A stretch of 64,000 bases of DNA, taken from contig NZ_LT907978.1 in the NCBI RefSeq assembly GCF_900209925.1, forward strand, positions 3,319,001-3,383,000, in the 5' to 3' direction. Source of the stretch: Anaerobutyricum hallii. Its GTDB lineage: Bacteria; Bacillota; Clostridia; Lachnospirales; Lachnospiraceae. The notes under the pieces were generated by a model. It did no database searches. It worked only from the letters and a program-made list of their open reading frames with translations, and was not told the DNA's origin. The translations under genes and the position numbers were made by a program. Each line of letters opens with the position of its first letter. Position 1 is the first letter of the stretch. This document shows positions 1-64,000 of this stretch, piece after piece.

Positions 1-1158
1 CGGGATAACAGAACCTTCACCTATAGTAACTAAGCCGCCACTATAAACCTTAGGTTTATACTTGTTCTCTGCTTCTTCAAATACACCAAGCTCTGCGTTC
101 TCTCCGACTTCTACGCTCTCTGCAATGATAGACTTCTCAATCTTAGCACCCTTCTTAATCACGGTATTATTCATAATAATAGAGTTCGTAACTACAGCAC
201 CTTCCTCAATGACAACACCAGCTCCGATTACAGAGTTGGAAATCTCACCGTAAACTTCTGTTCCGTCTCCGACGATGCAGGCATTTACCTTAGAGTCTGC
301 TGAGAAATACTGTGGTGGAATAACGTCTGTCTTTGTATATATTCTCCAGAACTCTTCGTAAAGGTTAAATTCTGGGATAATATCGATTAATTCCATGTTC
401 GCTTCCCAATATGCGGAAAGTGTTCCTACGTCCTTCCAGTAACCCTGGTAGTTGTAAGCCATAATCTTATCACCGCGCTGGTGGCAGTAAGGAATTACAT
501 GCATACCGAAGTCACAGCCAGGCTGTTCGGATAAAGTTTCCAGAGCTTCCTTTAATACTTCCCAGTTAAAGATGTAAATACCCATGGATGCTTTATTACT
601 TCTTGGGTTCGCTGGTTTCTCTTCGAATTCGAGAATCTGATTATTCTCATCTGTAATTACCAGACCAAAACGGCTGGCATCTTCCCATGGTACTTCATAT
701 GTAGCCAGTGTGATCTGGGCGTTGTTCTTCTTATGGAACTCAAGCATCAGTTCATAGTCCATCTTATAAATATGGTCACCACCAAGAATAATTACATAAT
801 CTGGATGATAATACTCCATGAATTCCATGTTCTGATAAATCGCGTTCGCTGTTCCTGTGTACCAGTCAGTATTCTGGCTCTTCTCGTATGGAGGCAGAAT
901 GGAAACACCACCTATATTACGATCCAAATCCCAAGGAATACCGATACCAATGTGCTGATTCAGTCTCAGTGGCTGATACTGAGTAAGAACACCTACTGTG
1001 TCGATTCCAGAGTTAATACAGTTACTTAACGGAAAATCAATGATTTTGTACTTTCCGCCGAATGCTACTGCCGGTTTCGCTAATTTTGAGGTTAGTACGC
1101 CAAGACGGCTTCCTTGTCCACCAGCTAAGAGCATTGCTATCATTTCTTTTTTTATCAT
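1..1158 (-). CDS. glgC: Glucose-1-phosphate adenylyltransferase, C-terminus cut by window edge
   Basis: Makes ADP-glucose from glucose-1-phosphate and ATP, the committed step of bacterial glycogen synthesis in the cytoplasm. Reading leftward from ATG at 1158, preceded by AGGGGTG, the protein opens with [20 protein letters not shown], the nucleotidyltransferase loop. It continues with [20 protein letters not shown], the [10 protein letters not shown] metal-binding segment and [17 protein letters not shown], the glucose-1-phosphate region. Around residues 300-386 it enters the left-handed beta-helix repeats (hexapeptides such as [19 protein letters not shown]). About 386 codons are visible of a family length near 420, so only the end is missing. 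The assignment to glgC rather than its paralogue glgD rests on the intact catalytic loop. Confidence 0.95.
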
Positions 1159-1187
1159 AATAATCACCCCTTTGTCACATAATACTT

Positions 1188-1216
1188 ATTATAGCACTGA
1201 AATTCCCAAATGGAAA
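1188..1216 (-). promoter_or_regulatory. Promoter of glgC
   Basis: On the minus strand a TTTCCA -35 (1211-1216), 17-base spacer and TATAAT -10 (1188-1193) with an upstream TGC giving an extended -10. The glgC ATG follows about 30 bases later. Confidence 0.6.
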
Positions 1217-1437
1217 GCATTTTAGCACAAAAAACAAAATATTTTTTTTATTTTTTTATATATTTTGTATCGTCCATATGGTTATCTTTTACATTCAAAT
1301 GTAGAAATCCCACGAAAACAATAGGACATTATAATGAAAAGTACCCTAATACTGGCTGTTTTGGGGATTTTTCAATATACTCTGACACCTTACTATAAGA
1401 TGTGTACAGAAGAGACCTTAAGTATCGCAATTCTTTC

Positions 1438-1466
1438 TTGAATCTCGTTTATCTGTGCGCTATACT
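1438..1466 (+). promoter_or_regulatory. Promoter of murC
   Basis: TTGAAT (1438-1443), exactly 17 bases, TATACT (1461-1466). It lies in the 420-base gap between the divergent glgC and murC genes; the rest of this gap is T-rich with no recognisable gene. The murC start is about 115 bases downstream. Confidence 0.65.
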
Positions 1467-1581
1467 ATAAACGACTTTTTAATAATTAAACTGATTTTTT
1501 TCGCCATATTTATTTATATGTACTCATCAAGTCCTATATGACGGATTTTCTGAGACACATCTTGTGGCAATGGAGGGAAAT

Positions 1582-2964
1582 ATGTATACAATTGATTTTC
1601 AAAAGCCGATTCATGTTCATTTTATCGGTATCGGCGGTATCAGCATGAGTGGTCTTGCTGAAATTTTATTAAACAGACATTTTACAGTTACTGGTTCTGA
1701 TATGCAGGCATCTGATATGACAAAGCATCTTGAAGAGACAGGTGCAAAGGTTGTGATTGGACAGAAAGCAAAGAATATTACCGATGATATCGATCTTGTT
1801 GTTTATACTGCTGCCATTCACGAATCTAACGAAGAATTTGCTGCTGCAAAGAATAAAGGAATCCCTATGATGACCCGCGCAGCTCTCCTTGGACAGATCA
1901 TGGCAAACTTTGCGAAGTCTATCGCCGTTGCCGGAACACATGGAAAGACAACAACAACTTCTATGCTTACTCACATTCTTCTTCAGGCAGATACCGATCC
2001 TACGGTCAGTGTCGGAGGTATGTTAGACCGTATCGGTGGAAATATTCGTGTCGGCCATTCTGACCTCTTCCTTACGGAAGCATGTGAATATACGAACAGT
2101 TTCCTTGAATTTTATCCATTATATTCTATTATCTTAAATGTAGAAGAAGACCATATGGATTTCTTTAAGGATATTGAAGATATTAAGAATTCTTTCCATA
2201 AGTTCGCTTCTCAGACTGCAAAAGACGGACTTATCATTATTAACGGAGATATGGACCACACAGACTTCATCTTAAACGGTCTTAGCCAGAAGCACGTTAC
2301 TTTTGGTTTAAACCCTGACAATGATTACACTGCAGCAGATATTACATTTGATAAAGAGGGAAATGCTTCTTATAACCTTATCGCACATGGACAGGAAAAG
2401 GGCCGTATCGCTTTAAAAGTAAAAGGCCGCCACAATGTTATGAACTCTTTAGCTGCCATCGCATGTACAGAAGCAATCGGTCTTCCTTTCGATACGATCC
2501 GCAAAGGTCTTTTATCCTTTGGCGGCACACACCGTCGTTTTGAATACAAAGGTTCTCTTGGCGATGTAACTGTAATTGACGATTATGCACATCATCCAAC
2601 AGAAATCCGCGCTACTTTATCTGCTGCAAAGGATTATCCGCATGATGAACTCTGGGTTATCTTCCAGCCTCATACATACACCCGTACAAAGGCGTTTCTC
2701 CCTGAGTTTGCAAAGGCTTTAGAGCAGGCAGATCATGTGATTTTAGCTGATATTTATGCCGCAAGAGAAGTAGATACCGGAGAAGTTTCTTCTAGAGATG
2801 TTATGAAGCTTTTACAGGAAGATGGACAGGACGTACATTATTTCCCAAGCTTCGAAGAAATCAAAGATTTCGTAAAGGCTCACGTAAAAGGACATGACCT
2901 CCTGATTACGATGGGCGCAGGAAATGTCGTAGAAATCGGAGAGGAACTTCTGGCTGAAAAATAA
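1582..2964 (+). CDS. murC: UDP-N-acetylmuramate--L-alanine ligase
   Basis: Adds L-alanine to UDP-MurNAc, the first amino acid of the peptidoglycan stem peptide, in the cytoplasm. The N-terminal nucleotide-sugar domain begins with HFIGIGGISMSGLAEIL. The ATP loop GTHGKTTTT lies near residue 120, the Mur ligase motif TEACEYTNSFL near 170, and the ligase C-terminal domain carries TVIDDYAHHPTEI. The 460 residues are normal for MurC. The frame is open upstream to a GTG at 1564, but the ATG at 1582 has GGAGGG placed five bases before it, so I prefer that start. It is transcribed alone, ending in the structured element at 3001. Confidence 0.96.
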   Translation: MYTIDFQKPIHVHFIGIGGISMSGLAEILLNRHFTVTGSDMQASDMTKHLEETGAKVVIGQKAKNITDDIDLVVYTAAIHESNEEFAAAKNKGIPMMTRAALLGQIMANFAKSIAVAGTHGKTTTTSMLTHILLQADTDPTVSVGGMLDRIGGNIRVGHSDLFLTEACEYTNSFLEFYPLYSIILNVEEDHMDFFKDIEDIKNSFHKFASQTAKDGLIIINGDMDHTDFILNGLSQKHVTFGLNPDNDYTAADITFDKEGNASYNLIAHGQEKGRIALKVKGRHNVMNSLAAIACTEAIGLPFDTIRKGLLSFGGTHRRFEYKGSLGDVTVIDDYAHHPTEIRATLSAAKDYPHDELWVIFQPHTYTRTKAFLPEFAKALEQADHVILADIYAAREVDTGEVSSRDVMKLLQEDGQDVHYFPSFEEIKDFVKAHVKGHDLLITMGAGNVVEIGEELLAEK

Positions 2965-3000
2965 GTTCTAAACTATTAACAGATAAAGTAGATGTTTCCT

Positions 3001-3110
3001 AAAAAAGATACCCTATATCTATGGCTCTGTCACTGTGGGTTGAATGTTCATTTAAACGCTCGCATTCAATCCTCGTTCTAATGCCACAGAGATAGGGTAT
3101 CTTTTCTTTT
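3001..3110 (+). repeat. Large nested stem-loop after murC (divergent member of the CAGACGAA element family)
   Basis: AAAAGATACCCTAT at 3003-3016 pairs with ATAGGGTATCTTTT ending at 3105, and CTGTGG/CCACAG extends the stem. Inside, TTGAATG pairs with CATTCAA. The unpaired arms (GGCTCTGTCACTGTG on the left, TCGTTCTAATGCC on the right) resemble the inner core of the copies at 11.1, 11.6, 24.6, 54.3 and 63.8 kb. The right arm ends in T-rich sequence, so it should act as the murC terminator. It lacks the CAGACGAA entry motif. Confidence 0.6.
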
Positions 3111-3148
3111 TGGAAGCTTTCTCTGGCTCGATAGGTATCCAGAATAAG

Positions 3149-3414
3149 TTATCCACATTATCCACAATTTTAAATTTTTTTCTGAGGGAGTTTTGAGGTT
3201 TTCCCCAAGTTGTTTACATTTTGTCCACATTGTATTTTTGTAAGTTCACACCTATATCTTGGAACTCATCACCCTTTTTGACCAGTTTTCTCCCCAAAAT
3301 ATCGAGTTTTACCCACCTATCCACAAAGTTATCCACATTATCCACAAAACTATCCACACAATCTATCAAGGTTTTATACAGGGGTTATCCCCAATTCTAT
3401 CCACATTATCCCCA
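3149..3414 (+). promoter_or_regulatory. Cluster of about ten DnaA boxes upstream of the dnaD-like gene
   Basis: Perfect TTATCCACA boxes lie at 3149, 3158, 3329 and 3338. One-mismatch boxes are TTGTCCACA at 3221, CTATCCACA at 3317, 3350 and 3397, and TTATCCCCA at 3385 and 3406. All point the same way, and two pairs are directly abutted. The segment between 3167 and 3190 is very T-rich. The array precedes genes for a DnaD-type protein and a helicase loader, so it may be a DnaA-controlled promoter or titration site; a role as the chromosomal origin is considered and doubted in the findings. Confidence 0.85.
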
Positions 3415-3522
3415 GATTTGAAACTGTATTTTTTGTTGTGGGTGTGCTATTCTATACTCAGAAGCACAAGATAATCACCAGACTACATATATAGACTACA
3501 GATGATAGAAATAAGGGGTATA

Positions 3523-4620
3523 ATGAGCGATAAGATTACTTTACTTTACAATGTACAGAATGAAGTTACTGTTCTGCCAAACAAATTTATTGATGAATAT
3601 ATGATAAAAGCGGATGGAGAATATGTTAAGATTTATCTTCTGATTCTTCGTCTGCAGGGTATGGGGCTTCCCGTAGATGTGGATCATCTTGCGGATCATC
3701 TGGAACTGACACGAAAAGATGTTTTGCGTGCACTTTCCTACTGGGAAAAAGCTGGTCTTTTACAGGCTTCCGAGCCTTCTGTGCCGGAGAAGACAGCTTC
3801 TGCGGCTTCTACAGGGACACAAAAAGGGGCTTCTTCACAACAAGGAACTCTTTCACCAACGATTACTTCTGTACCGGAGAAGACTACATTAAGTCCTACG
3901 GATGTGGAGAATTCTATGAAGGATACCGATCTTGAACGTACGATTTATATGGCAGAAACTTATATTGGTCGTCCATTTTCCACATCAGAGCTGAATAGCT
4001 TCTGCTACATTAACGACCAGCTTCACTTTTCTTCTGATCTGATGGAGTATCTGATCGAATACTGTGTCTCCCGCGGAAAGAAGAGTGTCCGTTATATCGA
4101 AAGTGTAGCGATCAACTGGTATCAGCAGGGCATCACAAGTGTTCAGGAAGCAAAGGAGCAAAGTACATTATATTCACAGAATGTTTTTCCTATTATGAAG
4201 GCATTCGGCATTTCGAATCGTGATCCGGGCTCAGCGGAGCTTGACTACATAAAGAAGTGGAATTCTCTTGGTCTTGGCACCGATATTATTATTGAGGCTT
4301 GCAGCCGGACCCTGCTTGCCACACACCAGGCAAGTTTTCCATATGCTAATAAGATCTTAGAAGACTGGAAGCGTCTTGGTGTTAGAAGCACTTCAGATAT
4401 TAAGCATCTAGATGATAAACACCGTTCTTCGAATGCGGCCTCTCCTACCTCGGCTTCTTCTGCTGGATATGCGCAGGGACAGCCACGTAAAGGAATGACC
4501 GGCACTGCTGCCAGGAAGAATACATCCAATACATCGGCAAATCAGTTCCATAATTTTGAGCAAAGAACTTATGATTACAGCGATTTAGAATCTCGTCTTC
4601 TTGATAAGACCAGGAGGTAA
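3523..4620 (+). CDS. DnaD-domain replication initiation protein
   Basis: Probable primosome component that remodels DNA and helps load the replicative helicase, by analogy with DnaD/DnaB of Bacillus. The N-terminal 90 residues form a winged-helix-like domain (VYLKI-type core with LTRKDVLRALSYWEKAGLL). A Ser/Thr-rich linker of about 60 residues follows. A DnaD-like C-terminal domain at roughly 140-300 contains TYIGRPFSTSELNSFCYIND and YIKKWNSLGLGTDIIIEAC. The tail is polar and basic. The ATG at 3523 has AAGGGG four bases upstream and is preferred over the in-frame ATG at 3502. The next gene starts two bases after the stop, so the two are co-translated. Confidence 0.85.
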   Translation: MSDKITLLYNVQNEVTVLPNKFIDEYMIKADGEYVKIYLLILRLQGMGLPVDVDHLADHLELTRKDVLRALSYWEKAGLLQASEPSVPEKTASAASTGTQKGASSQQGTLSPTITSVPEKTTLSPTDVENSMKDTDLERTIYMAETYIGRPFSTSELNSFCYINDQLHFSSDLMEYLIEYCVSRGKKSVRYIESVAINWYQQGITSVQEAKEQSTLYSQNVFPIMKAFGISNRDPGSAELDYIKKWNSLGLGTDIIIEACSRTLLATHQASFPYANKILEDWKRLGVRSTSDIKHLDDKHRSSNAASPTSASSAGYAQGQPRKGMTGTAARKNTSNTSANQFHNFEQRTYDYSDLESRLLDKTRR

Positions 4621-4622
4621 CT

Positions 4623-5624
4623 ATGGGTATTTCCACCAGACAATATCAGGATATTATGAATGAATATGATGCAGTACGCCGCCGTAATTATATGGCGGAA
4701 CAGGAACGTAAAGAACGAATCTATGCTCTTATTCCGGAGATTCGCCGTATTGATGAGGAGATTGCTCATGTTTCTGTCGCAAAAGCAAAGGAGATGCTTC
4801 TGAAAAAGATATCGAATGCGGATGCTAAGAAGTCGCTGCAGAGTACCATTTACGATCTTTCCATGGAAAAGGTCAACCTGCTGGCGATTCATGATTATCC
4901 GGCAGATTATCTTGATCCGATCTATGACTGCCCAGAATGTAAGGATACCGGCTATATCGGAGATAAAAAGTGTCATTGTTTCCAGCAGAAGATTCGCGAG
5001 ATTCTTTACAGACAATCTAATATTGAAGATTCTGCCGGTAACGAATGTTTTTCCGCTTTCCGCACAGATTACTATTCTTCGCAGCGAAGCGGAAGAGAAC
5101 GACTTTCTCCTCGCGAGAATATTGAAAATGTTTTATCGGTAAGCCGTTCTTTTATCGAATGTTTTGATTCCCGTCCCGGACAGAATCTTTTTATTTATGG
5201 GAATGCCGGTGTCGGAAAGACATTTCTTTCGAACTGTATTGCCGGAGAGCTGCTGAGTCGTGGAAAAGGAGTTATTTATCTGACTGCCTATCAGTTTTTT
5301 GACCAGCTTGCCGACTATACATTTCGCCGCGGGACAAATAATGCGCAGACCCTTCCCGCCTTTTTACACTGTGATCTTCTTATAATTGATGATCTCGGTA
5401 CAGAGCTGAATAATTCTTTTATTAATTCTCAGCTTTTTTTATGTATTAATGAGAGAATTCTCAATAAAAAATCTACTATTATAAGTACAAATCTTTCTTT
5501 AGAACAGATTAACCGTTCTTACACAGAAAGAGTTTTTTCAAGAATCATACAGTCCTACACCCTTTTACATATTTACGGAGAAGACATTCGCATTAAAAAG
5601 GCTTTCTCCTCCCTTGACGAATAA
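4623..5624 (+). CDS. DnaI/DnaC-type helicase-loader ATPase
   Basis: AAA+ ATPase expected to load DnaB helicase (encoded at 46.8 kb) onto DNA. It has 333 residues. The N-terminal coiled region is followed by a zinc-binding cluster with Cys103, Cys106, Cys117 and Cys119 (CPECKDTG then KCHC). The Walker A motif GNAGVGKT is at 193-200, Walker B LLIIDDLG near 250, and the sensor region ILNKKSTIISTNLS near 280. Start ATG is preceded by AGGAGG. It directly follows the DnaD-type gene, the usual pairing in Clostridia, and shares its DnaA-box-laden upstream region. Confidence 0.9.
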   Translation: MGISTRQYQDIMNEYDAVRRRNYMAEQERKERIYALIPEIRRIDEEIAHVSVAKAKEMLLKKISNADAKKSLQSTIYDLSMEKVNLLAIHDYPADYLDPIYDCPECKDTGYIGDKKCHCFQQKIREILYRQSNIEDSAGNECFSAFRTDYYSSQRSGRERLSPRENIENVLSVSRSFIECFDSRPGQNLFIYGNAGVGKTFLSNCIAGELLSRGKGVIYLTAYQFFDQLADYTFRRGTNNAQTLPAFLHCDLLIIDDLGTELNNSFINSQLFLCINERILNKKSTIISTNLSLEQINRSYTERVFSRIIQSYTLLHIYGEDIRIKKAFSSLDE

Positions 5625-5646
5625 GAGAAGGGATGTTATAAAGGAA

Positions 5647-5675
5647 TTGTAATATGATTTATCTCACATAATAAT
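5647..5675 (+). promoter_or_regulatory. Possible promoter of prs
   Basis: TTGTAA (5647-5652), 17 bases, AATAAT (5670-5675), just before the prs ribosome binding site. The -35 is weak. Confidence 0.35.
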
Positions 5676-5702
5676 AATTATATGATTAAAGGAGTAAAAC
5701 AC

Positions 5703-6896
5703 ATGAGACCAGATGATAGCAAATTTGCAACCGTTCCTGTAGGTAAGCTTGGAATTATTGTTCACCCTAGCTGTGCAGAGCTTGGAAAGAGAATCGACCA
5801 GTATATTGTAAACTGGCGTAAAGAGCGTGAACATGAACACAAAGAGAATGTTGTATTTAAAGATTACGAGCAGGATACTTATATTATCGATGCAACCTGT
5901 TCCCGTTTCGGAACCGGTGAAGCAAAGGCACTCATCTCCGATTCTGTTCGTGGCGTAGATCTTTATATCCTTGCAGATGTTCTTAATTATAGTTTAAAAT
6001 ATAAAGTATGTGGTCATGAAAACCATATGTCTCCTGATGATATTTACGCAGATGTTAAGCGTATCATCGGCGCTGCTTCCGGTAAGCCAAAGAGCATTAC
6101 TGTTATCATGCCGTTCCTTTATGAGAGCCGTCAGCATAAGAGAAGCTCCAGAGAGTCTTTAGACTGTGCTTACGCATTGCAGGAACTTACAGCAATCGGT
6201 GTTGATAACGTTCTTACATTTGATGCACATGATCCTCGTGTACAGAACGCAATCCCACTGAAAGGTTTTGACAATATCATGCCTACTTATCAGTTCATCA
6301 AGGCTTTACTTCGCTCTACAAGCGATCTTGAGATTGATAACGAACATTTAATGGTAATCAGCCCGGATGAAGGTGCTATGAACCGTACAATGTACTTCTC
6401 CAGCGTTCTTGGTGTAGATATCGGAATGTTCTATAAGAGAAGAGATTATTCTGTTGTCGTTGACGGACGTAACCCGATCGTTGCTCACGAGTTCTTAGGT
6501 TCTTCTGTTGAAGGTAAGGACGTAATGATCATCGATGATATGATTTCTTCCGGTGAAAGTATGTTAGACGTTGCAAGAGAGTTAAAGAGAAGAAAGGCAC
6601 GTCGTGTATTCTGCATCTCTACTTTTGGTATGTTCACTAACGGACTGGAATCTTTCGATAAAGCTTACGAAGAAGGGCTTATTTATAAGGTAATCACTAC
6701 AAACTGTACTTACCAGCGCCCAGACCTCTTTGAGCGTCCATGGTATGTAAGTTGTGATGTTGCCAAGTACATTGCTCTCTTAATTGATTCTATCAACCAT
6801 GAGGCTTCTATCAGTGCAATCTTAAATCCTCATGACAGAATTACAAAGAGATTAGAGGAGTACAAACAGTTCCATACAATTAAAGAAGAAAAATAG
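5703..6896 (+). CDS. prs: Ribose-phosphate pyrophosphokinase (long clostridial form)
   Basis: Makes PRPP from ribose-5-phosphate and ATP for nucleotide, histidine and tryptophan synthesis. The PRPP-binding loop VMIIDDMISSGESM lies near residue 280, and DNVLTFDAHDP near 180 matches the family DLH region. At 397 residues it is longer than the canonical 310-320 residue enzyme, which is typical of the Lachnospiraceae version. The ATG at 5703 has AAAGGAG eight bases upstream, so the in-frame ATG at 5682 is not used. It converges on the PBP gene across the 950-base repeat/toxin island. Confidence 0.92.
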   Translation: MRPDDSKFATVPVGKLGIIVHPSCAELGKRIDQYIVNWRKEREHEHKENVVFKDYEQDTYIIDATCSRFGTGEAKALISDSVRGVDLYILADVLNYSLKYKVCGHENHMSPDDIYADVKRIIGAASGKPKSITVIMPFLYESRQHKRSSRESLDCAYALQELTAIGVDNVLTFDAHDPRVQNAIPLKGFDNIMPTYQFIKALLRSTSDLEIDNEHLMVISPDEGAMNRTMYFSSVLGVDIGMFYKRRDYSVVVDGRNPIVAHEFLGSSVEGKDVMIIDDMISSGESMLDVARELKRRKARRVFCISTFGMFTNGLESFDKAYEEGLIYKVITTNCTYQRPDLFERPWYVSCDVAKYIALLIDSINHEASISAILNPHDRITKRLEEYKQFHTIKEEK

Positions 6897-6936
6897 AATT
6901 TTCCTGGAAACAGACACCGCTGAAAAGGAAGATATT

Positions 6937-7175
6937 GAGCTGAATTGTAGTTGGTCTTCTAAAGAAAAAAAGAATTTTTATAAGTTTGATTTTGTTCCGT
7001 TGCGCTAAACATTCCATTCTGCCCAGAAAAACAGGAACTTGGGAAAAACGAGTCCCAAGTTCCTACGGTCAGAATTCCATAGCACAAAGTCACAAAATGC
7101 AATACCTATAAAAATTCTTTTTTTCTTTACCATAGTTTTCTTACAATTCCGCATATAATTTTGTTTCAGCGGCTG
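6937..7175 (-). repeat. Structured repeat B, copy 1 (inverted)
   Basis: Inverted copy of the repeat at 7615-7833. It contains an outer stem (AAAGAAAAAAAGAATTTTTA on the left pairing with its complement near 7110-7130). The inner hairpin has arms CAGGAACTTGGG and CCCAAGTTCCT around the loop AAAAACGAGT, and flanking TTGCGCTAAACATTCCATTCTG and ATTCCATAGC arms. It starts about 40 bases after the prs stop. Compared with copy 3, both stems differ in sequence but stay paired. Confidence 0.85.
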
Positions 7176-7185
7176 GATGGTTTTG

Positions 7186-7206
7186 ATATATAATATACTT
7201 AATCGG
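7186..7206 (+). promoter_or_regulatory. Probable promoter -10 region of the toxin mRNA
   Basis: TATAATATACTTAA lies here, followed by CGGGAAGCCGG. The same TATACTTAA..GGAAAGCCGG string follows the antisense promoter on the other strand, so the two promoters are arranged as a small inverted repeat. No good -35 is seen. Confidence 0.4.
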
Positions 7207-7259
7207 GAAGCCGGGGGACGTGCCGCACCCGTTCCGAGCCTGTTCGGAGGTGGTGCTAT

Positions 7260-7343
7260 ATGAGTACATATGAAGAATTACAGCTCATTGTATCCGTTGC
7301 GGTGCTTATTGTTGCAATACTTGATTATACACATAAAAAATAG
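7260..7343 (+). CDS. Type I toxin, holin-like small hydrophobic peptide (Hol_Tox/TxpA type)
   Basis: A 27-residue peptide beginning MSTYEELQLIVSVAVLIVAI and ending DYTHKK: a charged start, one membrane-spanning stretch and a basic tail. The MSTYE.L opening is typical of the putative holin-like toxins whose mRNA is silenced by an antisense RNA. The strong GGAGGTGGTGCTAT site precedes the ATG at 7260. The opposite strand carries an excellent promoter and a stem-loop overlapping the 3' end, which supports a type I toxin-antitoxin module. Overproduction would be expected to damage the membrane, by analogy with TxpA. The peptide is shorter than many relatives (30-40 residues). Confidence 0.75.
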   Translation: MSTYEELQLIVSVAVLIVAILDYTHKK

Positions 7344-7440
7344 CCGTCCTGCTCCCTGGAAAGAATAGAACGGCTATTTAACAAATAGTTTTAATTCGCC
7401 GGGACGGGTAAGTTGCGTTTACCTTCCGGCTTTCCTGTTA
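7335..7440 (-). ncRNA. Antisense RNA antitoxin of the type I module
   Basis: Predicted transcript of about 105 nt from the TTGACA/TATACT promoter at 7446-7474 to the stem-loop at 7336-7380. It is complementary to the last codons and 3' part of the toxin mRNA and contains the hairpin GCCGG...GGTAA/TTACC...CCGGC (7398-7436). The arrangement matches TxpA/RatA-type systems. Transcript ends are inferred. Confidence 0.65.
7336..7380. terminator. Bidirectional stem-loop at the toxin 3' end
   Basis: AAATAGCCGT pairs with ACGGCTATTT. On the minus strand the stem is followed by six T residues, making a good terminator for the antisense RNA. On the plus strand the T-run is poor, so toxin mRNA may read on into the second hairpin at 7398-7436. 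Confidence 0.7.
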
Positions 7441-7445
7441 AGTAT

Positions 7446-7474
7446 AGTATATTCTATTCCTTTCCTATTGTCAA
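7446..7474 (-). promoter_or_regulatory. Promoter of the antisense RNA
   Basis: TTGACA (7469-7474), exactly 17 bases, TATACT (7446-7451) on the minus strand: a consensus-quality housekeeping promoter with no protein gene downstream, pointing straight at the toxin 3' end. Confidence 0.8.
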
Positions 7475-7489
7475 ACAGGTTTTAACAGG

Positions 7490-7612
7490 CACTTTAACAT
7501 TTTGCGCCTTTGCGCTATGGAATTTTGACCATAGGAACTTGGGACTCGTTTTTCCCAAGTTCCTGTTTTTCTGGGCAGAATGGAATGTTTAGCGCAACCA
7601 AACAAAATTTCA
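7490..7612 (+). repeat. Structured repeat B, copy 2 (core only)
   Basis: Direct relative of copy 3 without the outer stem. It keeps the TTTGCGCTATGGAATTTTGAC left arm, the hairpin AGGAACTTGGG/CCCAAGTTCCT with loop ACTCGTTTTT, and the right arm GGCAGAATGGAATGTTTAGC. Copy 3 starts immediately after it. Confidence 0.85.
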
Positions 7613-7835
7613 TGCTGAATTGTAAGAAAACTATGGTAAAGAAAAAAGAATGGTTATAAGTATTGCATTTTGTGCCTTTGCGCTGTGGAATTTTGACTCT
7701 GAAAACTTCGGACTCGTTTTTCCGAAGTTTTCGTTTTTTGAGGCAGAATGGAATGTTTAGCGCAACCAAACAAAATCAAACTTATAACCATTCTTTTTTC
7801 TCTAGAAGACCAACTACAATTCAGCTCAATATCTT
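7613..7835 (+). repeat. Structured repeat B, copy 3
   Basis: GAAAAAAGAATGGTTATAAG (near 7640-7660) pairs perfectly with its complement near 7780-7800, and GAATTGTA/TACAATTC closes the base. The inner hairpin arms are GAAAACTTCGG and CCGAAGTTTTC around the same ACTCGTTTTT loop as copies 1 and 2. It ends a few bases before the PBP stop codon. Relative to copy 1, both outer and inner stems carry compensatory differences. Confidence 0.85.
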
Positions 7836-7846
7836 ATATCTTCTGT

Positions 7847-10156
7847 TTATTCGCCATCTTCTCCATCGTTATTTCCTCCGCTATCGCTATCGTTTCCGCT
7901 ATCAACACCACCGTCTCCGCTATAGCCGTTATCATTGCTGTCGTTATTTCCATTATTATAGCTATTATTATGGTTATTATCATTATAGCTATCATCGTTA
8001 TTATAATCATCTTGATCATAATAATCGTTGGAGTTGCTGCCGGAATCATCGGATTCTGTTGTGTTAGATGTTGTATCATCACCTTCGATAGCTTCCGTAG
8101 TTGTTTCTGTTGTGCTTTCGGTGTCGTCTTCGGTAGATTCCGTAGTCGCTTCTGTTGTGCTTTCGGTATCTCCTAAATAGGATTCAAATTCTTTGCGAGG
8201 TAATCCCTGGTGAATCTTATTCATGTAGTTCGTCCAAATGCTTGCCGGGTAAGTATTTCCTTTTAAATTGTCTACAGATTTATAGACATCCATTCCTACC
8301 CACACTGCTGTTGTATAGTATGGCGTATAGCCACAGAGCCATCCATCTACATAATTATTGGTTGTTCCTGTCTTGCAGGCTGCCGGCATATCTACATCTA
8401 ACTGACAGACATGGGCTGTTCCTTCGTATTCTGTTACACAACTTTGCAGAACGCTTGTCATCATTCTGGAGGCGCTGCTGGAATATACGGATTTGGTGGA
8501 TGTATCTTCCGGTACAATATCATTTCCTTTTGCATCGGTTATTTTTATGATGCAGTCTGGTGTACGGTACTCTCCATCATTCGCAATCGTAGCGTAACCT
8601 GCTGCCATTTCTACAACGGTTGTTCCATTTGTAAATCCGCCAAGGCAGGTTGTATTATATTTGTAATCTTTCTTGTCAAGACCTTTAAAGTTCAATGCTT
8701 CTAAGTACTTCATACAAGTACGTGATCCAAGTTCCTCATACAGACGATAGGTCGCTACATTACTGGACTTCTCCACCGCTCTTCTTAAGGAAATAGAGCC
8801 GGAATAGGAATATCCTGCATTGGATACTGCATCGCTTCCAGTCATTCGGCTGTCATCTAATGTACTGTTTGGTGTGTAGCCTTTTTCCAGTGCCGGTGTG
8901 TATACAAGAAGCGGCTTTATCGCACTTCCCGGCTGACGGAAACTCTGATATGCTCTGTTTAATCCATATCCTTCCTGATCTTCTTCACGACCTCCTACGA
9001 TTGCTGCTACCTTTCCGGTGGAGTTATCAATAGAGACGGCTGCACCCTGTACTTTGTAAACACCATCATCTGTTTTTTCTGTAAACATGGAAAGCTGAGA
9101 GGATACAGAATCCTGAAGCTGTTTCTGTTTCTCCATATCAATGGATGTATAAATACGATAACCTGCGGAATATAAACTTTTTTTGCATGTATTATACAGT
9201 TCATCATATTCATCGTTATAGCTTTCTTTTTCTGAAGTACTGGAAAATGTTGTTTTAAATTCAAAGCCCTGTTCTTTCATCAGTGCTTCTGTTGCACATT
9301 TTAAAATATACGTCTCCGCATAGTCATTCGTCGTTGTTTCTTTCTTTGGCATGATTGTTATATTTTCATCAACAGACTTCTCATACTGGCTCTGGCTGAT
9401 ATAACCATCCTCATACATATTTTTTAAAATACGGTCACGACGCTTTATTGTGGAATCTTTATGTTTATACGGATCGTAGCGCCCCGGGCTGTTCGGGATG
9501 GAGCATAAAAATGCAATCTGTGAAATAGATAAATCCTTTGCTTTCTTGTTAAAATATGCTTCAGAAGCGGATTCTATTCCGTAATAACCGTTTGCAAAGT
9601 ATACATTATTCAGGTAAAATTCAAGAATCTCCTGCTTAGTATACTTCTGCTCTAACGCTACGGCAATAAACATTTCTTTTATTTTACGGCTGTACGTCTT
9701 TTCATATCCAAGAAAGATATTTCTTGCAAGCTGCTGTGTGATCGTACTTCCACCCATCGTAATATTTCCCCGATTTAGGACAAGAGAAAGTCCGGCACGA
9801 GCCACACCTTCGATATCAATTCCATGGTGTGTCGTAAAATTCTTGTCTTCGATCGAAATAATCGCAAGCTTTGCTGCATCAGGAATATCTTCATAATCAA
9901 GATAAGAGACATCCTTTTCCTGTTTTAACTTCTTTATCTCATTCCCATCTGCATCATATACGATTGATGTCTGTTCTGCCTTAAATGTGTCCTTACTGCT
10001 TTTTGATACATCCCTGCTCGCCTCTTTATACATCGTGACGACTGGCACACCTACTCTTTTTATTGCGATTGCACCAAGTACACAAAAAGCAATTACCAGA
10101 CAGGTACCCCATATTTTAAGCACCCGCCATAATAATCCGTTATGTTTCTTACTCAT
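7847..10156 (-). CDS. Class A penicillin-binding protein (glycosyltransferase/transpeptidase)
   Basis: Bifunctional peptidoglycan synthase of the PBP1a/PonA kind, 769 residues, anchored by one N-terminal membrane segment (about 12-33). The GT51 domain shows EDKNFTTHHGID and GGSTITQQLARN. The transpeptidase domain shows the SxxK motif in PGSAIKPLL, the SSN motif, and KTGTTNNYVDGW. The last 100 or so residues are low-complexity, first Thr/Glu-rich then Asn/Asp/Gly-rich, and probably form an extracellular disordered tail. The ATG at 10156 has GGAGG five bases upstream; the in-frame GTG at 10162 lies inside that site. Confidence 0.95.
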   Translation of the reverse strand: MSKKHNGLLWRVLKIWGTCLVIAFCVLGAIAIKRVGVPVVTMYKEASRDVSKSSKDTFKAEQTSIVYDADGNEIKKLKQEKDVSYLDYEDIPDAAKLAIISIEDKNFTTHHGIDIEGVARAGLSLVLNRGNITMGGSTITQQLARNIFLGYEKTYSRKIKEMFIAVALEQKYTKQEILEFYLNNVYFANGYYGIESASEAYFNKKAKDLSISQIAFLCSIPNSPGRYDPYKHKDSTIKRRDRILKNMYEDGYISQSQYEKSVDENITIMPKKETTTNDYAETYILKCATEALMKEQGFEFKTTFSSTSEKESYNDEYDELYNTCKKSLYSAGYRIYTSIDMEKQKQLQDSVSSQLSMFTEKTDDGVYKVQGAAVSIDNSTGKVAAIVGGREEDQEGYGLNRAYQSFRQPGSAIKPLLVYTPALEKGYTPNSTLDDSRMTGSDAVSNAGYSYSGSISLRRAVEKSSNVATYRLYEELGSRTCMKYLEALNFKGLDKKDYKYNTTCLGGFTNGTTVVEMAAGYATIANDGEYRTPDCIIKITDAKGNDIVPEDTSTKSVYSSSASRMMTSVLQSCVTEYEGTAHVCQLDVDMPAACKTGTTNNYVDGWLCGYTPYYTTAVWVGMDVYKSVDNLKGNTYPASIWTNYMNKIHQGLPRKEFESYLGDTESTTEATTESTEDDTESTTETTTEAIEGDDTTSNTTESDDSGSNSNDYYDQDDYNNDDSYNDNNHNNSYNNGNNDSNDNGYSGDGGVDSGNDSDSGGNNDGEDGE

Positions 10157-10379
10157 AGTCACCTCCGCGGTTTTGTATCTTACCGTTGTTATGCAATCTA
10201 TTATAACACCTTTTCTTTATCTTTCCCATTCTGCAAAAAAAATTGCAAGATATCTTAATACGGTATTCTGAATAAAATACCATGGATTCTTCCTTTTCTT
10301 TTGCTGTATTTTCCGTTATAATCAGACTGTTATGAAACTTAGATATCATTAAAGTATACCACAAAGAAATGGAGAGATT

Positions 10380-11135
10380 GTGAACTTGAAAAAATTATCT
10401 GGATATCATCTGAAATTTATTGCTGTTATTTCCATGCTTATTGACCATATCGCTGTTGTTTTTCAAGCTTCCCTGTCTGAAAGTATCTACTTTATTTTAC
10501 GGGCAGCCGGCAGACTTTCCTTTCCACTCTTTTGTTTTCTGCTTGTTGAAGGCTTCTTTCACACAAGGAATAAAAAAAGATATCAGCAGCGATTGTTTAT
10601 TTTTGCTGTTTTATCTGAACTGCCTTATGATCTGGCATTCCGATATCTACCCGTTGACAGACCAGATTTTCTCGCACAGCTGCAGCATCCGCTTTCTGTT
10701 TTTTCAGCAGCCTTCCAACAGCAAAATGTACTATTTACTTTATTTTTAGGTTTTACTGCCATGCTCTTAATGGAAAGAAAACAGCCGTACGGCCAATATA
10801 GTATCTATAAAAATATCGACACCCTGATCCTTTTCTGCTGCCTTAGTGAAATTTTCCAGACAGACTGCGGAGCCGCCGGGATTCTGTGCATTTTTCTTTT
10901 TTACTCATCTTATAAGGAAAGAGAAAATAATACCGGACTTACAATAAAAGAAAGTCTTATAGACATCGCACCCACTGTGCTTCTAACTTATATCCCACCC
11001 TTTCCGGTACAGATATCTGCCCTCGCAGACAGCTTGCTTTTACGCTTATATAGCGGAGAAAAAGGGAAAAATCATAAATACTTCTTTTACCTCTTCTACC
11101 CCCTACATTTGGTGGTTTTGTATTTAGTCAAGTAG
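10380..11135 (+). CDS. TraX-family integral membrane protein
   Basis: 251 residues with about seven hydrophobic segments. The start (LSGYHLKFIAVISMLIDHIA) and the segment LRAAGRLSFPLFCFLLVEGF with the following HTRNKKRYQQRL match the TraX family (PF05857). This family is named after an F-plasmid pilin acetylase but occurs widely as chromosomal genes of unknown role in Clostridia; it is not evidence of a conjugative element here. Start is GTG at 10380, with GGAGA just upstream. CAGACGAA-type element sequence begins within the stop codon region at 11134. Confidence 0.75.
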   Translation: MNLKKLSGYHLKFIAVISMLIDHIAVVFQASLSESIYFILRAAGRLSFPLFCFLLVEGFFHTRNKKRYQQRLFIFAVLSELPYDLAFRYLPVDRPDFLAQLQHPLSVFSAAFQQQNVLFTLFLGFTAMLLMERKQPYGQYSIYKNIDTLILFCCLSEIFQTDCGAAGILCIFLFYSSYKERENNTGLTIKESLIDIAPTVLLTYIPPFPVQISALADSLLLRLYSGEKGKNHKYFFYLFYPLHLVVLYLVK

Positions 11136-11260
11136 ACGAAAAACGGAAAAAAATAATATAACAGCTGTTCTATCGTCGTGAATTTTAAGATGCTCATCCA
11201 CATCTTAAAATCCTCTCCCAAGCCACATCTGTTATATTATTTTTTTCCGTTTTTCTGACT
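11134..11260 (+). repeat. CAGACGAA structured element, copy C1
   Basis: AGACGAA overlaps the TraX stop. A 26-base arm (AAAAACGGAAAAAAATAATA + TAACAG) pairs perfectly with its complement ending at 11256. Inside, ATTTTAAGATG and CATCTTAAAAT form an apical hairpin with loop CTCATCCA. The left inner arm TATCGTCGTG and right inner arm CTCCCAAGCCACAT match the family core loosely. The T-rich right arm makes it a probable terminator for traX. Confidence 0.85.
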
Positions 11261-11289
11261 TTGATAAATACAAAATGAGAGGACCTGGG

Positions 11290-11385
11290 GATTCTTATTT
11301 TCTGTGTTTGGGCTTCAAAAGGAATGAATGCCAGTAGTATTTGAGAAAGAGATGGGGAAGGGGACGGAAGGTTGTGGCTTATTTC
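11290..11385 (+). repeat. Degenerate conserved tail of copy C1
   Basis: TTCTGTGTTTGGGCTTCAAA, then GGAATGAATGCCAGTAGTAT, then AGAAAGAGATGGGGAAGG. This matches, with changes, the tails that follow copies C2, C3 and C4 (GGCTCCAGAAGGAATGAAT ... AAAGAGAAGGGGGAGAAAT). Confidence 0.6.
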
Positions 11386-11454
11386 GATATAGCCTCCGGC
11401 AGGATTGCAAGTTTATCATTATATTGTCGCAATATATCATTTTCTTTTCTGGAC

Positions 11455-11668
11455 GATATACCTTCCGAGCAAGCAGTAGACTCCTGTCCTCTCCCCCTTC
11501 TCTCCCCAAAGCCTATTTTGTTCATTCCACGTGGAGCCAAAACACAGAAAAAAGAAACAATATCATATCCCAGATGCGGCTTCGGAGCGTGTTTAAGATG
11601 CGGATGAGCATCTTAAACACAGCGACTACAGAGCAGATGGGATATGATATTGTTTCTTTTTTCGTCTA
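11455..11668 (-). repeat. CAGACGAA structured element with tail, copy C2
   Basis: Read on the minus strand it starts AGACGAA six bases after the 850-residue gene's stop. A 25-base arm AAAAAAGAAACAATATCATA + TCCCA follows, then the core left arm TCTGCTCTGTAGTCGCTG, apical hairpin GTGTTTAAGATGC/GCATCTTAAACAC, core right arm GCTCCGAAGCCGCATC, the perfectly complementary outer arm and the 95-base tail reaching GCTTGCTCGGAAGG. Near-identical to C3 except for paired compensatory changes. C1 and C2 face each other between two convergent genes. Confidence 0.9.
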
Positions 11669-11673
11669 TTCCC

Positions 11674-14226
11674 CTAATGAATCAAATAGGAATAAAATAC
11701 TTTTCCTGTTTTTTCTAATCGATTTGTGACTTCTGTTCTGGAGACTGCTGTGGATTGTCCAGTTACAGGGTCTAAGTATCTTATTTTGGTTGCGTTATAG
11801 CTCATGACGATAACGTAGCGGCTGCCGCTTATTTTGGCGAGTACCGGGCTTCCCTGGCTGACGTAATAGAGTATTTCGTCTACTGTGCAGCCGGTGAGGT
11901 TGCGTGTGGTGTGACCGCTGTATTTTTTCATGAGTTCCTCTATGTTATCTTTTTTGATATTTATACTGCCTGGTGTTACTTCTTTTCCATTGACTGCGGC
12001 GATCATGGAGAGGCATCCTGCGAGTGACGTACTGTCTGTGCCGGTTTTTATGACATTATCCATTCCGGCTACCTGTGCATAGTCTGCGTAAATGCATTTC
12101 CAGAGGATATTTTCTTTGCTGTCGATTACATTTCCCCGCTCTTCATAAGCTCGTGCAATTGCTTCTGTGAGATTCGTATAGACTGCTTTTTGTACACCGG
12201 ATGCATATACATAGTACTGTTCTACCTGTTCGCCGCTGTTGGAAAGTTTCAAGGTTACATCGTCTTCATTTACCATTATCTTTGTTAACAGCAAGTCCGG
12301 AACTACCTGAATATATATGTAATTCGGGAATTTGAAATACAACTGTGTCCAATAGGTATCTGTATATTTGGAAGTGAGTGTTACCGCATCTTCCGCTTCC
12401 TCTTCTTTATAACGGATGTAATCTTTTGTGTTTGTTTTTTGAATCTTGTTTCCTGATCTTTTACCAAGTGTCATTTCAAGGATGCTGCCTTTTATTTCGG
12501 TATCCATGATATATCGTCCGCTTTTCTGATATTCTTTGATCGTTTTTCCATCAATACCAACGATATGGATCTTTGTGATTGGGAAGTTAATCATTCCATT
12601 TCTGCTTTTTGACACATCAGCGGCATCTGCTTCACCGTAAATGAAATCATTTGATAAAAATCCGACTGCACGAATTCTTTTATCAAAATTACATGTAAAG
12701 TTCTGCTTTTTACCGGATTCTAAGTCTATCATCTCTATCTTTTTATTCTTGTAAATGTCCTGCTCTTTTTCTATGGCAATGATGCTCTGATCTTTGGATG
12801 CCGTAAGGCTTTCGTTTACAAGTCCGGCTTCTACGATTTTATCTGACTTCTTTTCCAGATCAATTTCATGTAAATCTCCTTCAAGGATACAGTAAAATAC
12901 GGATTTTGAATTCAGGTAAGAGAATTTTTCAAGATCTTCTTTCATACTGTCGTATGGCAGCGAAGTTGATAAGAAGGATATCTCCTCGTTACAGTTTGTT
13001 CCGGCATTATATTTCATGATCTGAATTCCATTCATTCCCTCATGTCTGCCGCGATTGATATAGCCGTAAACAAGATAAAAAATGTTTCCTTTCTTGTCCA
13101 TACTTAATAACTTTATTCCATGATTACTTGCCGCATTCCTTATATCCGGCAGATTTTCTGATGAAAGGCTGTATATCTTGTACATATCTGAAGACTGATA
13201 ATCATAGTACCAGAGCTGTCCTTGTACGGCAAAACATACTTTATAACCTTTGTCTGCATAAACATAATTTATATTCTTCTTGTTCTGTATTCCCAGACTG
13301 AGAAGATTGTTTGCGGAATCTATAATAGAGGAATTATAATAGGCATCCATTGTTCGCTCATAATCAAGCAGATACATCCTTTCTGCTGTATAACGCAGTT
13401 TATATGTCTCCTTTAGATCATAGTACTGAACGACACCTTCACTAACTTCTGTAGACAGAATTGTACTTACCTGTATTACTGTGTATGTGTTATTGATTTC
13501 CTGCAGTGTGATTCTTGGCTTTGTCTCCTGCTTTACTTCCATGTTGCCAAAGGATATTGCTTCACTTCCGGAATGGATATTCACCGATTCAAGGTTATCC
13601 TCTATCGTATCTGCGGAAGTTTCCAGATAGCTGGCATTCTCTGTCATTGTTTCTTTACTGAAAAGATTATTATGGAACTTCAGGACAAAGGCAAGATAAT
13701 CATCTAAATGATACCCTGAACCACTTTGTATCTTCGTATAAAAATTAATTCGGGTATTGTTATCCAGACGCACACCGAACTTTAGATAATATACTTTATT
13801 TTCCGATAAGGTATTTTTAAAGGTCAACGTTCCCAGCTTGATATTTTTCTTTTTATTTGAAGTTAACTGATTTAACGTACCGGTTTCTGTTGGCTTATCC
13901 GGTGTTTTTTCAAATAATGTATACTGAATGGCTGTAATGTCGTAATCATAATCGTGCAACTTTAAAATTACCGCATTTTTATTATTGGTCAATGTAATCT
14001 GATTTCTCACTAAAGATAAATCAATATCTTCTTTATATCCCGCCATCAAATTATAACTGCTTGTGTCGTTCCCTATTTCAAGGACCGGATAAGACGGATT
14101 GGCAAGTTCTGCCACAGCACTTCCCTTTTCCATGCTGATACGGCCGTTAAAAAAAATCAATGCGCCAATAAAACACACTGCTGCTACTGCAATGTGTAAA
14201 ATGGCCATCCGTACATTTTTACTCAT
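11674..14226 (-). CDS. Unrecognised 850-residue membrane-anchored protein with C39-peptidase-like tail
   Basis: Function unknown. One membrane segment at about residues 5-25 (ILHIAVAAVCFIGALIFF) is followed by a large, presumably extracellular region. Residues 300-560 contain repeated short strands with YADKGYKVCFAVQGQLWYYD and MDKKGNIFYLVYGYI, suggesting a beta-propeller-like fold. The last 140 residues resemble a C39/papain-like domain: GCLSMIAAVNGK, GCTVDEILYYVSQGSPVLAKI and RYLDPVTGQ. The usual catalytic His before VIV appears replaced (GSRYVIVMSYN), so it may bind rather than cut peptides. The ATG at 14226 has GGAGGTG upstream and overlaps the preceding stop (ATGAGTAA), so it is coupled to the methyltransferase. 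Confidence 0.6.
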   Translation of the reverse strand: MSKNVRMAILHIAVAAVCFIGALIFFNGRISMEKGSAVAELANPSYPVLEIGNDTSSYNLMAGYKEDIDLSLVRNQITLTNNKNAVILKLHDYDYDITAIQYTLFEKTPDKPTETGTLNQLTSNKKKNIKLGTLTFKNTLSENKVYYLKFGVRLDNNTRINFYTKIQSGSGYHLDDYLAFVLKFHNNLFSKETMTENASYLETSADTIEDNLESVNIHSGSEAISFGNMEVKQETKPRITLQEINNTYTVIQVSTILSTEVSEGVVQYYDLKETYKLRYTAERMYLLDYERTMDAYYNSSIIDSANNLLSLGIQNKKNINYVYADKGYKVCFAVQGQLWYYDYQSSDMYKIYSLSSENLPDIRNAASNHGIKLLSMDKKGNIFYLVYGYINRGRHEGMNGIQIMKYNAGTNCNEEISFLSTSLPYDSMKEDLEKFSYLNSKSVFYCILEGDLHEIDLEKKSDKIVEAGLVNESLTASKDQSIIAIEKEQDIYKNKKIEMIDLESGKKQNFTCNFDKRIRAVGFLSNDFIYGEADAADVSKSRNGMINFPITKIHIVGIDGKTIKEYQKSGRYIMDTEIKGSILEMTLGKRSGNKIQKTNTKDYIRYKEEEAEDAVTLTSKYTDTYWTQLYFKFPNYIYIQVVPDLLLTKIMVNEDDVTLKLSNSGEQVEQYYVYASGVQKAVYTNLTEAIARAYEERGNVIDSKENILWKCIYADYAQVAGMDNVIKTGTDSTSLAGCLSMIAAVNGKEVTPGSINIKKDNIEELMKKYSGHTTRNLTGCTVDEILYYVSQGSPVLAKISGSRYVIVMSYNATKIRYLDPVTGQSTAVSRTEVTNRLEKTGKVFYSYLIH

Positions 14227-15412
14227 CGTCCGCACCTCCTTCTTCCTGAAGAAGCTTCCACAATGTTGGGGTAAATCCAAACTGCTTACAGAAGGCATCT
14301 ACCTGCTGTGCTGCTTTTTCTTTCTTTTTATCCGATTGTTTTTTGCGATGTATCGCACGAATCAAAAGATTCTTTGGCGTGTGTTCCATATCAATAAATT
14401 CAAGAATCTGCGTATCATACCCCTGTTCTTCTAAGATTTTAGCTCGAATACCGTCTGTTGCCAGTGCACAGAAACGCTCTTTTAAAATACCATAGTCTGT
14501 TCTTGGTTCAAATTCTGAGGCGGCAATCTGCTTATTTAACTCATGCTGGCAGCATGGAACAGATAAGATAACAGATGCTCCCCATCGCAATGCTTTATAC
14601 ATCGCATAGTCTGTTGCCGTATCACAGGCATGGAGAGTTACGACCATATCTACCTGTGTTACTCCTTCAAATTCTTCTATGGAACCTTCATAAAAATTCA
14701 ATTTATCATAGCCATATTTCACTGCCAGACGGCTGCAGTTCTTTATGACATCTTTTTTAAGGTCAAGCCCGATAATGCGGATATCATATCCTTTTAATTT
14801 TTTTAAATAATAGTACATGGCAAATGTAAGGTATGACTTACCACAGCCAAAATCTAATATCGTAATCTCACGATTCTGCGACAGATGCGGCAGAATATCT
14901 TCAATAAATTCAAGGAAGCGGTTAATCTGTCGATATTTATCATACTTTGTACGGACAATCTTTCCTTCTGCTGTCATAACACCAAGATCTTTTAAAAATG
15001 GTACGACCGTCCCTTCCGGTAAAATGTACTTCTTTGTCCGGTTATGCAGCAAATGACTCTTATCCATTTGCATCTGCGCTTTCACTACATTATTCTGCTT
15101 CTTTACTTTGATCGCTGCCTTCCCTTTTTTATTGATGAGTGCAGTAAGTTCGGAAGACACCGCCTGAAGCTGTACCTGTTTATATGACGGAAGAAGACGT
15201 TCTAATTCTTCCACTAATTCATTCTTCTTTAGATTCTTATGAAAAACCTGTGTTTTTGTGTATGCCGCACTCTGAAACATAAGCTTGTCCTTTACTAAAA
15301 CCGGACGGATATTATACTTCTTTATCTCTTCTGCTTTTCTTGGATTACTTATGGTAAGAAGAAGCATCTGTTCATTTAAATTCTCTTTGATCTTCGTGAG
15401 TAAAAACTCCAT
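14219..15412 (-). CDS. Class I SAM-dependent methyltransferase (METTL25-like)
   Basis: 397 residues. The AdoMet-binding motif DFGCGKSYL is at 187-195, followed by IIGLDLKKDVI (acidic residue of motif II) and VTLHACDTATDYAM. A PCCQHEL motif near 290 is typical of the METTL25/RRNAD1-like group, whose bacterial substrate I do not know. The N-terminal 120 residues lack an obvious domain. AGGAGATGAATT precedes the ATG. The stop overlaps the next gene's start. Confidence 0.75.
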   Translation of the reverse strand: MEFLLTKIKENLNEQMLLLTISNPRKAEEIKKYNIRPVLVKDKLMFQSAAYTKTQVFHKNLKKNELVEELERLLPSYKQVQLQAVSSELTALINKKGKAAIKVKKQNNVVKAQMQMDKSHLLHNRTKKYILPEGTVVPFLKDLGVMTAEGKIVRTKYDKYRQINRFLEFIEDILPHLSQNREITILDFGCGKSYLTFAMYYYLKKLKGYDIRIIGLDLKKDVIKNCSRLAVKYGYDKLNFYEGSIEEFEGVTQVDMVVTLHACDTATDYAMYKALRWGASVILSVPCCQHELNKQIAASEFEPRTDYGILKERFCALATDGIRAKILEEQGYDTQILEFIDMEHTPKNLLIRAIHRKKQSDKKKEKAAQQVDAFCKQFGFTPTLWKLLQEEGGADDE

Positions 15413-15459
15413 AATTCATCTCCTGTTGCGGAAAAGCGCATAGCGCTTTTCCATATTAA

Positions 15460-15975
15460 TTATCTATTTGAAAATACTTTTTGTCTGCGATAATACCGCT
15501 GCCTGCGATGATTGATATTCCAGTGCAATACTACCTGTATTAATGTACGAAACGGAGAGTTTCCATCCCGAAGAGAGACTTCGATAAAATACGGATTTTT
15601 TATCATTGCCTCATCATTCGTCTGTATCATCTCCTGTTCTTCACGATACTTTAACTTATCATACACCATATCTGCAATTTTTAAAATAGTTACCTTATCC
15701 GGATATTCGGAATAAATAGAGCTTCCCGCATATTCATACCGGTCAAGTAAGGCATCCGCAACAATCCATACTTCCCGAACAACCATCGGCAACATTTGAA
15801 TAAGATATTCATAATCTTTCCAATATTTCTGTTCTTCCTGCTGCAACTGTTCTGGCGGGAGTAATGATTGTGTCTGACTGTCATTCTGGCATACCATCAT
15901 TTCACGAAATCCCGGCAGCCACTCAAAATTAAAATCTTCTTTTTTACTCATGTCATCTTTATTCATGTCATCCAT
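15460..15975 (-). CDS. Conserved-looking unknown protein
   Basis: I do not recognise it. 171 residues, acidic N-terminus (MDDMNKDDMSKKEDF), predicted helical, basic C-terminus ending HRRQRYYRRQKVF. No signal peptide or membrane segment. The ATG at 15975 has AGGAAG upstream; the frame is open to a GTG at 15996 that lacks a site. It sits just upstream of the methyltransferase gene and 48 bases separate the two, so they are probably co-transcribed. Confidence 0.6.
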   Translation of the reverse strand: MDDMNKDDMSKKEDFNFEWLPGFREMMVCQNDSQTQSLLPPEQLQQEEQKYWKDYEYLIQMLPMVVREVWIVADALLDRYEYAGSSIYSEYPDKVTILKIADMVYDKLKYREEQEMIQTNDEAMIKNPYFIEVSLRDGNSPFRTLIQVVLHWNINHRRQRYYRRQKVFSNR

Positions 15976-16041
15976 GAAAACGCTTCCTGCTTTCACCCGG
16001 TTTTATTTATCATATGCAAAAAAATAGATGAGGTTCGATTT

Positions 16042-16695
16042 CTATTTTTTTAAATCAAGCAACGGAATCACCTGAACTAAATCGCTCACTACTGCCACGC
16101 ATTTTTCCTGTTGTTCTTCCGGAATCGGAAGCAGATCCGGAACGTTTATAACAGGAAGATTCCCCGCTAAGGCTGCCTGTACACCATTAGAGGAATCTTC
16201 TAATACTAATGTTTCCTCTGGTTTTACATCAAACTTTTGGCATATTTCTAAAAAAATATCCGGATATGGCTTCCCTCTTTTTACATCTTTTGAAGAAAGA
16301 ACCATATCAAAGTATTCTGTCAAACCAGTCTTTTCTAAATATTCTTTAATTACAGACGTATCCGAACCACTCGCTACCGCTGTATGTAACTTCTTTTCTT
16401 TAACAGCGTTCAGCAGCTCTCTCAATCCGTTTTTTTCTGGAACTCCTTCTTCTTTGATAATCTGTTTTGCCCGGCTGCCGACCTTTTTATAAATGCCTTC
16501 CGCATCTGTATCTTCACCGTAATAATCATAATATTTCTTCTGAATATCTCTCGCATTCATTCCAAGAAAACTTGTAAACTGTTCAAATGTCGGGTGATAT
16601 CCTTCTTCTTTTACAACTTCCATAAATGCTCTGCAATTTACCTGTTCTGTTGCGAACATTAAACCATCCATATCAAAGATTATTAATTTTAACAT
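16042..16695 (-). CDS. HAD-superfamily hydrolase, beta-phosphoglucomutase-like
   Basis: 217 residues. Motif I DMDGLM (residues 8-13) with the nucleophile Asp8, motif II VASGSDTS, Lys in SSKDVKRGKPYPDIF, and motif III EDSSNGVQAA. The insert between motif I and II is the alpha-helical cap of subfamily I, so a small phosphosugar or similar metabolite is the likely substrate. GGAGAAACACAT precedes the ATG. Two direct repeats upstream (16748-16777) may be an operator. Confidence 0.85.
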   Translation of the reverse strand: MLKLIIFDMDGLMFATEQVNCRAFMEVVKEEGYHPTFEQFTSFLGMNARDIQKKYYDYYGEDTDAEGIYKKVGSRAKQIIKEEGVPEKNGLRELLNAVKEKKLHTAVASGSDTSVIKEYLEKTGLTEYFDMVLSSKDVKRGKPYPDIFLEICQKFDVKPEETLVLEDSSNGVQAALAGNLPVINVPDLLPIPEEQQEKCVAVVSDLVQVIPLLDLKK

Positions 16696-16747
16696 ATGTG
16701 TTTCTCCAATTTTTAATTTTCTGCTTTCTGAGTTCTTTTCATGCTAT

Positions 16748-16777
16748 ATTTGCGATAAAACTATATCATTTGCGATA
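16748..16777. promoter_or_regulatory. Two direct repeats ATTTGCGATA, possible operator
   Basis: ATTTGCGATA occurs at 16748-16757 and again at 16768-16777, exactly 20 bases apart, so both copies face the same side of the helix. They lie 55-80 bases upstream of the HAD gene start. Confidence 0.45.
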
Positions 16778-16828
16778 TAAAAAGTCCAGTATCATACATA
16801 GAGTAAACAGAAAGTTAATAGGAGAAAT

Positions 16829-16878
16829 CAAAAAGGATATCCTATTGGATTTTTACATCTGCAATACGATATCCTTTT
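16829..16878 (-). terminator. Terminator after the adhesin gene
   Basis: AAAAGGATATC on one arm pairs with GATATCCTTTT on the other; on the minus strand the stem ends in CCTTTTTGA. It lies between the adhesin stop and the HAD gene start. Confidence 0.7.
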
Positions 16879-16940
16879 CGGTTTCTTCTGCTAATTTACA
16901 GTTTTGTCCGTCAAATCATTTCAAATTATTTCAAACTATT

Positions 16941-19766
16941 CTATCTGTTGTGTTTATTCTTTCTTCTTGCTGCCCTGTGCATTCTGCGGTACATTTCTGC
17001 GCTTCCCACTACAAGGGCTGCGGCTGCTAATGCTGCATAGAACAGGATATGTGAGTAATCTCCGGTCTTTGAGTTCTTACCTTTTTTAGTTGTTTTATTA
17101 GAAGAATGATTGCTGGTATTATTTTTATTTTTATCATTATCTCCATTATTATCATCTTTTTCCTTTAAATATTTATCATATTCCGGATTTCTCTCATTCA
17201 TATCATTTGTGATTCCTAATGTACTGTCCGTATTCTCCTCTGTAAAGGAAACAGCAATGTCCCCATCATAGGTTACATCAAATCCAAAGTCTGTATTTTC
17301 TACTGGATTACCGTCTTTATCTGTTTCTGCCACATAGTAGGTTCCATCTGCCAAGTCTATAAAGCTTACAGATGTACTCTTACCATTTTGAATCTGTAAT
17401 GCCTTCACATCATCGATACGATTTGTGTAGTAAGGGTCTGTAAAAAGACTTACATAGAATGTTCCATTGTATTTATCAGAAATTGGATTGCCGTCTAATG
17501 TAACATTTTTCGTTACAGTAAGGTCATGTAAGGTATTTAAGAAGTCATCTCCCGGTATGAGAAGCTGATTTTCAATAACCGCATATGCTGTTTTCTGCGT
17601 TGGAGTAATCGCACATTTTGTTCCATTACCTGCAATCTTACAAGCCTCAGAAGATTCTAACTTATTACCTTCCTCATCTGTTTCGGCAACATAGTAAGTT
17701 CCATCTTTCAGATGTTCAAATACGGTATATGCCGACCATGCGCCTTCACATTTCAGTTCTTTTACATTAGAAACTTTCTTTGTACAATCAGCATCACTGA
17801 ATAACGCAACGTAGAACGTTCTGTTTACTGCCTGATTCCTGCCCTGGAATGTAACAAGCTTACTTACGACCAGTTTCCCTTCTTCACCAACCGGTGTTGT
17901 CTCATCTTTCATGACAATTTCGTTACCATCCACTGCTTTGCCGTCAACAGAAACCGTTCCATCTTTATTTACTGTAAATGTAATATCTGCTGCAACTTCA
18001 TAACCACTTGGTGCAGTAACTTCTGTAAGAGTATACGTTTCACCAGCAATCAGTTTCTGTTCAAATACGCGAGCTTCTGTTGTGGACATCCAGCTTTCGA
18101 TTACATTACCTTCTTTATCTTTTAAAAGAAGTCTGGCACCGGCAACTTCTTTCTGTCCTGTAATATCCATTTTTTTGACAGATACTCTTGTCACATCATC
18201 TTTTACAAGGTAAATGTCTTCGCCTGTTTCTTTATCCGTTATCTTCTCTGCATCTGTCTTAATCGTTCCATCTTCATTCACAGTAAATGTAATATTTTCT
18301 GCGTAAGCATATCCATTTGGTGCTGCAGTTTCGATAAGTACGTAGGACTCTCCGGCTCTTATAACCGGACCAAAATCATAGAAACTGTCTTCGCCGGATA
18401 TCCAGCTGTCAAGCGTTTTGGCACCGTCTTTTACTGTGCCGTCTCCGTTGACATCTTCTGCTTTATAAAGCGTCATTGTTGCACCGGCAACTTCTTTCTG
18501 TCCGGTTAAGTCTGTCTTTGTAACGTTAAGATGGATTACCTGATTGACAAACTGTGTTTCGCTTGTTTTTCCTTTTTCTACTGTGCCAGTTGTTTCTGCG
18601 GTAACCTTATTATTGATAAGGGTTACGTAACGGTCACCGGTTGTTTCTTTAATTCTGTAGGATACGCCGGATGGGATCTTTTCGATTGTTGCGGTCTGCC
18701 CGTCTTTTAAGCTGAGCTTGCCGTTAGTAATCTTCGCAGTTGTTCCTGCAGTATTCTCACTCTTGTCTTCTTCGGTCTTATCCTGAGTGTCTGCATCGTC
18801 TGGCTTTTCTGTGTCCTTTTGTGTGATTACTGCATTGCCGTTGAATGGTTTGCCATCTACTTCAACATAGAAGCCATAGGCCTGCTCTTTGTCCGCCGTA
18901 TTCCCTTTTACTGTCTTTGTAAAAGAGAAAGCACCGAGCTTTCTTGTGTTGGTAAATTCTACGGTATCCCCTGTTTTATTAATGGTTCCTTCTGCTGTGG
19001 CAGCAACATTTTTATTGTTATCCGCATTGTTGTTACTGTCCACATTCTGAGCTGTATTATTTACCTTTACAGAAGCATCATAATTGGCATCTGCTACTTC
19101 CTCTACTGTGTACTTTGTACCAGAAGGAAGATTACTGAATGTCGCACTCTGCGTATCTTTTAATGTAATATTAACGATACCCTTCTGTGCTGTCACTTCT
19201 TCGCCCTGTTCTTTATCACTGTATTTCAGCGTAAACTTGCCTGTATATGGCTGGTCTTTTCTTGTTAAAGTTACTTTAAATTTAAACTCCTTATTAGCCT
19301 TTGTTTCTGCATCCGGTGTATACTGTCCGTACTCTACTGACTTTTTAACAGTGAATCCAGTTAGTCTTGTATTCGTAATAGAAGCTTCTGCATTCACTAC
19401 TGGTTCTACACCTGCACTGTTCGTTGTAGTTCCGTTATCTCCGATTACACCAGTAAGATTGCTGTTCGCTGTCTCAAGGTAACCTTCCTTCTGTGTCTCT
19501 GTAACTGTGTAAGATGTAGCGTATGGAATTCCTGAAATCTTAACTGTCTCATTATTTGTTAACGCTTTCAGCTCTAATTTAAGGCTTCCATCTGCATCTG
19601 GCTTAACTGTTTTTGTTTCAGGCTGGTCTTTTCCCTCTTTACCTTTTCTTGTGACAGTGACATCACCACCTTTGCCATTATTAAAGTTTGTAAATGTAAC
19701 CGTAAAGTCAAATGCTGTGTCTGCTTCACCGTCTTCAATAATCTTCTTGACAGTAAGCTTCCTGTC
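16941..19766 (-). pseudogene. 3' part of the giant Cna-B surface adhesin (after the frameshift)
   Basis: 941 codons continuing the adhesin after a one-base frame change at 19767-19771. The reading frame opens with DRKLTVKKIIEDGEADTAF, a standard Cna-B start, so this is not an independent gene although an internal Met occurs at 19397. It holds at least six more Cna-B/SpaA-like domains, with AGESYVLIETAAPNGYAYA and AGETYTLTEVTAPSGYEVA as typical isopeptide-region signatures. A C-terminal sortase signal NSKTGD is followed by a hydrophobic stretch (FYAALAAAALVVGSAEM) and a basic tail RRKNKHNR. Its product reaches the wall only if the frame is restored. Confidence 0.8.
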
Positions 19767-22700
19767 TTTTTCTGGTTGCTTAATGTGATGGTATGGGTGC
19801 TGTCATTATAGTTATTTGCGTAAGCATCTGCAACCTGAATCCGGCCTGCTGCATCCACTTTAAATGGAATGGCTGCTGCCTGAACATAATCGCTCGTTGG
19901 CACGGCTGTCTCAACTAAAACATAGTTTCCACCTGCCACTACCTTTCCGGTAAGGTCTTTTGCATCTGTTCCACTGGTCCAGGATGCTACGGCTGTTGCG
20001 CCAGCTTTTACTGTGGCTTTGCCTTCGCTGTCAAAAGTTACATCAGAGTTATTGTAGATTGCAAGCTGTGCTCCTGAAAGTGCCGCATCTGCTCCGATAT
20101 CTTTCTTAAGAACTTTCAGTTCTGTCTTATATGTGTTGGTTACTGTTACATTTGGAACTGCATTAGAATCTGCATCCTGTGCCACTTTAACTTTCACGTT
20201 TGGGACAGAATTGCCATCTACAGAATAACTTGCCGTATAAGCTTTTTTATCTGTTTCTGACCGGCTTGCAGCGTTCTCTGTCACATTGTAAGTTCCAACT
20301 GGAAGTCCGCTTACTTTTGCTTTATGATCGGCTTTTAAACTAAAGGTAAGCTGTCCTGCTGTAGGAGTATTGGCTTCAATTATTGCATTGCTGTCGGTTG
20401 TGTCTATTACTGTGGCTTTGGTAAGGTCTGTGTCTACATTACCTGTATTGGCAGTTACTACCATCTGGTAGGTTTCGCCAGGAATATTGTTACCAATAAC
20501 CTTTTTCTCGATGGTGAGGCTGCCGACTGGCATGTTTTCTACCTGTATGGTCGCACCACCTGCAATTCCTGTTACCGTATATCCTGCTTTAGCACCAAAA
20601 TCCTGCATTGCTTTTGTAAATGCAACATAAATTGTTTTACCGGAATTCTTATATCCAGGTGCTGCGTTTACTTCTGTAAAACGATATAAACCATCTTTTT
20701 TTAAACCAATAAATTTAATTTTTCCATTCTTATCGGTCGTTTGTGTCTCTTTTCCCTCATTCATTACCGTCTCAAAACCAGTAATTTCTCCATTCTCGAC
20801 TTTCGCCTTTTCCAGTTTAAACTCTGCGCCTTTAATTGGTCCCTGGGTCTGACTGTCCACTTTTAAAATAGAAAAACTTCTTGAACCAGCAATTTCTGCT
20901 CCGGCACTTAAAACAATTATTTCCTTTGTATTATCAACTGTCGTATTCTGAATTCCTTCATACCACGCAGAGTTAGATAAAGTAACATTTGTATCTTCAG
21001 CCGCATTAATAGTAACTTTATACTGAATTACAATCTTTTTATTATCTGGAACTGTAAATCTGTATTCGTTATGATCCGCATCTCCAGTTCCCGTTGTAAA
21101 TGTACAGTCTGACTGTGCAAGGGATTCTCCATTTACCGTGATACTGTCTGAAAGCAGTGTCATGATCTTCGGCATCTGGTCCACAACAGTAATCGTGTCT
21201 TTCTCTTTTAAAAGATTCTCTCCATTTGTATTCACTGTTAATGTATAAGTTGCGGTAGAACCATTTATATATTCTGAATCTTTCTTAAGAGTAGTATTCT
21301 TTATGGTCTTTGTTGCAGTAGCTTCTGGACTGGTGTAATTATTATATTTTACCTGTGCCTTATTCTCATAAGTCTTTTCTGTATAAAGACCAATATATTC
21401 ATCATCAACAAGAGTATCAATCGCTATTTTTACATAGCCTTCGTTACTGTTTTTGCTATCAGATTTTAAACCGGTAACATTAAATGTCAACTTACGGGAA
21501 GCTTCATCATATTTAATACTGTTACTATCTATCGCAACCTTTGCTGACTGCCTTCCCCTTTCAGTAATCTGTATATTTTGTGTATTTCCGTTTGTTACAT
21601 ACTTAAGACCTTCTGGTAAGGTATCTGTAACTGTTGCAACATTATTTTCACCAGTACCATCAAGTGTACCAAGTGTGCCGTCTTTATTCAGCGTGATGAA
21701 CCAGCGGATAGTGTGATTCTTCTTGTCATAGTCGCCGGCTTCTTTGCTTATGGATGAATGCTTGTACCATACTGCACTGTCACTGGCTTCTAAACTCTGT
21801 CCATCCCGAATTGTCAGCTTTCCAGTATTGGTATGGGTAAATTTATCTCCCTCTTTATACTTGGCATCATCTCTTGCTACTGTATTCTCTGTATAGTAAG
21901 TAATAACAATTCTATTTGTAGTGTTTGCATTAAATTCGCGCAGGAAAGTAATAGTAAATGTATAAGCATCATCATTATTATAAGTAAGTGTATAATCTTT
22001 ACCCTCTTTTAACTTATTGCTTTCCTGTCCAAAATAAATATCTAATCCTTCTTTTAATTTATCTTTAGATACAAATTTATGATTCCTTGGAGATGAAATT
22101 GTATCCACGTAAGTAGAATTTTTCACAACACGTACCGGAATGGTTGTTTTCCACTTCATTTTTCCTGTGGTAATACCAGATACATATTCCTTTGTTAAAT
22201 CAATTTCATCAGATCCGGTTCCGCTCCAGTTTGTCTTGTACGCATAGGGGCTGCCATTAATACCAACAGAAGCTGTATTATTTACATAGTTATGACCACT
22301 TTTTGTCGGTTTGGCATAGTAAGTAAGATAATATATGTATTCTCCAGCCTGTGATGCTTTGTATGTCCATCCACCATCTGTATTCCATGTAAAAATTCCA
22401 TGATTTGGTGTCTGCTCATCTGCATTATCCAATGAAATGGTGTCTGTCCACTGTGTCTCATCACTTGCATTTTTTGCTTCAATTACTAAATTCCCTGTGT
22501 ACGCATAATCACCGGTCATTTTGTCTGTGAAAGTAAAGTTTCTGTCAAGTACTGGTGCATTAATATCATTTCCTTTATGATCTGTTCTCTTATTTGCCTC
22601 AACCGTAAACTTCATCCTGCCTGTAGAAGCATCCCATTCTCCCTTTTTGGAAATCCACACCTTTTTAAGATTCACTGTTGTTTTGGCAGACTTTTTTTCC

Positions 22701-24412
22701 ATATCTGTTGCAGTGAGAGTTGCTATATTTGTAAACTTCTTCTCAACTGTATCACCAGTATTTCCACTGTTTTCCCATACGGAGTCTTTTAATTTCACAC
22801 AATATGTAAGCGTCTTTGTCTCGCCCGGCTCCATCGTTCCAATATTCCAGATGAAATCTTTCTTGTTATTATCAATATAGATTTCTCCAGCACCCGGTTC
22901 TGTGCTAGTTGTCTGTGTTGCACCTTCTATTGCATAATATTGTTCTATATCCTCTTTATTATCGCTGAAAACATCTGTTACCTTAACTCCACTCGCATCA
23001 TCCTGATTTATATTTGATGCGTTCACAGTGATCGTGTATTTTACCCATGTCCCCGTCTCGTCAATATGAATCCCTTTTGAAGTACCATATTGTCCATCAA
23101 CTGTTGACTTTGTAATATTCAGATTATTGTTAAAGACTTTATTCGAAGTAACTTCTGCCTTCTTCTCTGTTCCGGCAGTTACTGTAGCTGTATTAGATAT
23201 GGTCTTATCTGTAATAGTATCATCCCAGCTATTCTTTATCTTAACAGAATAGGTAAGAGTCTGTACCTCTCCCTTTTCCATATCCCCAATTGTCCAGATA
23301 CCTGTCTTTGCATCAAATGTTCCTTTGCTCGCCTTTATATCCTTATATAAATTCTCCAGCATCTTCAAAGAATTGTCTGCAAACACATCCGTTACCTTTA
23401 CGTCTTTTACTGTCTGTGTATTATCAGCAGGCGCTGTTACTGCAATTGCATAAGTGAGCTTTTGTGTCTTCGCATCAAATCCAGTAATTTTCTTTGTAAC
23501 ATTCAAATTTGTTTTATCTTCTTCCAGTTTTGGATCAAAATGAATGGTCTTCTTTACTGGTCCAAAAATAATGGTTTCTTGCCCTTTACCACCAAATTCC
23601 TTATTAAAGTTTCCGTTAAGCCAGAAACTTCCTTGTTCTATTTTTCCACCACAGTCTGTAAGATAGCCTTCTGTAAATGTAATCTCAACCAAACCTTTTT
23701 TACTGATCGCGAACTTACCGACTACTTTACCTTCTTCGGTTAAATCTCCCTGCTGATCAGCAACAATTTCAATCTGTTCTGGAAGCTGATAATATAAAAC
23801 GGTTCCCTCACTAAGATTCTCAAGCGCATGATCTACATTGTCATACTTTACGGTTATGCTGACCGGCGCTCCTCTCGGAATCAGTGTACCTGCAGGCAAA
23901 TCATCTAACGCTGTCTTCTTACCGTTAATGGTAACACTCAGATCTACGGCTGTTATACATTTTGCTATATCAATTTTGGCTGCCCTGGCAATATTCTGAT
24001 TCGAACTGTTACTGTCCGTCCCTTCCGTTGCTGGCTCAGCGGCATCCTGCGTAGCAATCTTACTCTTTGCCGTCTTTTTCTTCACAGCCGTTGTAGACTC
24101 TTCCTTTTTTTCCTGTGTCGTTACTTTTTCTTTCTTCTTTTTAGCTTCTGTAGAAGCTTCCTGCGTTGTTGTCTCTTCTTTTTTTGAGGTCGTTTCCTGC
24201 GTTGTTTTCAAAGCTGCCGTACTTTCTCCGGTATTCTCTATATCCGAATCCTTCCCTTCTGCGCCAGCTTTTGGTTCTTTGTCTTCCTCTACAGATTGAA
24301 TTGCCGCAGAATTTTCCGCAAATACTCCAAGAACATTCGATGTTCCTGTAGAGGTCCAAAACATAGACAGTACAAGAACAACTACTAAAAACAATTTTCC
24401 CGCACGTTTCAT
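19574..24412 (-). pseudogene. 5' part of the giant Cna-B surface adhesin (frame broken near 19770)
   Basis: Secreted adhesin/pilin-like protein, read from ATG 24412 (AAGGGAG upstream). Signal peptide at about 1-33 (LFLVVVLVLSMFW core), then a Thr/Lys/Glu-rich stretch to about residue 140, then repeated DUF11-like immunoglobulin folds. The last third contains SpaA/Cna-B domains (SFSILKVDSQTQGPIKGAEF). The native frame ends around residue 1549; beyond LSNQKK the translation becomes nonsense (TGSLLSRRLLKTVKQTQ) and stops at 19574. Adding one A to the run of five restores the frame, giving about 2,490 residues. It could be a sequencing error, a phase-variable tract or a real lesion. Confidence 0.85.
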
Positions 24413-24526
24413 AGTAAATCTCCCTTCATCTGTGCTACTGTGTTTATATTACTGTATCTTCATGTCTTTATTGATAGAGATACGTAGAGAAAGAAAATAA
24501 TCTTCTGAAATAATCTTCTATATGCC

Positions 24527-24740
24527 ATATCTTCCGAGCAAGCAGTAGTATTCTAATTTCTCCCCCTTATCTCTTTCCAAAGACTATTTTGCATTCATTC
24601 CTTCTGGAGCCAAAACGCAGAAAAAAGAAATAATATCATATCCCAGATGCGGCTTCGGAGCGTATTTAAGATGCGGATGAGCATCTTAAATACAGCGACT
24701 ACAGAGCAGATGGGATATGATATTATTTCTTTTTTCGTCT
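24527..24740 (-). repeat. CAGACGAA structured element with tail, copy C3
   Basis: Starts (minus strand) with AGACGAA 26 bases after the DivIVA-like gene's stop. The outer arms (24621-24645 and 24711-24735) are perfectly complementary over 25 bases. The apical hairpin is GTATTTAAGATGC/GCATCTTAAATAC, and the core arms are identical to C2. The tail runs through GGCTCCAGAAGGAATGAATG to the CTTGCTCGGAAGATAT end. Against C2, one outer-stem pair changes from C-G to T-A and one apical pair from G-C to A-T. Confidence 0.9.
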
Positions 24741-24765
24741 GTTTTCCTCTCAATGAATCAAATAG

Positions 24766-25674
24766 TTATCCCTGCATCTTCTCCATAAGGCGTGCTGTGT
24801 CTTCTGTAAGCTTCTTCAGGGAATTAACCATTGCTGTCTTCTGAGCTGCCAGCTCATCACACTGTTTCTTCTCTTCTTCTACTTTACGCAGGCTATCTTC
24901 ATGAATCTTCTTCGCCTCTTCAATCGCATTATCTTTATTCTCCTGGGCATCTTTTAAGAGTCTTTCTGCAGTCTTACGTGCTTCTCCGATAATATCTGCT
25001 GCATCCTGTCTTGCCTGCTCTCTCTCTCTTTCTGCCTGTTCTCTTGCTTCATCAAGAATAGCATTCTGTCTGCCTTCTAAATCAGAAAGCTGCTTGCAAA
25101 GTAAGTCTGCATTCTTCATGTATCTTTCGTATGCCTGATCTGTTGTTTCCGGTACTTTTGCCTCTTCAGCAGCGGTCTGGGCTTCTTCTGCTCTTGCAAG
25201 CGCTGCTGCTGTCTTTGCCTTCTCTGCCTTGATTTCTGCTTCTAATGCTTCAATCTTCTTCTGAGCTGCTGCTAACTGTGCCTTTGCCGCTTCAATCTCA
25301 TCCTGCGCTTCATCTGCACTTGTTACTGTCTCTGGTGTATCTGCTGTTTCATAAGCTGCTTCTGGTGCAGATTCTTCTGTAGCTTCTGCTCCTGTTTCCT
25401 GCTCTTCTTTGTCTTCTTCTGCGTCAACGATGTCTTCCTTTGTATCTTTTTCTAACTCTTCCATCGTCTTACCGGTTGCCGCTGCTGCTATTCCGAGAGC
25501 TGTCTTGCTCTCTTTCTTTAATTCTTCGATTTCTTTTTCTTTTGCTAAGATGATCGCTTCTGCCTCATCACAGATCTTATCCAGCTGAATATCGACTTCA
25601 TCTTTATCGTAACCAAACATTGATGTTTTAAATGTCAGTTCTTCTACATAGGTTAATAATTCCTGCATATTCAT
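24766..25674 (-). CDS. DivIVA-like coiled-coil protein
   Basis: 302 residues. The N-terminal segment KTSMFGYDKDEVDIQLDKI is a DivIVA membrane/curvature-binding type start. The rest is largely charged coiled coil in two blocks (about 35-75 and 120-300), separated by a Glu/Thr/Ala-rich linker, ending MVNSLKKLTEDTARLMEKMQ. It probably acts at division sites or poles in cell-wall organisation. GAGGGG lies upstream of the ATG. It stands alone, followed by element C3. Confidence 0.75.
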   Translation of the reverse strand: MNMQELLTYVEELTFKTSMFGYDKDEVDIQLDKICDEAEAIILAKEKEIEELKKESKTALGIAAAATGKTMEELEKDTKEDIVDAEEDKEEQETGAEATEESAPEAAYETADTPETVTSADEAQDEIEAAKAQLAAAQKKIEALEAEIKAEKAKTAAALARAEEAQTAAEEAKVPETTDQAYERYMKNADLLCKQLSDLEGRQNAILDEAREQAEREREQARQDAADIIGEARKTAERLLKDAQENKDNAIEEAKKIHEDSLRKVEEEKKQCDELAAQKTAMVNSLKKLTEDTARLMEKMQG

Positions 25675-25805
25675 GGCGGTTCCCCTCTTTCTCTGGTTCG
25701 TATCGTGCAGTATGTATATACGATTAAATCCAGTCTTCTCTAAAATCTTTTCTTACTATTTATTATAAACATTCTATACTATTTGTCCAGTGAAAATGGT
25801 ACCTT

Positions 25806-26309
25806 TTAGAATGTCAGACGCATCTGATACCATGTCACTCCACCATGAACGGATTCCGAAATTCCTTCTTTCTGAAAACCAAACTTCTCATAATAGTGAA
25901 TAAGGGATTCTTTACAGGTTAAGACGATGCCCGTTCTATCCTGCGCCCTTGCATCATTGATCACATAACGAATGAGCTTTTCTGCATAACCATTTCTCCG
26001 GTAAGCAGGAAGCGTACTTACCCCAAAAATCATCTGCCATGCTCCACCTTCATCGTGAAGCTCTGCATTTTCATACATTTCATCTGTCAGGTCCTTTTTA
26101 TCTGTTACCATCCCGTCCACAAATGCGATTAATTTCTCTCCCTCGTAACCCTTTTCGCACAATAGCCAGAAATGTGTGCCATATGCCTTAATCCTTCTTG
26201 CAAATTCCTCTTTTGTCGCTGCCTCAGCAGGAGGAAAACAGTCTGCCTCTACTGATGTAATCGCATCTAAATCATCTATCATCGCCATTCGAATCTGCAT
26301 ATGTTCCAT
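25806..26309 (-). CDS. GNAT-family N-acetyltransferase
   Basis: 167 residues with the GNAT fold. The acetyl-CoA loop region reads LPAYRRNGYAEKLIRYVIND (R/Q-x-x-G-x-G/A type). It is followed by RTGIVLTCKESLIHYYEKFGF, the usual strand 5 and C-terminal motif. Substrate unknown. AAGGAG upstream of the ATG. The 165 bases upstream lead to a structured region at 26478-26581 on the same strand, which might be its leader. Confidence 0.85.
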   Translation of the reverse strand: MEHMQIRMAMIDDLDAITSVEADCFPPAEAATKEEFARRIKAYGTHFWLLCEKGYEGEKLIAFVDGMVTDKKDLTDEMYENAELHDEGGAWQMIFGVSTLPAYRRNGYAEKLIRYVINDARAQDRTGIVLTCKESLIHYYEKFGFQKEGISESVHGGVTWYQMRLTF

Positions 26310-26477
26310 TGTAAAAGTCTCTCCTTATTAATTATCGTTATTTATTTACCATACCACAACATGTTTGGTATATAATACACATTTGGTACTCATTTTATTT
26401 GTTTATAGCATATTATAAATTACTTTTACAAAATTTCAATGTTCATTTTTTGCGAAAACAGATATTTCATTGCTATA

Positions 26478-26581
26478 ATAATGTGATGATGTCAGGATGA
26501 AAAGGTCAAAACTCCGTTCGTACCTGTACGATAAGGTGTTTGACTTTGGAATCCCAAAATACCTTTTAACCCTAACATTAT
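26478..26581 (-). ncRNA. Candidate structured RNA, three-way-junction shape
   Basis: On the minus strand ATAATGT pairs with ACATTAT at the base. GTTAGGGTTAAAAGGT then pairs with ACCTTTTCATCCTGAC (with G-U pairs only if read as minus-strand RNA). Inside are two further stems: TTTGG-GATT-CCAAA, and GTCAAA...TTTTGAC with an inner TCGTAC/GTACGA. Located between the atp terminator and the GNAT gene. No family recognised. Confidence 0.45.
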
Positions 26582-26605
26582 GTGATGAACAAGGAGAAAA
26601 AACAA

Positions 26606-26661
26606 AAAACCCGGGAAACATATAATACATTATATTATATATTTCCCAGGTTTTCGTCTGT
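26606..26661 (-). terminator. Terminator of the ATP synthase operon, with CAGACGAA entry motif
   Basis: After atpC the minus strand reads CAGACGAAAACCTGGGAAA, then an AT-rich stem, then TTTCCCGGGTTTTTTG with a T-run. It shares the CAGACGAA start with the large elements but has a simple stem and no inner core. Confidence 0.85.
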
Positions 26662-26669
26662 CTTATCTA

Positions 26670-27074
26670 TTACTTTCCTGCGACTTCTAATCGAATCAGT
26701 GCTCGTTTGAGTGCCAGTTCTGCTCGTCCGATATCAACGCCTCCCTGCTCGGAGGAAATTCTTCTTTGTGCACGTATTTTGGCTTCTTCGGCACGTTTGA
26801 TATCAATATCCTGTGGCCACTCTACTGCTTCTGCGAGAATAGTCATCTTTTCCGGAGTGATCTCTACAAAACCAGAAAGAAGTGCTGCCTGCTTCTCTTC
26901 ATTCCTTTCGGTGATGATAAGTCTGCCAGGTGCAATAATCTGAGTCATCGGGATGTGGTCTGCATATACGCCTACCTGTCCTTCTACGGTATTATATTCT
27001 ACCATGTAGATGTCATTGGAATAAAAAATCCTGTCCGGCGCAATAATCTCGAGTCGGAATGTTTTGTCTGCCAT
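26670..27074 (-). CDS. atpC: F1 ATP synthase epsilon subunit
   Basis: 134 residues. Beta-sandwich N-terminal domain with TVEGQVGVYADHIPMTQI and the ALLSGFVEITPEKMTILAEA segment; C-terminal helical hairpin rich in Arg/Glu/Ala (KRAEEAKIRAQRR). Last gene of the atp operon, eight bases after atpD, followed by the operon terminator. Regulates ATP hydrolysis by the rotor. Confidence 0.96.
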   Translation of the reverse strand: MADKTFRLEIIAPDRIFYSNDIYMVEYNTVEGQVGVYADHIPMTQIIAPGRLIITERNEEKQAALLSGFVEITPEKMTILAEAVEWPQDIDIKRAEEAKIRAQRRISSEQGGVDIGRAELALKRALIRLEVAGK

Positions 27075-27082
27075 AGAATCAC

Positions 27083-28477
<1,395 letters not shown>

Positions 28478-28572
28478 TTATTTACTCCTTTAATATTCGT
28501 GTAAACAGGATTATAGATATGAATGTCTGGACACAAATGCCCTCTTCATTCCTTTTTCCTGATTACCTATTG

Positions 28573-29430
28573 TTAATTCAGAGCTTCCGCACCTGAAATA
28601 ATCTCGGTCAGTTCCTGTGTGATCGCACCCTGTCTTGCACGATTATATGCAAGAGACAGCGTGGAGATCATATCCTCTGCATTGCTGGTAGCAGCATCCA
28701 TTGCCTGCATTCTGGCTCCGTTTTCACTTGCTACCGCCTCAATAAATGCTCCATATACAATACTGTTTATATACTTTGGAATCAGTAAATCTAAAGATTC
28801 TTCTGCTTCCGGCTCATAATTCATCGGTGCCTCACTCTTTTTATCTGCACTCTCTTCTCCCTTCACTTCTACAGGAAGGAGCTTGATAAACTCCGGAGTG
28901 TGTACAACCGTATTCTTAAAGCTGGTATATGCCAGATAAATCTCACCTACTTCTCCTGCCTCATAGGCATCAAGCACTTTACGTCCAATCTCTACTGCAT
29001 CAGAAAAGAGGGGTGCATTGATAATCTCTGAATCATCAGAAGCGATATAATATCCTTTTCGCTCAAATGCTTCAATACCCTTCTTACCAATTCCGTAAAC
29101 CTCAACGCTTTCCTTTGGAAGCCCGCTTTCTGCAACGAGCTTTACAATATTATTGTTATAGCCGCCGGCGAGTCCACGATTTGAGGTTACAACAATCACT
29201 GCCTTCTTCTTAGAACCATTCGATGTCAGATATGGATGTTCTATATTTCCTGATCTGGAGAGAATCGACTGTACCGTATCGTACATTTTCTGAAAATACG
29301 GCTTTGCACTCTCTGCTCTGGTCTTAGCTTTCTGGAGCTTTACAGTGGATACCAGCTTCATTGCTTTGGTAATCTGCTGCGTACTTTGAATACTTTCTTT
29401 CCGCCTCTTAATATCTCGCATTGATGCCAT
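28573..29430 (-). CDS. atpG: F1 ATP synthase gamma subunit
   Basis: 285 residues, central stalk. Begins MASMRDIKRRKESIQSTQQI and ends with the conserved helix AYNRARQGAITQELTEIISG. An insertion around 195-215 (EVKGEESADKKSEAPM) is charged. ATG at 29430 preferred; the frame also has a TTG at 29436. Follows atpA by about 15 bases. Confidence 0.97.
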   Translation of the reverse strand: MASMRDIKRRKESIQSTQQITKAMKLVSTVKLQKAKTRAESAKPYFQKMYDTVQSILSRSGNIEHPYLTSNGSKKKAVIVVTSNRGLAGGYNNNIVKLVAESGLPKESVEVYGIGKKGIEAFERKGYYIASDDSEIINAPLFSDAVEIGRKVLDAYEAGEVGEIYLAYTSFKNTVVHTPEFIKLLPVEVKGEESADKKSEAPMNYEPEAEESLDLLIPKYINSIVYGAFIEAVASENGARMQAMDAATSNAEDMISTLSLAYNRARQGAITQELTEIISGAEALN

Positions 29431-29445
29431 ATTCAATCACCATCC

Positions 29446-30957
29446 TTAAAATTGATTCTTAAATTCTGTAATGGCCTTCTGAATTAATGCATCTGTCTCG
29501 CTGTTGATCTCGCCTGTTTCGCGGATTGCTTTATAGATTTCCGGATACTTTGTCTCCACAAATTCATAGAGTCCCTTTTCGAACTCTGCAATACGTTCTA
29601 CTGGCACATCAAGAAGATACTTTCTTGTTACCGCATAAATGATAACAATCTGCTTCTCTACAGCAAGTGGCTGATACTGTGGCTGCTTTAATACTTCTTT
29701 AATACGCTCACCCTGTGCAAGACGCTCTCTTGTATCATCATCAAGTTCGGAACCAAACTGGGCGAATGCTGCAAGTTCACGATACTGTGCAAGTTCTGTA
29801 CGAATTGGACCTGCAATCTTCTTCATCGCTTTAATCTGTGCGGCTCCACCTACTCGTGATACGGAAAGACCCGCATTGATCGCTGGTCGGAAACCTGCGT
29901 GGAACATCTCTGTCTCCAGATAGATCTGTCCGTCTGTAATAGAGATAACGTTTGTCGGAATATAAGCAGAAACGTCACCTGCCTGTGTCTCGATAATCGG
30001 GAGCGCAGTAAGGGAACCTCCGCCAAGTTCTTCAGAGAGTCTTGATGCTCTCTCTAATAATCTTGAATGAAGATAGAATACATCTCCAGGATATGCTTCA
30101 CGTCCCGGCGGTCTTCTCAGGAGCAGGGACAGGGTACGGTATGCCGTAGCGTGCTTACTTAAATCATCATAAATGATAAGTACATCTTCTCCGCGTTCCA
30201 TCCACTCTTCACCGATCGCACATCCTGCATATGGTGCGATATACTGCAGCGGTGCTAACTCACTGGCTGTAGCAGCAACAACAGTGGTGTATTCCATTGC
30301 ATCATGTTCTTTTAATGTCTTTACGATACTTGCTACTGTAGAAGCCTTCTGACCGATGGCTACATAAATACAGTGCATATTCTGCCCCTTCTGGTTGATG
30401 ATCGTATCAACCGCAATGGCAGTCTTACCTGTCTGACGGTCACCGATAATAAGCTCTCGCTGTCCACGTCCGATCGGCACCATAGAGTCAATCGCCTTGA
30501 TTCCGGTCTGTACCGGAGTATCTACTGCCTGACGGTCGATTACACCGTAAGCAACTCTTTCTACAGGACGATACTTTTCTGTATCAATCGGTCCCTTTTC
30601 ATCAATCGGCTGTCCTAATGCGTTAACAACACGTCCGGTAAGTGCATCACCAACAGGAACTTCTACTACTCTTCCGGTAGTTTTTACTACGTCTCCTTCG
30701 TTGACTGCGCGGGAATCTCCTAAAAGTACAACACCTACGTTGTCTTCCTCCAGGTTCATGACCATACCGTACACTTCACCCGGGAATTCCAGAAGTTCTC
30801 CCTGCATTGCATTCTCCAGACCATGAATACGTGCAATACCATCTGCCACCTGGATGACGGTACCGACATCTGTGGTTTCCAGCTTCGCCGTATAATTCTT
30901 AATCTGCTCCTTGATTACGGAACTGATTTCTTCCGGTCTTAAATTAACCAAGCCCAA
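29446..30957 (-). CDS. atpA: F1 ATP synthase alpha subunit
   Basis: 503 residues, non-catalytic nucleotide-binding subunit. P-loop GDRQTGKT near 170, [15 protein letters not shown] near 265, and the alpha signature [14 protein letters not shown] near 370. The start appears to be TTG at 30957 with AGAAGG five bases upstream, overlapping the atpH stop by 14 bases; a second TTG two codons later is possible. Confidence 0.97.
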
Positions 30958-31516
30958 CTACACCTTCTTTCTCCACACTCAACTTTGATAATCCCTTGCT
31001 GAGCTTCTCAATCTGCGTTTTAAGACTGCTGTCTAACACTCTGTCTTCTATTCGGATAATCAGCCCGCCAAGTACAGACGGGTCTACCTGATAATCAACT
31101 TCAAAGGAAGTGTATTTTGTCGTCTCTAAAAGACGCTTTGTAAGTTTCTCCTTCTGACGGGCAGAAAGTTCTGTTGCGGAAACGACCTTTACCTTACCAA
31201 TTCCCTTATATTCCTTCGCTTTATCTACGAAATATTCAAAAATCTTTGGAATGTCTTTCTGTCTGTCCTTTTCCACAATAATATTTAAGAATCCCAGTAT
31301 CTCATCCGATGCCCGCCCGGAAAATATATTCTTCAGCAAGTCTAACTTCTCTATCTTGCTTACTTCCGGATGATTTAAAAGAGAGAGTAAGTCCGCATTC
31401 TCAAGAAGAATCTGCTGCAATGTCTGCACTTCGGATAAAAGGGCATCCATCTTGTTCTCCTCAGCTGCCAGCTCAAACAAAGCATTGCCGTAAATACTGC
31501 TTACTCGTTTAGCCAT
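30944..31516 (-). CDS. atpH: F1 ATP synthase delta subunit
   Basis: 190 residues, peripheral stalk. N-terminal [20 protein letters not shown] and the C-terminal signature [21 protein letters not shown] are diagnostic of AtpH. Overlaps atpF by 16 bases and atpA by 14 bases. Confidence 0.96.
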
Positions 31517-32043
31517 GTCTTATCCCCCATCTCTTTTAAGGTCTGCTCAAACAGAGCATTCTGTGTCTCCTCATCAACAGATGCCGCAATAATCTTCTCA
31601 GACATAAGCGCAGCAACCGTAATGATCTCCTGCTTCACTTCATCTTTGACACGTTTCTTTTCAAGCTCTGCTTCTTTCTTTGCATTATCCATGATACGGG
31701 CCGCCTCCGCTCGCGCATCTGCAATAATCTCATTCTCCCGCTGCATGGCCTTCTTTCTGGCATCACTTAAAATCTGTTCTGCCTCTTTATCGATTCGTTT
31801 TAACTTTGTATCGTACTCATCTTTAAAACGAACTGCCTGTTCCCGACTCTCCTTAGCCTCTTTTTGTTCCTTCATTACCCGCTCTTTACGGTCATTCAAA
31901 ATCTTTCTTACCGGATCAAGAAGCAGATAACTTGCAAGTAAGAACAAAATAAAGATAGCGAGCATCTGAAATGCTACCTGAAATAAAAGCTGTGGGTCCA
32001 GACCAAATATTCTGTTATCATACTTTAGGGCCTCTAATAACAC
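31501..32043 (-). CDS. atpF: Fo ATP synthase b subunit
   Basis: 180 residues. N-terminal membrane helix (LFQVAFQMLAIFILFLLASY, residues about 21-40) followed by a long charged coiled coil and the end KEMGDKTW. Start is GTG at 32043 with GGAGG seven bases upstream. Confidence 0.95.
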   Translation of the reverse strand: MLLEALKYDNRIFGLDPQLLFQVAFQMLAIFILFLLASYLLLDPVRKILNDRKERVMKEQKEAKESREQAVRFKDEYDTKLKRIDKEAEQILSDARKKAMQRENEIIADARAEAARIMDNAKKEAELEKKRVKDEVKQEIITVAALMSEKIIAASVDEETQNALFEQTLKEMGDKTWLNE

Positions 32044-32078
32044 TTCATGGCCTCCTTTCGAATTCTCGAGGACTCATC

Positions 32079-32369
<291 letters not shown>

Positions 32370-32404
32370 TCACTCTTTTGTCAGCAAACCATTTCTTCTA
32401 ATTC

Positions 32405-33097
32405 TTACTCATAACGGTTCGCTACGAATACCATTGTCAACATTCCAAATACATACGTCTGGATTGCTCCAGAAAAGAAATCAAAATATGCATGTAGAAA
32501 TGCCGGTATTCCAATCTTTGCAAACCACGGCATCAATGCGTACCACAGACCCAGCATAATGGTTCCTGCTGTTACATTACCGAACAAACGCAGTGACATG
32601 GAGACCGGCGTGGCAAACTCACTGATGATATTAATTGGGAGAAAGATTGGAAACGGATCTAATAAATCTTTTATGATTCCAAATCCCTTTGTCTTTATCC
32701 ACGCATATTCAATCATCACAAATGTGATCAGCGCCAGACCGAATGTGGTTCCAAAATCTGCTGTTGGCGGCCGCAGTCCGAAAAGTCCTGAAATATTGGA
32801 TAAAAAGATAAACGCCATCAGCGCCTCCACGTAATTCAGGTACTTCTTCGCATGAATACCCATGTTGTTCTCAACCATGGCATCCATCTTCTCTACGATC
32901 ATCTCTACTACATTCTGTACAACATTCGGTTCGTCATAATCTTTCATGATCTCATGTCTGGCGAACACTATCAATGCCAGTAATATCAGACAGACGATCA
33001 CTGTTGTAACCATAGTAGTATTAATAGAGAGGGTAGTCCCAAACAGCTTAAATTCATAATAACTATGGATAAAAAAATCCACATCGCTGCTTCCCAT
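32405..33097 (-). CDS. atpB: Fo ATP synthase a subunit
   Basis: 230 residues with five or six membrane helices. The essential Arg lies in SMSLRLFGNVTAGTIML near 170, preceded by FPIFLPINIISEFATPV. It forms the ion half-channels against the c ring. Start ATG has GGAAGG upstream. Confidence 0.96.
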   Translation of the reverse strand: MGSSDVDFFIHSYYEFKLFGTTLSINTTMVTTVIVCLILLALIVFARHEIMKDYDEPNVVQNVVEMIVEKMDAMVENNMGIHAKKYLNYVEALMAFIFLSNISGLFGLRPPTADFGTTFGLALITFVMIEYAWIKTKGFGIIKDLLDPFPIFLPINIISEFATPVSMSLRLFGNVTAGTIMLGLWYALMPWFAKIGIPAFLHAYFDFFSGAIQTYVFGMLTMVFVANRYE

Positions 33098-33101
33098 ACC
33101 T

Positions 33102-33584
33102 TTACCTTCCTTTCTTATATAATTTTTTTGTTATATATACATTAGTATATGCATGGAAATGTGCAGATATCTTCAACCCAAGAATTCCAATGATAATTCC
33201 CGGAAAACTAAAATATCCTGAGCGCATTCCGATCCATGCAGACAATAATATAACCGCTGATCTGAAAAGTGAGCCAAGTGCCATACTTCTTCCCGCCTTC
33301 TGTTCTGTCATCACAAGACAACGGTTCAGGCTTTTGTACATGCTCACACTAAGTCCGACCGCTACAGCTGTTCCAAGCAAAAGTCCCATACTGTAGCTGC
33401 CTCTATTCTCCACGACAAGAAGTCCTATTACTTCAAAAACAATACTGTATACAATACATCCGAAAATCAAATCAAATAAAGTCTCATTGTCTTTATTTAT
33501 CCATCTTCCCCAGTTCACCTTTATCTGATTCTCCTTTCCTTCTCCCACTGATGCAGGTGAAAAATCTTTGCCAGCTGCACACAA
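33102..33584 (-). CDS. atpI: AtpI-like ATP synthase subunit I
   Basis: 160 residues with four hydrophobic segments, including GLLLGTAVAVGLSVSMYKSL and FSFPGIIIGILGLKISA. The latter resembles AtpI/UncI (assembly of the c ring). Position directly before atpB supports this. The start is unsure: the longest frame begins at TTG 33584 with no good binding site, and the first 20 residues look unstructured. Confidence 0.7.
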   Translation of the reverse strand: MCAAGKDFSPASVGEGKENQIKVNWGRWINKDNETLFDLIFGCIVYSIVFEVIGLLVVENRGSYSMGLLLGTAVAVGLSVSMYKSLNRCLVMTEQKAGRSMALGSLFRSAVILLSAWIGMRSGYFSFPGIIIGILGLKISAHFHAYTNVYITKKLYKKGR

Positions 33585-33588
33585 ATCT

Positions 33589-33807
33589 TTACTTTATAAA
33601 ACGCATGATCATCATATAGCAGGAACGGAATCCCGCTAATATTCCCAACAAAAGAAACAGCGGAAAAATCCAGCTTATCTGCAGTCTCTCAGATAAAAAC
33701 TTTCCAATGACCATACAAAGGAATATACAGGTCAGCATACTGATTCCTAACTGAGTGATCAACGCAAGCATCCTTAAAAAAGTATAGTCCTTCTTTCTTC
33801 GTATCAT
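33589..33807 (-). CDS. AtpZ-type small ATP synthase gene 1 protein
   Basis: 72 residues, two membrane helices (LALITQLGISMLTCIFLCMV and FPLFLLLGILAGFRSCYMM), the pattern of the ATPase gene 1/AtpZ family that assists with ion supply or assembly. Its ATG overlaps the preceding TGA. Confidence 0.75.
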   Translation of the reverse strand: MIRRKKDYTFLRMLALITQLGISMLTCIFLCMVIGKFLSERLQISWIFPLFLLLGILAGFRSCYMMIMRFIK

Positions 33808-34286
33808 ACAAGAAGTTCTCCGATAATTCGATCTGCAACCGCTTCCATCAACGGCTCTAGTATGTCAAAACACTGCTGATATGTCTCTGGGTCTTCTTCT
33901 GTCACCTTCGGAATCTTCTCCTCTGCTTCTGTACTGTCTATATCTATAAATGTTCCTATTGACATATAGCTGGCTGTCTGTACATCAAAAGATTCTTTGA
34001 TCTGTTCTGCCAGTCCTTTTGTAATAGTCAGCACCAGATCTGCTGATGCAAGATCTTCTTCCGTAAGCTGAGAAGACCGGAAATTCTCTATGCTATAACC
34101 TTTTTCTCTTAAGATCTTTGCCGCTCCCGGAGCAACCGGCTCTGAGAAAAGTACAACCAGTCCTCTTGACACTACCTCTATATTCTGGCAGTTTCTCTTC
34201 TGCAATATACCTCGTAAAATACATTCTGCCATAAAGCTTCGGCCTATATTAGTCTCTCCCACTATAATAATCTTGCGATAATCCAA
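33804..34286 (-). CDS. Low-molecular-weight protein tyrosine phosphatase homologue lacking the catalytic Cys
   Basis: 160 residues, clearly of the LMW-PTP fold: P-loop region IVGETNIGRSFMAE (8-21), ADLVLTITKGLAEQI near 100, and a DP motif in EEDPETYQQCFDILEP near 135. The active-site signature is normally V-C-x-G-N-x-C-R-S; here it reads V9-G10-E-T-N13-I-G15-R16-S17, so both cysteines are Gly. Catalysis by the usual Cys mechanism is impossible. The gene lies in the tsaC-ywlE position known in Firmicutes, so it is a decayed or repurposed relative. TTG start with AGGAGGG upstream. Confidence 0.75.
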   Translation of the reverse strand: MDYRKIIIVGETNIGRSFMAECILRGILQKRNCQNIEVVSRGLVVLFSEPVAPGAAKILREKGYSIENFRSSQLTEEDLASADLVLTITKGLAEQIKESFDVQTASYMSIGTFIDIDSTEAEEKIPKVTEEDPETYQQCFDILEPLMEAVADRIIGELLV

Positions 34287-34297
34287 ACTAATCCCTC

Positions 34298-35359
34298 CTA
34301 TAGTGTAATCAGATGATAGCCGGCTGCCTTTAGCATACGGTTCATAATAGCATTCCCCAAACCTTGCTCAAAAAAACTCTCTGAATACATATAATCACAT
34401 TCCAGATCATCAAATTCCCTGAGAATGCGGTACAGATTCGCCGCAACAGATTCCGGCTTCTGTCTGCTTCCAATACTTCTTAAAATATCTGCATGATAAG
34501 CATCCAACGTTTCGTCAGTTCCTATCACACCTACTTTATATCCCTCTTCCTTCTTCTCTCTGACAAGTTCATTAATCTTAGCGATTACTTTATCCTTATC
34601 ACCTTCTACCAGAGTAAGCTGGCCTTTAGGCGCATAATGACGATACTTCATTCCCGGTGCCTTAGCTACAACATCCTTCTTCATAGTACGTCCGGAAACT
34701 GCCGGATCAATCTTCACCTCTGGCAATACTTCTTCTAACATATCCTTCGTAATATATCCCGGTCTTAAAATGGTCGGAATGCCTGTACTCATATCAATAA
34801 TCGTGGATTCAATCCCTATTCCGACAGCTCCTCCATCAAGAATAAGAGGAATTCTGCCTTGCATATCCTCATATACATGAGATGCAAGTGTCGGACTCGG
34901 TCTTCCTGATGTATTCGCACTTGGAGCTGCGATCATTCTTCCACTCTCCCGGATAAAATCCCTTGCGATCGGATGAGAAGGCATACGAATCGCGACTGTA
35001 TGAAGTCCTCCGGTTGTCCCGTCCGGTACACAACTCTTTTTATTTAAAATAATTGTCAAAGGTCCCGGCCAGAACTTCTCCATGACCGCCTTCGCCTCAT
35101 CTGGAACTTCTTCTGCAATCTCATACACTTGGCTGATATCGTGGATATGCACGATAAGAGGATTGTCCGAAGGTCTTCCCTTCGCCGCATAGATCTTAGC
35201 TGCCGCCTCTGCATTCAGGGCATCTGCTCCAAGACCATATACTGTTTCTGTTGGAAAAGCCACCAGACCACCTTCCCGGATAATCTCTCCGGCCTTTCTC
35301 AGTGCTGCCGCCTTCTGTTCTGACGACACACTCTCTATATTCAATAATTCTGTCTCCAC
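34298..35359 (-). CDS. L-threonylcarbamoyladenylate synthase (Sua5/YwlC type)
   Basis: Makes the threonylcarbamoyl-AMP intermediate for t6A at position 37 of ANN-decoding tRNAs. YrdC domain at about 10-205 with FPTETVYGLGADA, AAKGRPSDNPLIVHI and APSANTSGRPSPT, then a Sua5 C-terminal domain after the PGMKYRHYAPKGQL linker. 353 residues fit Sua5 rather than short TsaC. GTG start with AGAGGTGA upstream. First gene of the operon running into the ATP synthase genes. Confidence 0.93.
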   Translation of the reverse strand: METELLNIESVSSEQKAAALRKAGEIIREGGLVAFPTETVYGLGADALNAEAAAKIYAAKGRPSDNPLIVHIHDISQVYEIAEEVPDEAKAVMEKFWPGPLTIILNKKSCVPDGTTGGLHTVAIRMPSHPIARDFIRESGRMIAAPSANTSGRPSPTLASHVYEDMQGRIPLILDGGAVGIGIESTIIDMSTGIPTILRPGYITKDMLEEVLPEVKIDPAVSGRTMKKDVVAKAPGMKYRHYAPKGQLTLVEGDKDKVIAKINELVREKKEEGYKVGVIGTDETLDAYHADILRSIGSRQKPESVAANLYRILREFDDLECDYMYSESFFEQGLGNAIMNRMLKAAGYHLITL

Positions 35360-35466
35360 AAATGTTCACCTCTGATATATTGATCAAACGCTGCCTAATC
35401 GACCGCGTTCCTGCACTTAGCACAGTATAAAAGCAATTATCTAAAAATATATTAACTGACTTCTGC

Positions 35467-35495
35467 ATCATATCATGTTTTAGCTATAAAGTCAA
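35467..35495 (-). promoter_or_regulatory. Promoter of the tsaC/sua5-atp operon
   Basis: TTGACT (35490-35495), 17 bases, TATGAT (35467-35472) on the minus strand, about 110 bases before the GTG start. No other comparable promoter was seen before atpC, so the ATP synthase may be driven largely from here. Confidence 0.65.
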
Positions 35496-35609
35496 AAAAA
35501 GCCCCCTTTACGTCTGTATTTTTCAGCACTTTTACACTCTCTACCGGTTATGTACTCTCTTTTTTTCTCATATATATAATGATATATATAATAATTAAGG
35601 ATCTGCATT

Positions 35610-36335
35610 ATGAAGATACACACGCATCCCGTTATTCTATCTATATTGCTGCTTTGTTTCGCTGCCGGCGCTTTCTTTGTCGGCCATATGGCGCTTTCTT
35701 ATGCTACGTTCCAGGCAACAGAAAACTTCTGTGTTCTTCTTGATGCCGGACATGGCGGAGCTGACCCGGGGAAAGTAAGTGCTTCCGGTATTAAAGAAAA
35801 AGATATTAATCTTGCTATTACTCTAAAATGTAAATCTGTCCTGGAACAAAATGGTATTAAGGTTATCCTGACCCGGAGTGAAGACCGAAGCCTTGAAGAT
35901 AGCAGTTCCCCCAATAAAAAATCCAGTGATCTGAAAAAGAGAAAAGCCCTTATCAAAGAAAGTAAAATAAACTGTGCAGTAAGTATACATCAAAACAGCT
36001 TCCCTGATTCTTCTTCCTGCGGAGCCCAGGTATTCTATCACCCAAATTACTCTGAAAGCAAACGCCTCGCCAGTCTGATACAAGCACAGATGCACAGCCT
36101 TACAGGAATAGAAAACCATCGGAAAATCAAAGCAAATACCGACTATTATCTTCTTCGGGATAATGATACTCCGACTGTGATTGCTGAAGTCTGCTTCCTC
36201 TCAAATCCATCTGAAGCTGCTATGATCACAGAAGAGACGATACAGGAAAAGGCAGCCTTTCAAATTGCTATGGGAATTATGCAGTTTCTGCACGTTCATC
36301 CGACGAATTCACCGTCGATATTATCCGAAACCTAA
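35610..36335 (+). CDS. cwlD: N-acetylmuramoyl-L-alanine amidase, CwlD-like
   Basis: Zinc amidase (Amidase_3) that removes stem peptides from glycan strands; CwlD prepares muramic delta-lactam for spore cortex. Uncleaved signal or anchor at about 7-27. Zinc ligands are in LLDAGHGGADPG (His48), Glu63 in GIKEKDINLA and the His of SIHQNSF near 128; the catalytic Glu is in VIAEVCFLSN near 192. 241 residues, the usual CwlD size. It is transcribed away from tsaC. Confidence 0.85.
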   Translation: MKIHTHPVILSILLLCFAAGAFFVGHMALSYATFQATENFCVLLDAGHGGADPGKVSASGIKEKDINLAITLKCKSVLEQNGIKVILTRSEDRSLEDSSSPNKKSSDLKKRKALIKESKINCAVSIHQNSFPDSSSCGAQVFYHPNYSESKRLASLIQAQMHSLTGIENHRKIKANTDYYLLRDNDTPTVIAEVCFLSNPSEAAMITEETIQEKAAFQIAMGIMQFLHVHPTNSPSILSET

Positions 36336-36731
36336 CTATTCGAGAATGCATCGTCTTCTCTAAAGCCTTCTCTTTTGTCAAAAGTACCGTCTGAATAAAG
36401 TATCTTCTGATATGACTATTATGACTATGGATATATGCAAGAATACCTCACATTCTTGCTGCAAAATACGTTCCTATTCCAAAACTGATATCTCACTTAC
36501 CTGTTACCAGCTGACTGATCATCCTGTATTCATCTGTTACTAGCTATATTACTAACTATGTTACTACCTGCTGCCTGCTGCCTGTGTGCTCTGTATCCCC
36601 TCTTCGCGCCGGAAACACCAGCGCAAGCACAGTATACCATTTTTGTTTTTATTTTACAATATTTTCCTTATGTGTTTTCTTTCCTTTTTCTTAAAGTGCA
36701 ATATTCCGCCATCTGCGGCACATTTTAACAC
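36336..36731. other. Intergenic region with no recognised feature
   Basis: About 400 bases between the amidase stop and the mecA promoter. Contains short imperfect CTG/TAC-type runs (ACCTGCTGCCTGCTGCCTG) but no gene, repeat family member or clear terminator that I can support. Confidence 0.5.
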
Positions 36732-36760
36732 TTTACAGTTTGGGGAATAATGTTTATACT
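36732..36760 (+). promoter_or_regulatory. Promoter of mecA-like gene
   Basis: TTTACA (36732-36737), 17 bases, TATACT (36755-36760). Confidence 0.65.
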
Positions 36761-36776
36761 ATACACACACAGATAC

Positions 36777-36872
36777 CTGTCAGCATATATCTGCACATAT
36801 TTTAGAAAAAGCCGGCATCTGTAGCATATCACAGCATTGCTTATCTTTACCTGCTGACAGATTATTTTTTGA
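36777..36872 (+). promoter_or_regulatory. Leader stem with T-run before the mecA-like gene
   Basis: CTGTCAGCA (36777-36785) is complementary to TGCTGACAG (36852-36860), which is followed by ATTATTTTTTG. The structure lies between promoter and start codon, so it may be an attenuator; the 66-base loop is long for a simple terminator. Confidence 0.4.
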
Positions 36873-36888
36873 AAAAGGAAGTGATTTT

Positions 36889-37773
36889 ATGAAATTAGAG
36901 AAATTAAGTGACACCCAGATACGCTGCACTTTAAGTAAAGAAGATTTAACCCAGAGACAGCTTCATCTTTCCGAGCTTGCCTATGGTTCCGAAAAAGCGA
37001 AAGAATTATTCCGCGACATGATGCAGCAGGCATCCGCTGAGCTTGGATTTGAAGCAGAGAATATCCCACTTATGATTGAAGCAATCCCAATATCTAATGA
37101 CTGCCTCGTTCTGGTCGTTACTAAAGTAGAAGACCCTGACGAACTTGATACTCGATTTTCAAGATTCTCTAAAATAAATATGGATGACTCATTTGACGAA
37201 GACTTTTTAGACATAGATGATGACGATTTTGATACAATAGATTTTCTCGATGACGAAGAGGATGACGATGAAATAGAGGATGAACCTCTTCCTTTCTCTT
37301 CTTCAGAAGATTTAGACGATTCGGATTCCTATCAGTCCAGCTCTTCTAAAGCAGACTCTTCCAAGGAACGCTCTGCCATTGATGAAGCACTGGATTTGAT
37401 CGCACCTTTCACACAGGCGATCGCCCAGGCTAAAAAAGATGCCCTTAAGAAAAAGAACGAAAAGAAGACAGCCGCTCACGACTGCCAATATTACTCTTTC
37501 CGTAACTTCTCCCAGGCATCCCAGCTTGGTTCTTTCCTGGCTCCATTCTATGAAGGAGAAAGTTCCCTGTATAAAGATTCTGTTTCTAATAATTACTATA
37601 TGATTCTGCGCAAGGCAGAAGGTCAGGAAGATGCCTTCCGCCGCGCCTGCAATATTGCCGCAGACTTTGGTGTGAGAATCTCCGCATCTTATGCAACACC
37701 AGCATATTTCAGAGAGCATTTTCAGACGATACTCGCAGAGAATGCCATTGAAATGCTCTGTGAGCTGGTTTAA
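36889..37773 (+). CDS. MecA-family adaptor protein
   Basis: 294 residues. The N-terminal substrate-binding domain (1-85) begins MKLEKLSDTQIRCTLSKEDL, as in MecA. A very acidic linker (about 95-140, runs of Asp/Glu) follows, then a C-terminal ClpC-binding domain near 195-294 (FRNFSQASQLGSFLAPFY through YFREHFQTILAENAIEML). MecA delivers proteins to ClpCP for degradation. AAGGAAG precedes the ATG. A bidirectional terminator separates it from the converging DUF1858 gene. Confidence 0.88.
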   Translation: MKLEKLSDTQIRCTLSKEDLTQRQLHLSELAYGSEKAKELFRDMMQQASAELGFEAENIPLMIEAIPISNDCLVLVVTKVEDPDELDTRFSRFSKINMDDSFDEDFLDIDDDDFDTIDFLDDEEDDDEIEDEPLPFSSSEDLDDSDSYQSSSSKADSSKERSAIDEALDLIAPFTQAIAQAKKDALKKKNEKKTAAHDCQYYSFRNFSQASQLGSFLAPFYEGESSLYKDSVSNNYYMILRKAEGQEDAFRRACNIAADFGVRISASYATPAYFREHFQTILAENAIEMLCELV

Positions 37774-37790
37774 GATTTTATCACATATGC

Positions 37791-37852
37791 TAAAAAATGA
37801 CCTACCCCAGATGCTTAGAAGCTGCATCCGGTATAGGTCATTTTTCATCTGT
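37791..37852. terminator. Bidirectional terminator between mecA and the DUF1858 gene
   Basis: AAAAAATGACCTA pairs with TAGGTCATTTTT; inside, GATGC/GCATC form a second stem. T-runs occur on both strands, fitting two convergent genes. Confidence 0.8.
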
Positions 37853-37886
37853 ACTAAATTTACAATTTAAATCTACAACTTAGAGA

Positions 37887-38099
37887 TTATTTGTCTTTGT
37901 TTGCAAGGTAATCGTTGATGCGTTTTAATACCTGATCCGCATCCATTCCATGTACCATGCAAGCTTCTTCTAAGCTTTCCATAGCGGAAGATGGGCATCC
38001 TACACAGTGCATTCCTGCTGCCATTAAGATTGCTGCGATTCCCATATCCATCTGAAGCATTTCGCCAATTAATGTCTGTTTTGTAATCTGCTGTGCCAT
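37887..38099 (-). CDS. DUF1858 domain protein
   Basis: 70 residues. MAQQITKQTLIGEMLQMDMG followed by AAILMAAGMHCVGCPSSAME, the CxxC-containing DUF1858 pattern of hybrid-cluster-associated and ScdA-like small proteins. Role unknown, perhaps metal or redox binding. ATG at 38099 chosen because GGAGG lies ten bases upstream; the frame is open further upstream without a site. Confidence 0.85.
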   Translation of the reverse strand: MAQQITKQTLIGEMLQMDMGIAAILMAAGMHCVGCPSSAMESLEEACMVHGMDADQVLKRINDYLANKDK

Positions 38100-38311
38100 A
38101 AATATATACCTCCAATTCGTATATTGCTTATGCTCCTGCGAGCTATCAAGCGGTTTTATCTGTTTATTTTGACTTTTGCAAGCCTGAATTTCAGTATAAT
38201 ACATGAAAGAAAAAAGTTCAACTGTTAGATTGTCAGTTATTCTTGATTATTTCTCAAAAACTGTCTTTTTTAGAAAGTTTATAACTGTTCAGGCACAAGA
38301 TCAAATACAGC

Positions 38312-38785
38312 TTATTTTTCAATCGCTTTAATAAGATTGATCATTTCAATCGCACTTACAGCACAATCATAACCTTTGTTTCCTGCTTTTGTTCCTGCAC
38401 GTTCGATTGCCTGCTCGATATTTTCTGTTGTAAGAATTCCAAACATTACTGGAATGCCTGCCTGCAGACCAACCTGTGCAACACCTTTGGATACTTCATT
38501 ACATACATAGTCATAGTGGCTTGTTGATCCTCTGATTACTGTTCCAAGAGCGATTACTGCATCATATTTACCTGTCTTAACCATTTTTTCACAGATTAAT
38601 GGAATTTCGAATGCTCCTGGTACCCATGCTACATCGATGTTTTCTTCGGAAATTCCATGACGTACAAGACCATCAATTGCGCCGCCTAATAACTTAGATA
38701 CAATAAACTCATTGAAACGTGCGCACACGATTCCGATTTTCTCTTTTTTTCCTACTACATTTCCTTCGATTACATGATATGCCAT
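38312..38785 (-). CDS. ribH: 6,7-dimethyl-8-ribityllumazine synthase
   Basis: Condenses the ribityl-uracil with dihydroxybutanone phosphate. 157 residues with [25 protein letters not shown] (catalytic His) and [19 protein letters not shown] at 38785 has GGAGGATAAAAAG before it; an ATG at 38800 contains that site. Last gene of the rib operon. Confidence 0.97.
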
Positions 38786-38860
38786 CTTTTTATCCTCCAT
38801 TTATTTTAAATATTTAACAAGTTGTTCTTTATAAAGTCTGATCGGACAAAGCTGCTTTAT

Positions 38861-40066
38861 TTAGTATTTTGTGTAATGTCCCATCTTTTCCTGCTTTGTT
38901 TTCAGGTAGAATAAGTCATCAGAGTTTGCCTCGATGATAATCGGAACACGCTCTACGATCTCGATACCGTATCCGGATAATCCAACTACCTTTGCCGGGT
39001 TATTTGTCATAAGACGAAGTTCTTTGATTCCAAGGTCTGCAAGAATCTGTGCACCGATTCCGTAATCTCTTAAATCTTCCGGGAATCCTAATGCAAGGTT
39101 CGCTTCTACAGTATCCATTCCTGTATCCTGAAGCTGGTATGCTTTTAACTTATTGATAAGACCGATTCCACGACCTTCCTGACGCATGTATAAGAGAACG
39201 CCGCGGCCTTCTTTTTCGATCATCTGGATTGCTGCACGGTACTGCTGTCCACAGTCACAACGACGGGAACCTAATGCATCGCCAGTAAGACATTCTGAAT
39301 GTACTCGGCATAATACCGGTTTGCCGTCTGACACATCACCTTTTACGATGGCAACGTGATGCTCTCCATTTAACTTATTAACATATCCAAAGATACGGAA
39401 ATGTCCATAGTGTGTTGGGAAATCTGCTTCTGCTTCACGACTTACGAAACATTCTGTCTTTCTTCTATACTGAATCATATCAGCAATTGTGATAAGCTTT
39501 ATGTCGTATTTCTTTGCAAATTCTACGAGATCAGGAAGCTTTCCTACAAAGCCATCTTCGTCAAGAATGTCACAGCAAAGTCCTACCGGACGAAGTCCTG
39601 ACATAACTGCTAAATCTACTGCTGCTTCTGTAAATCCTGTTCTCTTTAATACGCCGCCCTTTCTTGCTACCTTCGGGAACATATGACCCGGCATACGGAA
39701 ATCTTCTGGTCTGGCATCTTCCTTTGTTGCAGCGATAACTGTTGCGGAACGATCCTGTGCGGAAATTCCGGTTGGTGCATCTGCTTTATCAAAGGATACT
39801 GTGGATACAGATGGCTCTCCGTCTGTTCCCTGCCAGATCAATGCTTCTAATCCAAGCTGTCTTGCTACATCTTCAGACATCGGCATTGTAATTAAACCTT
39901 TGGCATTCGTTGCCATAAAATTGATAACTTCCGGTGTGGCAAATTCGCCGGCTACCAGAAGGGAACCTTCATTCTCCATATCGTCATCGTCTACTGCGAT
40001 AACCATCTTTCCTGCTTTAAAATCAGCAATTGCTTCTTCGATTGTGTTAAACTTAATGTCGCTCAT
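38861..40066 (-). CDS. ribBA: Bifunctional DHBP synthase / GTP cyclohydrolase II
   Basis: 401 residues. RibB domain 1-200 with [11 protein letters not shown] and [16 protein letters not shown]-type segment; RibA domain with zinc cysteines in [19 protein letters not shown] and [13 protein letters not shown]. Provides both early substrates of riboflavin synthesis. GGAGG and AGGATAA precede the ATG. Confidence 0.97.
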
Positions 40067-40087
40067 TTATCCTAGGTCCTCCCTTAA

Positions 40088-40756
40088 TTAGAATCCATTT
40101 TGTCTGAGAAAATCCATTGTAATGCCCGTTTTCTCTGTCGTGCTCTCTTCTTCCTCATCCGGTATACTTCCATACTGAAGAAGCTTCTCAACATATTTAC
40201 CTACCATGTCATTCTCAAGATTTACGGTGTCTCCCGGCTTCTTGTCAAGAAGGGTCGTATTCTGTCCCGTATGTGGAATAACAGAAACTGCAAAGCTCTT
40301 ATTATCAACCTTTGCTACGGTAAGACTTACTCCATCGATCGTGATAGAGCCTTTACTTATAATATATTTTAATATTGCTGCAGAAGTATCTATCGTGATC
40401 CATACAGCATTATCATCCTTCTTCATGGAAGAAATCGTTCCTGTTCCATCAACATGTCCTGCTACGATATGTCCGCCAAATCTTCCGTTTGCCGCCATCG
40501 CTCTCTCAAGGTTGACCTTGCTTCCGCTCTTTAACTCACCAAGATTCGTTCGTCTTAATGTCTCATGCATCACATCTACAGAATAATTATTCTTTCCAAT
40601 AGATACTGCTGTAAGACAGACACCGTTAAGCGCTACACTGTCACCCAGATGCAGATCTCCTAAAACAGTACTTGCTTTAATTGTAATGACCGCGGAATTC
40701 GCACCTTTTTTAATGCTCTGGATTTCTCCTACTTCCTCAATAATTCCTGTAAACAT
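40088..40756 (-). CDS. ribE: Riboflavin synthase alpha chain
   Basis: 222 residues made of two lumazine-binding repeats: MFTGIIEEVGEI with SVALNGVCLTAV in the first, then FGGHIVAGHVDGTGTI and GSITIDGVSLTVAKV in the second. Dismutates two lumazines to riboflavin. Confidence 0.97.
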   Translation of the reverse strand: MFTGIIEEVGEIQSIKKGANSAVITIKASTVLGDLHLGDSVALNGVCLTAVSIGKNNYSVDVMHETLRRTNLGELKSGSKVNLERAMAANGRFGGHIVAGHVDGTGTISSMKKDDNAVWITIDTSAAILKYIISKGSITIDGVSLTVAKVDNKSFAVSVIPHTGQNTTLLDKKPGDTVNLENDMVGKYVEKLLQYGSIPDEEEESTTEKTGITMDFLRQNGF

Positions 40757-40880
40757 ACAATCTGCCTTTCTACGCTTCTATATAATTTGACTTCTTTGAT
40801 ACCAGATCACTACATGCTTTGCACTTTCGCAATCTTCAAAAGCATTCATAATCCGCTCATTTTTCTTTGAAAACTGCCGA

Positions 40881-42017
40881 TTACTGCAATTCCTGTGCTT
40901 TTTCGTATTCCAGTAAAATATCCTGCCCGAATTCCTGCATTCCTATTCTATTAAACTTCCATGCATCGGCTGCCCGGGTAAGTCCCTGTCCTTCTACCGG
41001 AGTCTTTGCCTGTGCCCCTCCAAAAATCTTAGGAGCAATATAACAATATATTCTGTCCACGATTCCTGCCTGCAATGCACTCTCGTTAAGCTGACCGCCG
41101 CCTTCTAAAAGGATACCGTCAATCTTACGTGCCCCAAGCTCCTTCATCAGAACCGGCAAGGAAATCACTTCTTTTTGTTCTTCTGTTATATCCGCTGTCG
41201 TTACTCCCGGAATCCGTAACACTTCTACACCCTTTTCCTGAAGCTGTGCTGCCTTCTCTTCATCGGCATCCGGCAGACACGCTACAATAAGTGGCTGCTG
41301 TCCGGCAGTCCGTACAAGCTGGGAGTCCATCGGAATCCGCAAATGACTGTCAGCAATAATACGAATCGGGTCTCTTCCGCCTTCTATACGGCAGTTGAGC
41401 ATCGGGTCATCCGCAAGAACTGTTCCGATTCCTGCCATAATACCTTTATAATGATTACGAAGCGTCTGAACATGTGCCCTTGATTCCTCGCCGGTTACCC
41501 ACTTAGAATCCCCGGTATAACAGGCAATCTTGCCATCCATCGTCATCGCATACTTCATCGCAACATATGGTATTCCAGTACGGATATAGTGGAAAAACAC
41601 ATGATTCATCGCATCACATTCTTCTTTAAGAAAATGTGGAATCACCTCGATTCCTTTCTCGCGAAGCATCTGGAATCCCTTACCGGATACTAAAGGATTC
41701 GGATCGTCTGAACCAACAACTACTCTCGCAATCTTCTCCTCAATAATCGCTTCCGTACAAGGAGGGGTCTTCCCGTAATGGCAACATGGCTCTAATGTTA
41801 CATAGATTGTACTGCCTTCTAGACTGTTTCCTCTCTTCTTCGCATTCGCTATCGCATTACGCTCTGCATGAAGCTGTCCATAACATTCGTGATAGCCCTC
41901 ACCGATAATCTCACCGTCTCTTACAATAACAGCTCCAACCAGTGGATTCGGGTTCACATGGCCACTTCCCTTCTTCGCCAGTTCTATGGCTCTTCTCATA
42001 TACTTCTCTTCCGGCAT
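40881..42017 (-). CDS. ribD: Bifunctional diaminohydroxyphosphoribosylaminopyrimidine deaminase / reductase
   Basis: 378 residues. The deaminase domain has zinc ligands His50 (HAE), Cys78 and Cys87 (EPCCHYGKTPPC); the reductase domain has MKYAMTMDGKIA, VLADDPMLNCR and LLEGGGQLNESAL. First gene of the rib operon. AGGAGG eight bases before ATG. About 125 bases separate it from ribE. Confidence 0.97.
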   Translation of the reverse strand: MPEEKYMRRAIELAKKGSGHVNPNPLVGAVIVRDGEIIGEGYHECYGQLHAERNAIANAKKRGNSLEGSTIYVTLEPCCHYGKTPPCTEAIIEEKIARVVVGSDDPNPLVSGKGFQMLREKGIEVIPHFLKEECDAMNHVFFHYIRTGIPYVAMKYAMTMDGKIACYTGDSKWVTGEESRAHVQTLRNHYKGIMAGIGTVLADDPMLNCRIEGGRDPIRIIADSHLRIPMDSQLVRTAGQQPLIVACLPDADEEKAAQLQEKGVEVLRIPGVTTADITEEQKEVISLPVLMKELGARKIDGILLEGGGQLNESALQAGIVDRIYCYIAPKIFGGAQAKTPVEGQGLTRAADAWKFNRIGMQEFGQDILLEYEKAQELQ

Positions 42018-42081
42018 GTCTCAAACCTCCTGCAAGTAAAATCAGATAAAAAATCAGATAAAGAAAGAAGCCTGTAAAATA

Positions 42082-42116
42082 AAAATACCCTGAAATCTAC
42101 ATCGATAAATTTCAGG
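42082..42116 (-). terminator. Riboswitch-controlled terminator of the rib leader
   Basis: CCCTGAAAT and ATTTCAGGG form a stem followed on the minus strand by TATTTTTATTTT, between the FMN aptamer and ribD. This suggests transcription termination as the control mode. Confidence 0.85.
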
Positions 42117-42164
42117 GCTATAATTATCTTAATCATTCATAATACTTACATAGTCTCTTTCTTC

Positions 42165-42306
42165 TTCTCACATCCGGACTGTACCGTCGGCTCCGGAATC
42201 ACACCGGATCATGCTGTCGCTCGCGGGCTTACGCTTCTTTCTAATATCAAAACACAAATCAAAAACGCTTACCGCCGGTCGGGAATTACACCCTGCCCTG
42301 AAGAAT
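42165..42306 (-). promoter_or_regulatory. FMN riboswitch (RFN element)
   Basis: The minus strand shows the conserved RFN pieces in order: TCTTCAGGGCAGGGTG, AATTCCCGACCGGCGGTAA, then GCCCGCGAGCG, GATCCGGTGTGATTCCGGAG, CCGACGGTACAGTCCGGATG. It lies between the rib promoter and ribD and should shut the operon off when FMN is abundant. Confidence 0.96.
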
Positions 42307-42322
42307 ATTTATTTCCATGGGT

Positions 42323-42351
42323 ATTATAGCGCATTATGCTATATTATTCAA
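42323..42351 (-). promoter_or_regulatory. Promoter of the rib operon
   Basis: TTGAAT (42346-42351), 17 bases, TATAAT (42323-42328) on the minus strand, directly upstream of the RFN element. Confidence 0.8.
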
Positions 42352-42414
42352 CTATTTTTTATACATTTTTCACAAAACATTTTACCTAAAACTCTTTTGC
42401 ATAATCTGTATCAG

Positions 42415-42480
42415 GAATTCAAGTCAAGCCGCCGTCACTCACCACCTAAAAGAGGTGGGGGTCTTCTCGACTGAGATAAA
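42415..42480 (-). mobile_element. Possible remnant right end of an IS200/IS605-type element
   Basis: Minus strand: TCGAGAAGACCCCCACCTCT, hairpin CCACCT-CTTTT-AGGTGG, then TGAGTGACGGCGGCTTGACT. This arrangement of hairpin plus TTGA-like end resembles 3' ends of tnpB-carrying elements. No tnpA or tnpB lies nearby, and the hairpin begins just after the YARHG stop, so it could simply be that gene's 3' structure. Confidence 0.35.
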
Positions 42481-43122
42481 TCACTTTCCACCAATCTGTT
42501 CTTCATAAACACTGATAAGATTTACGTTATATTTTTCTACTTCATTCAGACAGGAAGTATCAAAATCATTCGCCGCAATCTGTGGAACATACCACTGCTG
42601 CCGTTTAAAATACTCCTGTAACTCCTGATCGTTAAACATTCTTCCATGACGGGCAAAGATTTCATTCCTTGTAATCTTCAATCCATATGAATCAAGAATC
42701 GATAAATCCTGTAATGTGTACTTCGTTACCGTTGTATAGGATAAATGATCTGCCTTCTCGTAGCGGTTTGAACTCTTCTCATTCCCCTGAATAAGATATA
42801 CCTTTGCATCTGCCTCACTGACTTCTGTATCTGAATCTGCAGCCGCATTCGTATTCTTATCTGAGTCAGTGGCAGAATCAAGAAACTCTTCTATGTTTAA
42901 ACTCTCTTCTGTACTCTTCTCTTCCTGCGAATCTTCCTGTTGTTCTATATCCTGCTTCTGTTTCTTCATATATTCTGTATCAGCAGCAGCAACCAGCTTT
43001 GCCTCTTCATTCTTCTTAACCATCTTAAACCCAATAATTACAATTCCTACAACAGAAAAAGTGATGATTGCCGTAAAAATCATCAATCCTATCGTTTTAT
43101 ATCTCTGTTCATCACTTCTCAT
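42481..43122 (-). CDS. YARHG-domain membrane protein
   Basis: 213 residues. Membrane segment at about 11-32 (LMIFTAIITFSVVGIVIIGF), then an acidic Ser/Glu/Asp-rich linker, then a YARHG domain at about 145-200 (RNEIFARHGRMFNDQELQEY, WYVPQ). YARHG domains are extracellular and of unknown binding function. AGGAGG lies upstream of the ATG. Confidence 0.82.
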   Translation of the reverse strand: MRSDEQRYKTIGLMIFTAIITFSVVGIVIIGFKMVKKNEEAKLVAAADTEYMKKQKQDIEQQEDSQEEKSTEESLNIEEFLDSATDSDKNTNAAADSDTEVSEADAKVYLIQGNEKSSNRYEKADHLSYTTVTKYTLQDLSILDSYGLKITRNEIFARHGRMFNDQELQEYFKRQQWYVPQIAANDFDTSCLNEVEKYNVNLISVYEEQIGGK

Positions 43123-43279
43123 TCATCTAGCCTCCTTTTGGGGCACTACCCATGTCCTATCTGGATTGCTTTACCAACATTATAAATGAATTTCCATTTG
43201 TATACAACCCCAAACGTCAATAGTTAAAAGTAATTTAATATCTTACAAAATTTAATACAATTTTTCTCTCAGTTTATGC

Positions 43280-43308
43280 TTGATATTAAAAGAAATCTAG
43301 TATAGAAT
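43280..43308 (+). promoter_or_regulatory. Promoter of the ferredoxin gene
   Basis: TTGATA (43280-43285), 17 bases, TAGAAT (43303-43308), 54 bases before the ATG. Confidence 0.7.
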
Positions 43309-43310
43309 AA

Positions 43311-43532
<222 letters not shown>

Positions 43533-43556
43533 TTCGTTACGATTAACGAAGTGTAA

Positions 43557-43592
43557 AGAAGACATCGTGAATGCGGTGTCTTTTTTATTTAT
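43557..43592 (+). terminator. Terminator of the ferredoxin gene
   Basis: AAGACA and TGTCTT arms with a short loop, followed by TTTTTTATTTATTTT. The IS element begins 15 bases further on. Confidence 0.8.
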
Positions 43593-43606
43593 TTTAATTC
43601 AAGAAA

Positions 43607-45853
43607 GGGGCTGTCGCACCAAAAACAGCCCTACCCTATGGCAGGGATTCATGCATTGCATGGAATCGCTGCCATATTTTTACGAACAAGCGTGGGACCT
43701 ATGGCATAATCGCAGACGACTTGCGTTTTGATACTCAACTTTCGAACGTTTATGGAAACGCCATTCGCGCTAAACTCGCTACCGCTCAGACAACGCGCTC
43801 GGTGGCAGGTTCGTTCTCAAGTTTCGTGACACAAAACCTGCAAAGCATCTGCTCTTTATACCATAGGCATCCACGCTTTTTCATAGATCTTCGGAATCCG
43901 ATCCCATTGCAATACATGAATCCCCGCCATTCGCCATGCCCGATGCCAAAAGCTGTTTTTGTTTCCACTGTCTGTGGCAAAGCAAAAGAAAAAAGCCGAA
44001 CTTTTTTGCAAAGAACGGCTCTGGGTGTATAATTATGTTATGAAAACTACAAAAATTATACAGAAAGATTATAGCCTATCTTCGATGAATTATCAATTAA
44101 AACTTCCCTTTGAACTGGAAGTTTTGATCCCGGACGATGACCCGGTCCGCCTGTTAAGTGTGTTTGTGGAGGAGCTGGAACTGACGGATCTGTACCGGTC
44201 TTACGGAAAGATCAAAAAAGACCAGGTGACACCGCGTCAGATGTTCAAGATCGTGATCTATGCTGCCATGAACCATATCTATTCCAGCAGGGATATTGAA
44301 ACTGCCTGCCGGAGGGATATCAATTTCATGTATCTGTTAGAAGGAAAACCTGCACCAGACCATGCAACCATTGCCAGGTTCCTCTCCCTTCATTTATCCC
44401 AGTGTTCTAAAAAGACATTAGCAGAAGTGACGGAAATGCTCTACAGCCTTGGTGAGATATCCGGGACCCATATCTTTATTGACGGGACAAAAATTGAATC
44501 TGCAGCAAACCGGTATACATTTGTATGGAAGAAAGCAGTGACAAAACATCAGCAGAGGCTTTGCCAAAAGATTGCAGTCTTTGTGGAAGAATGCGAGATA
44601 CTGTATGGGATCCGTTTTATTTTTAATGGAAAGAAATTCGGTTTGAGAACTCTGAAAAAGATTCGGAAAAGACTCTACAAGATTAAAGAGGAAGAAGGGA
44701 TCGTGTTCGTCCATGGGATTGGAAAAAGAAAAAGCCAGATCCAAAAATCCATTGAAACACTGGAAGGATCCATGGAAAAACTGAAGGAATACACACAGAA
44801 GATCCACCTCTGCGGTGACAGGAATAGTTATTCTAAAACAGATCCGGATGCTACTTTTATGAGGATGAAAGAAGACCATATGCAGAACGGACAGCTGAAA
44901 CCAGCCTATAATCTTCAGCATGGTGTGGATTCCGAATACATTACATGGCTTGATGTAACGCAGAGGCCGACAGATACCAGGACCCTGATCCCGTTTGTAA
45001 AAGATATGGAGGAACACCTGTCGTTCCATTATCGGGATATCGTTGCGGATGCCGGTTACGAAAGTGAAGAAAACTATCTGTTTCTCGAAGAAAACGGCCA
45101 GACCGCCTATATCAAGCCGAATAACTATGAACAATCAAAGAAACGCAGGTATAAACAGGATATCGGAAGAATGGAAAATATGACATACGATCCGGAGCAG
45201 GATCATTATGTTTGTTTTAATGGAAAGAAGATCATTTGGAAATATGACCGAAAAGAAAAAACAGCAACGGGTTATCAGAGGATCACATCTGTCTACGAAT
45301 GCATTGAATGTGCGGGATGTCCCTATAAAACAAAGTGTATCAAAGGGAATAACAGCAGGATCCCAATAGAAGAAAGAGTAAAAAGGCTTTATGTTTCCAA
45401 GACGATGAAAGAAAAAAGAAGGGAAGATCTGGAACGGATTACCAGCGGGTATGGGACACAGCTGAGGATGAACCGGAGTATCCAGGCAGAAGGCTCGTTT
45501 GCGGATGTAAAAGCAGACATGGCATTCCGGCGGTACACATACCGGGGCATAGACAATGTGACTGCCCAGAGTGTAGTCCTGGCGATCGCCCATAATATAA
45601 ACAAGCTTCATAATAAGATCCAAAATGACAAGACAGGGAGGCACCTGTTTGAACTGAAAAAGACAGCATAATTTTTAAAATTTCAAAATACATATCAGGC
45701 CGATCTTTTGTCTAAGACAGAAGGCTTAGATAAGTGCGCTTTTTCAGCAGTACAAGTGCTGTAACGGTAGCCAAAGCAAGCAGATTCTGCTGAAAATGCA
45801 CACAAAAAGTCCGTCGGCAGTTACGGTCGTTAGACCGTTACTGCGACGGAACC
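43607..45853 (+). mobile_element. IS1182-family insertion sequence
   Basis: About 2.25 kb around one transposase gene. The left end GGGGCTGTCGCACCAA is typical for this family. The best matching right end, read inward, is GGTTCCGTCGCAGTAA at 45838-45853 (12 of 16 identical). No target duplication is evident, so the right boundary is tentative; the right-end bases also belong to a strong hairpin. The 430 bases before the gene hold no other reading frame I trust. Confidence 0.7.
44040..45671 (+). CDS. IS1182-family DDE transposase
   Basis: 543 residues, intact. N-terminal PDDDPVRLLSVFVEEL and QVTPRQMFKIVIYAAMNHIY followed by RDINFMYLLEGKPAPDHATI; DDE core with FIDGTKIESAANRYTFVW, YRDIVADAGYESEENY and a zinc-like CIECAGCPYKTKC. 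The C-terminal MNRSIQAEGSFADVKADM carries the last catalytic Glu. ATG at 44040; longer in-frame starts upstream lack support. Full length suggests recent activity. Confidence 0.92.
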   Translation: MKTTKIIQKDYSLSSMNYQLKLPFELEVLIPDDDPVRLLSVFVEELELTDLYRSYGKIKKDQVTPRQMFKIVIYAAMNHIYSSRDIETACRRDINFMYLLEGKPAPDHATIARFLSLHLSQCSKKTLAEVTEMLYSLGEISGTHIFIDGTKIESAANRYTFVWKKAVTKHQQRLCQKIAVFVEECEILYGIRFIFNGKKFGLRTLKKIRKRLYKIKEEEGIVFVHGIGKRKSQIQKSIETLEGSMEKLKEYTQKIHLCGDRNSYSKTDPDATFMRMKEDHMQNGQLKPAYNLQHGVDSEYITWLDVTQRPTDTRTLIPFVKDMEEHLSFHYRDIVADAGYESEENYLFLEENGQTAYIKPNNYEQSKKRRYKQDIGRMENMTYDPEQDHYVCFNGKKIIWKYDRKEKTATGYQRITSVYECIECAGCPYKTKCIKGNNSRIPIEERVKRLYVSKTMKEKRREDLERITSGYGTQLRMNRSIQAEGSFADVKADMAFRRYTYRGIDNVTAQSVVLAIAHNINKLHNKIQNDKTGRHLFELKKTA

Positions 45854-45856
45854 TTT
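45804..45856. terminator. Strong hairpin shared by IS right end and the MerR gene 3' side
   Basis: GTCCGTCGGCAGTTACGGTC and GACCGTTACTGCGACGGA are nearly complementary. T-runs flank both sides (AAAAAG before, CCTTTT after), so it can terminate transcription from either strand. Confidence 0.65.
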
Positions 45857-45896
45857 TACATTCTCGTTTATCAAAAAGATGTCGCGAAAGTATATA

Positions 45897-46688
45897 TTAT
45901 AATTTCCGCTTATTTTTACGGAAAAACAGGCTCTTTTTTCTTGTGCCATCTTTGGATACTGCTACTTCCTGTCTTGCTTTTTGAACACTTCGGATTGTTT
46001 CATCCAGCCGTTTATATCGTTCCTCTTCGCGCTGTTCCTGCTCTACCATCAGCTCGTCTACTTCCCGAAGCATTTTATTGCAGAGATGATTCCCCATGGC
46101 ATCTCCAAGATTTTCTGCCTGTTCACGAAGTGCTTTTCCAACAATCCGGCCCATAATATCTTCAAATTGCTGCATTTTCGCTTCTCGTTCTGCAACAGCG
46201 GCATCTTCTGTTTTATTATGAATCGCAATCACTTTGCAGTTTTTTCCAGAATCAGCTTCTGTCTCTTCTCTGTTTCTTCCTGCTATGTTTTTATTTTTTT
46301 CTTCGATTTCTTTTCTTCTGTTTTCTTTTGGTGTATCTTGTCTTTGTACCTCTTCTCTTTGTGTTATTTCTTTTTGCCTTGCCTGTTCTAGCTGTTCTAA
46401 TTCCTGATTCTCAAGTTCTTCCTGTGTTGTCAGTAGTTTATGTATATCAATCAGCTTTTTTTGCTCTAAATCCGGCAGTACTTCTTTGACTGCTTTTAAT
46501 TGAAAGCCTTTATTCTTTAATTCTTTGATACAGTGTAACAGCTGTATTTCTTCTTCACGATAATAGCGGTGCCCCAGTTCATTTCTTGGTATTTTAAGTT
46601 CAAGTTCCTCTTCCCAGTAACGAAGGACATGATTTTCCACCGACAAAAGCCGGGCGGCTTCTGAGATGGTATATTTGTTTTCTTTCAT
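45897..46688 (-). CDS. MerR-type HTH regulator with coiled-coil tail
   Basis: 263 residues. N-terminal MerR-like winged helix (YTISEAARLLSVENHVLRYW, GHRYYREEEIQLLHCIKELK). The rest is a long Glu/Gln/Arg-rich coiled coil with no effector domain, ending in basic KKSLFFRKNKRK. Similar proteins in Clostridia sit beside dnaB, but their targets are unknown. ATG at 46688 with AGGAGCGG eleven bases upstream; a TTG at 46715 is less likely. Confidence 0.72.
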   Translation of the reverse strand: MKENKYTISEAARLLSVENHVLRYWEEELELKIPRNELGHRYYREEEIQLLHCIKELKNKGFQLKAVKEVLPDLEQKKLIDIHKLLTTQEELENQELEQLEQARQKEITQREEVQRQDTPKENRRKEIEEKNKNIAGRNREETEADSGKNCKVIAIHNKTEDAAVAEREAKMQQFEDIMGRIVGKALREQAENLGDAMGNHLCNKMLREVDELMVEQEQREEERYKRLDETIRSVQKARQEVAVSKDGTRKKSLFFRKNKRKL

Positions 46689-46841
46689 AATATGATCCGC
46701 TCCTGTTCCACACAATATATTTTACCTGAAACATACTCAAGCATGGTTTTATTATAGCAACTTTAAGAAAGCACTCTCAATGCCATTCGTCCTCTAAATA
46801 AAGATAATTACTGACAAATACGGGCAAAAAAAGCAGGTTAT

Positions 46842-48191
46842 CTACATAACCCGCTCTTTATTCGCAAACTTCGTATACTGACCAAGCCATACCAGCTCGA
46901 CACTTCCGGTAGAACCGTTTCTCTGCTTGGCAACAATTACTTCTGCCAGATTCTTTTTCTCGGTATCCGGATTATAATATTCATCTCTGTACAGGAACAT
47001 AACTACATCGGCATCCTGCTCGATCGCTCCTGACTCTCGAAGGTCTGAAAGCATCGGTTTATGATCCTGTCTTGCCTCTACTGCTCGCGAAAGCTGCGAG
47101 AGGGCAATGATCGGAACATCCAGTTCCCTTGCTAAAACTTTAAGTGCTCTGGAAATCTCGGAGATTTCCTGCTGTCTCGATTCATTCCTTCGGGATTCGC
47201 TTCCGGTCATAAGCTGAAGGTAATCGATCACGACCAGCTCTATTCCGTATGTCTGCTTGTATTTTCGACATTTAGAACGAATCTCTGCCAGCGTTGTCGC
47301 TGTATCATCAATGATAAGCTTTGAATTACCGATAAGGGCAGCGCCCTCTAAAAGCTTTTCCCAGTCGGAATCTCTTAGATCACCGGTTCGCATCTGCTGA
47401 GAATCTACCATGGATTCTGATGCCATGAGTCTTGTTACAAGCTGTTCTTTTGACATCTCAAGACTGAACATGGCAACGGCATGATTATCTTTAAACGCTG
47501 CATACTGTGCAATATTAAGGACGAATGCTGTCTTTCCCATTGCCGGACGTGCAGCCACAAGAATAAGCTCTGCCGGATGAAGGCCGGTCAGTTTATAATC
47601 AAGCTCTGTAAAACCAGTAGCTACACCGGTAACCCGCCCTTTTGTCTTTGAGGCTTCTTCTATCGCACTTAAAGAATTCAAAACGATCTGCTGAATTGGA
47701 ACAAAGTCTGACATACGGTTTCGATTCTGTAGAAGACCGAAAATATCTTTCTCTGTTTTTTCAAGAATCGCTTCCGTATCTTCTTTCCCAAGATAACATT
47801 CATTCCCGATATTCTCCGTCACCTTAATCAGTGCACGTAACGTTGCTTTATCGTGAACGATCTTTGCATACTGTCCAATATTAGCTGCTGTAGGAACTAC
47901 TTCTACCAGATCACGAAAAAAGTCAAGGCTCATCAGTTCTTCCGGAACTTCCTTTTCTTTTAGCTTATTCTGGAGAGTAATCAGATCGACTGCCTTTCCT
48001 TCCCGGTAAAGTTCTACCATTGCCTCAAATACGATTCCGTACTGGCGCTGATAAAAGTCTTCCTTCGTGAGGATATCTTCTGCCTCAACGATAGCATCCC
48101 TGTCCATCAGCATGGAACCTAAAACGGAACGCTCCGCCTCCTCACTGTGAGGCTGTATTCTTTTTATAAAATTCTCGTCTACTGTTGGCAT
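46842..48191 (-). CDS. dnaB: Replicative DNA helicase
   Basis: 449 residues. N-terminal domain (HSEEAERSVLGSMLMDRDAI), RecA-type core with Walker A ARPAMGKTAF near 215, MFSLEMSKEQLVTRLM, Walker B VVIDYLQLM near 315 and the DLRESGAIEQDADVVMFLYR motif. Hexameric fork helicase, loaded by the DnaI-type protein at 4.6 kb. No intein. Confidence 0.97.
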   Translation of the reverse strand: MPTVDENFIKRIQPHSEEAERSVLGSMLMDRDAIVEAEDILTKEDFYQRQYGIVFEAMVELYREGKAVDLITLQNKLKEKEVPEELMSLDFFRDLVEVVPTAANIGQYAKIVHDKATLRALIKVTENIGNECYLGKEDTEAILEKTEKDIFGLLQNRNRMSDFVPIQQIVLNSLSAIEEASKTKGRVTGVATGFTELDYKLTGLHPAELILVAARPAMGKTAFVLNIAQYAAFKDNHAVAMFSLEMSKEQLVTRLMASESMVDSQQMRTGDLRDSDWEKLLEGAALIGNSKLIIDDTATTLAEIRSKCRKYKQTYGIELVVIDYLQLMTGSESRRNESRQQEISEISRALKVLARELDVPIIALSQLSRAVEARQDHKPMLSDLRESGAIEQDADVVMFLYRDEYYNPDTEKKNLAEVIVAKQRNGSTGSVELVWLGQYTKFANKERVM

Positions 48192-48205
48192 TGATGATCC
48201 TTTCT

Positions 48206-48336
48206 AAGACAGCGAGAATTGAGATTATAATATCTGTTCCTCATCGTTGAAATCCGTAGATCATGACTCCACTATGTTTTGGCAACATTTCAAATACTCG
48301 TCACAGATATTATAATCTCAATTCCCGCCTGTCTTC
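48206..48336. repeat. Large nested stem-loop between rplI and dnaB (possible family member)
   Basis: GAATTGAGATTATAATATCT + GT (48215) pairs perfectly over 22 bases with its complement ending near 48325; AAGACAG/CTGTCTT extends the base. Inside, TTGAAAT/ATTTCAA form a second stem. Inner arm TCTGTTCCTCATCGTTG resembles the conserved TCTGCTCTGTAGTCGCTG arm. CGCCTGTCTTCT is repeated 25 bases further right. Confidence 0.5.
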
Positions 48337-48474
48337 TACTATACCTCTCGCCTGTCTTCTGATGCGTTACTGGGGTTGCTATTTTATAGTTTCCTATATA
48401 GCTTTAGTATAACAACACCACTAAAATATAGAAATATTTTAAAAGTTCATTATAAGAAATATGAATTTTTAATA

Positions 48475-48921
48475 TTACTTTTCAATTACTTTTACTTTAA
48501 GTTCTGCAGTTACTTTAGGATGTAACTTAATCTTTACATTATGAACACCAAGGCTCTTGATTGCTTCATTTACGGAAATCTTCTTTTTATCGATATCGTA
48601 ACCAAGCTGTTCTTTCGCTGCTGCGGCGATTTCTTTTGTGGAGATTGCGCCAAATGTACGTCCGCCTTCTCCTACTTTCATCTTAAGCTCTACGCTCTTA
48701 TCTTTGAGTTCTTCTGCAAGAACTTTCGCTGCTGCTAACTGTTCTGCTGCCACCTTATCTTCATGTGCCTTCTGAAGCTTTAAATCATTGATATTTTTGT
48801 TGGTAGCTTCTACACCAAGCTTCTTTGGAAGAATAAAGTTTCTTGCATATCCTGCATTCACTTCCACTAACTGACCTTTTTTTCCAAGAGACTTTACGTC
48901 TTCTAATAAAATAACTTTCAT
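48475..48921 (-). CDS. rplI: 50S ribosomal protein L9
   Basis: 148 residues. N-terminal [20 protein letters not shown] and [17 protein letters not shown] are diagnostic; the long connecting helix and C-terminal domain ([14 protein letters not shown]) follow. Lies between gdpP and dnaB, the conserved Firmicutes order. Confidence 0.98.
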
Positions 48922-48997
48922 TTTAATCCTCCTGTATTGTTAATGTACTCACAAAATCAAGTGTAATAAAGACTCTGAGAGTACGTATTTAGAAATC

Positions 48998-51049
48998 TTA
49001 TATATCGCCATCTTCACGCATCTGCTGCAAAACATCTTCTAACTGCTGCTTTGCTTCTTCAAGGGTAACATCTTTTAACTGGGCCGCCGCCATCGTAAGA
49101 TGACCGCCGCCATTGAACTTCTCCATGATGACCTGTACATTAAGCTCATCAATGGAACGCGCACTGATATATATACAGTCCTGTAACGATGTCAAAACAA
49201 AACTTCCCCGGATTCCCTGTATATTTAACAATGCATTGGCCGCCTTGGCCCCGACAACAGTAGCTCCGGATACATTTGCTCCATCAAATGTGGAAATGGC
49301 AAATTCATTCATGTAAATCTCAGCCTTGTTAATAATGGCTGTCCGTATCCGGCAATGTTCCATATCTTCACGAAACATCTTTCTTACGCGGGTCACATCT
49401 GCACCTGCTCTTCTTAAAAAAGCCGCCGCCTCAAAAGTACGGACACCTGCTTTTATAACAAAATTATCGGTGTCTACGAGAATACCGGAATACATAGCAT
49501 CTGCCTCGATATTCTTAAGCTTCGGCTTATCTACGATATACTGTAAAATCTCCGCTACCATCTCACAGGTTGACGATGCGTACGGTTCTACATAAGAAAC
49601 CACTGCGTTCTTTATCGTTTCATTATTCTGTCTGTGGTGATCAAGAACAACAATCGTTGAGACAGACTTTAAAAGCTCCGGACACTCTGTCATTGCCGGA
49701 AGATTGACATCTACAACAATGAGCATCGCTGACTTATCTTTAAGAAGCAGCGCTTCCTCATTCGTTACAAAAATATCTTCCTCTTCCTCTGCCCGCTCTT
49801 TGTAGATTCCCTCTACGATCGGTTCTATCGCCGGACAATCCTTATCCATAACAATATATGTGCTCTTACCTAAAGTCTTTGACAGACGATAAATACCAAG
49901 AGCCGCACCGACACAGTCTGCATCCGGATTCTTATGTCCCATGACAAAAATCTTATCATGCGTAAGCATGATCTCACGCAGTGCATGCGCTTTCACTCTT
50001 GCCTTTACTCTTGTACTCTTCTCTACTTTCTGTGTCTTGCCTCCGTAATAGGAAATCGTGTCCCCATCTCTCACTACTGCCTGGTCTCCACCTCGGCCAA
50101 GGGCAAGATCCATTGCCATTCTTGCACTTTCATATGTTTCGGTATAGCTTCCTCCATTCACACCAACACCAATACTTAATGTCATGGACAGCTCATTACC
50201 AATATTGATCAGACGAACCTCATCAAGAATAGAAAACTTAGATTCCATCAGCTCTTCGAGCTTCTCTTCCTCAAATACAAAGAGAAACTTATCCTTCTCG
50301 AAACCTTTGATGATCGCATCAAGTCCCTGCATGTACTTTATAATCTTTCGTTCTACTAATGCAAGCAAAAGCGACTGCCTTACTTCTTCCATATTTTCAA
50401 GAACTTCTTCGTAATTATCAATATAGATCAGTCCGGCAACCAGACTCTTCTTCTTCGACTCTTCCTCATATCCACGAAGCTGTGTCTCATCAAAAAAGTA
50501 AAATACCTGAAGAACGTCTCCTTCAGCCCCATCATCCTGAATCTCTTCCTCTTTTCCACGTTCCAGATTCTTAAATACCATACTCTTACATTCTACATGA
50601 TATTTATGTTCTTCCTGTGTGATACAGTATTCTTTCGTCTGTCCATTCTGTGGAAAAACCTTTTTGTAAAGGCCCGGAAAGATCTGTGTGATACTCTTCT
50701 TTATGATCTTTTGTCCCGCGATTTCTGAAAACTGTTTATTATACCAGATAATCGTTCCTGACTGGTCTGTCATTACATACGGCACCGGCAGGTCTTTAAG
50801 AATCTGCTTCTGGATCTGACTCTGTTCAAACCCTGCCGTAAGCAATTCATTATTAATCATCTTTTCTGTATATTCGTAACACAAAACAGATGCAATAAGA
50901 TATATGACATCTCCTACTAAGATCGTATATCCGAGACCAGGATTCACTTCAATCACACCTAAGGCCGCTACCAATATAAAGACCACCACAATAATAGGCA
51001 GCCATAAATTCAGTGCGACCTTTCTTGATATATTCTTTTCTCGTTTCAT
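48998..51049 (-). CDS. gdpP: Cyclic-di-AMP phosphodiesterase, GdpP type
   Basis: 683 residues. Two membrane helices at about 12-55, a PAS-like domain (MTDQSGTIIWYNKQFSEIAG), a degenerate GGDEF domain near 190-320, and DHH/DHHA1 domains. Catalytic motifs are GHKNPDADCVGAALG, the LDHHRQ triad and GGGHLTMAA near the end. Hydrolyses c-di-AMP to 5'-pApA, affecting potassium and wall homeostasis. ATG at 51049 has GGGAGAAAG upstream; the longer frame to 51097 lacks a site. Confidence 0.93.
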   Translation of the reverse strand: MKREKNISRKVALNLWLPIIVVVFILVAALGVIEVNPGLGYTILVGDVIYLIASVLCYEYTEKMINNELLTAGFEQSQIQKQILKDLPVPYVMTDQSGTIIWYNKQFSEIAGQKIIKKSITQIFPGLYKKVFPQNGQTKEYCITQEEHKYHVECKSMVFKNLERGKEEEIQDDGAEGDVLQVFYFFDETQLRGYEEESKKKSLVAGLIYIDNYEEVLENMEEVRQSLLLALVERKIIKYMQGLDAIIKGFEKDKFLFVFEEEKLEELMESKFSILDEVRLINIGNELSMTLSIGVGVNGGSYTETYESARMAMDLALGRGGDQAVVRDGDTISYYGGKTQKVEKSTRVKARVKAHALREIMLTHDKIFVMGHKNPDADCVGAALGIYRLSKTLGKSTYIVMDKDCPAIEPIVEGIYKERAEEEEDIFVTNEEALLLKDKSAMLIVVDVNLPAMTECPELLKSVSTIVVLDHHRQNNETIKNAVVSYVEPYASSTCEMVAEILQYIVDKPKLKNIEADAMYSGILVDTDNFVIKAGVRTFEAAAFLRRAGADVTRVRKMFREDMEHCRIRTAIINKAEIYMNEFAISTFDGANVSGATVVGAKAANALLNIQGIRGSFVLTSLQDCIYISARSIDELNVQVIMEKFNGGGHLTMAAAQLKDVTLEEAKQQLEDVLQQMREDGDI

Positions 51050-51167
51050 TTCTTTCTCCCAATTAGGAAATATACATTGTTTCCGGCTCACACGCAAGCC
51101 CTCTGTGTGGTCTGCGGCTGAGCAGCAACCTCTCTGATTCTAAATTGTTACAGATATAGTATGAGTT

Positions 51168-51176
51168 ATTATAGCA
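51168..51176 (-). promoter_or_regulatory. Extended -10 promoter of gdpP-rplI
   Basis: TGCTATAAT on the minus strand, about 120 bases before the gdpP start; no good -35. Remainder of the 330-base gap to malQ holds only the malQ promoter. Confidence 0.4.
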
Positions 51177-51314
51177 CTGTTTTTCCTAATTTAAAAGCAA
51201 AAAAACATCTCTGCTGTGATTCGCCCCCAAAACGTTCCAACAAAAAATGCTGTAAGGTTGTTTTATATCATCAATTTTTTCAGATTTCGGTCCTTAATGA
51301 ATCCTAATGAATCA

Positions 51315-51343
51315 TTGCGATTTTTGTCAAAATTCAGTATAAT
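51315..51343 (+). promoter_or_regulatory. Promoter of malQ
   Basis: TTGCGA (51315-51320), 17 bases, TATAAT (51338-51343), 35 bases before the ATG. Confidence 0.7.
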
Positions 51344-51378
51344 AAACATCAGTAATATTTCATTTAAGGGAGGTTCGT

Positions 51379-52890
51379 ATGAACGATAAATTTTCACTAT
51401 TAAAAAAAATGCGTCGTCTTTCCGGTATTTTAGTTCACCCAACATCCTTACCAGGTAAGTTTGGCGTTGGAGATTTAGGTCCGGAAGCCTATCGTTTTGT
51501 AGATTTCTTACAGGAAGCCGGACAGCATCTATGGCAGACTCTTCCTCTTGGCCCTACCGGAGGACATAATAGTCCCTATCAGTGCTTCTCCTCTTTTGCA
51601 GGACAGCCATTACTAATCAGTCCGGAGCTTCTTATGCAGGAAGGTCTCCTTGCAGAGTCAGACTTAAGTAATGTTCCTGCTTTCCCGGAAGAAGAAGTTG
51701 ATTTTAAGGCTGTACAGGCATACAAAGAAGAACTTTTCAAAAAGGCATTTACCCGTTTTAAAGAACTTCCGGAAGAAAGCGAGCTTAAATCCGAACTGGC
51801 TCTTTTCTGTAAAAGCTCTCACTGGTTAGATGATTATGCTATGTTTATGGCAATCAAGAAGTCCAAAGACGGGGCCCACTGGTTAGAATGGGAGAAGAAA
51901 TACCGCAAACCAACGAAATCTCAGAAAGCTGTCATCGAACGTGACCTTGAAGATGAGATTCTTTATGAGAAGTTCCTTCAGTGGACATTCTTCCGCCAGT
52001 GGAGCCAGCTCAAAGCTTACGCAAATGAGCGCGATATCCTTTTAATCGGTGATATACCGATCTTCGTTTCCGGTGACAGTTCTGATGTGTGGGCTGAACC
52101 AAGATTATTCCAGGTAGATTCTGATGGATTCCCAACTGTTGTAGCCGGAGTACCACCAGACTATTTCAGCGCCACCGGACAGTTATGGGGTAATCCTCTT
52201 TATGACTGGAAATACCACAAAAAGACCAATTATGCATGGTGGATGGATCGTTTTAAGACACAGTTCTTATTAAGTGATATCGTTCGTATTGACCATTTCC
52301 GCGGTTTAGAAAGCTACTGGGAGATTCCTGCTGATTCTGAAACTGCTTTAAATGGCAAATGGGTTGACGGACCGAAGGATGATTTCTTTGAAACATTAAT
52401 TCAATCTTTTGGAGAAGAACCACCTATCATCGCAGAAGATCTCGGTATCATTACAGACGAAGTTCGTGCATTACGTGACAAGTTCGGATTACCGGGTATG
52501 AAGATTCTTCAATTCGCTTTTGAAGATGATGACAGCAGTTATCTTCCTTATAATCAGCCATACAACTGCGTATGCTATACAGGAACGCACGACAATGACA
52601 CTACAACAGGCTGGTACGCTTCTGCTTCCGAAAAAGCCCGCGATAAAGTACGCCGCTACATGAACACCGATGGCTCCCAGATTAGCTGGGATTTTATCCG
52701 TACCTGCTTCGGCACTCCTGCCCGCTTTGCTTTAATTCCTATTCAGGATCTGTTCTGTCAGGGAAGTGAATATCGTATGAACACTCCGGGAAAAGCAGAA
52801 GGCAACTGGGCTTATCGCGTGAAGAAAGAACTTCTTACCAGCGATGTCGCAAAACGTCTTTATGACGTAACAAAACTTTACGGACGTTAA
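51379..52890 (+). CDS. malQ: 4-alpha-glucanotransferase (amylomaltase, GH77)
   Basis: Transfers maltooligosaccharide segments during starch or glycogen breakdown. 503 residues. RRLSGILVHPTSLPGKFGVG start, LIGDIPIFVSGDSSDVWAEP, VPPDYFSATGQLWGNPLYDW and the nucleophile region DIVRIDHFRGLESYW; acid/base Glu in IIAEDLGIITDEV and CYTGTHDNDTT. GGGAGG precedes the ATG. PlsC follows 22 bases later. Confidence 0.97.
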   Translation: MNDKFSLLKKMRRLSGILVHPTSLPGKFGVGDLGPEAYRFVDFLQEAGQHLWQTLPLGPTGGHNSPYQCFSSFAGQPLLISPELLMQEGLLAESDLSNVPAFPEEEVDFKAVQAYKEELFKKAFTRFKELPEESELKSELALFCKSSHWLDDYAMFMAIKKSKDGAHWLEWEKKYRKPTKSQKAVIERDLEDEILYEKFLQWTFFRQWSQLKAYANERDILLIGDIPIFVSGDSSDVWAEPRLFQVDSDGFPTVVAGVPPDYFSATGQLWGNPLYDWKYHKKTNYAWWMDRFKTQFLLSDIVRIDHFRGLESYWEIPADSETALNGKWVDGPKDDFFETLIQSFGEEPPIIAEDLGIITDEVRALRDKFGLPGMKILQFAFEDDDSSYLPYNQPYNCVCYTGTHDNDTTTGWYASASEKARDKVRRYMNTDGSQISWDFIRTCFGTPARFALIPIQDLFCQGSEYRMNTPGKAEGNWAYRVKKELLTSDVAKRLYDVTKLYGR

Positions 52891-52911
52891 AACGTAAGGA
52901 AGGGGGAAATC

Positions 52912-53634
52912 ATGACTTTTCGTTCTATCTGTATTGCAGTTTATGTGTTTTTTTATTTGATCTTTACGACTCCGGAAAGGATTCGTTTAAAAAAGCTTGA
53001 ACAGACCGACCCACAGAAGGCTTCTCGTATCGCTCAGGCGCATGTTCAAAAAGTATTTCGACATCTTTTAAAAATATCCGGTGTCACGATCGAGGTAAAT
53101 GGACTCGAAAATATCCCTGATGAAGCTGCTCTTTTCGTTGGAAACCACAGCAGTTACTTTGACATCATCGTTACCGGTGCTGCCATCCCCGGCGGTGTAG
53201 GCTTTGTAGCAAAGGACAGCCTCGGAAATATTCCAGGACTTTCTTCCTGGATGAAGCGTATTCACTGTCTGTTTTTAGACCGCAAAGACATCCGCAAAGG
53301 ATTACAGACCATCCTTGAAGGAGCAGAATATCTAAAAGAAGGTTATTCCATGTGTATTTATCCGGAAGGTACAAGAAGTACAAACGGAGAACTTGGAGAA
53401 TTCAAAGGCGGCAGCCTGAAAATGGCTCAAAAAGCCAAAGCCCCTATTGTTCCTGTTGCTATCCGCGGCACTAGAGACATCTTTGAAAATAATCCAGGGC
53501 TTCGCGTTCGTCCATCTCACGTAACGATTTCATTCGGCACACCGTTTAAAATCTCTGAACTTCCAGCCACAGAAAAGAAATTTGCGGGCGAACATGCAAA
53601 ACAGGCAATCGCAGATATGCTTGCTCAACAATAA
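52912..53634 (+). CDS. plsC: 1-acyl-sn-glycerol-3-phosphate acyltransferase
   Basis: 240 residues. N-terminal hydrophobic helix, then the acyltransferase motifs NHSSYFD (HX4D), LDRKD, YPEGTRS and IVPVAIRGT in the usual order. Makes phosphatidic acid at the membrane. AAGGGGGAAATC precedes the ATG. Confidence 0.92.
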   Translation: MTFRSICIAVYVFFYLIFTTPERIRLKKLEQTDPQKASRIAQAHVQKVFRHLLKISGVTIEVNGLENIPDEAALFVGNHSSYFDIIVTGAAIPGGVGFVAKDSLGNIPGLSSWMKRIHCLFLDRKDIRKGLQTILEGAEYLKEGYSMCIYPEGTRSTNGELGEFKGGSLKMAQKAKAPIVPVAIRGTRDIFENNPGLRVRPSHVTISFGTPFKISELPATEKKFAGEHAKQAIADMLAQQ

Positions 53635-53800
53635 ATAGTGAAAAAATAGCATAAAACTGTAATTTTTTCTTTTCAATTAACGTAAATAATGTTAGAATGA
53701 AATTTGTGTTATCAAAAAGAAGGAGCTTCCGATTTTTCTTTACTGCACTTACTTTTGCAGAAGATTTCGGAAGTACCTAACAATGTACAGGAGGAATATT

Positions 53801-54259
53801 ATGAACCCATGGATTGTTTTTGCAATTATCCTTTTAATTGCACTCGCCATTCTCGGATTCCTTTATTACAAAGGTTCCAAGCTTCAGAAAGAACAACAAG
53901 AACAAAAAGAACAGTTATTCAGCGCCGCTACTCCGGTCACTATGCTCGTAATAGATAAAAAGAGACTCCCTTTAAAAGATTCCGGTCTTCCACAGATTGT
54001 AATTGACCAGACTCCAAAGAGAGCTCGCCGCGCTAAAGTGCCTGTAGTAAAAGCTAAGATCGGACCAAAAGTTACAAGTCTTATCGCCGATGAAAACGTA
54101 TATGACTTAATCCCGGTAAAAGCCGAGATTAAAGCAATGATCAGCGGTATTTACATCACAAGCATCAACAACTTCCGTAAAGCTCCGGTTCCAAAACCAG
54201 AGAAAAAAGGAATGATGGCTAAGCTTCGTAAGAAGGCGGATGATTTATCCACTAAATAA
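53801..54259 (+). CDS. Small membrane-anchored protein of unknown function
   Basis: 152 residues. One N-terminal membrane segment (WIVFAIILLIALAILGFLYY), a short Gln/Glu/Lys helix, a soluble domain (TMLVIDKKRLPLKDSGLPQI, KVTSLIADENVYDLIPVKAE) and a basic tail. Not recognised, although similar proteins occur beside plsC in Lachnospiraceae by my impression. ATG at 53801 has AGGAGG six bases upstream. Confidence 0.7.
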   Translation: MNPWIVFAIILLIALAILGFLYYKGSKLQKEQQEQKEQLFSAATPVTMLVIDKKRLPLKDSGLPQIVIDQTPKRARRAKVPVVKAKIGPKVTSLIADENVYDLIPVKAEIKAMISGIYITSINNFRKAPVPKPEKKGMMAKLRKKADDLSTK

Positions 54260-54283
54260 GCTGTTTGTTTTTGTGTGAACAGA

Positions 54284-54415
54284 CAGACGAAACCCCGAAA
54301 AAATAATATTACAATTTGCTCTATTTCGCTGCGGAGAAAATGCTTAGTCGCATTTTTCCTTGCTCCGAAGCCGCAAATTGTAATATTATTTTTTCGGGGT
54401 TTCTGTTTGTTGAGA
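54284..54415 (+). repeat. CAGACGAA structured element, copy C5
   Basis: CAGACGA starts 25 bases after the small membrane protein's stop. The outer arms of 31 bases are perfectly complementary (left arm begins GAAACCCCGAAAAAATAATA, right arm ends TTTTTTCGGGGTTTC). The inner core TATTTCGCTGCGGAG and GCTCCGAAGCC is conserved, with apical AAAATGC/GCATTTT around TTAGTC. Terminator-like T-rich right arm. It ends about 100 bases before the converging TA partner gene. Confidence 0.9.
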
Positions 54416-54520
54416 CAAAAATCAAATTGTGAATGGAGTGGAGGAAATCATCTTGTGGTTAGAAGGGGAGATAAGTTTGACGGTTCTTCAAAAGTCAAGC
54501 TGCGAATAAAGTCCCTGAAA

Positions 54521-55009
54521 TCATTTTGAACCCATCCTTATTCTTCTAAAGATCTCATACTGTCGCTGCAGTTCTGCTTCTTCATCAAGCAATAATCCTT
54601 TTGCTTCTAATATTCTCTCTATAGCCTGAGATGGGTCTAATGTATGATATGGCAAAAATAATTCCCGTAATTCTTTCGGTTTTACAATTTTATAAACTCG
54701 TGCTGATGTGAATTCGTAAGTAATTGCAAAATATCTATAAATGTATCCAATCCAGTACATCTCATTATGAGTATATTTTACCGTTCCATAATGTGAAACT
54801 CCATATTCCTCATCCACTAACTGTAAAATATCATTTGCCTGAAGATTACTTTCAAGGATTGATTCGTCATCCATTCTTTTGGCTATATTGCTTTTCATAA
54901 ATCTTCTAATAAAAATCTCAGAACTTGAATCCATTTTATCTATAGAATTTTCAAAGGCTGTTGCCTGAAGTTCACATAAAAGCAAACCATCTCTGTCTAT
55001 CTTTTTCAT
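54521..55009 (-). CDS. Partner protein of the HTH-DUF3990 gene
   Basis: 162 residues, no membrane segment. EIFIRRFMKSNIAKRMDDES, GTVKYTHNEMYWIGYIYRYF and FLPYHTLDPSQAIERILEA are notable conserved-looking blocks. I do not know a named family. It starts 15 bases after the stop of the HTH-DUF3990 gene, so the two form one transcript from the palindromic operator-promoter. The AT-rich composition of both genes differs from neighbours, suggesting transfer. Likely the antidote or cofactor of a toxin-antitoxin-like pair; which gene is toxic is inferred only. Confidence 0.65.
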   Translation of the reverse strand: MKKIDRDGLLLCELQATAFENSIDKMDSSSEIFIRRFMKSNIAKRMDDESILESNLQANDILQLVDEEYGVSHYGTVKYTHNEMYWIGYIYRYFAITYEFTSARVYKIVKPKELRELFLPYHTLDPSQAIERILEAKGLLLDEEAELQRQYEIFRRIRMGSK

Positions 55010-55024
55010 GCATTATCCACTTCC

Positions 55025-55879
55025 TTACACCAAAATTTCGTCAATGTACCGACCTTTGCCCCTATATTGCTTTCTGGCTAATTTTACTTTATTAGCTCCT
55101 AACTTCGACTCTTCAAGTCGTATATTTTTATAGTATTCTCTTTCATTATGAGAAATATAACAACGCTCTATAATTTTTGCCTGTGCTACTGCTTTTTCAC
55201 TTACAAAGATATACTGCATTCCAAGATTTGTTGCCGCAAGGCAATGTTTACATTGTTCATCTGTAAGCTCTCCTTCAATGAATGAATTAATTATTTGAAA
55301 CATACGATTATCTGCTATTGGTGCAATTATGTAATCACAGGCTCTCGACTGTTCTATAATTTTTTTTACAACTGGATGATTCTTATACTCATCTAACGCA
55401 CCTCTATAGTATGCAATTGTCATCATCCATTCCTGATTTACTGCGTATCTTTTACACATAAGATTATCAGCATTAAAACAAATATAATATACCGATGAAT
55501 TCTCAAATCCTGAAACAAACGATATTGCCTGTTCGTAACTTTCTCCTGCATAAAAACCCTGACCAAAATCATTATTATGCCTGCCTCTGTGAATATCTAT
55601 CTCTCCATCAATTTTGCTTTTAGCTCCATGAAAAAGTAATTTCTCATGTTTTTTTAAATCATCTCTCCAAAACATTTCCTTTAATTTATTAATCTTTATA
55701 TTTTTAGCAAAAGCAAATGTATATACATTCTCCAAAATTTTTGCAGATGGATTCGTTCTTCCTAATTCATTTCTTGAAATCGTTATCTGTTCTACTCCAA
55801 TCCGGTCTGCAAATTCACTCTGAGAGATACCTAATATTTCTCGAATAGATTTCAAGTCTTTTGAAAAATTATATTCCAT
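55025..55879 (-). CDS. XRE HTH fused to DUF3990 (ADP-ribosyltransferase-like) domain
   Basis: 284 residues. Residues 6-60 are a Cro/XRE helix-turn-helix (REILGISQSEFADRIGVEQI, SRNELGRTNPSAK). From about 78 the DUF3990 domain begins: LLFHGAKSKI (His84), NNDFGQGFYAGESYEQA (102-118), YYICFNADNL and FIEGELTDEQ. DUF3990 is associated with toxin modules and I believe belongs to the ADP-ribosyltransferase fold; the HG...FGQGFY...E order fits that. ATG at 55879 has GAGGTGG upstream. The HTH presumably binds the operator directly upstream. Confidence 0.72.
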   Translation of the reverse strand: MEYNFSKDLKSIREILGISQSEFADRIGVEQITISRNELGRTNPSAKILENVYTFAFAKNIKINKLKEMFWRDDLKKHEKLLFHGAKSKIDGEIDIHRGRHNNDFGQGFYAGESYEQAISFVSGFENSSVYYICFNADNLMCKRYAVNQEWMMTIAYYRGALDEYKNHPVVKKIIEQSRACDYIIAPIADNRMFQIINSFIEGELTDEQCKHCLAATNLGMQYIFVSEKAVAQAKIIERCYISHNEREYYKNIRLEESKLGANKVKLARKQYRGKGRYIDEILV

Positions 55880-55893
55880 TATTAACCACCTCA

Positions 55894-55964
55894 AACTTAT
55901 TTATAACATATTACTTAAATAAGTTCAATATAAACTTATTTATAACGCATTACTTAAATAAGTT
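55894..55964 (-). promoter_or_regulatory. Double palindromic operator over the promoter of the HTH-DUF3990 operon
   Basis: Two 32-base units (55894-55925 and 55933-55964) differ at two bases. Each is a palindrome, AACTTATTTA...TAAATAAGTT. A promoter lies within the first: TTGAAC (55923-55928), 17 bases, TATAAA (55900-55905), minus strand. Binding of the HTH protein would block RNA polymerase. Confidence 0.8.
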
Positions 55965-56026
55965 TTGATACAACGCTACTCAATCCATCCTCTAATTTTT
56001 CACCTGATTTACGGGATTGGAATACA

Positions 56027-56150
56027 CAGAGCCTCCGAATTCTATCATATGTAAAAATGTGCCTTAGAGCAAGTTCAAGCTGCGGTCGAGCAGCTTGGAC
56101 GCAGTGATACAAAACATTTTTGCATATGATAGAATTCGGAGGCTCGTCTG
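56027..56150 (-). repeat. CAGACGAA structured element, copy C6
   Basis: Begins CAGACGA five bases after the XRE-cupin stop (minus strand). Outer arms pair over 32 bases with one G-T pair (GAGCCTCCGAATTCTATCAT at the base). Inner apical hairpin GTCCAAGCTGC/GCAGCTTGAAC around TCGACC. The core arms ATCACTGCG and GCTCTAAGGC are diverged. Confidence 0.85.
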
Positions 56151-56154
56151 TTCA

Positions 56155-56718
56155 TCATCTTAACCCCGTATAATCAAGAAAAAAACAAGTAAAACTGACT
56201 GTTTCTCTTCCTTCGTTCCGATAAACATGCATCTGATCTGTTTCAAATTTATAAACCTGTTCTTTATTGATTATCTGTATATGCCCATGACATTCTATCG
56301 TAAGTACACCTTCTGTTACTGTAATGTACTCTCTTGTTTTTTCGCCATGACTCCCACTCATATAGACCCCGCCGGGTTCTATATCAATTCGATATACTTC
56401 TACGGAATGAGAATCTTCATAAGGAAAACATGTCCAGACTTTATATTGCCCTTCCAGTTCTTTTGTAGGAAAAATTTCTTTTGGACTTACAAGGCAAAAA
56501 TCTTCTCTCGGCGCATCAATGAGTGTCTGAAATTCTATGCGGAGTCCGCTTGTAATTTTCCCAAGCACACCAAGAGAGGGATTGGCTGTACCTTTTTCAA
56601 TCTGAGCAAGCATACTTTTGCTGACTCCGGTCTGTTCCGCAACCTCACCAAGGCTCATCCCCTTTGACAGGCGAATCTGTTTTAAATTAACCGCTACATT
56701 ATATGACAAATAATCCAT
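56155..56718 (-). CDS. XRE-cupin transcriptional regulator, PuuR-like
   Basis: 187 residues. Residues 5-62 form an HTH (LKQIRLSKGMSLGEVAEQTG, SMLAQIEKGTANPSLGVLGK); residues 105-185 form a small cupin domain (EYITVTEGVLTIECHGH, METDQ-like KFETDQMHVYRNEG). This architecture is that of PuuR and related regulators of polyamine or amino acid use. It heads a cluster of permease and aminotransferase genes. ATG at 56718 has AAGGAGG upstream. Confidence 0.85.
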   Translation of the reverse strand: MDYLSYNVAVNLKQIRLSKGMSLGEVAEQTGVSKSMLAQIEKGTANPSLGVLGKITSGLRIEFQTLIDAPREDFCLVSPKEIFPTKELEGQYKVWTCFPYEDSHSVEVYRIDIEPGGVYMSGSHGEKTREYITVTEGVLTIECHGHIQIINKEQVYKFETDQMHVYRNEGRETVSFTCFFLDYTGLR

Positions 56719-56763
56719 AAAAATCCTCCTTGTGTGATTTAATTTATCGGGTGAGTAGAGCAA

Positions 56764-56850
56764 CAGACGAACCATGAGAATGAAATATTCTTTATCTGTG
56801 ACTTTAGTCGCTGCGAGAAAAAGACTTCTATGAAAAGCCTCTCATGAAAA
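56764..56850 (+). repeat. Truncated CAGACGAA element (left half only), copy C8
   Basis: CAGACGAACCATGAGAATGA, then the core left arm TCTGTGACTTTAGTCGCTGC. The complementary outer right arm is missing; only TCTCATG (56840-56846) can pair with CATGAGA. A decayed copy in the gap upstream of the regulator. The remaining bases to 56982 hold nothing I recognise. Confidence 0.65.
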
Positions 56851-56982
56851 GTTATTGATTTTGACTCCGTTGTAAAAAACGCAAAGTCGCCCTTTAATAA
56901 ATCGCTAATTAATGTCACCATAATATCAAAATAACCAGAAGCCTACAACTCAAATCCTCACAAAACTTCTATTTATCAAAGA

Positions 56983-57104
56983 CAGAAGGTCCTGCATTTA
57001 TATTTTAGCAGATGCGTCTTTAGAGCGAGCAAAAATGCTAACCAGGCATTTTCGCACAGCGAAACAGAGCAGATGCTAAAATATAAATGCAGGACCTTCG
57101 TCTA
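56983..57104 (-). repeat. CAGACGAA structured element, copy C7
   Basis: AGACGAAGG begins five bases after the permease stop (minus strand). Outer arms AAGGTCCTGCATTTATATTT + TAGCA and their exact complement; core arms TCTGCTCTGTTTCGCTGTG and CGCTCTAAAGACGCATC; apical AAAATGC/GCATTTT. Close to C2/C3 in the core, entirely different in the outer stem. Confidence 0.9.
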
Positions 57105-57108
57105 TTCA

Positions 57109-58626
57109 TTAAATAGAAGCCAGCACCCTGTCAATTGCTGCATCAATTACTTTATCAAGTTCTTCATCGTCTGCTTCTGGCATAAGTGTTGCTGCATCTT
57201 CATCAGAAATAAGTTCAACAAGATCACCGAAGGATTCTTTGTATTTTCTCTTACATACGACATAGAATACTACACCGAGTAAACTCCAGGCTCCTACCAT
57301 TCCCCATTCAGGAAGGATCAGGCTTCCGCCGCTGCCTGGGATACAGTACATACATACCATAAATCCGGACATGATGACTGCCATCGTTCCGAAGAATTTA
57401 TAAGCTGGAACTTTATATGGTCTTGGCATATCAGGTTCTTTTTTTCTTAATATCATAAAGGAAACCGCTACCATACAGTAAGCAAGACAACATGCAAAGT
57501 TACCTGCATCAGAAATCCATACAAGAAGCTGTCTTCCGGCAAATGGAGCAAGCATTGTAAGGACACCAATAAGAATAAGTGCATTGATTGGTGTTTTATG
57601 TTTTGAATGAAGTTTTGCAAAAGTTTTTGGAATCATATAGGATTCTGCCATGGAATACATTGCACGAGAACCACCAATTAAGAAGGAGTTCCAGGATGTG
57701 ATAATACCACACATACCACCGACAATGACTACTTTTGCCATAATCTTCATTCCAAATGCTGTTCCCATTGCATCGGCTGTAACAAGTCCGGTTGCTTCCT
57801 GTGATTTTATGATCGCACCTGAGTCAAGAACAAGTCCTACGGCAATAATTACAAGTGCATAGAAAACAACGGCTAAAATTACAGATAAAATAAGCATTTT
57901 ACCGATTTTCTTTGGAGGAACATTAATTTCTTCTGCTGCCTGTGGAATAACGTCAAAACCAATAAAATAAAATGGTGACATTGCTGCAACACCGAGAATT
58001 GCTTTGATATTAAGTCCTGCGGTGTTTCCGACAAACATCTGTCCATTCAGATTATCCACAGTACCATTGATTACAGAAGCTACAATTAATAAAATACCTG
58101 CACCACCGATGATACAGGTGAGTACTGTCTGTAAAATAGCGGCTGTTTTGGCTCCCATAATATTTATCATCATAATAATAAATGCTACGATAATGGCTAC
58201 TGCAAGCCAGGAAGCATATATATCAAATCCTGCAACTGTATACAGATATCCTTTTAAAAATCCAGGCCACAGGTAAGTGATGATTGTTGGAAATGCACAA
58301 GCTTCAAAACAAGCTACACTGACATATCCTAAAACGATTGCCCATGTACAGATAAAGGAACCTGTCGCTCCCATCGCACGATGACTAAATACATGCTCTC
58401 CACCACACTGTGGCATGGCTGCGGTTAACTCTGCATACGTTAAACCTACAAAGAAAATCATAACACCGCCAAGAGCAAAACCAAGCGCTGCTCCGAGAAC
58501 GCCGCCTTTTTCAATCCAGCTTCCGGTTGATACAACCCAGCCCCATCCGATCATAGCTCCAAAAGCAATGACAAGGATATCCCAGGCACTAAATACTTTG
58601 TTAAATTCCGATTCTTTCTTGTTCAT
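57109..58626 (-). CDS. APC-superfamily amino acid/amine permease
   Basis: 505 residues, about twelve membrane helices. The N-terminal AFGAMIGWGWVVSTGSWIEK carries the unwound helix 1 G-x-G motif of APC transporters; PQCGGEHVFSHRAMGATGSF and FYFIGFDVIPQAAEEINVP follow. The C-terminal tail is acidic. In the context of aminotransferases and a PuuR-like regulator, uptake of a polyamine or amino acid is likely; the substrate cannot be told from sequence. Confidence 0.85.
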   Translation of the reverse strand: MNKKESEFNKVFSAWDILVIAFGAMIGWGWVVSTGSWIEKGGVLGAALGFALGGVMIFFVGLTYAELTAAMPQCGGEHVFSHRAMGATGSFICTWAIVLGYVSVACFEACAFPTIITYLWPGFLKGYLYTVAGFDIYASWLAVAIIVAFIIMMINIMGAKTAAILQTVLTCIIGGAGILLIVASVINGTVDNLNGQMFVGNTAGLNIKAILGVAAMSPFYFIGFDVIPQAAEEINVPPKKIGKMLILSVILAVVFYALVIIAVGLVLDSGAIIKSQEATGLVTADAMGTAFGMKIMAKVVIVGGMCGIITSWNSFLIGGSRAMYSMAESYMIPKTFAKLHSKHKTPINALILIGVLTMLAPFAGRQLLVWISDAGNFACCLAYCMVAVSFMILRKKEPDMPRPYKVPAYKFFGTMAVIMSGFMVCMYCIPGSGGSLILPEWGMVGAWSLLGVVFYVVCKRKYKESFGDLVELISDEDAATLMPEADDEELDKVIDAAIDRVLASI

Positions 58627-58638
58627 ATCCTGTCCCTC

Positions 58639-59244
58639 CTATTCATGAAATACTTTTTTTGCTACTTCTTCTATCAGTTCTGCTGTCCCATCCACACCAA
58701 GAAGACTGCTGTCTATCAGCATATCCCTGTTATGGCGGTCACCACGATTACTCCCGGTTAATGCAAGATGCCGCTTATGATAACGTTTATCTTTTTCTGT
58801 AATAAACATCTTCGCATCCTCTGCAGAAAAGTTATGGCTTTTCATAACATTTTGGATTCGAACATCTTCCGGAGAATAAATGAAAATTCGCAAAATTGGT
58901 TTTTGTTCCTTTAAAATATAGTCAGCAGAACGCCCGATGATCACACAGGACTCTCGATCTGCAAGTTTACGGATAATTGTTTTCTGGACGTGAATCGCAC
59001 GCTGTGTTAAGTCTGCATATTTAGAGAAAGAACCACGAACATCACCTTCTGCTCCTTTTCCGGCAATTGTTCCGCCTTCTTCTACTTTTTCCATGATTTC
59101 TTTTGGAATTCCGACTTCTTTTATAATCTCATCTACTGTATCACGATCGTAGAACTTAATTCCTAAATCCTTGGCAACCTTTTTCCCAATCATGTTGCCT
59201 TTTGCGCCGTATTCGCATCCTATTGTAATAACAAGATGTGCCAT
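58639..59244 (-). CDS. Cytidylate kinase-like family protein
   Basis: 201 residues. Nucleotide-kinase fold with ITIGCEYGAKGNMIGKKVAK in place of the usual P-loop and SCVIIGRSADYIL; RYHKRHLALTGSNRGDRHNR as the lid-like basic region. This family (cytidylate kinase-like 2) is not the essential Cmk and its substrate is unknown. It starts 12 bases upstream of the permease gene, so the two are co-transcribed. Confidence 0.8.
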   Translation of the reverse strand: MAHLVITIGCEYGAKGNMIGKKVAKDLGIKFYDRDTVDEIIKEVGIPKEIMEKVEEGGTIAGKGAEGDVRGSFSKYADLTQRAIHVQKTIIRKLADRESCVIIGRSADYILKEQKPILRIFIYSPEDVRIQNVMKSHNFSAEDAKMFITEKDKRYHKRHLALTGSNRGDRHNRDMLIDSSLLGVDGTAELIEEVAKKVFHE

Positions 59245-59304
59245 ATTCTATTCCTCTCTGATTTCTCTAACTTTCATAAATAACTTTTATAAAAATATCT
59301 CAAT

Positions 59305-59348
59305 AAAAAAGGCAAGGGAACCACAAACTTTTTGTGACACCCTTGCCA
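59305..59348 (-). terminator. Terminator after the aminotransferase, GCAAGGGTG type
   Basis: GGCAAGGG and CCCTTGCC with an inner CACAAA/TTTGTG stem, followed by six T residues on the minus strand, eight bases after the stop. Its sequence resembles the leader hairpin at 60666-60709. Confidence 0.8.
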
Positions 59349-59354
59349 ATGAAA

Positions 59355-60569
59355 CTATATTAATGCTTTTACTGTTTCTTCAATAATTGCGCATGCCTCA
59401 TCGCACTGTTCTTCTGTAACGATCAGCGGAGGAATCATACGAATGATATGTGCGCCAATTGCTGTAATAAGAAGCTTTCTGTCAAGGCAGCCATGTTTTA
59501 CTTCCACACCGGATATTGTATCATCAAACTCTACACCAACCAGTAAGCCCTGATGTCTTACTTCTTTTACGTGTGGAATCTTTGCTAATTTCTCTGCGAA
59601 ATAATCTCCGACTTTCTTTGCATTTCCTGCTAAGTCTTTATCAAGAAGTTCTTCTACTTCTGCTAAAGCTGCAGCACAGCTTACAGGGTGTCCACCGAAT
59701 GTTGTTCCATGGGAACCCGGTGTAAATGCTTTAGAAACCTCTTCTGTCGCACAGATTGCTCCAATTGGCATTCCGCCGCCAAGACCTTTTGCCATGGAAA
59801 CGATATCTGGTTTTACTCCGTAATTCATGTAAGACATTACTGCTCCGGTTCTGCACCATCCGGTCTGTACTTCATCTAATAATAAAAGCATTCCCTTTTC
59901 ATCACAGAATTCTCGAAGTCCCTTTAAGAACTCTGGTGTTGCAGGATGAACACCACCTTCACCCTGTACCGGCTCGACCATGATCGCGATTGTATTCTCC
60001 GTACAAGCATTCTTAAATGCTTCTAAATCATTATATGGAGCATAAGAGAAACCGTATGTCATCGGACCAAAACCAATCTGGCATCCATTACCCGGCTGAC
60101 CTGTTGCGGACATTGCTCCAAATGTTCTTCCATGGAATCCCATCTTAGCAGTTACGATATGATATTTATTTGGACCATACTTTTCAATACCATATTTACG
60201 AGCCATCTTGATCATTGCTTCATTCGCTTCTGTACCGGAGTTCTGATAAAAGATCTTATCCATTCCAAGAGTCTTACAAACTTTTTCAGCAAGTAATGCC
60301 TGTGGAATTGTGTATGGATAATTAAAAGTATGCATGATATCGTCAACCTGATCTTTTACTGCCGCAACAACCTTTGGATTTCTATTACCTGCGTTATTTA
60401 CGGCGATACCTGCATAAAAATCAAGATATGGAGTACCATTCTCATCGTAAATGTACATTCCTTCTGCTGTTTCTGCAAGAAAATCAAAACGCTCATATGT
60501 CTCGATCATATATTTATTTACTTTGTCTTTAATATCCTGTACGCTAAGTCCTGTGTCTTTTAATTTCAT
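59355..60569 (-). CDS. Class III aminotransferase (acetylornithine/4-aminobutyrate type)
   Basis: 404 residues, PLP enzyme. YLDFYAGIAVNNAGNRNPKV, the FYQNSGTEANEAMIKMAR cofactor-phosphate region, GFHGRTFGAMSATGQ, LLLLDEVQTGWCRTG and the PLP lysine in VSMAKGLGGGMPIGAI. Likely acts on an omega-amino compound given its neighbours, though ornithine is possible. ATG at 60569 has AAGGAGG nine bases upstream. Confidence 0.88.
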   Translation of the reverse strand: MKLKDTGLSVQDIKDKVNKYMIETYERFDFLAETAEGMYIYDENGTPYLDFYAGIAVNNAGNRNPKVVAAVKDQVDDIMHTFNYPYTIPQALLAEKVCKTLGMDKIFYQNSGTEANEAMIKMARKYGIEKYGPNKYHIVTAKMGFHGRTFGAMSATGQPGNGCQIGFGPMTYGFSYAPYNDLEAFKNACTENTIAIMVEPVQGEGGVHPATPEFLKGLREFCDEKGMLLLLDEVQTGWCRTGAVMSYMNYGVKPDIVSMAKGLGGGMPIGAICATEEVSKAFTPGSHGTTFGGHPVSCAAALAEVEELLDKDLAGNAKKVGDYFAEKLAKIPHVKEVRHQGLLVGVEFDDTISGVEVKHGCLDRKLLITAIGAHIIRMIPPLIVTEEQCDEACAIIEETVKALI

Positions 60570-60665
60570 GATATAATCCTCCTTATTATCTAAAACTCTC
60601 ATAATTTTCATTTTGCAAACCGGTTTTTATCATATAGGAGAGTAGCTGTTTCTCCTATGAAAACA

Positions 60666-60709
60666 AAAAAGCAAGAATACCTACAAATACTTGTAAGCAC
60701 CCTTGCTTT
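60666..60709 (-). promoter_or_regulatory. Leader attenuator hairpin of the aminotransferase gene
   Basis: AAGCAAGGGTGCTTACAAG and TTGTAGGTATTCTTGCTTTT form a stem ending in six T residues. It begins about 20 bases after the predicted transcription start (promoter at 60736-60764) and lies 97 bases before the ATG, so it must be passed by every transcript of the gene. Confidence 0.65.
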
Positions 60710-60735
60710 AACTGTCTATTATTTTGTACGACTAT

Positions 60736-60764
60736 ACAATATCACGTCTATAATAATCTGTCAA
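60736..60764 (-). promoter_or_regulatory. Promoter of the aminotransferase gene
   Basis: TTGACA (60759-60764), 17 bases, TATTGT (60736-60741) on the minus strand. The stretch from here to 60915 holds no further gene. Confidence 0.7.
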
Positions 60765-60915
60765 TAGATAATTTAAGAAAGTTTTTTCGCTTTTTTCAAA
60801 GGTTTTCGCTCAATCACACGAAGTAATTCAATTTTTTTATTGCATTTTGTTTATTATATTGTTCATACATTTTATCATGCAGACTCAGTTTTTATCTGTA
60901 TGTCAGTTCAAATTA

Positions 60916-62046
60916 CTACAAAGCCTTTCTATATAACTCTGCAATCTCTTCCTGTGTAAATACAACCGGGTTATTCGCTATGCTCGCAGCAGATACCTTC
61001 ATGCAGTTTTCTGCCATCCATGATATATCCTCTGCAGCGATGCCAAGATCAGATAATTTACATTCTAAATCAATAGATTTTAATAATTCACGTATTTTAT
61101 CTGCGCAGTCAGCGGCGGATTCTCCACCAAAGATTTTTGCAATCTTTGCAAATTTTTCTTCATTTCCTTTATAAGAAGCTTCAATTACTATTGGAGTGAG
61201 GGCCGCTAATCCCTGCCCATGCACGATATCTTTAAGACCACTTGCCGGATGCTCCATTCCATGAGCGATCGTCACTCCTGCCGTATTAATGACCATACCA
61301 CCGATCGTACTTGCCATTGTGATATTTTCCCACTCTTTTTTACTTCCTGTTCCATTGTATACAGAAACCAGATTGTTCGCAATGAGTTCAATCGCATAGA
61401 TACTCATTGCATCCGTAAGTGGCTGTGCGATTTTGGACGTATAAGCTTCTATATTGTGGCATAATGCATCAAATGTAACGGAAGCAAGTACTTTCTTTGG
61501 CATTGTCATCATACATTCCGGATCCACGATAGATACCTTTGCTACGATTGCATTGCAGCGAAGTGACTTTTTGTCTCCATTATCCGGATTCGTCAAAACA
61601 GCGAATCCATTCCCTTCTGAACCGGTACCACAGGTCGTCGGAATCAATATTAATGGCAGCGCATCATCACTGGTCAGACGATTATAAATATAATCATTAA
61701 TATCGCCTTCATTTTTACTTAAAAACGCAATAGCTTTCGCACAGTCCATAATACTTCCACCACCGATGGCAACAACAACATCACAGCCATTTGCCTTAGC
61801 AAAATCTGCACCTTCCTGAGCAGTTGTTGTCAGTGGATTCTGGCTTACTTTATCAAAAAGAGCTGTTTCAAGTCCTGCCGCCTTTAAGCTGTCATTGACC
61901 TTGTCATAAAGGCCTGATTTCTTCGCACTGCTTCTTCCTGTTACGATCAAAGCCTTTTTACCATACGGTTTGGTCAATTCTCCTGTCTCTAAAACCTTTC
62001 CAGAACCAAATACAATGTTTACCGGCAGAAAATAATTAAATTCCAT
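60916..62046 (-). CDS. Iron-containing alcohol dehydrogenase
   Basis: 376 residues. Nucleotide-binding VVAIGGGSIMDCAKAIA near 95, PTTCGTGSEGNGFAVL near 140, and metal ligands Asp and His in TFDALCHNIEAY, then His in AHGMEHPASG and DIVHGQGLA. In this cluster it may reduce the semialdehyde made by the aminotransferases (for example 4-hydroxybutyrate formation), which is inference. Its own promoter was not found. Confidence 0.9.
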   Translation of the reverse strand: MEFNYFLPVNIVFGSGKVLETGELTKPYGKKALIVTGRSSAKKSGLYDKVNDSLKAAGLETALFDKVSQNPLTTTAQEGADFAKANGCDVVVAIGGGSIMDCAKAIAFLSKNEGDINDYIYNRLTSDDALPLILIPTTCGTGSEGNGFAVLTNPDNGDKKSLRCNAIVAKVSIVDPECMMTMPKKVLASVTFDALCHNIEAYTSKIAQPLTDAMSIYAIELIANNLVSVYNGTGSKKEWENITMASTIGGMVINTAGVTIAHGMEHPASGLKDIVHGQGLAALTPIVIEASYKGNEEKFAKIAKIFGGESAADCADKIRELLKSIDLECKLSDLGIAAEDISWMAENCMKVSAASIANNPVVFTQEEIAELYRKAL

Positions 62047-62188
62047 GATACTTCCTTCTTTCTTTACTTTGCAAATATTATGTTTCTAAAATATATTTAA
62101 CACCAGCTTTTATTTTTTGCCAGTATTTTTTTACTCATTTCTTTTATCCAAAGCGTGTTTTGAATCAGTCAGACAATCTGGCATCACT

Positions 62189-63544
62189 TTACAGATTGGA
62201 TAAAATTGACTCTTCAAAAATCTTTAATCCAGTTTCCATCTGTTCTTCCGTCATGCATAATGGTGCAAGGAATCTTATCACATTGCCGCAAGAACCTGCA
62301 TTTTCCAGTAACAGTCCCTTCTGAAGTGCTGTCTGAACCAGTTTTGATACAAATTCCGGGTTTGGCTCCTTGCTTTCTTTGTCTTTGACAAATTCTACAC
62401 CAAGCATACCGCCAATTCCTCTGACATCCCCGATTATATCATATTTTTCTTTCATTTTTTCAAACGCCTTCCTTACGACGGAGCCTATATGGAGGGATTT
62501 TGCACAGTAATCTTCTTCTTTCATGATTTCCATCGTTTTTATCGCTGCTGCACAAGCTAACGGATTACCGCAGTAAGTACCGCCAATCGTGCCTGCCGGG
62601 GCTGCATCCATGACCTCTTCTCTTGCACTAATGGCACTGATCGGCACACCAGCTCCCATAGACTTCGCTGTAGCAATAATATCCGGGGCTGCTCCCGCCT
62701 CCTTCCAGTATTCTGATGTAAAATACTTTCCTGTACGGCAGTTACCACACTGAACCTCATCCGCAATAAGCATAATACCGTTATCATCACAAATCTTGCG
62801 AAGTTTCTTCACAAATTCAATGGGAGCAGGAATAAATCCACCCTCACCCTGTAACGGCTCAATAATAATTGCCGCAACATCACTTGCCGGAGCCGCCTCA
62901 TCAAAAAGCTTTAACAGTTTATCAATATAGTACTGAATAGCTTCTTCCTCGCTGTATCCTTTTGGTGCACGATACAGATATGGGTATTCTGCACGATAAA
63001 TTCCGGAAGGGAACGGTCCCATGCCAAGTGCATATGCTTTCTTTGCTGTCAACGCCATCGTAAGATTCGTTCTTCCATGAAATGCACCGGAAAAGCAAAT
63101 AATATTATCTCTTCCCGTATACGCTTTTGCAATCTTAATCGCATTCTCATCCGCCTCTGCACCGGAGTTTGCAAAATATGTTTTCATCTTCTTGCCCTTA
63201 CAAGGAACAGTCTCATTAAACATTTCTGCAAGTTTTACATATCCTTCATGAACATATACATTAAAAATCCCATGGAAATATTTCTCAGCCTGTACTTTTA
63301 CTGCCTCAACAACTTCTGGTCTGCTGTAACCAATATTTAAAACGCCAACACCACCAATCCAGTCAAGGAACCTATTCCCATCTACATCCTCAAGCATGGC
63401 ACCTTCCCCTCTTGCCATACAGATTGGGTAATTACTTCCACATAAACCTTTTGGAACAGCCTCATCCCTTCTATCTAAAAGAGCCTTTGCCTTCGCCCCT
63501 GGTACACTCCCTGTAACTATTTCCGGTAATGAATCTCTTAACAT
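62189..63544 (-). CDS. Class III aminotransferase (4-aminobutyrate type)
   Basis: 451 residues. FLDWIGGVGVLNIGYSRPEV, YFANSGAEADENAIKIAKAY, FSGAFHGRTNLTMALTAK, MLIADEVQCGNCRTG and the PLP lysine in IIATAKSMGAGVPISAISA. The length and the ANSGAEAxENA signature fit GabT-like enzymes better than acetylornithine aminotransferase. Start ATG has GGAGGAAG upstream. Confidence 0.88.
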   Translation of the reverse strand: MLRDSLPEIVTGSVPGAKAKALLDRRDEAVPKGLCGSNYPICMARGEGAMLEDVDGNRFLDWIGGVGVLNIGYSRPEVVEAVKVQAEKYFHGIFNVYVHEGYVKLAEMFNETVPCKGKKMKTYFANSGAEADENAIKIAKAYTGRDNIICFSGAFHGRTNLTMALTAKKAYALGMGPFPSGIYRAEYPYLYRAPKGYSEEEAIQYYIDKLLKLFDEAAPASDVAAIIIEPLQGEGGFIPAPIEFVKKLRKICDDNGIMLIADEVQCGNCRTGKYFTSEYWKEAGAAPDIIATAKSMGAGVPISAISAREEVMDAAPAGTIGGTYCGNPLACAAAIKTMEIMKEEDYCAKSLHIGSVVRKAFEKMKEKYDIIGDVRGIGGMLGVEFVKDKESKEPNPEFVSKLVQTALQKGLLLENAGSCGNVIRFLAPLCMTEEQMETGLKIFEESILSNL

Positions 63545-63606
63545 GCCACTTCCTCCTAACTATAAAACGTACTCTTAGAACCTTCTAAAAGAATTTTCTA
63601 AATACA

Positions 63607-63650
63607 AAGAAAAAGGTGCAATCCCAGCCTTCACTGTTATCGCACCTTTG
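63607..63650 (-). promoter_or_regulatory. Leader hairpin of the 4-aminobutyrate-type aminotransferase gene
   Basis: GCAAAGGTGCGATAACAGTG then GGATTGCACCTTTTTC: AAGGTGC pairs with GCACCTT, followed by a T-run, 63 bases before the ATG. It begins like the other two hairpins (GCAARGGTG) in this cluster. No gene lies upstream on this strand within the window, so it is more likely a leader attenuator than a terminator. Confidence 0.55.
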
Positions 63651-63787
63651 CTTGTTTCTTATTTATTTTTATTGCTTATTTCTTTCATGGCATTACTATA
63701 ACACGATTAAATTATATTACCATCGTCACGATACACAAAATTATTGTGCAACATTCATAATTGCTATTTCATTCATTTAGAGGAAAA

Positions 63788-63995
63788 CAGACGAAACGGG
63801 AAAAGGCTAATGATTGCATCTGTAAAGATAGTCGCGGCGAGAAGAATGCTTATTCGCATCCTTCTCTGGCTCCGACATTACATCTGCAATCATTAGCCTT
63901 TTTCCGTTTCTGTGTTTTGGCTCCAGAAGAAATGAATTCAATAGTCTTTGTTAGAAAGAAGGGGGGAGAAATCAGAAGACTACTGAATTAATTCC
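63788..63995 (+). repeat. CAGACGAA structured element with tail, copy C4
   Basis: CAGACGAAACGGG start; outer arms of 26 bases pair with one mismatch; core TAGTCGCGGCGAG and GGCTCCGAC; apical GAGAAGAATGC/GCATCCTTCTC around TTATTC. It is followed by the conserved tail (TGTGTTTTGGCTCCAGAAG, AAATGAATTCAATAGTCTTT, GGGGGGAGAAATCAGAAGAC). No same-strand gene precedes it, unlike the other copies. Confidence 0.85.
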
Positions 63996-64000
63996 AAAAA

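What the first reader, a model, noticed from the sequence alone, without database searches (positions are those of the whole stretch)
11134..11668. A dispersed family of about nine large stem-loop elements with conserved core but copy-specific outer stems
Copies at 3.0, 11.1, 11.6, 24.6, 54.3, 56.1, 56.8 (half), 57.0 and 63.9 kb share a nested layout: CAGACGAA, a 25-32 bp outer stem, left core like TCTGCTCTGTAGTCGCTG, an apical stem ending ATGC-loop-GCAT, right core like CGCTCCGAAGCCGCATC, the outer stem complement and TTTCTG. Outer stems of most copies share no sequence yet each is almost perfectly self-complementary. Ordinary MITEs keep their sequence; ordinary terminators have no conserved core. 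About one copy per 7 kb is very dense. I know no described family with this plan.
Basis: partly seen in the sequence, partly recalled or inferred. Interest (0 to 1): 0.85.

Follow-up and report, generated by a model that had tools for sequence, protein, structure and literature searches.

The report
Giant variable-stem hairpins after genes
Two related gut bacteria carry many long DNA hairpins just after genes; their arms differ from copy to copy yet stay mirror images, most likely because one arm is recopied from the other during DNA synthesis.

Summary
Seven of the nine listed copies are full-length; the 3.0-kb copy is decayed and the 56.8-kb half was not recovered by a covariance model. In 864 kb of this genome I counted 92 elements (about 365 per genome, extrapolated), in at least five core families. 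Of 145 genomes searched, only this one and Anaerobutyricum hallii DSM 3353 had hits; those searches have limited sensitivity. About 60% start near a same-strand stop codon. Outer-stem covariation is extreme, yet G-U mismatches (28) do not exceed A-C (35); terminator-like hairpins of the same genomes give 18 to 5. That points to DNA-level copying between arms, not RNA selection. Copies also show likely template-switch products: two cores overwritten by the reverse complement of the other side, one core inverted relative to its feet, and paired changes at orthologous sites. In 58 in-register F1 copies, 100 of 101 paired stem variants fall in one 9-bp patch (32 types), yet 48 of 58 stems are perfect. 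At some orthologous sites the hairpin was exchanged while the flanks stayed. Best reading: a new family of giant REP-like palindromes, mended by template switching. What moves or swaps them is unknown.

The parts
11132..11259 (+). full element (F1-related core); the upstream gene's stop codon (TAG, 11133-11135) lies inside its 5' foot
11543..11669 (-). full element, subfamily F1, context A; forms a convergent pair with 11132-11259 between two convergent genes
24616..24742 (-). full element, subfamily F1, context A, downstream of the gene 24766-25674 (-)
24717..24725 (-). hypervariable patch, 5' arm (stem pairs 11-19, counted from 0) of the 24.6-kb copy
   Evidence: position mapped from the 127-nt register
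24631..24639 (-). hypervariable patch, 3' arm of the 24.6-kb copy
24695..24710 (-). left conserved core of the 24.6-kb copy
24646..24660 (-). right conserved core of the 24.6-kb copy
24582..24615 (-). tail of the module (TTTTGGCTCCAGAAGGAATGAATGC...), partly complementary to the lead on the other side
24743..24765 (-). lead of the module (CTATTTGATTCATTGAGAGGAAA), between the stop codon and the 5' foot
54283..54407 (+). full element (core type F4); the A. hallii orthologous slot has a different, coreless hairpin between the same flanks
56025..56151 (-). full element (core type F4), foot 3 nt after the stop codon of 56155-56775 (-)
56763..56830 (+). left half of an element only (foot, arm, left core); end approximate
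   Evidence: seen by eye; not reported by the model at E<=1
56981..57105 (-). full element; its stem has no second copy in this genome at <=3 mismatches; the A. hallii slot has another core and stem between conserved flanks
63787..63914 (+). full element (TGTAAAGATAGTCGCGG core type)
2988..3121 (+). degenerate element downstream of gene 1564-2964 (+)
   Evidence: 48 bits
26601..26661 (-). short coreless hairpin with the same feet; the A. hallii slot has a full element

Best explanation
A dispersed family of large REP-like palindromic DNA elements that live mostly at gene 3' ends. SHOWN: (1) feet and core are conserved, while outer-stem sequence is nearly free across families but Watson-Crick complementary within each copy; (2) the complementarity carries no RNA (G-U) signature; (3) single copies have the form expected from DNA polymerase switching between the two arms: one side's core present as the reverse complement of the other side's, core inverted between the feet, and paired double substitutions at orthologous sites. 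INFERRED: a mutation in one arm is repeatedly copied to, or erased by, the other arm when the nascent strand folds back or switches strand at the hairpin, so stems drift but stay perfect. Feet and core, which differ between the two sides, are kept because something (a protein acting on the folded single strand, or a transcript-level role) recognises them. The family spread as non-autonomous mobile DNA, tolerated mainly just after stop codons. Whether hairpins are exchanged by ectopic conversion, re-insertion or a dedicated enzyme is not known.
For: Covariation over 128 elements: 96.8% of cells paired, outer helix 98.7%. Outer helix: 3251 WC, 28 G-U, 35 A-C, 7 other. Control: terminator-like hairpins with exactly one interior non-WC pair in the same two genomes, 18 G-U and 5 A-C of 30; Fisher p=0.007. 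58 F1 copies with the foot in register: 101 compensated and 23 non-WC stem cells (7 G-U, 11 A-C, 5 other); 48 of 58 have 26/26 WC stems although 32 patch types occur; 31 core sites show 0-4 changes except one with 13. Seven orthologous hairpins compared with A. hallii: 8 compensated, 15 uncompensated and 10 gapped pairs; my hand estimate of compensated changes by chance is about 1. Core overwritten: L057:2102, a 53-bp perfect palindrome, and the L165 slot near 1448-1503 in the other direction. Core inverted between the feet: L160:11218, against 112 in the usual relation. Both feet alike: L159:8518. Template switching is reported to give arm homogenisation and spacer inversion (PMC8604942, passages) and multibase compensatory changes (PMC8794818, abstract). 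A same-strand stop codon at the 5' foot: 50 of 84 own and 39 of 67 A. hallii elements; opposite-strand stop at the 3' foot: 1 of 84 and 7 of 67; random positions 211 of 3000.
Against: Plain template switching homogenises arms. It does not by itself explain why 100 of 101 paired variants of F1 fall in one 9-bp stem patch while 17 other pairs have 1, or why one pair inside that patch never varies, or why a hairpin with another core replaces the old one between conserved flanks (54.3 and 57.0 kb). The apical loop also varies (up to 20 of 58), so the stem patch is not the only variable part. The apical stem tolerates mismatches (perfect in 38 of 72; A-C 83 against G-U 27 over all families), so homogenisation is uneven. 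In situ, uncompensated changes outnumber compensated ones, and 4 of the 8 compensated come from one pair whose own copy has lost part of its core. The terminator control is small and I did not remove possible element arms from it. No strain-level or experimental data.
Confidence: 0.6

Rival explanations
1. A functional RNA element (terminator, 3'-end protector or protein-binding hairpin) in hundreds of 3' UTRs; stems covary because selection demands pairing in the transcript.
For: Sense orientation right after stop codons; a conserved internal loop with free stems is the usual sign of a structured RNA; F1 3' arms end in a T-rich stretch (TTTCTTTTTTCTG).
Against: G-U is not enriched over A-C (28 against 35), unlike terminator-like hairpins of the same genomes (18 against 5). 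Within recent F1 copies a stem patch varies far more than the unpaired core. Elements found in two species only. Core inversion and a core-spanning 53-bp palindrome look like DNA-rearrangement products.
Confidence: 0.2
2. A dedicated ssDNA or hairpin recombination system (HUH transposase or integron-like recombinase) folds, moves and swaps these hairpins; the perfect arms are made when one strand is integrated and copied.
For: Exchange between ACAGACGAA and TTTCTGT with both flanks kept at 54.3 and 57.0 kb. Conserved feet with a 3-nt bulge. One F1 copy is 98% identical between the genomes, where orthologous flanks are mostly 70-98% identical. Neighbours within 800 bp face each other in 39 of 46 cases.
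Against: Y1 (HUH) transposases occur in 11 of 13 genomes searched, including species without found elements. Of 20 Y1 loci that were fetched (3 of this genome's 7 matches), R2 elements were present in only 2 and lay about 1 kb from the gene. No tyrosine recombinase was tested. The 57.0-kb stem has no second copy in this genome and only one 3-mismatch site in A. hallii, not at a listed element, so no donor was found.
Confidence: 0.15
3. Ordinary MITE insertions into pre-existing gene-end palindromes (terminators), so that the outer stem is simply the old terminator of each gene.
For: Explains copy-specific yet self-complementary outer stems and location after stop codons. The outermost lead/tail arms are also complementary (mean score 9.5 against 6.75 permuted, largest of 2000 permutations 7.3).
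Against: The feet lie outside the variable stem and are conserved, and F1 outer and inner stem parts are shared by unrelated sites, so the stem belongs to the element. Some coreless forms look like deletion derivatives of full ones (L073:2019-2066 against A. hallii L156:12163; L058:14762).
Confidence: 0.05

Closest known systems
CGTC-tagged REP elements (Di Nocera et al. 2013, PMC3733652: abstract, passages, and the sections on CGTC families and on dimers seen)
   Same: Palindromic, many copies, a CGTC motif at one end of the hairpin (here TTTCGTCTGT read on the other strand), mostly downstream of genes, frequent opposite-orientation dimers, several families per genome, no dedicated transposase known.
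   Different: Those have 8-9 bp stems and 4-5 nt loops; here outer stems of about 26 bp, a conserved internal loop and an apical stem (about 127 nt). The paper's main text has 0 occurrences of 'Clostridi' or 'Firmicutes'.
Quasipalindrome template-switch correction (PMC8794818 abstract; PMC8604942 passages)
   Same: Arm homogenisation, spacer inversion and multibase compensated changes.
   Different: In what I saw it is shown for coding genes and RNA genes; here it would act across a dispersed repeat family of hundreds of copies.
Integron attC sites (recalled, no call)
   Same: Sense orientation right after a gene's stop codon; imperfect palindrome with variable stems and conserved ends.
   Different: Feet are ACAGACG/CTGT, not the recalled R-box motifs; where compared, the genes keep their order between the two species and are not cassettes.

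Membership tests
CGTC-tagged REP | unpaired CGTC-type tag at one end of the palindrome | tested here: inconclusive
   A CGTC is there on the reverse strand, but only about three of its bases are bulged and the flanking bases can pair with the other foot
CGTC-tagged REP | stem of 8-9 bp | tested here: not met
   outer stem about 26 bp plus an apical stem of 11-14 bp
CGTC-tagged REP | loop of 4-5 nt | tested here: not met
   52-57 nt between the outer arms of seven window copies (at 11.1 kb that call runs the arms through the core, leaving 8 nt)
CGTC-tagged REP | downstream of coding regions and in opposite-orientation dimers | tested here: met
RAYT/IS200-IS605-mobilised REP | elements flank a Y1 transposase gene | tested here: not met
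   20 fetched Y1 loci scanned; elements in 2, about 1 kb away; 4 of this genome's 7 Y1 matches were not fetched
MITE | terminal inverted repeats and target-site duplication | tested here: inconclusive
   lead and tail are complementary; I could read no clean empty site and no duplication
Structured RNA family under RNA selection | G-U wobble tolerated over A-C | tested here: not met
   28 against 35; control 18 against 5
Any Rfam 15 family | match at the gathering score | tested here: not met
   only an FMN riboswitch elsewhere in the window; other copies were not scanned
Integron attC | integrase-binding boxes and an IntI-type recombinase | not tested
   motif recalled only; no search for integrases

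The most novel reading that the evidence does not exclude
The hypervariable, nearly always self-complementary stem patch and the clean exchange of whole hairpins between fixed feet reflect a dedicated hairpin-diversifying or hairpin-swapping system: gene 3' ends carry slots into which a recombinase or transposase places interchangeable folded single-strand cassettes, giving each gene its own barcode-like palindrome.
Probability: 0.13. Interest if true: 0.88.

Novelty: new variant of a known kind. Interest (0 to 1): 0.66.

Why it matters
Covariation is commonly read as proof of a functional RNA stem. Here is a natural family of hundreds of copies in which near-perfect covariation shows the marks of DNA-level arm copying, a warning for RNA-family discovery. 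It is also a dense natural record for measuring template switching in bacteria. It adds a giant REP-like class in a human gut butyrate producer (lifestyle recalled), and it raises the testable question of what keeps the core and swaps hairpins at fixed gene ends.

Tried and rejected
Rfam: no family in the window. Y1 transposases as the driver: not linked at the loci fetched. Second copy of the 57.0-kb stem: none in this genome; one 3-mismatch site in A. hallii, not at a listed element. Composite transposon bounded by two hairpins: several convergent pairs lie between convergent genes with each foot next to its own gene's stop codon, and in the pairs 500-4000 bp apart I saw no common inner gene. 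More distant relatives as empty sites: orthologues 50-62% or, for the other gene, up to 82% identical in protein; I printed loci on the wrong strand and took nothing from it. Phages and plasmids: no match for one 181-base query. Four viral contigs hit by a loose core pattern had no R2 element, so I count them as chance. Literature: searches gave no description of this family in their listings; the library is open-access PMC only.

Selections and limits: the 92 own elements are best-strand hits that I picked from 150 matches; they include partial and decayed ones. The 70 A. hallii elements were picked, and their stretches were partly chosen because they held hits, so that density is biased upward. 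The 17 slot pairs and the seven were chosen by me from the matches. Of 79 F1 candidates, 72 passed a loose register test (there 164 compensated, 59 non-WC, 54 of 72 perfect, and 40 types of the stretch printed); on checking I found that 14 of these 72 do not have the foot in register (many carry an extra base pair per arm), so the report rests on the 58 that do. Family labels F1-F5 are mine (regular expressions; 17 of 128 unassigned). In searches of many genomes only 11-30 first-look candidates per genome were scored, and the 299-genome sample held one genome per genus and not A. hallii.

Full report
WHAT IS THERE. The window is bases 3319001-3383000 of a 3.516-Mb single-contig genome. Seven full elements of 125-128 nt lie in it, plus a decayed one (3.0 kb), a left half (56.8 kb, seen by eye only) and a coreless short one (26.6 kb). 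Each full element reads: 5' foot ACAGACGA (variants ATAG, GTAG), outer arm of about 26 nt, left core, apical hairpin, right core, outer arm complement, 3' foot TCTG. The two feet can pair except for a 3-nt bulge on the 5' side. Outside the feet a short lead and tail are again partly complementary: mean alignment score 9.5 in 154 elements of both species, against 6.75 when tails are permuted, the largest of 2000 permutations being 7.3 (the permutation also breaks family membership, so part of this is family-wide).

HOW MANY AND WHERE. A covariance model built from 13 copies was run over the window and 40 evenly spaced 20-kb stretches. At E<=0.01 it gave 150 matches on both strands, which I reduced to 92 elements by best strand. 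Without the window that is 83 in 800 kb, or about 365 per genome if the sample is fair; partial and decayed copies are included. A genome-wide search scored its 150 best candidates, all at 117 bits or more. This model hit only this genome and one other of the same genus among 116 genomes; a broader model built from 128 elements hit the same two among 145 and only this one among 299 genomes of the family, a sample with one genome per genus. These wide searches score few candidates per genome. An independent count of hairpins with 20-bp arms and 35-90 nt gaps agrees: 85 in 864 kb here, 66 in 410 kb of the second genome (stretches partly chosen for hits), 1 in 180 kb of gene-centred loci from other species of the genus. 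The second genome's contig lengths equal those of Anaerobutyricum hallii DSM 3353. The window's own species is then a sister species, probably A. soehngenii (inference). One 181-base query had no match in plasmid or phage records.

GENE ENDS. Using open frames of at least 80 codons, a same-strand stop codon ends between 45 nt before and 12 nt after the start of the 5' foot in 50 of 84 own elements and 39 of 67 A. hallii elements. The mirror test at the 3' foot gives 1 of 84 and 7 of 67; random positions, coding ones included, give 211 of 3000. The commonest distance in the own genome is 21 nt (10 of 50), about the length of the lead, so the lead often begins directly after the stop codon; in other copies the stop codon lies in the lead or foot. 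The other 34 own elements have no such gene; part of them may follow short genes missed by my caller. Neighbouring elements within 800 bp face each other in 39 of 46 cases of both genomes.

FAMILIES. By core sequence there are at least five groups. Of the 128 aligned elements, 39 of 43 F1 come from this genome and 25 of 28 F3 from A. hallii; 17 were not assigned. Within F1, F2, F3 and F5 the core columns mostly have low entropy while the outer stem is much more variable.

COVARIATION, AND WHAT KIND. On 128 elements 96.8% of 5325 cells form standard pairs, with 1617 both-side changes; shuffles give 63.6% and 428, and sliding the partners by one to three columns gives 41-53%. The alignment was fitted to the structure, which raises the percentage but hardly the difference between mismatch types. 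In the outer helix the non-Watson-Crick cells are 28 G-U, 35 A-C and 7 others; in the apical helix 27 G-U, 83 A-C and a few others. Selection on an RNA stem should spare G-U and remove A-C; a DNA-level process sees the two as the same mismatch on opposite strands. As a control, terminator-like hairpins of the same two genomes with exactly one interior non-Watson-Crick pair gave 18 G-U and 5 A-C among 30 (Fisher p=0.007). The control is small and may contain arms of the elements.

THE HYPERVARIABLE PATCH. Among 58 F1 copies with the foot in register, stem pairs 11-19 carry 30, 6, 11, 0, 19, 14, 8, 9 and 3 compensated variants, 100 in all; the other 17 pairs carry 1. Non-Watson-Crick cells are 23 (7 G-U, 11 A-C, 5 other). 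Of 31 unpaired core sites 30 show 0-4 changes and one shows 13. The apical loop also varies, up to 20 of 58 at one site. There are 32 patch types, and 13 of 21 tested site pairs show all four combinations, so the variation is not a few frozen lineages. Still, 48 of 58 outer stems are perfect over 26 pairs (all). Over the looser set of 72 the apical stem is perfect in only 38. Why the patch is hypervariable is unexplained.

TRACES OF ARM-TO-ARM COPYING. (a) L057:2102 is a 53-bp perfect palindrome with a 6-nt loop, reading as if its left core had become the reverse complement of its right core. (b) In the A. hallii slot on L165 near 1448-1503 the opposite is seen: both sides carry the left-type core. 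(c) At L160:11218 (A. hallii) the core is inverted relative to the feet; 112 other hairpins have foot and core in the usual relation. (d) At L159:8518 both feet carry the ACG sequence (two others flagged as 'both' are chance matches of my foot pattern or unclear). (e) At seven orthologous slots with the same element family, 8 pair changes are compensated and 15 are not (10 more are gapped); from the divergence of each hairpin I estimate by hand about 1 compensated change by chance. Four of the eight come from one pair. Arm homogenisation and spacer inversion are the reported products of polymerase template switching between inverted repeats (PMC8604942, passages), and multibase compensatory change has been attributed to it (PMC8794818, abstract).

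SLOTS OUTLIVE HAIRPINS. I laid out 17 own/A. hallii slot pairs chosen from the flank matches. Five have the same hairpin, one has F1 in both with a different patch, nine have different elements, two have lost the hairpin in A. hallii. At 54.3 kb and 57.0 kb both flanks are conserved up to or nearly up to the feet while what lies between is different. The 57.0-kb stem has no second copy in this genome at up to 3 mismatches; A. hallii has one 3-mismatch site that is not at a listed element. Two facing hairpins appear fused by deletion in A. hallii (L165:5620), and a coreless form can arise by internal deletion (L073:2019-2066 against L156:12163). So hairpins are lost, shortened and replaced at fixed gene ends. 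Ectopic conversion, re-insertion at the same site, or a dedicated enzyme would all fit; I could not separate them.

HOW IT MOST LIKELY WORKS. The stems are kept perfect mainly by DNA template switching at a very long quasipalindrome, which lets their sequence drift. The feet and core are kept by recognition of some kind. The family spread as non-autonomous mobile DNA and survives mostly just after stop codons. The maintenance step has direct support from the sequences; the recognition, mobility and insertion steps are inference.

AGAINST IT. Uncompensated changes outnumber compensated ones in situ. The variation is confined to one part of the F1 stem. Sense orientation at gene ends and conserved internal loops also fit an RNA role, which no transcript data here can exclude.

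Noticed in passing
G000:C1:1480000-1812000: None of the 150 listed genome-wide R1 matches falls in this third of a megabase (about 14 expected by even spread), and the four 20-kb stretches sampled there (L083, L064, L084, L065) had none either: a possible desert of the element.
   Followed up: partly
window 6960-7129 and 7637-7804: A second pair of related hairpins (TAAAGAAAAAARGAAT...TTATAAGT, 118 nt between arms); similar text (AAAAAAGAATTGTTATAAGTTTG) occurs in an A. hallii stretch (L153), so it may be another dispersed palindromic family.
   Followed up: no
window 48212-48328, 16805-16904, 37793-37845: Three further long inverted repeats with ACAG..CTGT-like ends by eye but without the core; possibly decayed or coreless relatives. 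The 37.8-kb one scores 17 bits with R1.
   Followed up: partly
L153 (A. hallii C62) against own L031, L033, L035, L053, L060, L077, L079, L085: A stretch of about 350 bp at 82-86% identity recurs a few hundred bp from elements in the own genome, pointing to a longer repeat associated with them.
   Followed up: no
G017:C62:8339-8463 against window 11545-11669: An F1 copy is 98% identical between the two genomes although orthologous flanks are mostly 70-98% identical; recent transfer or very recent spread.
   Followed up: partly
window 42158-42309: FMN riboswitch on the minus strand (Rfam RF00050, 108 bits).
   Followed up: no
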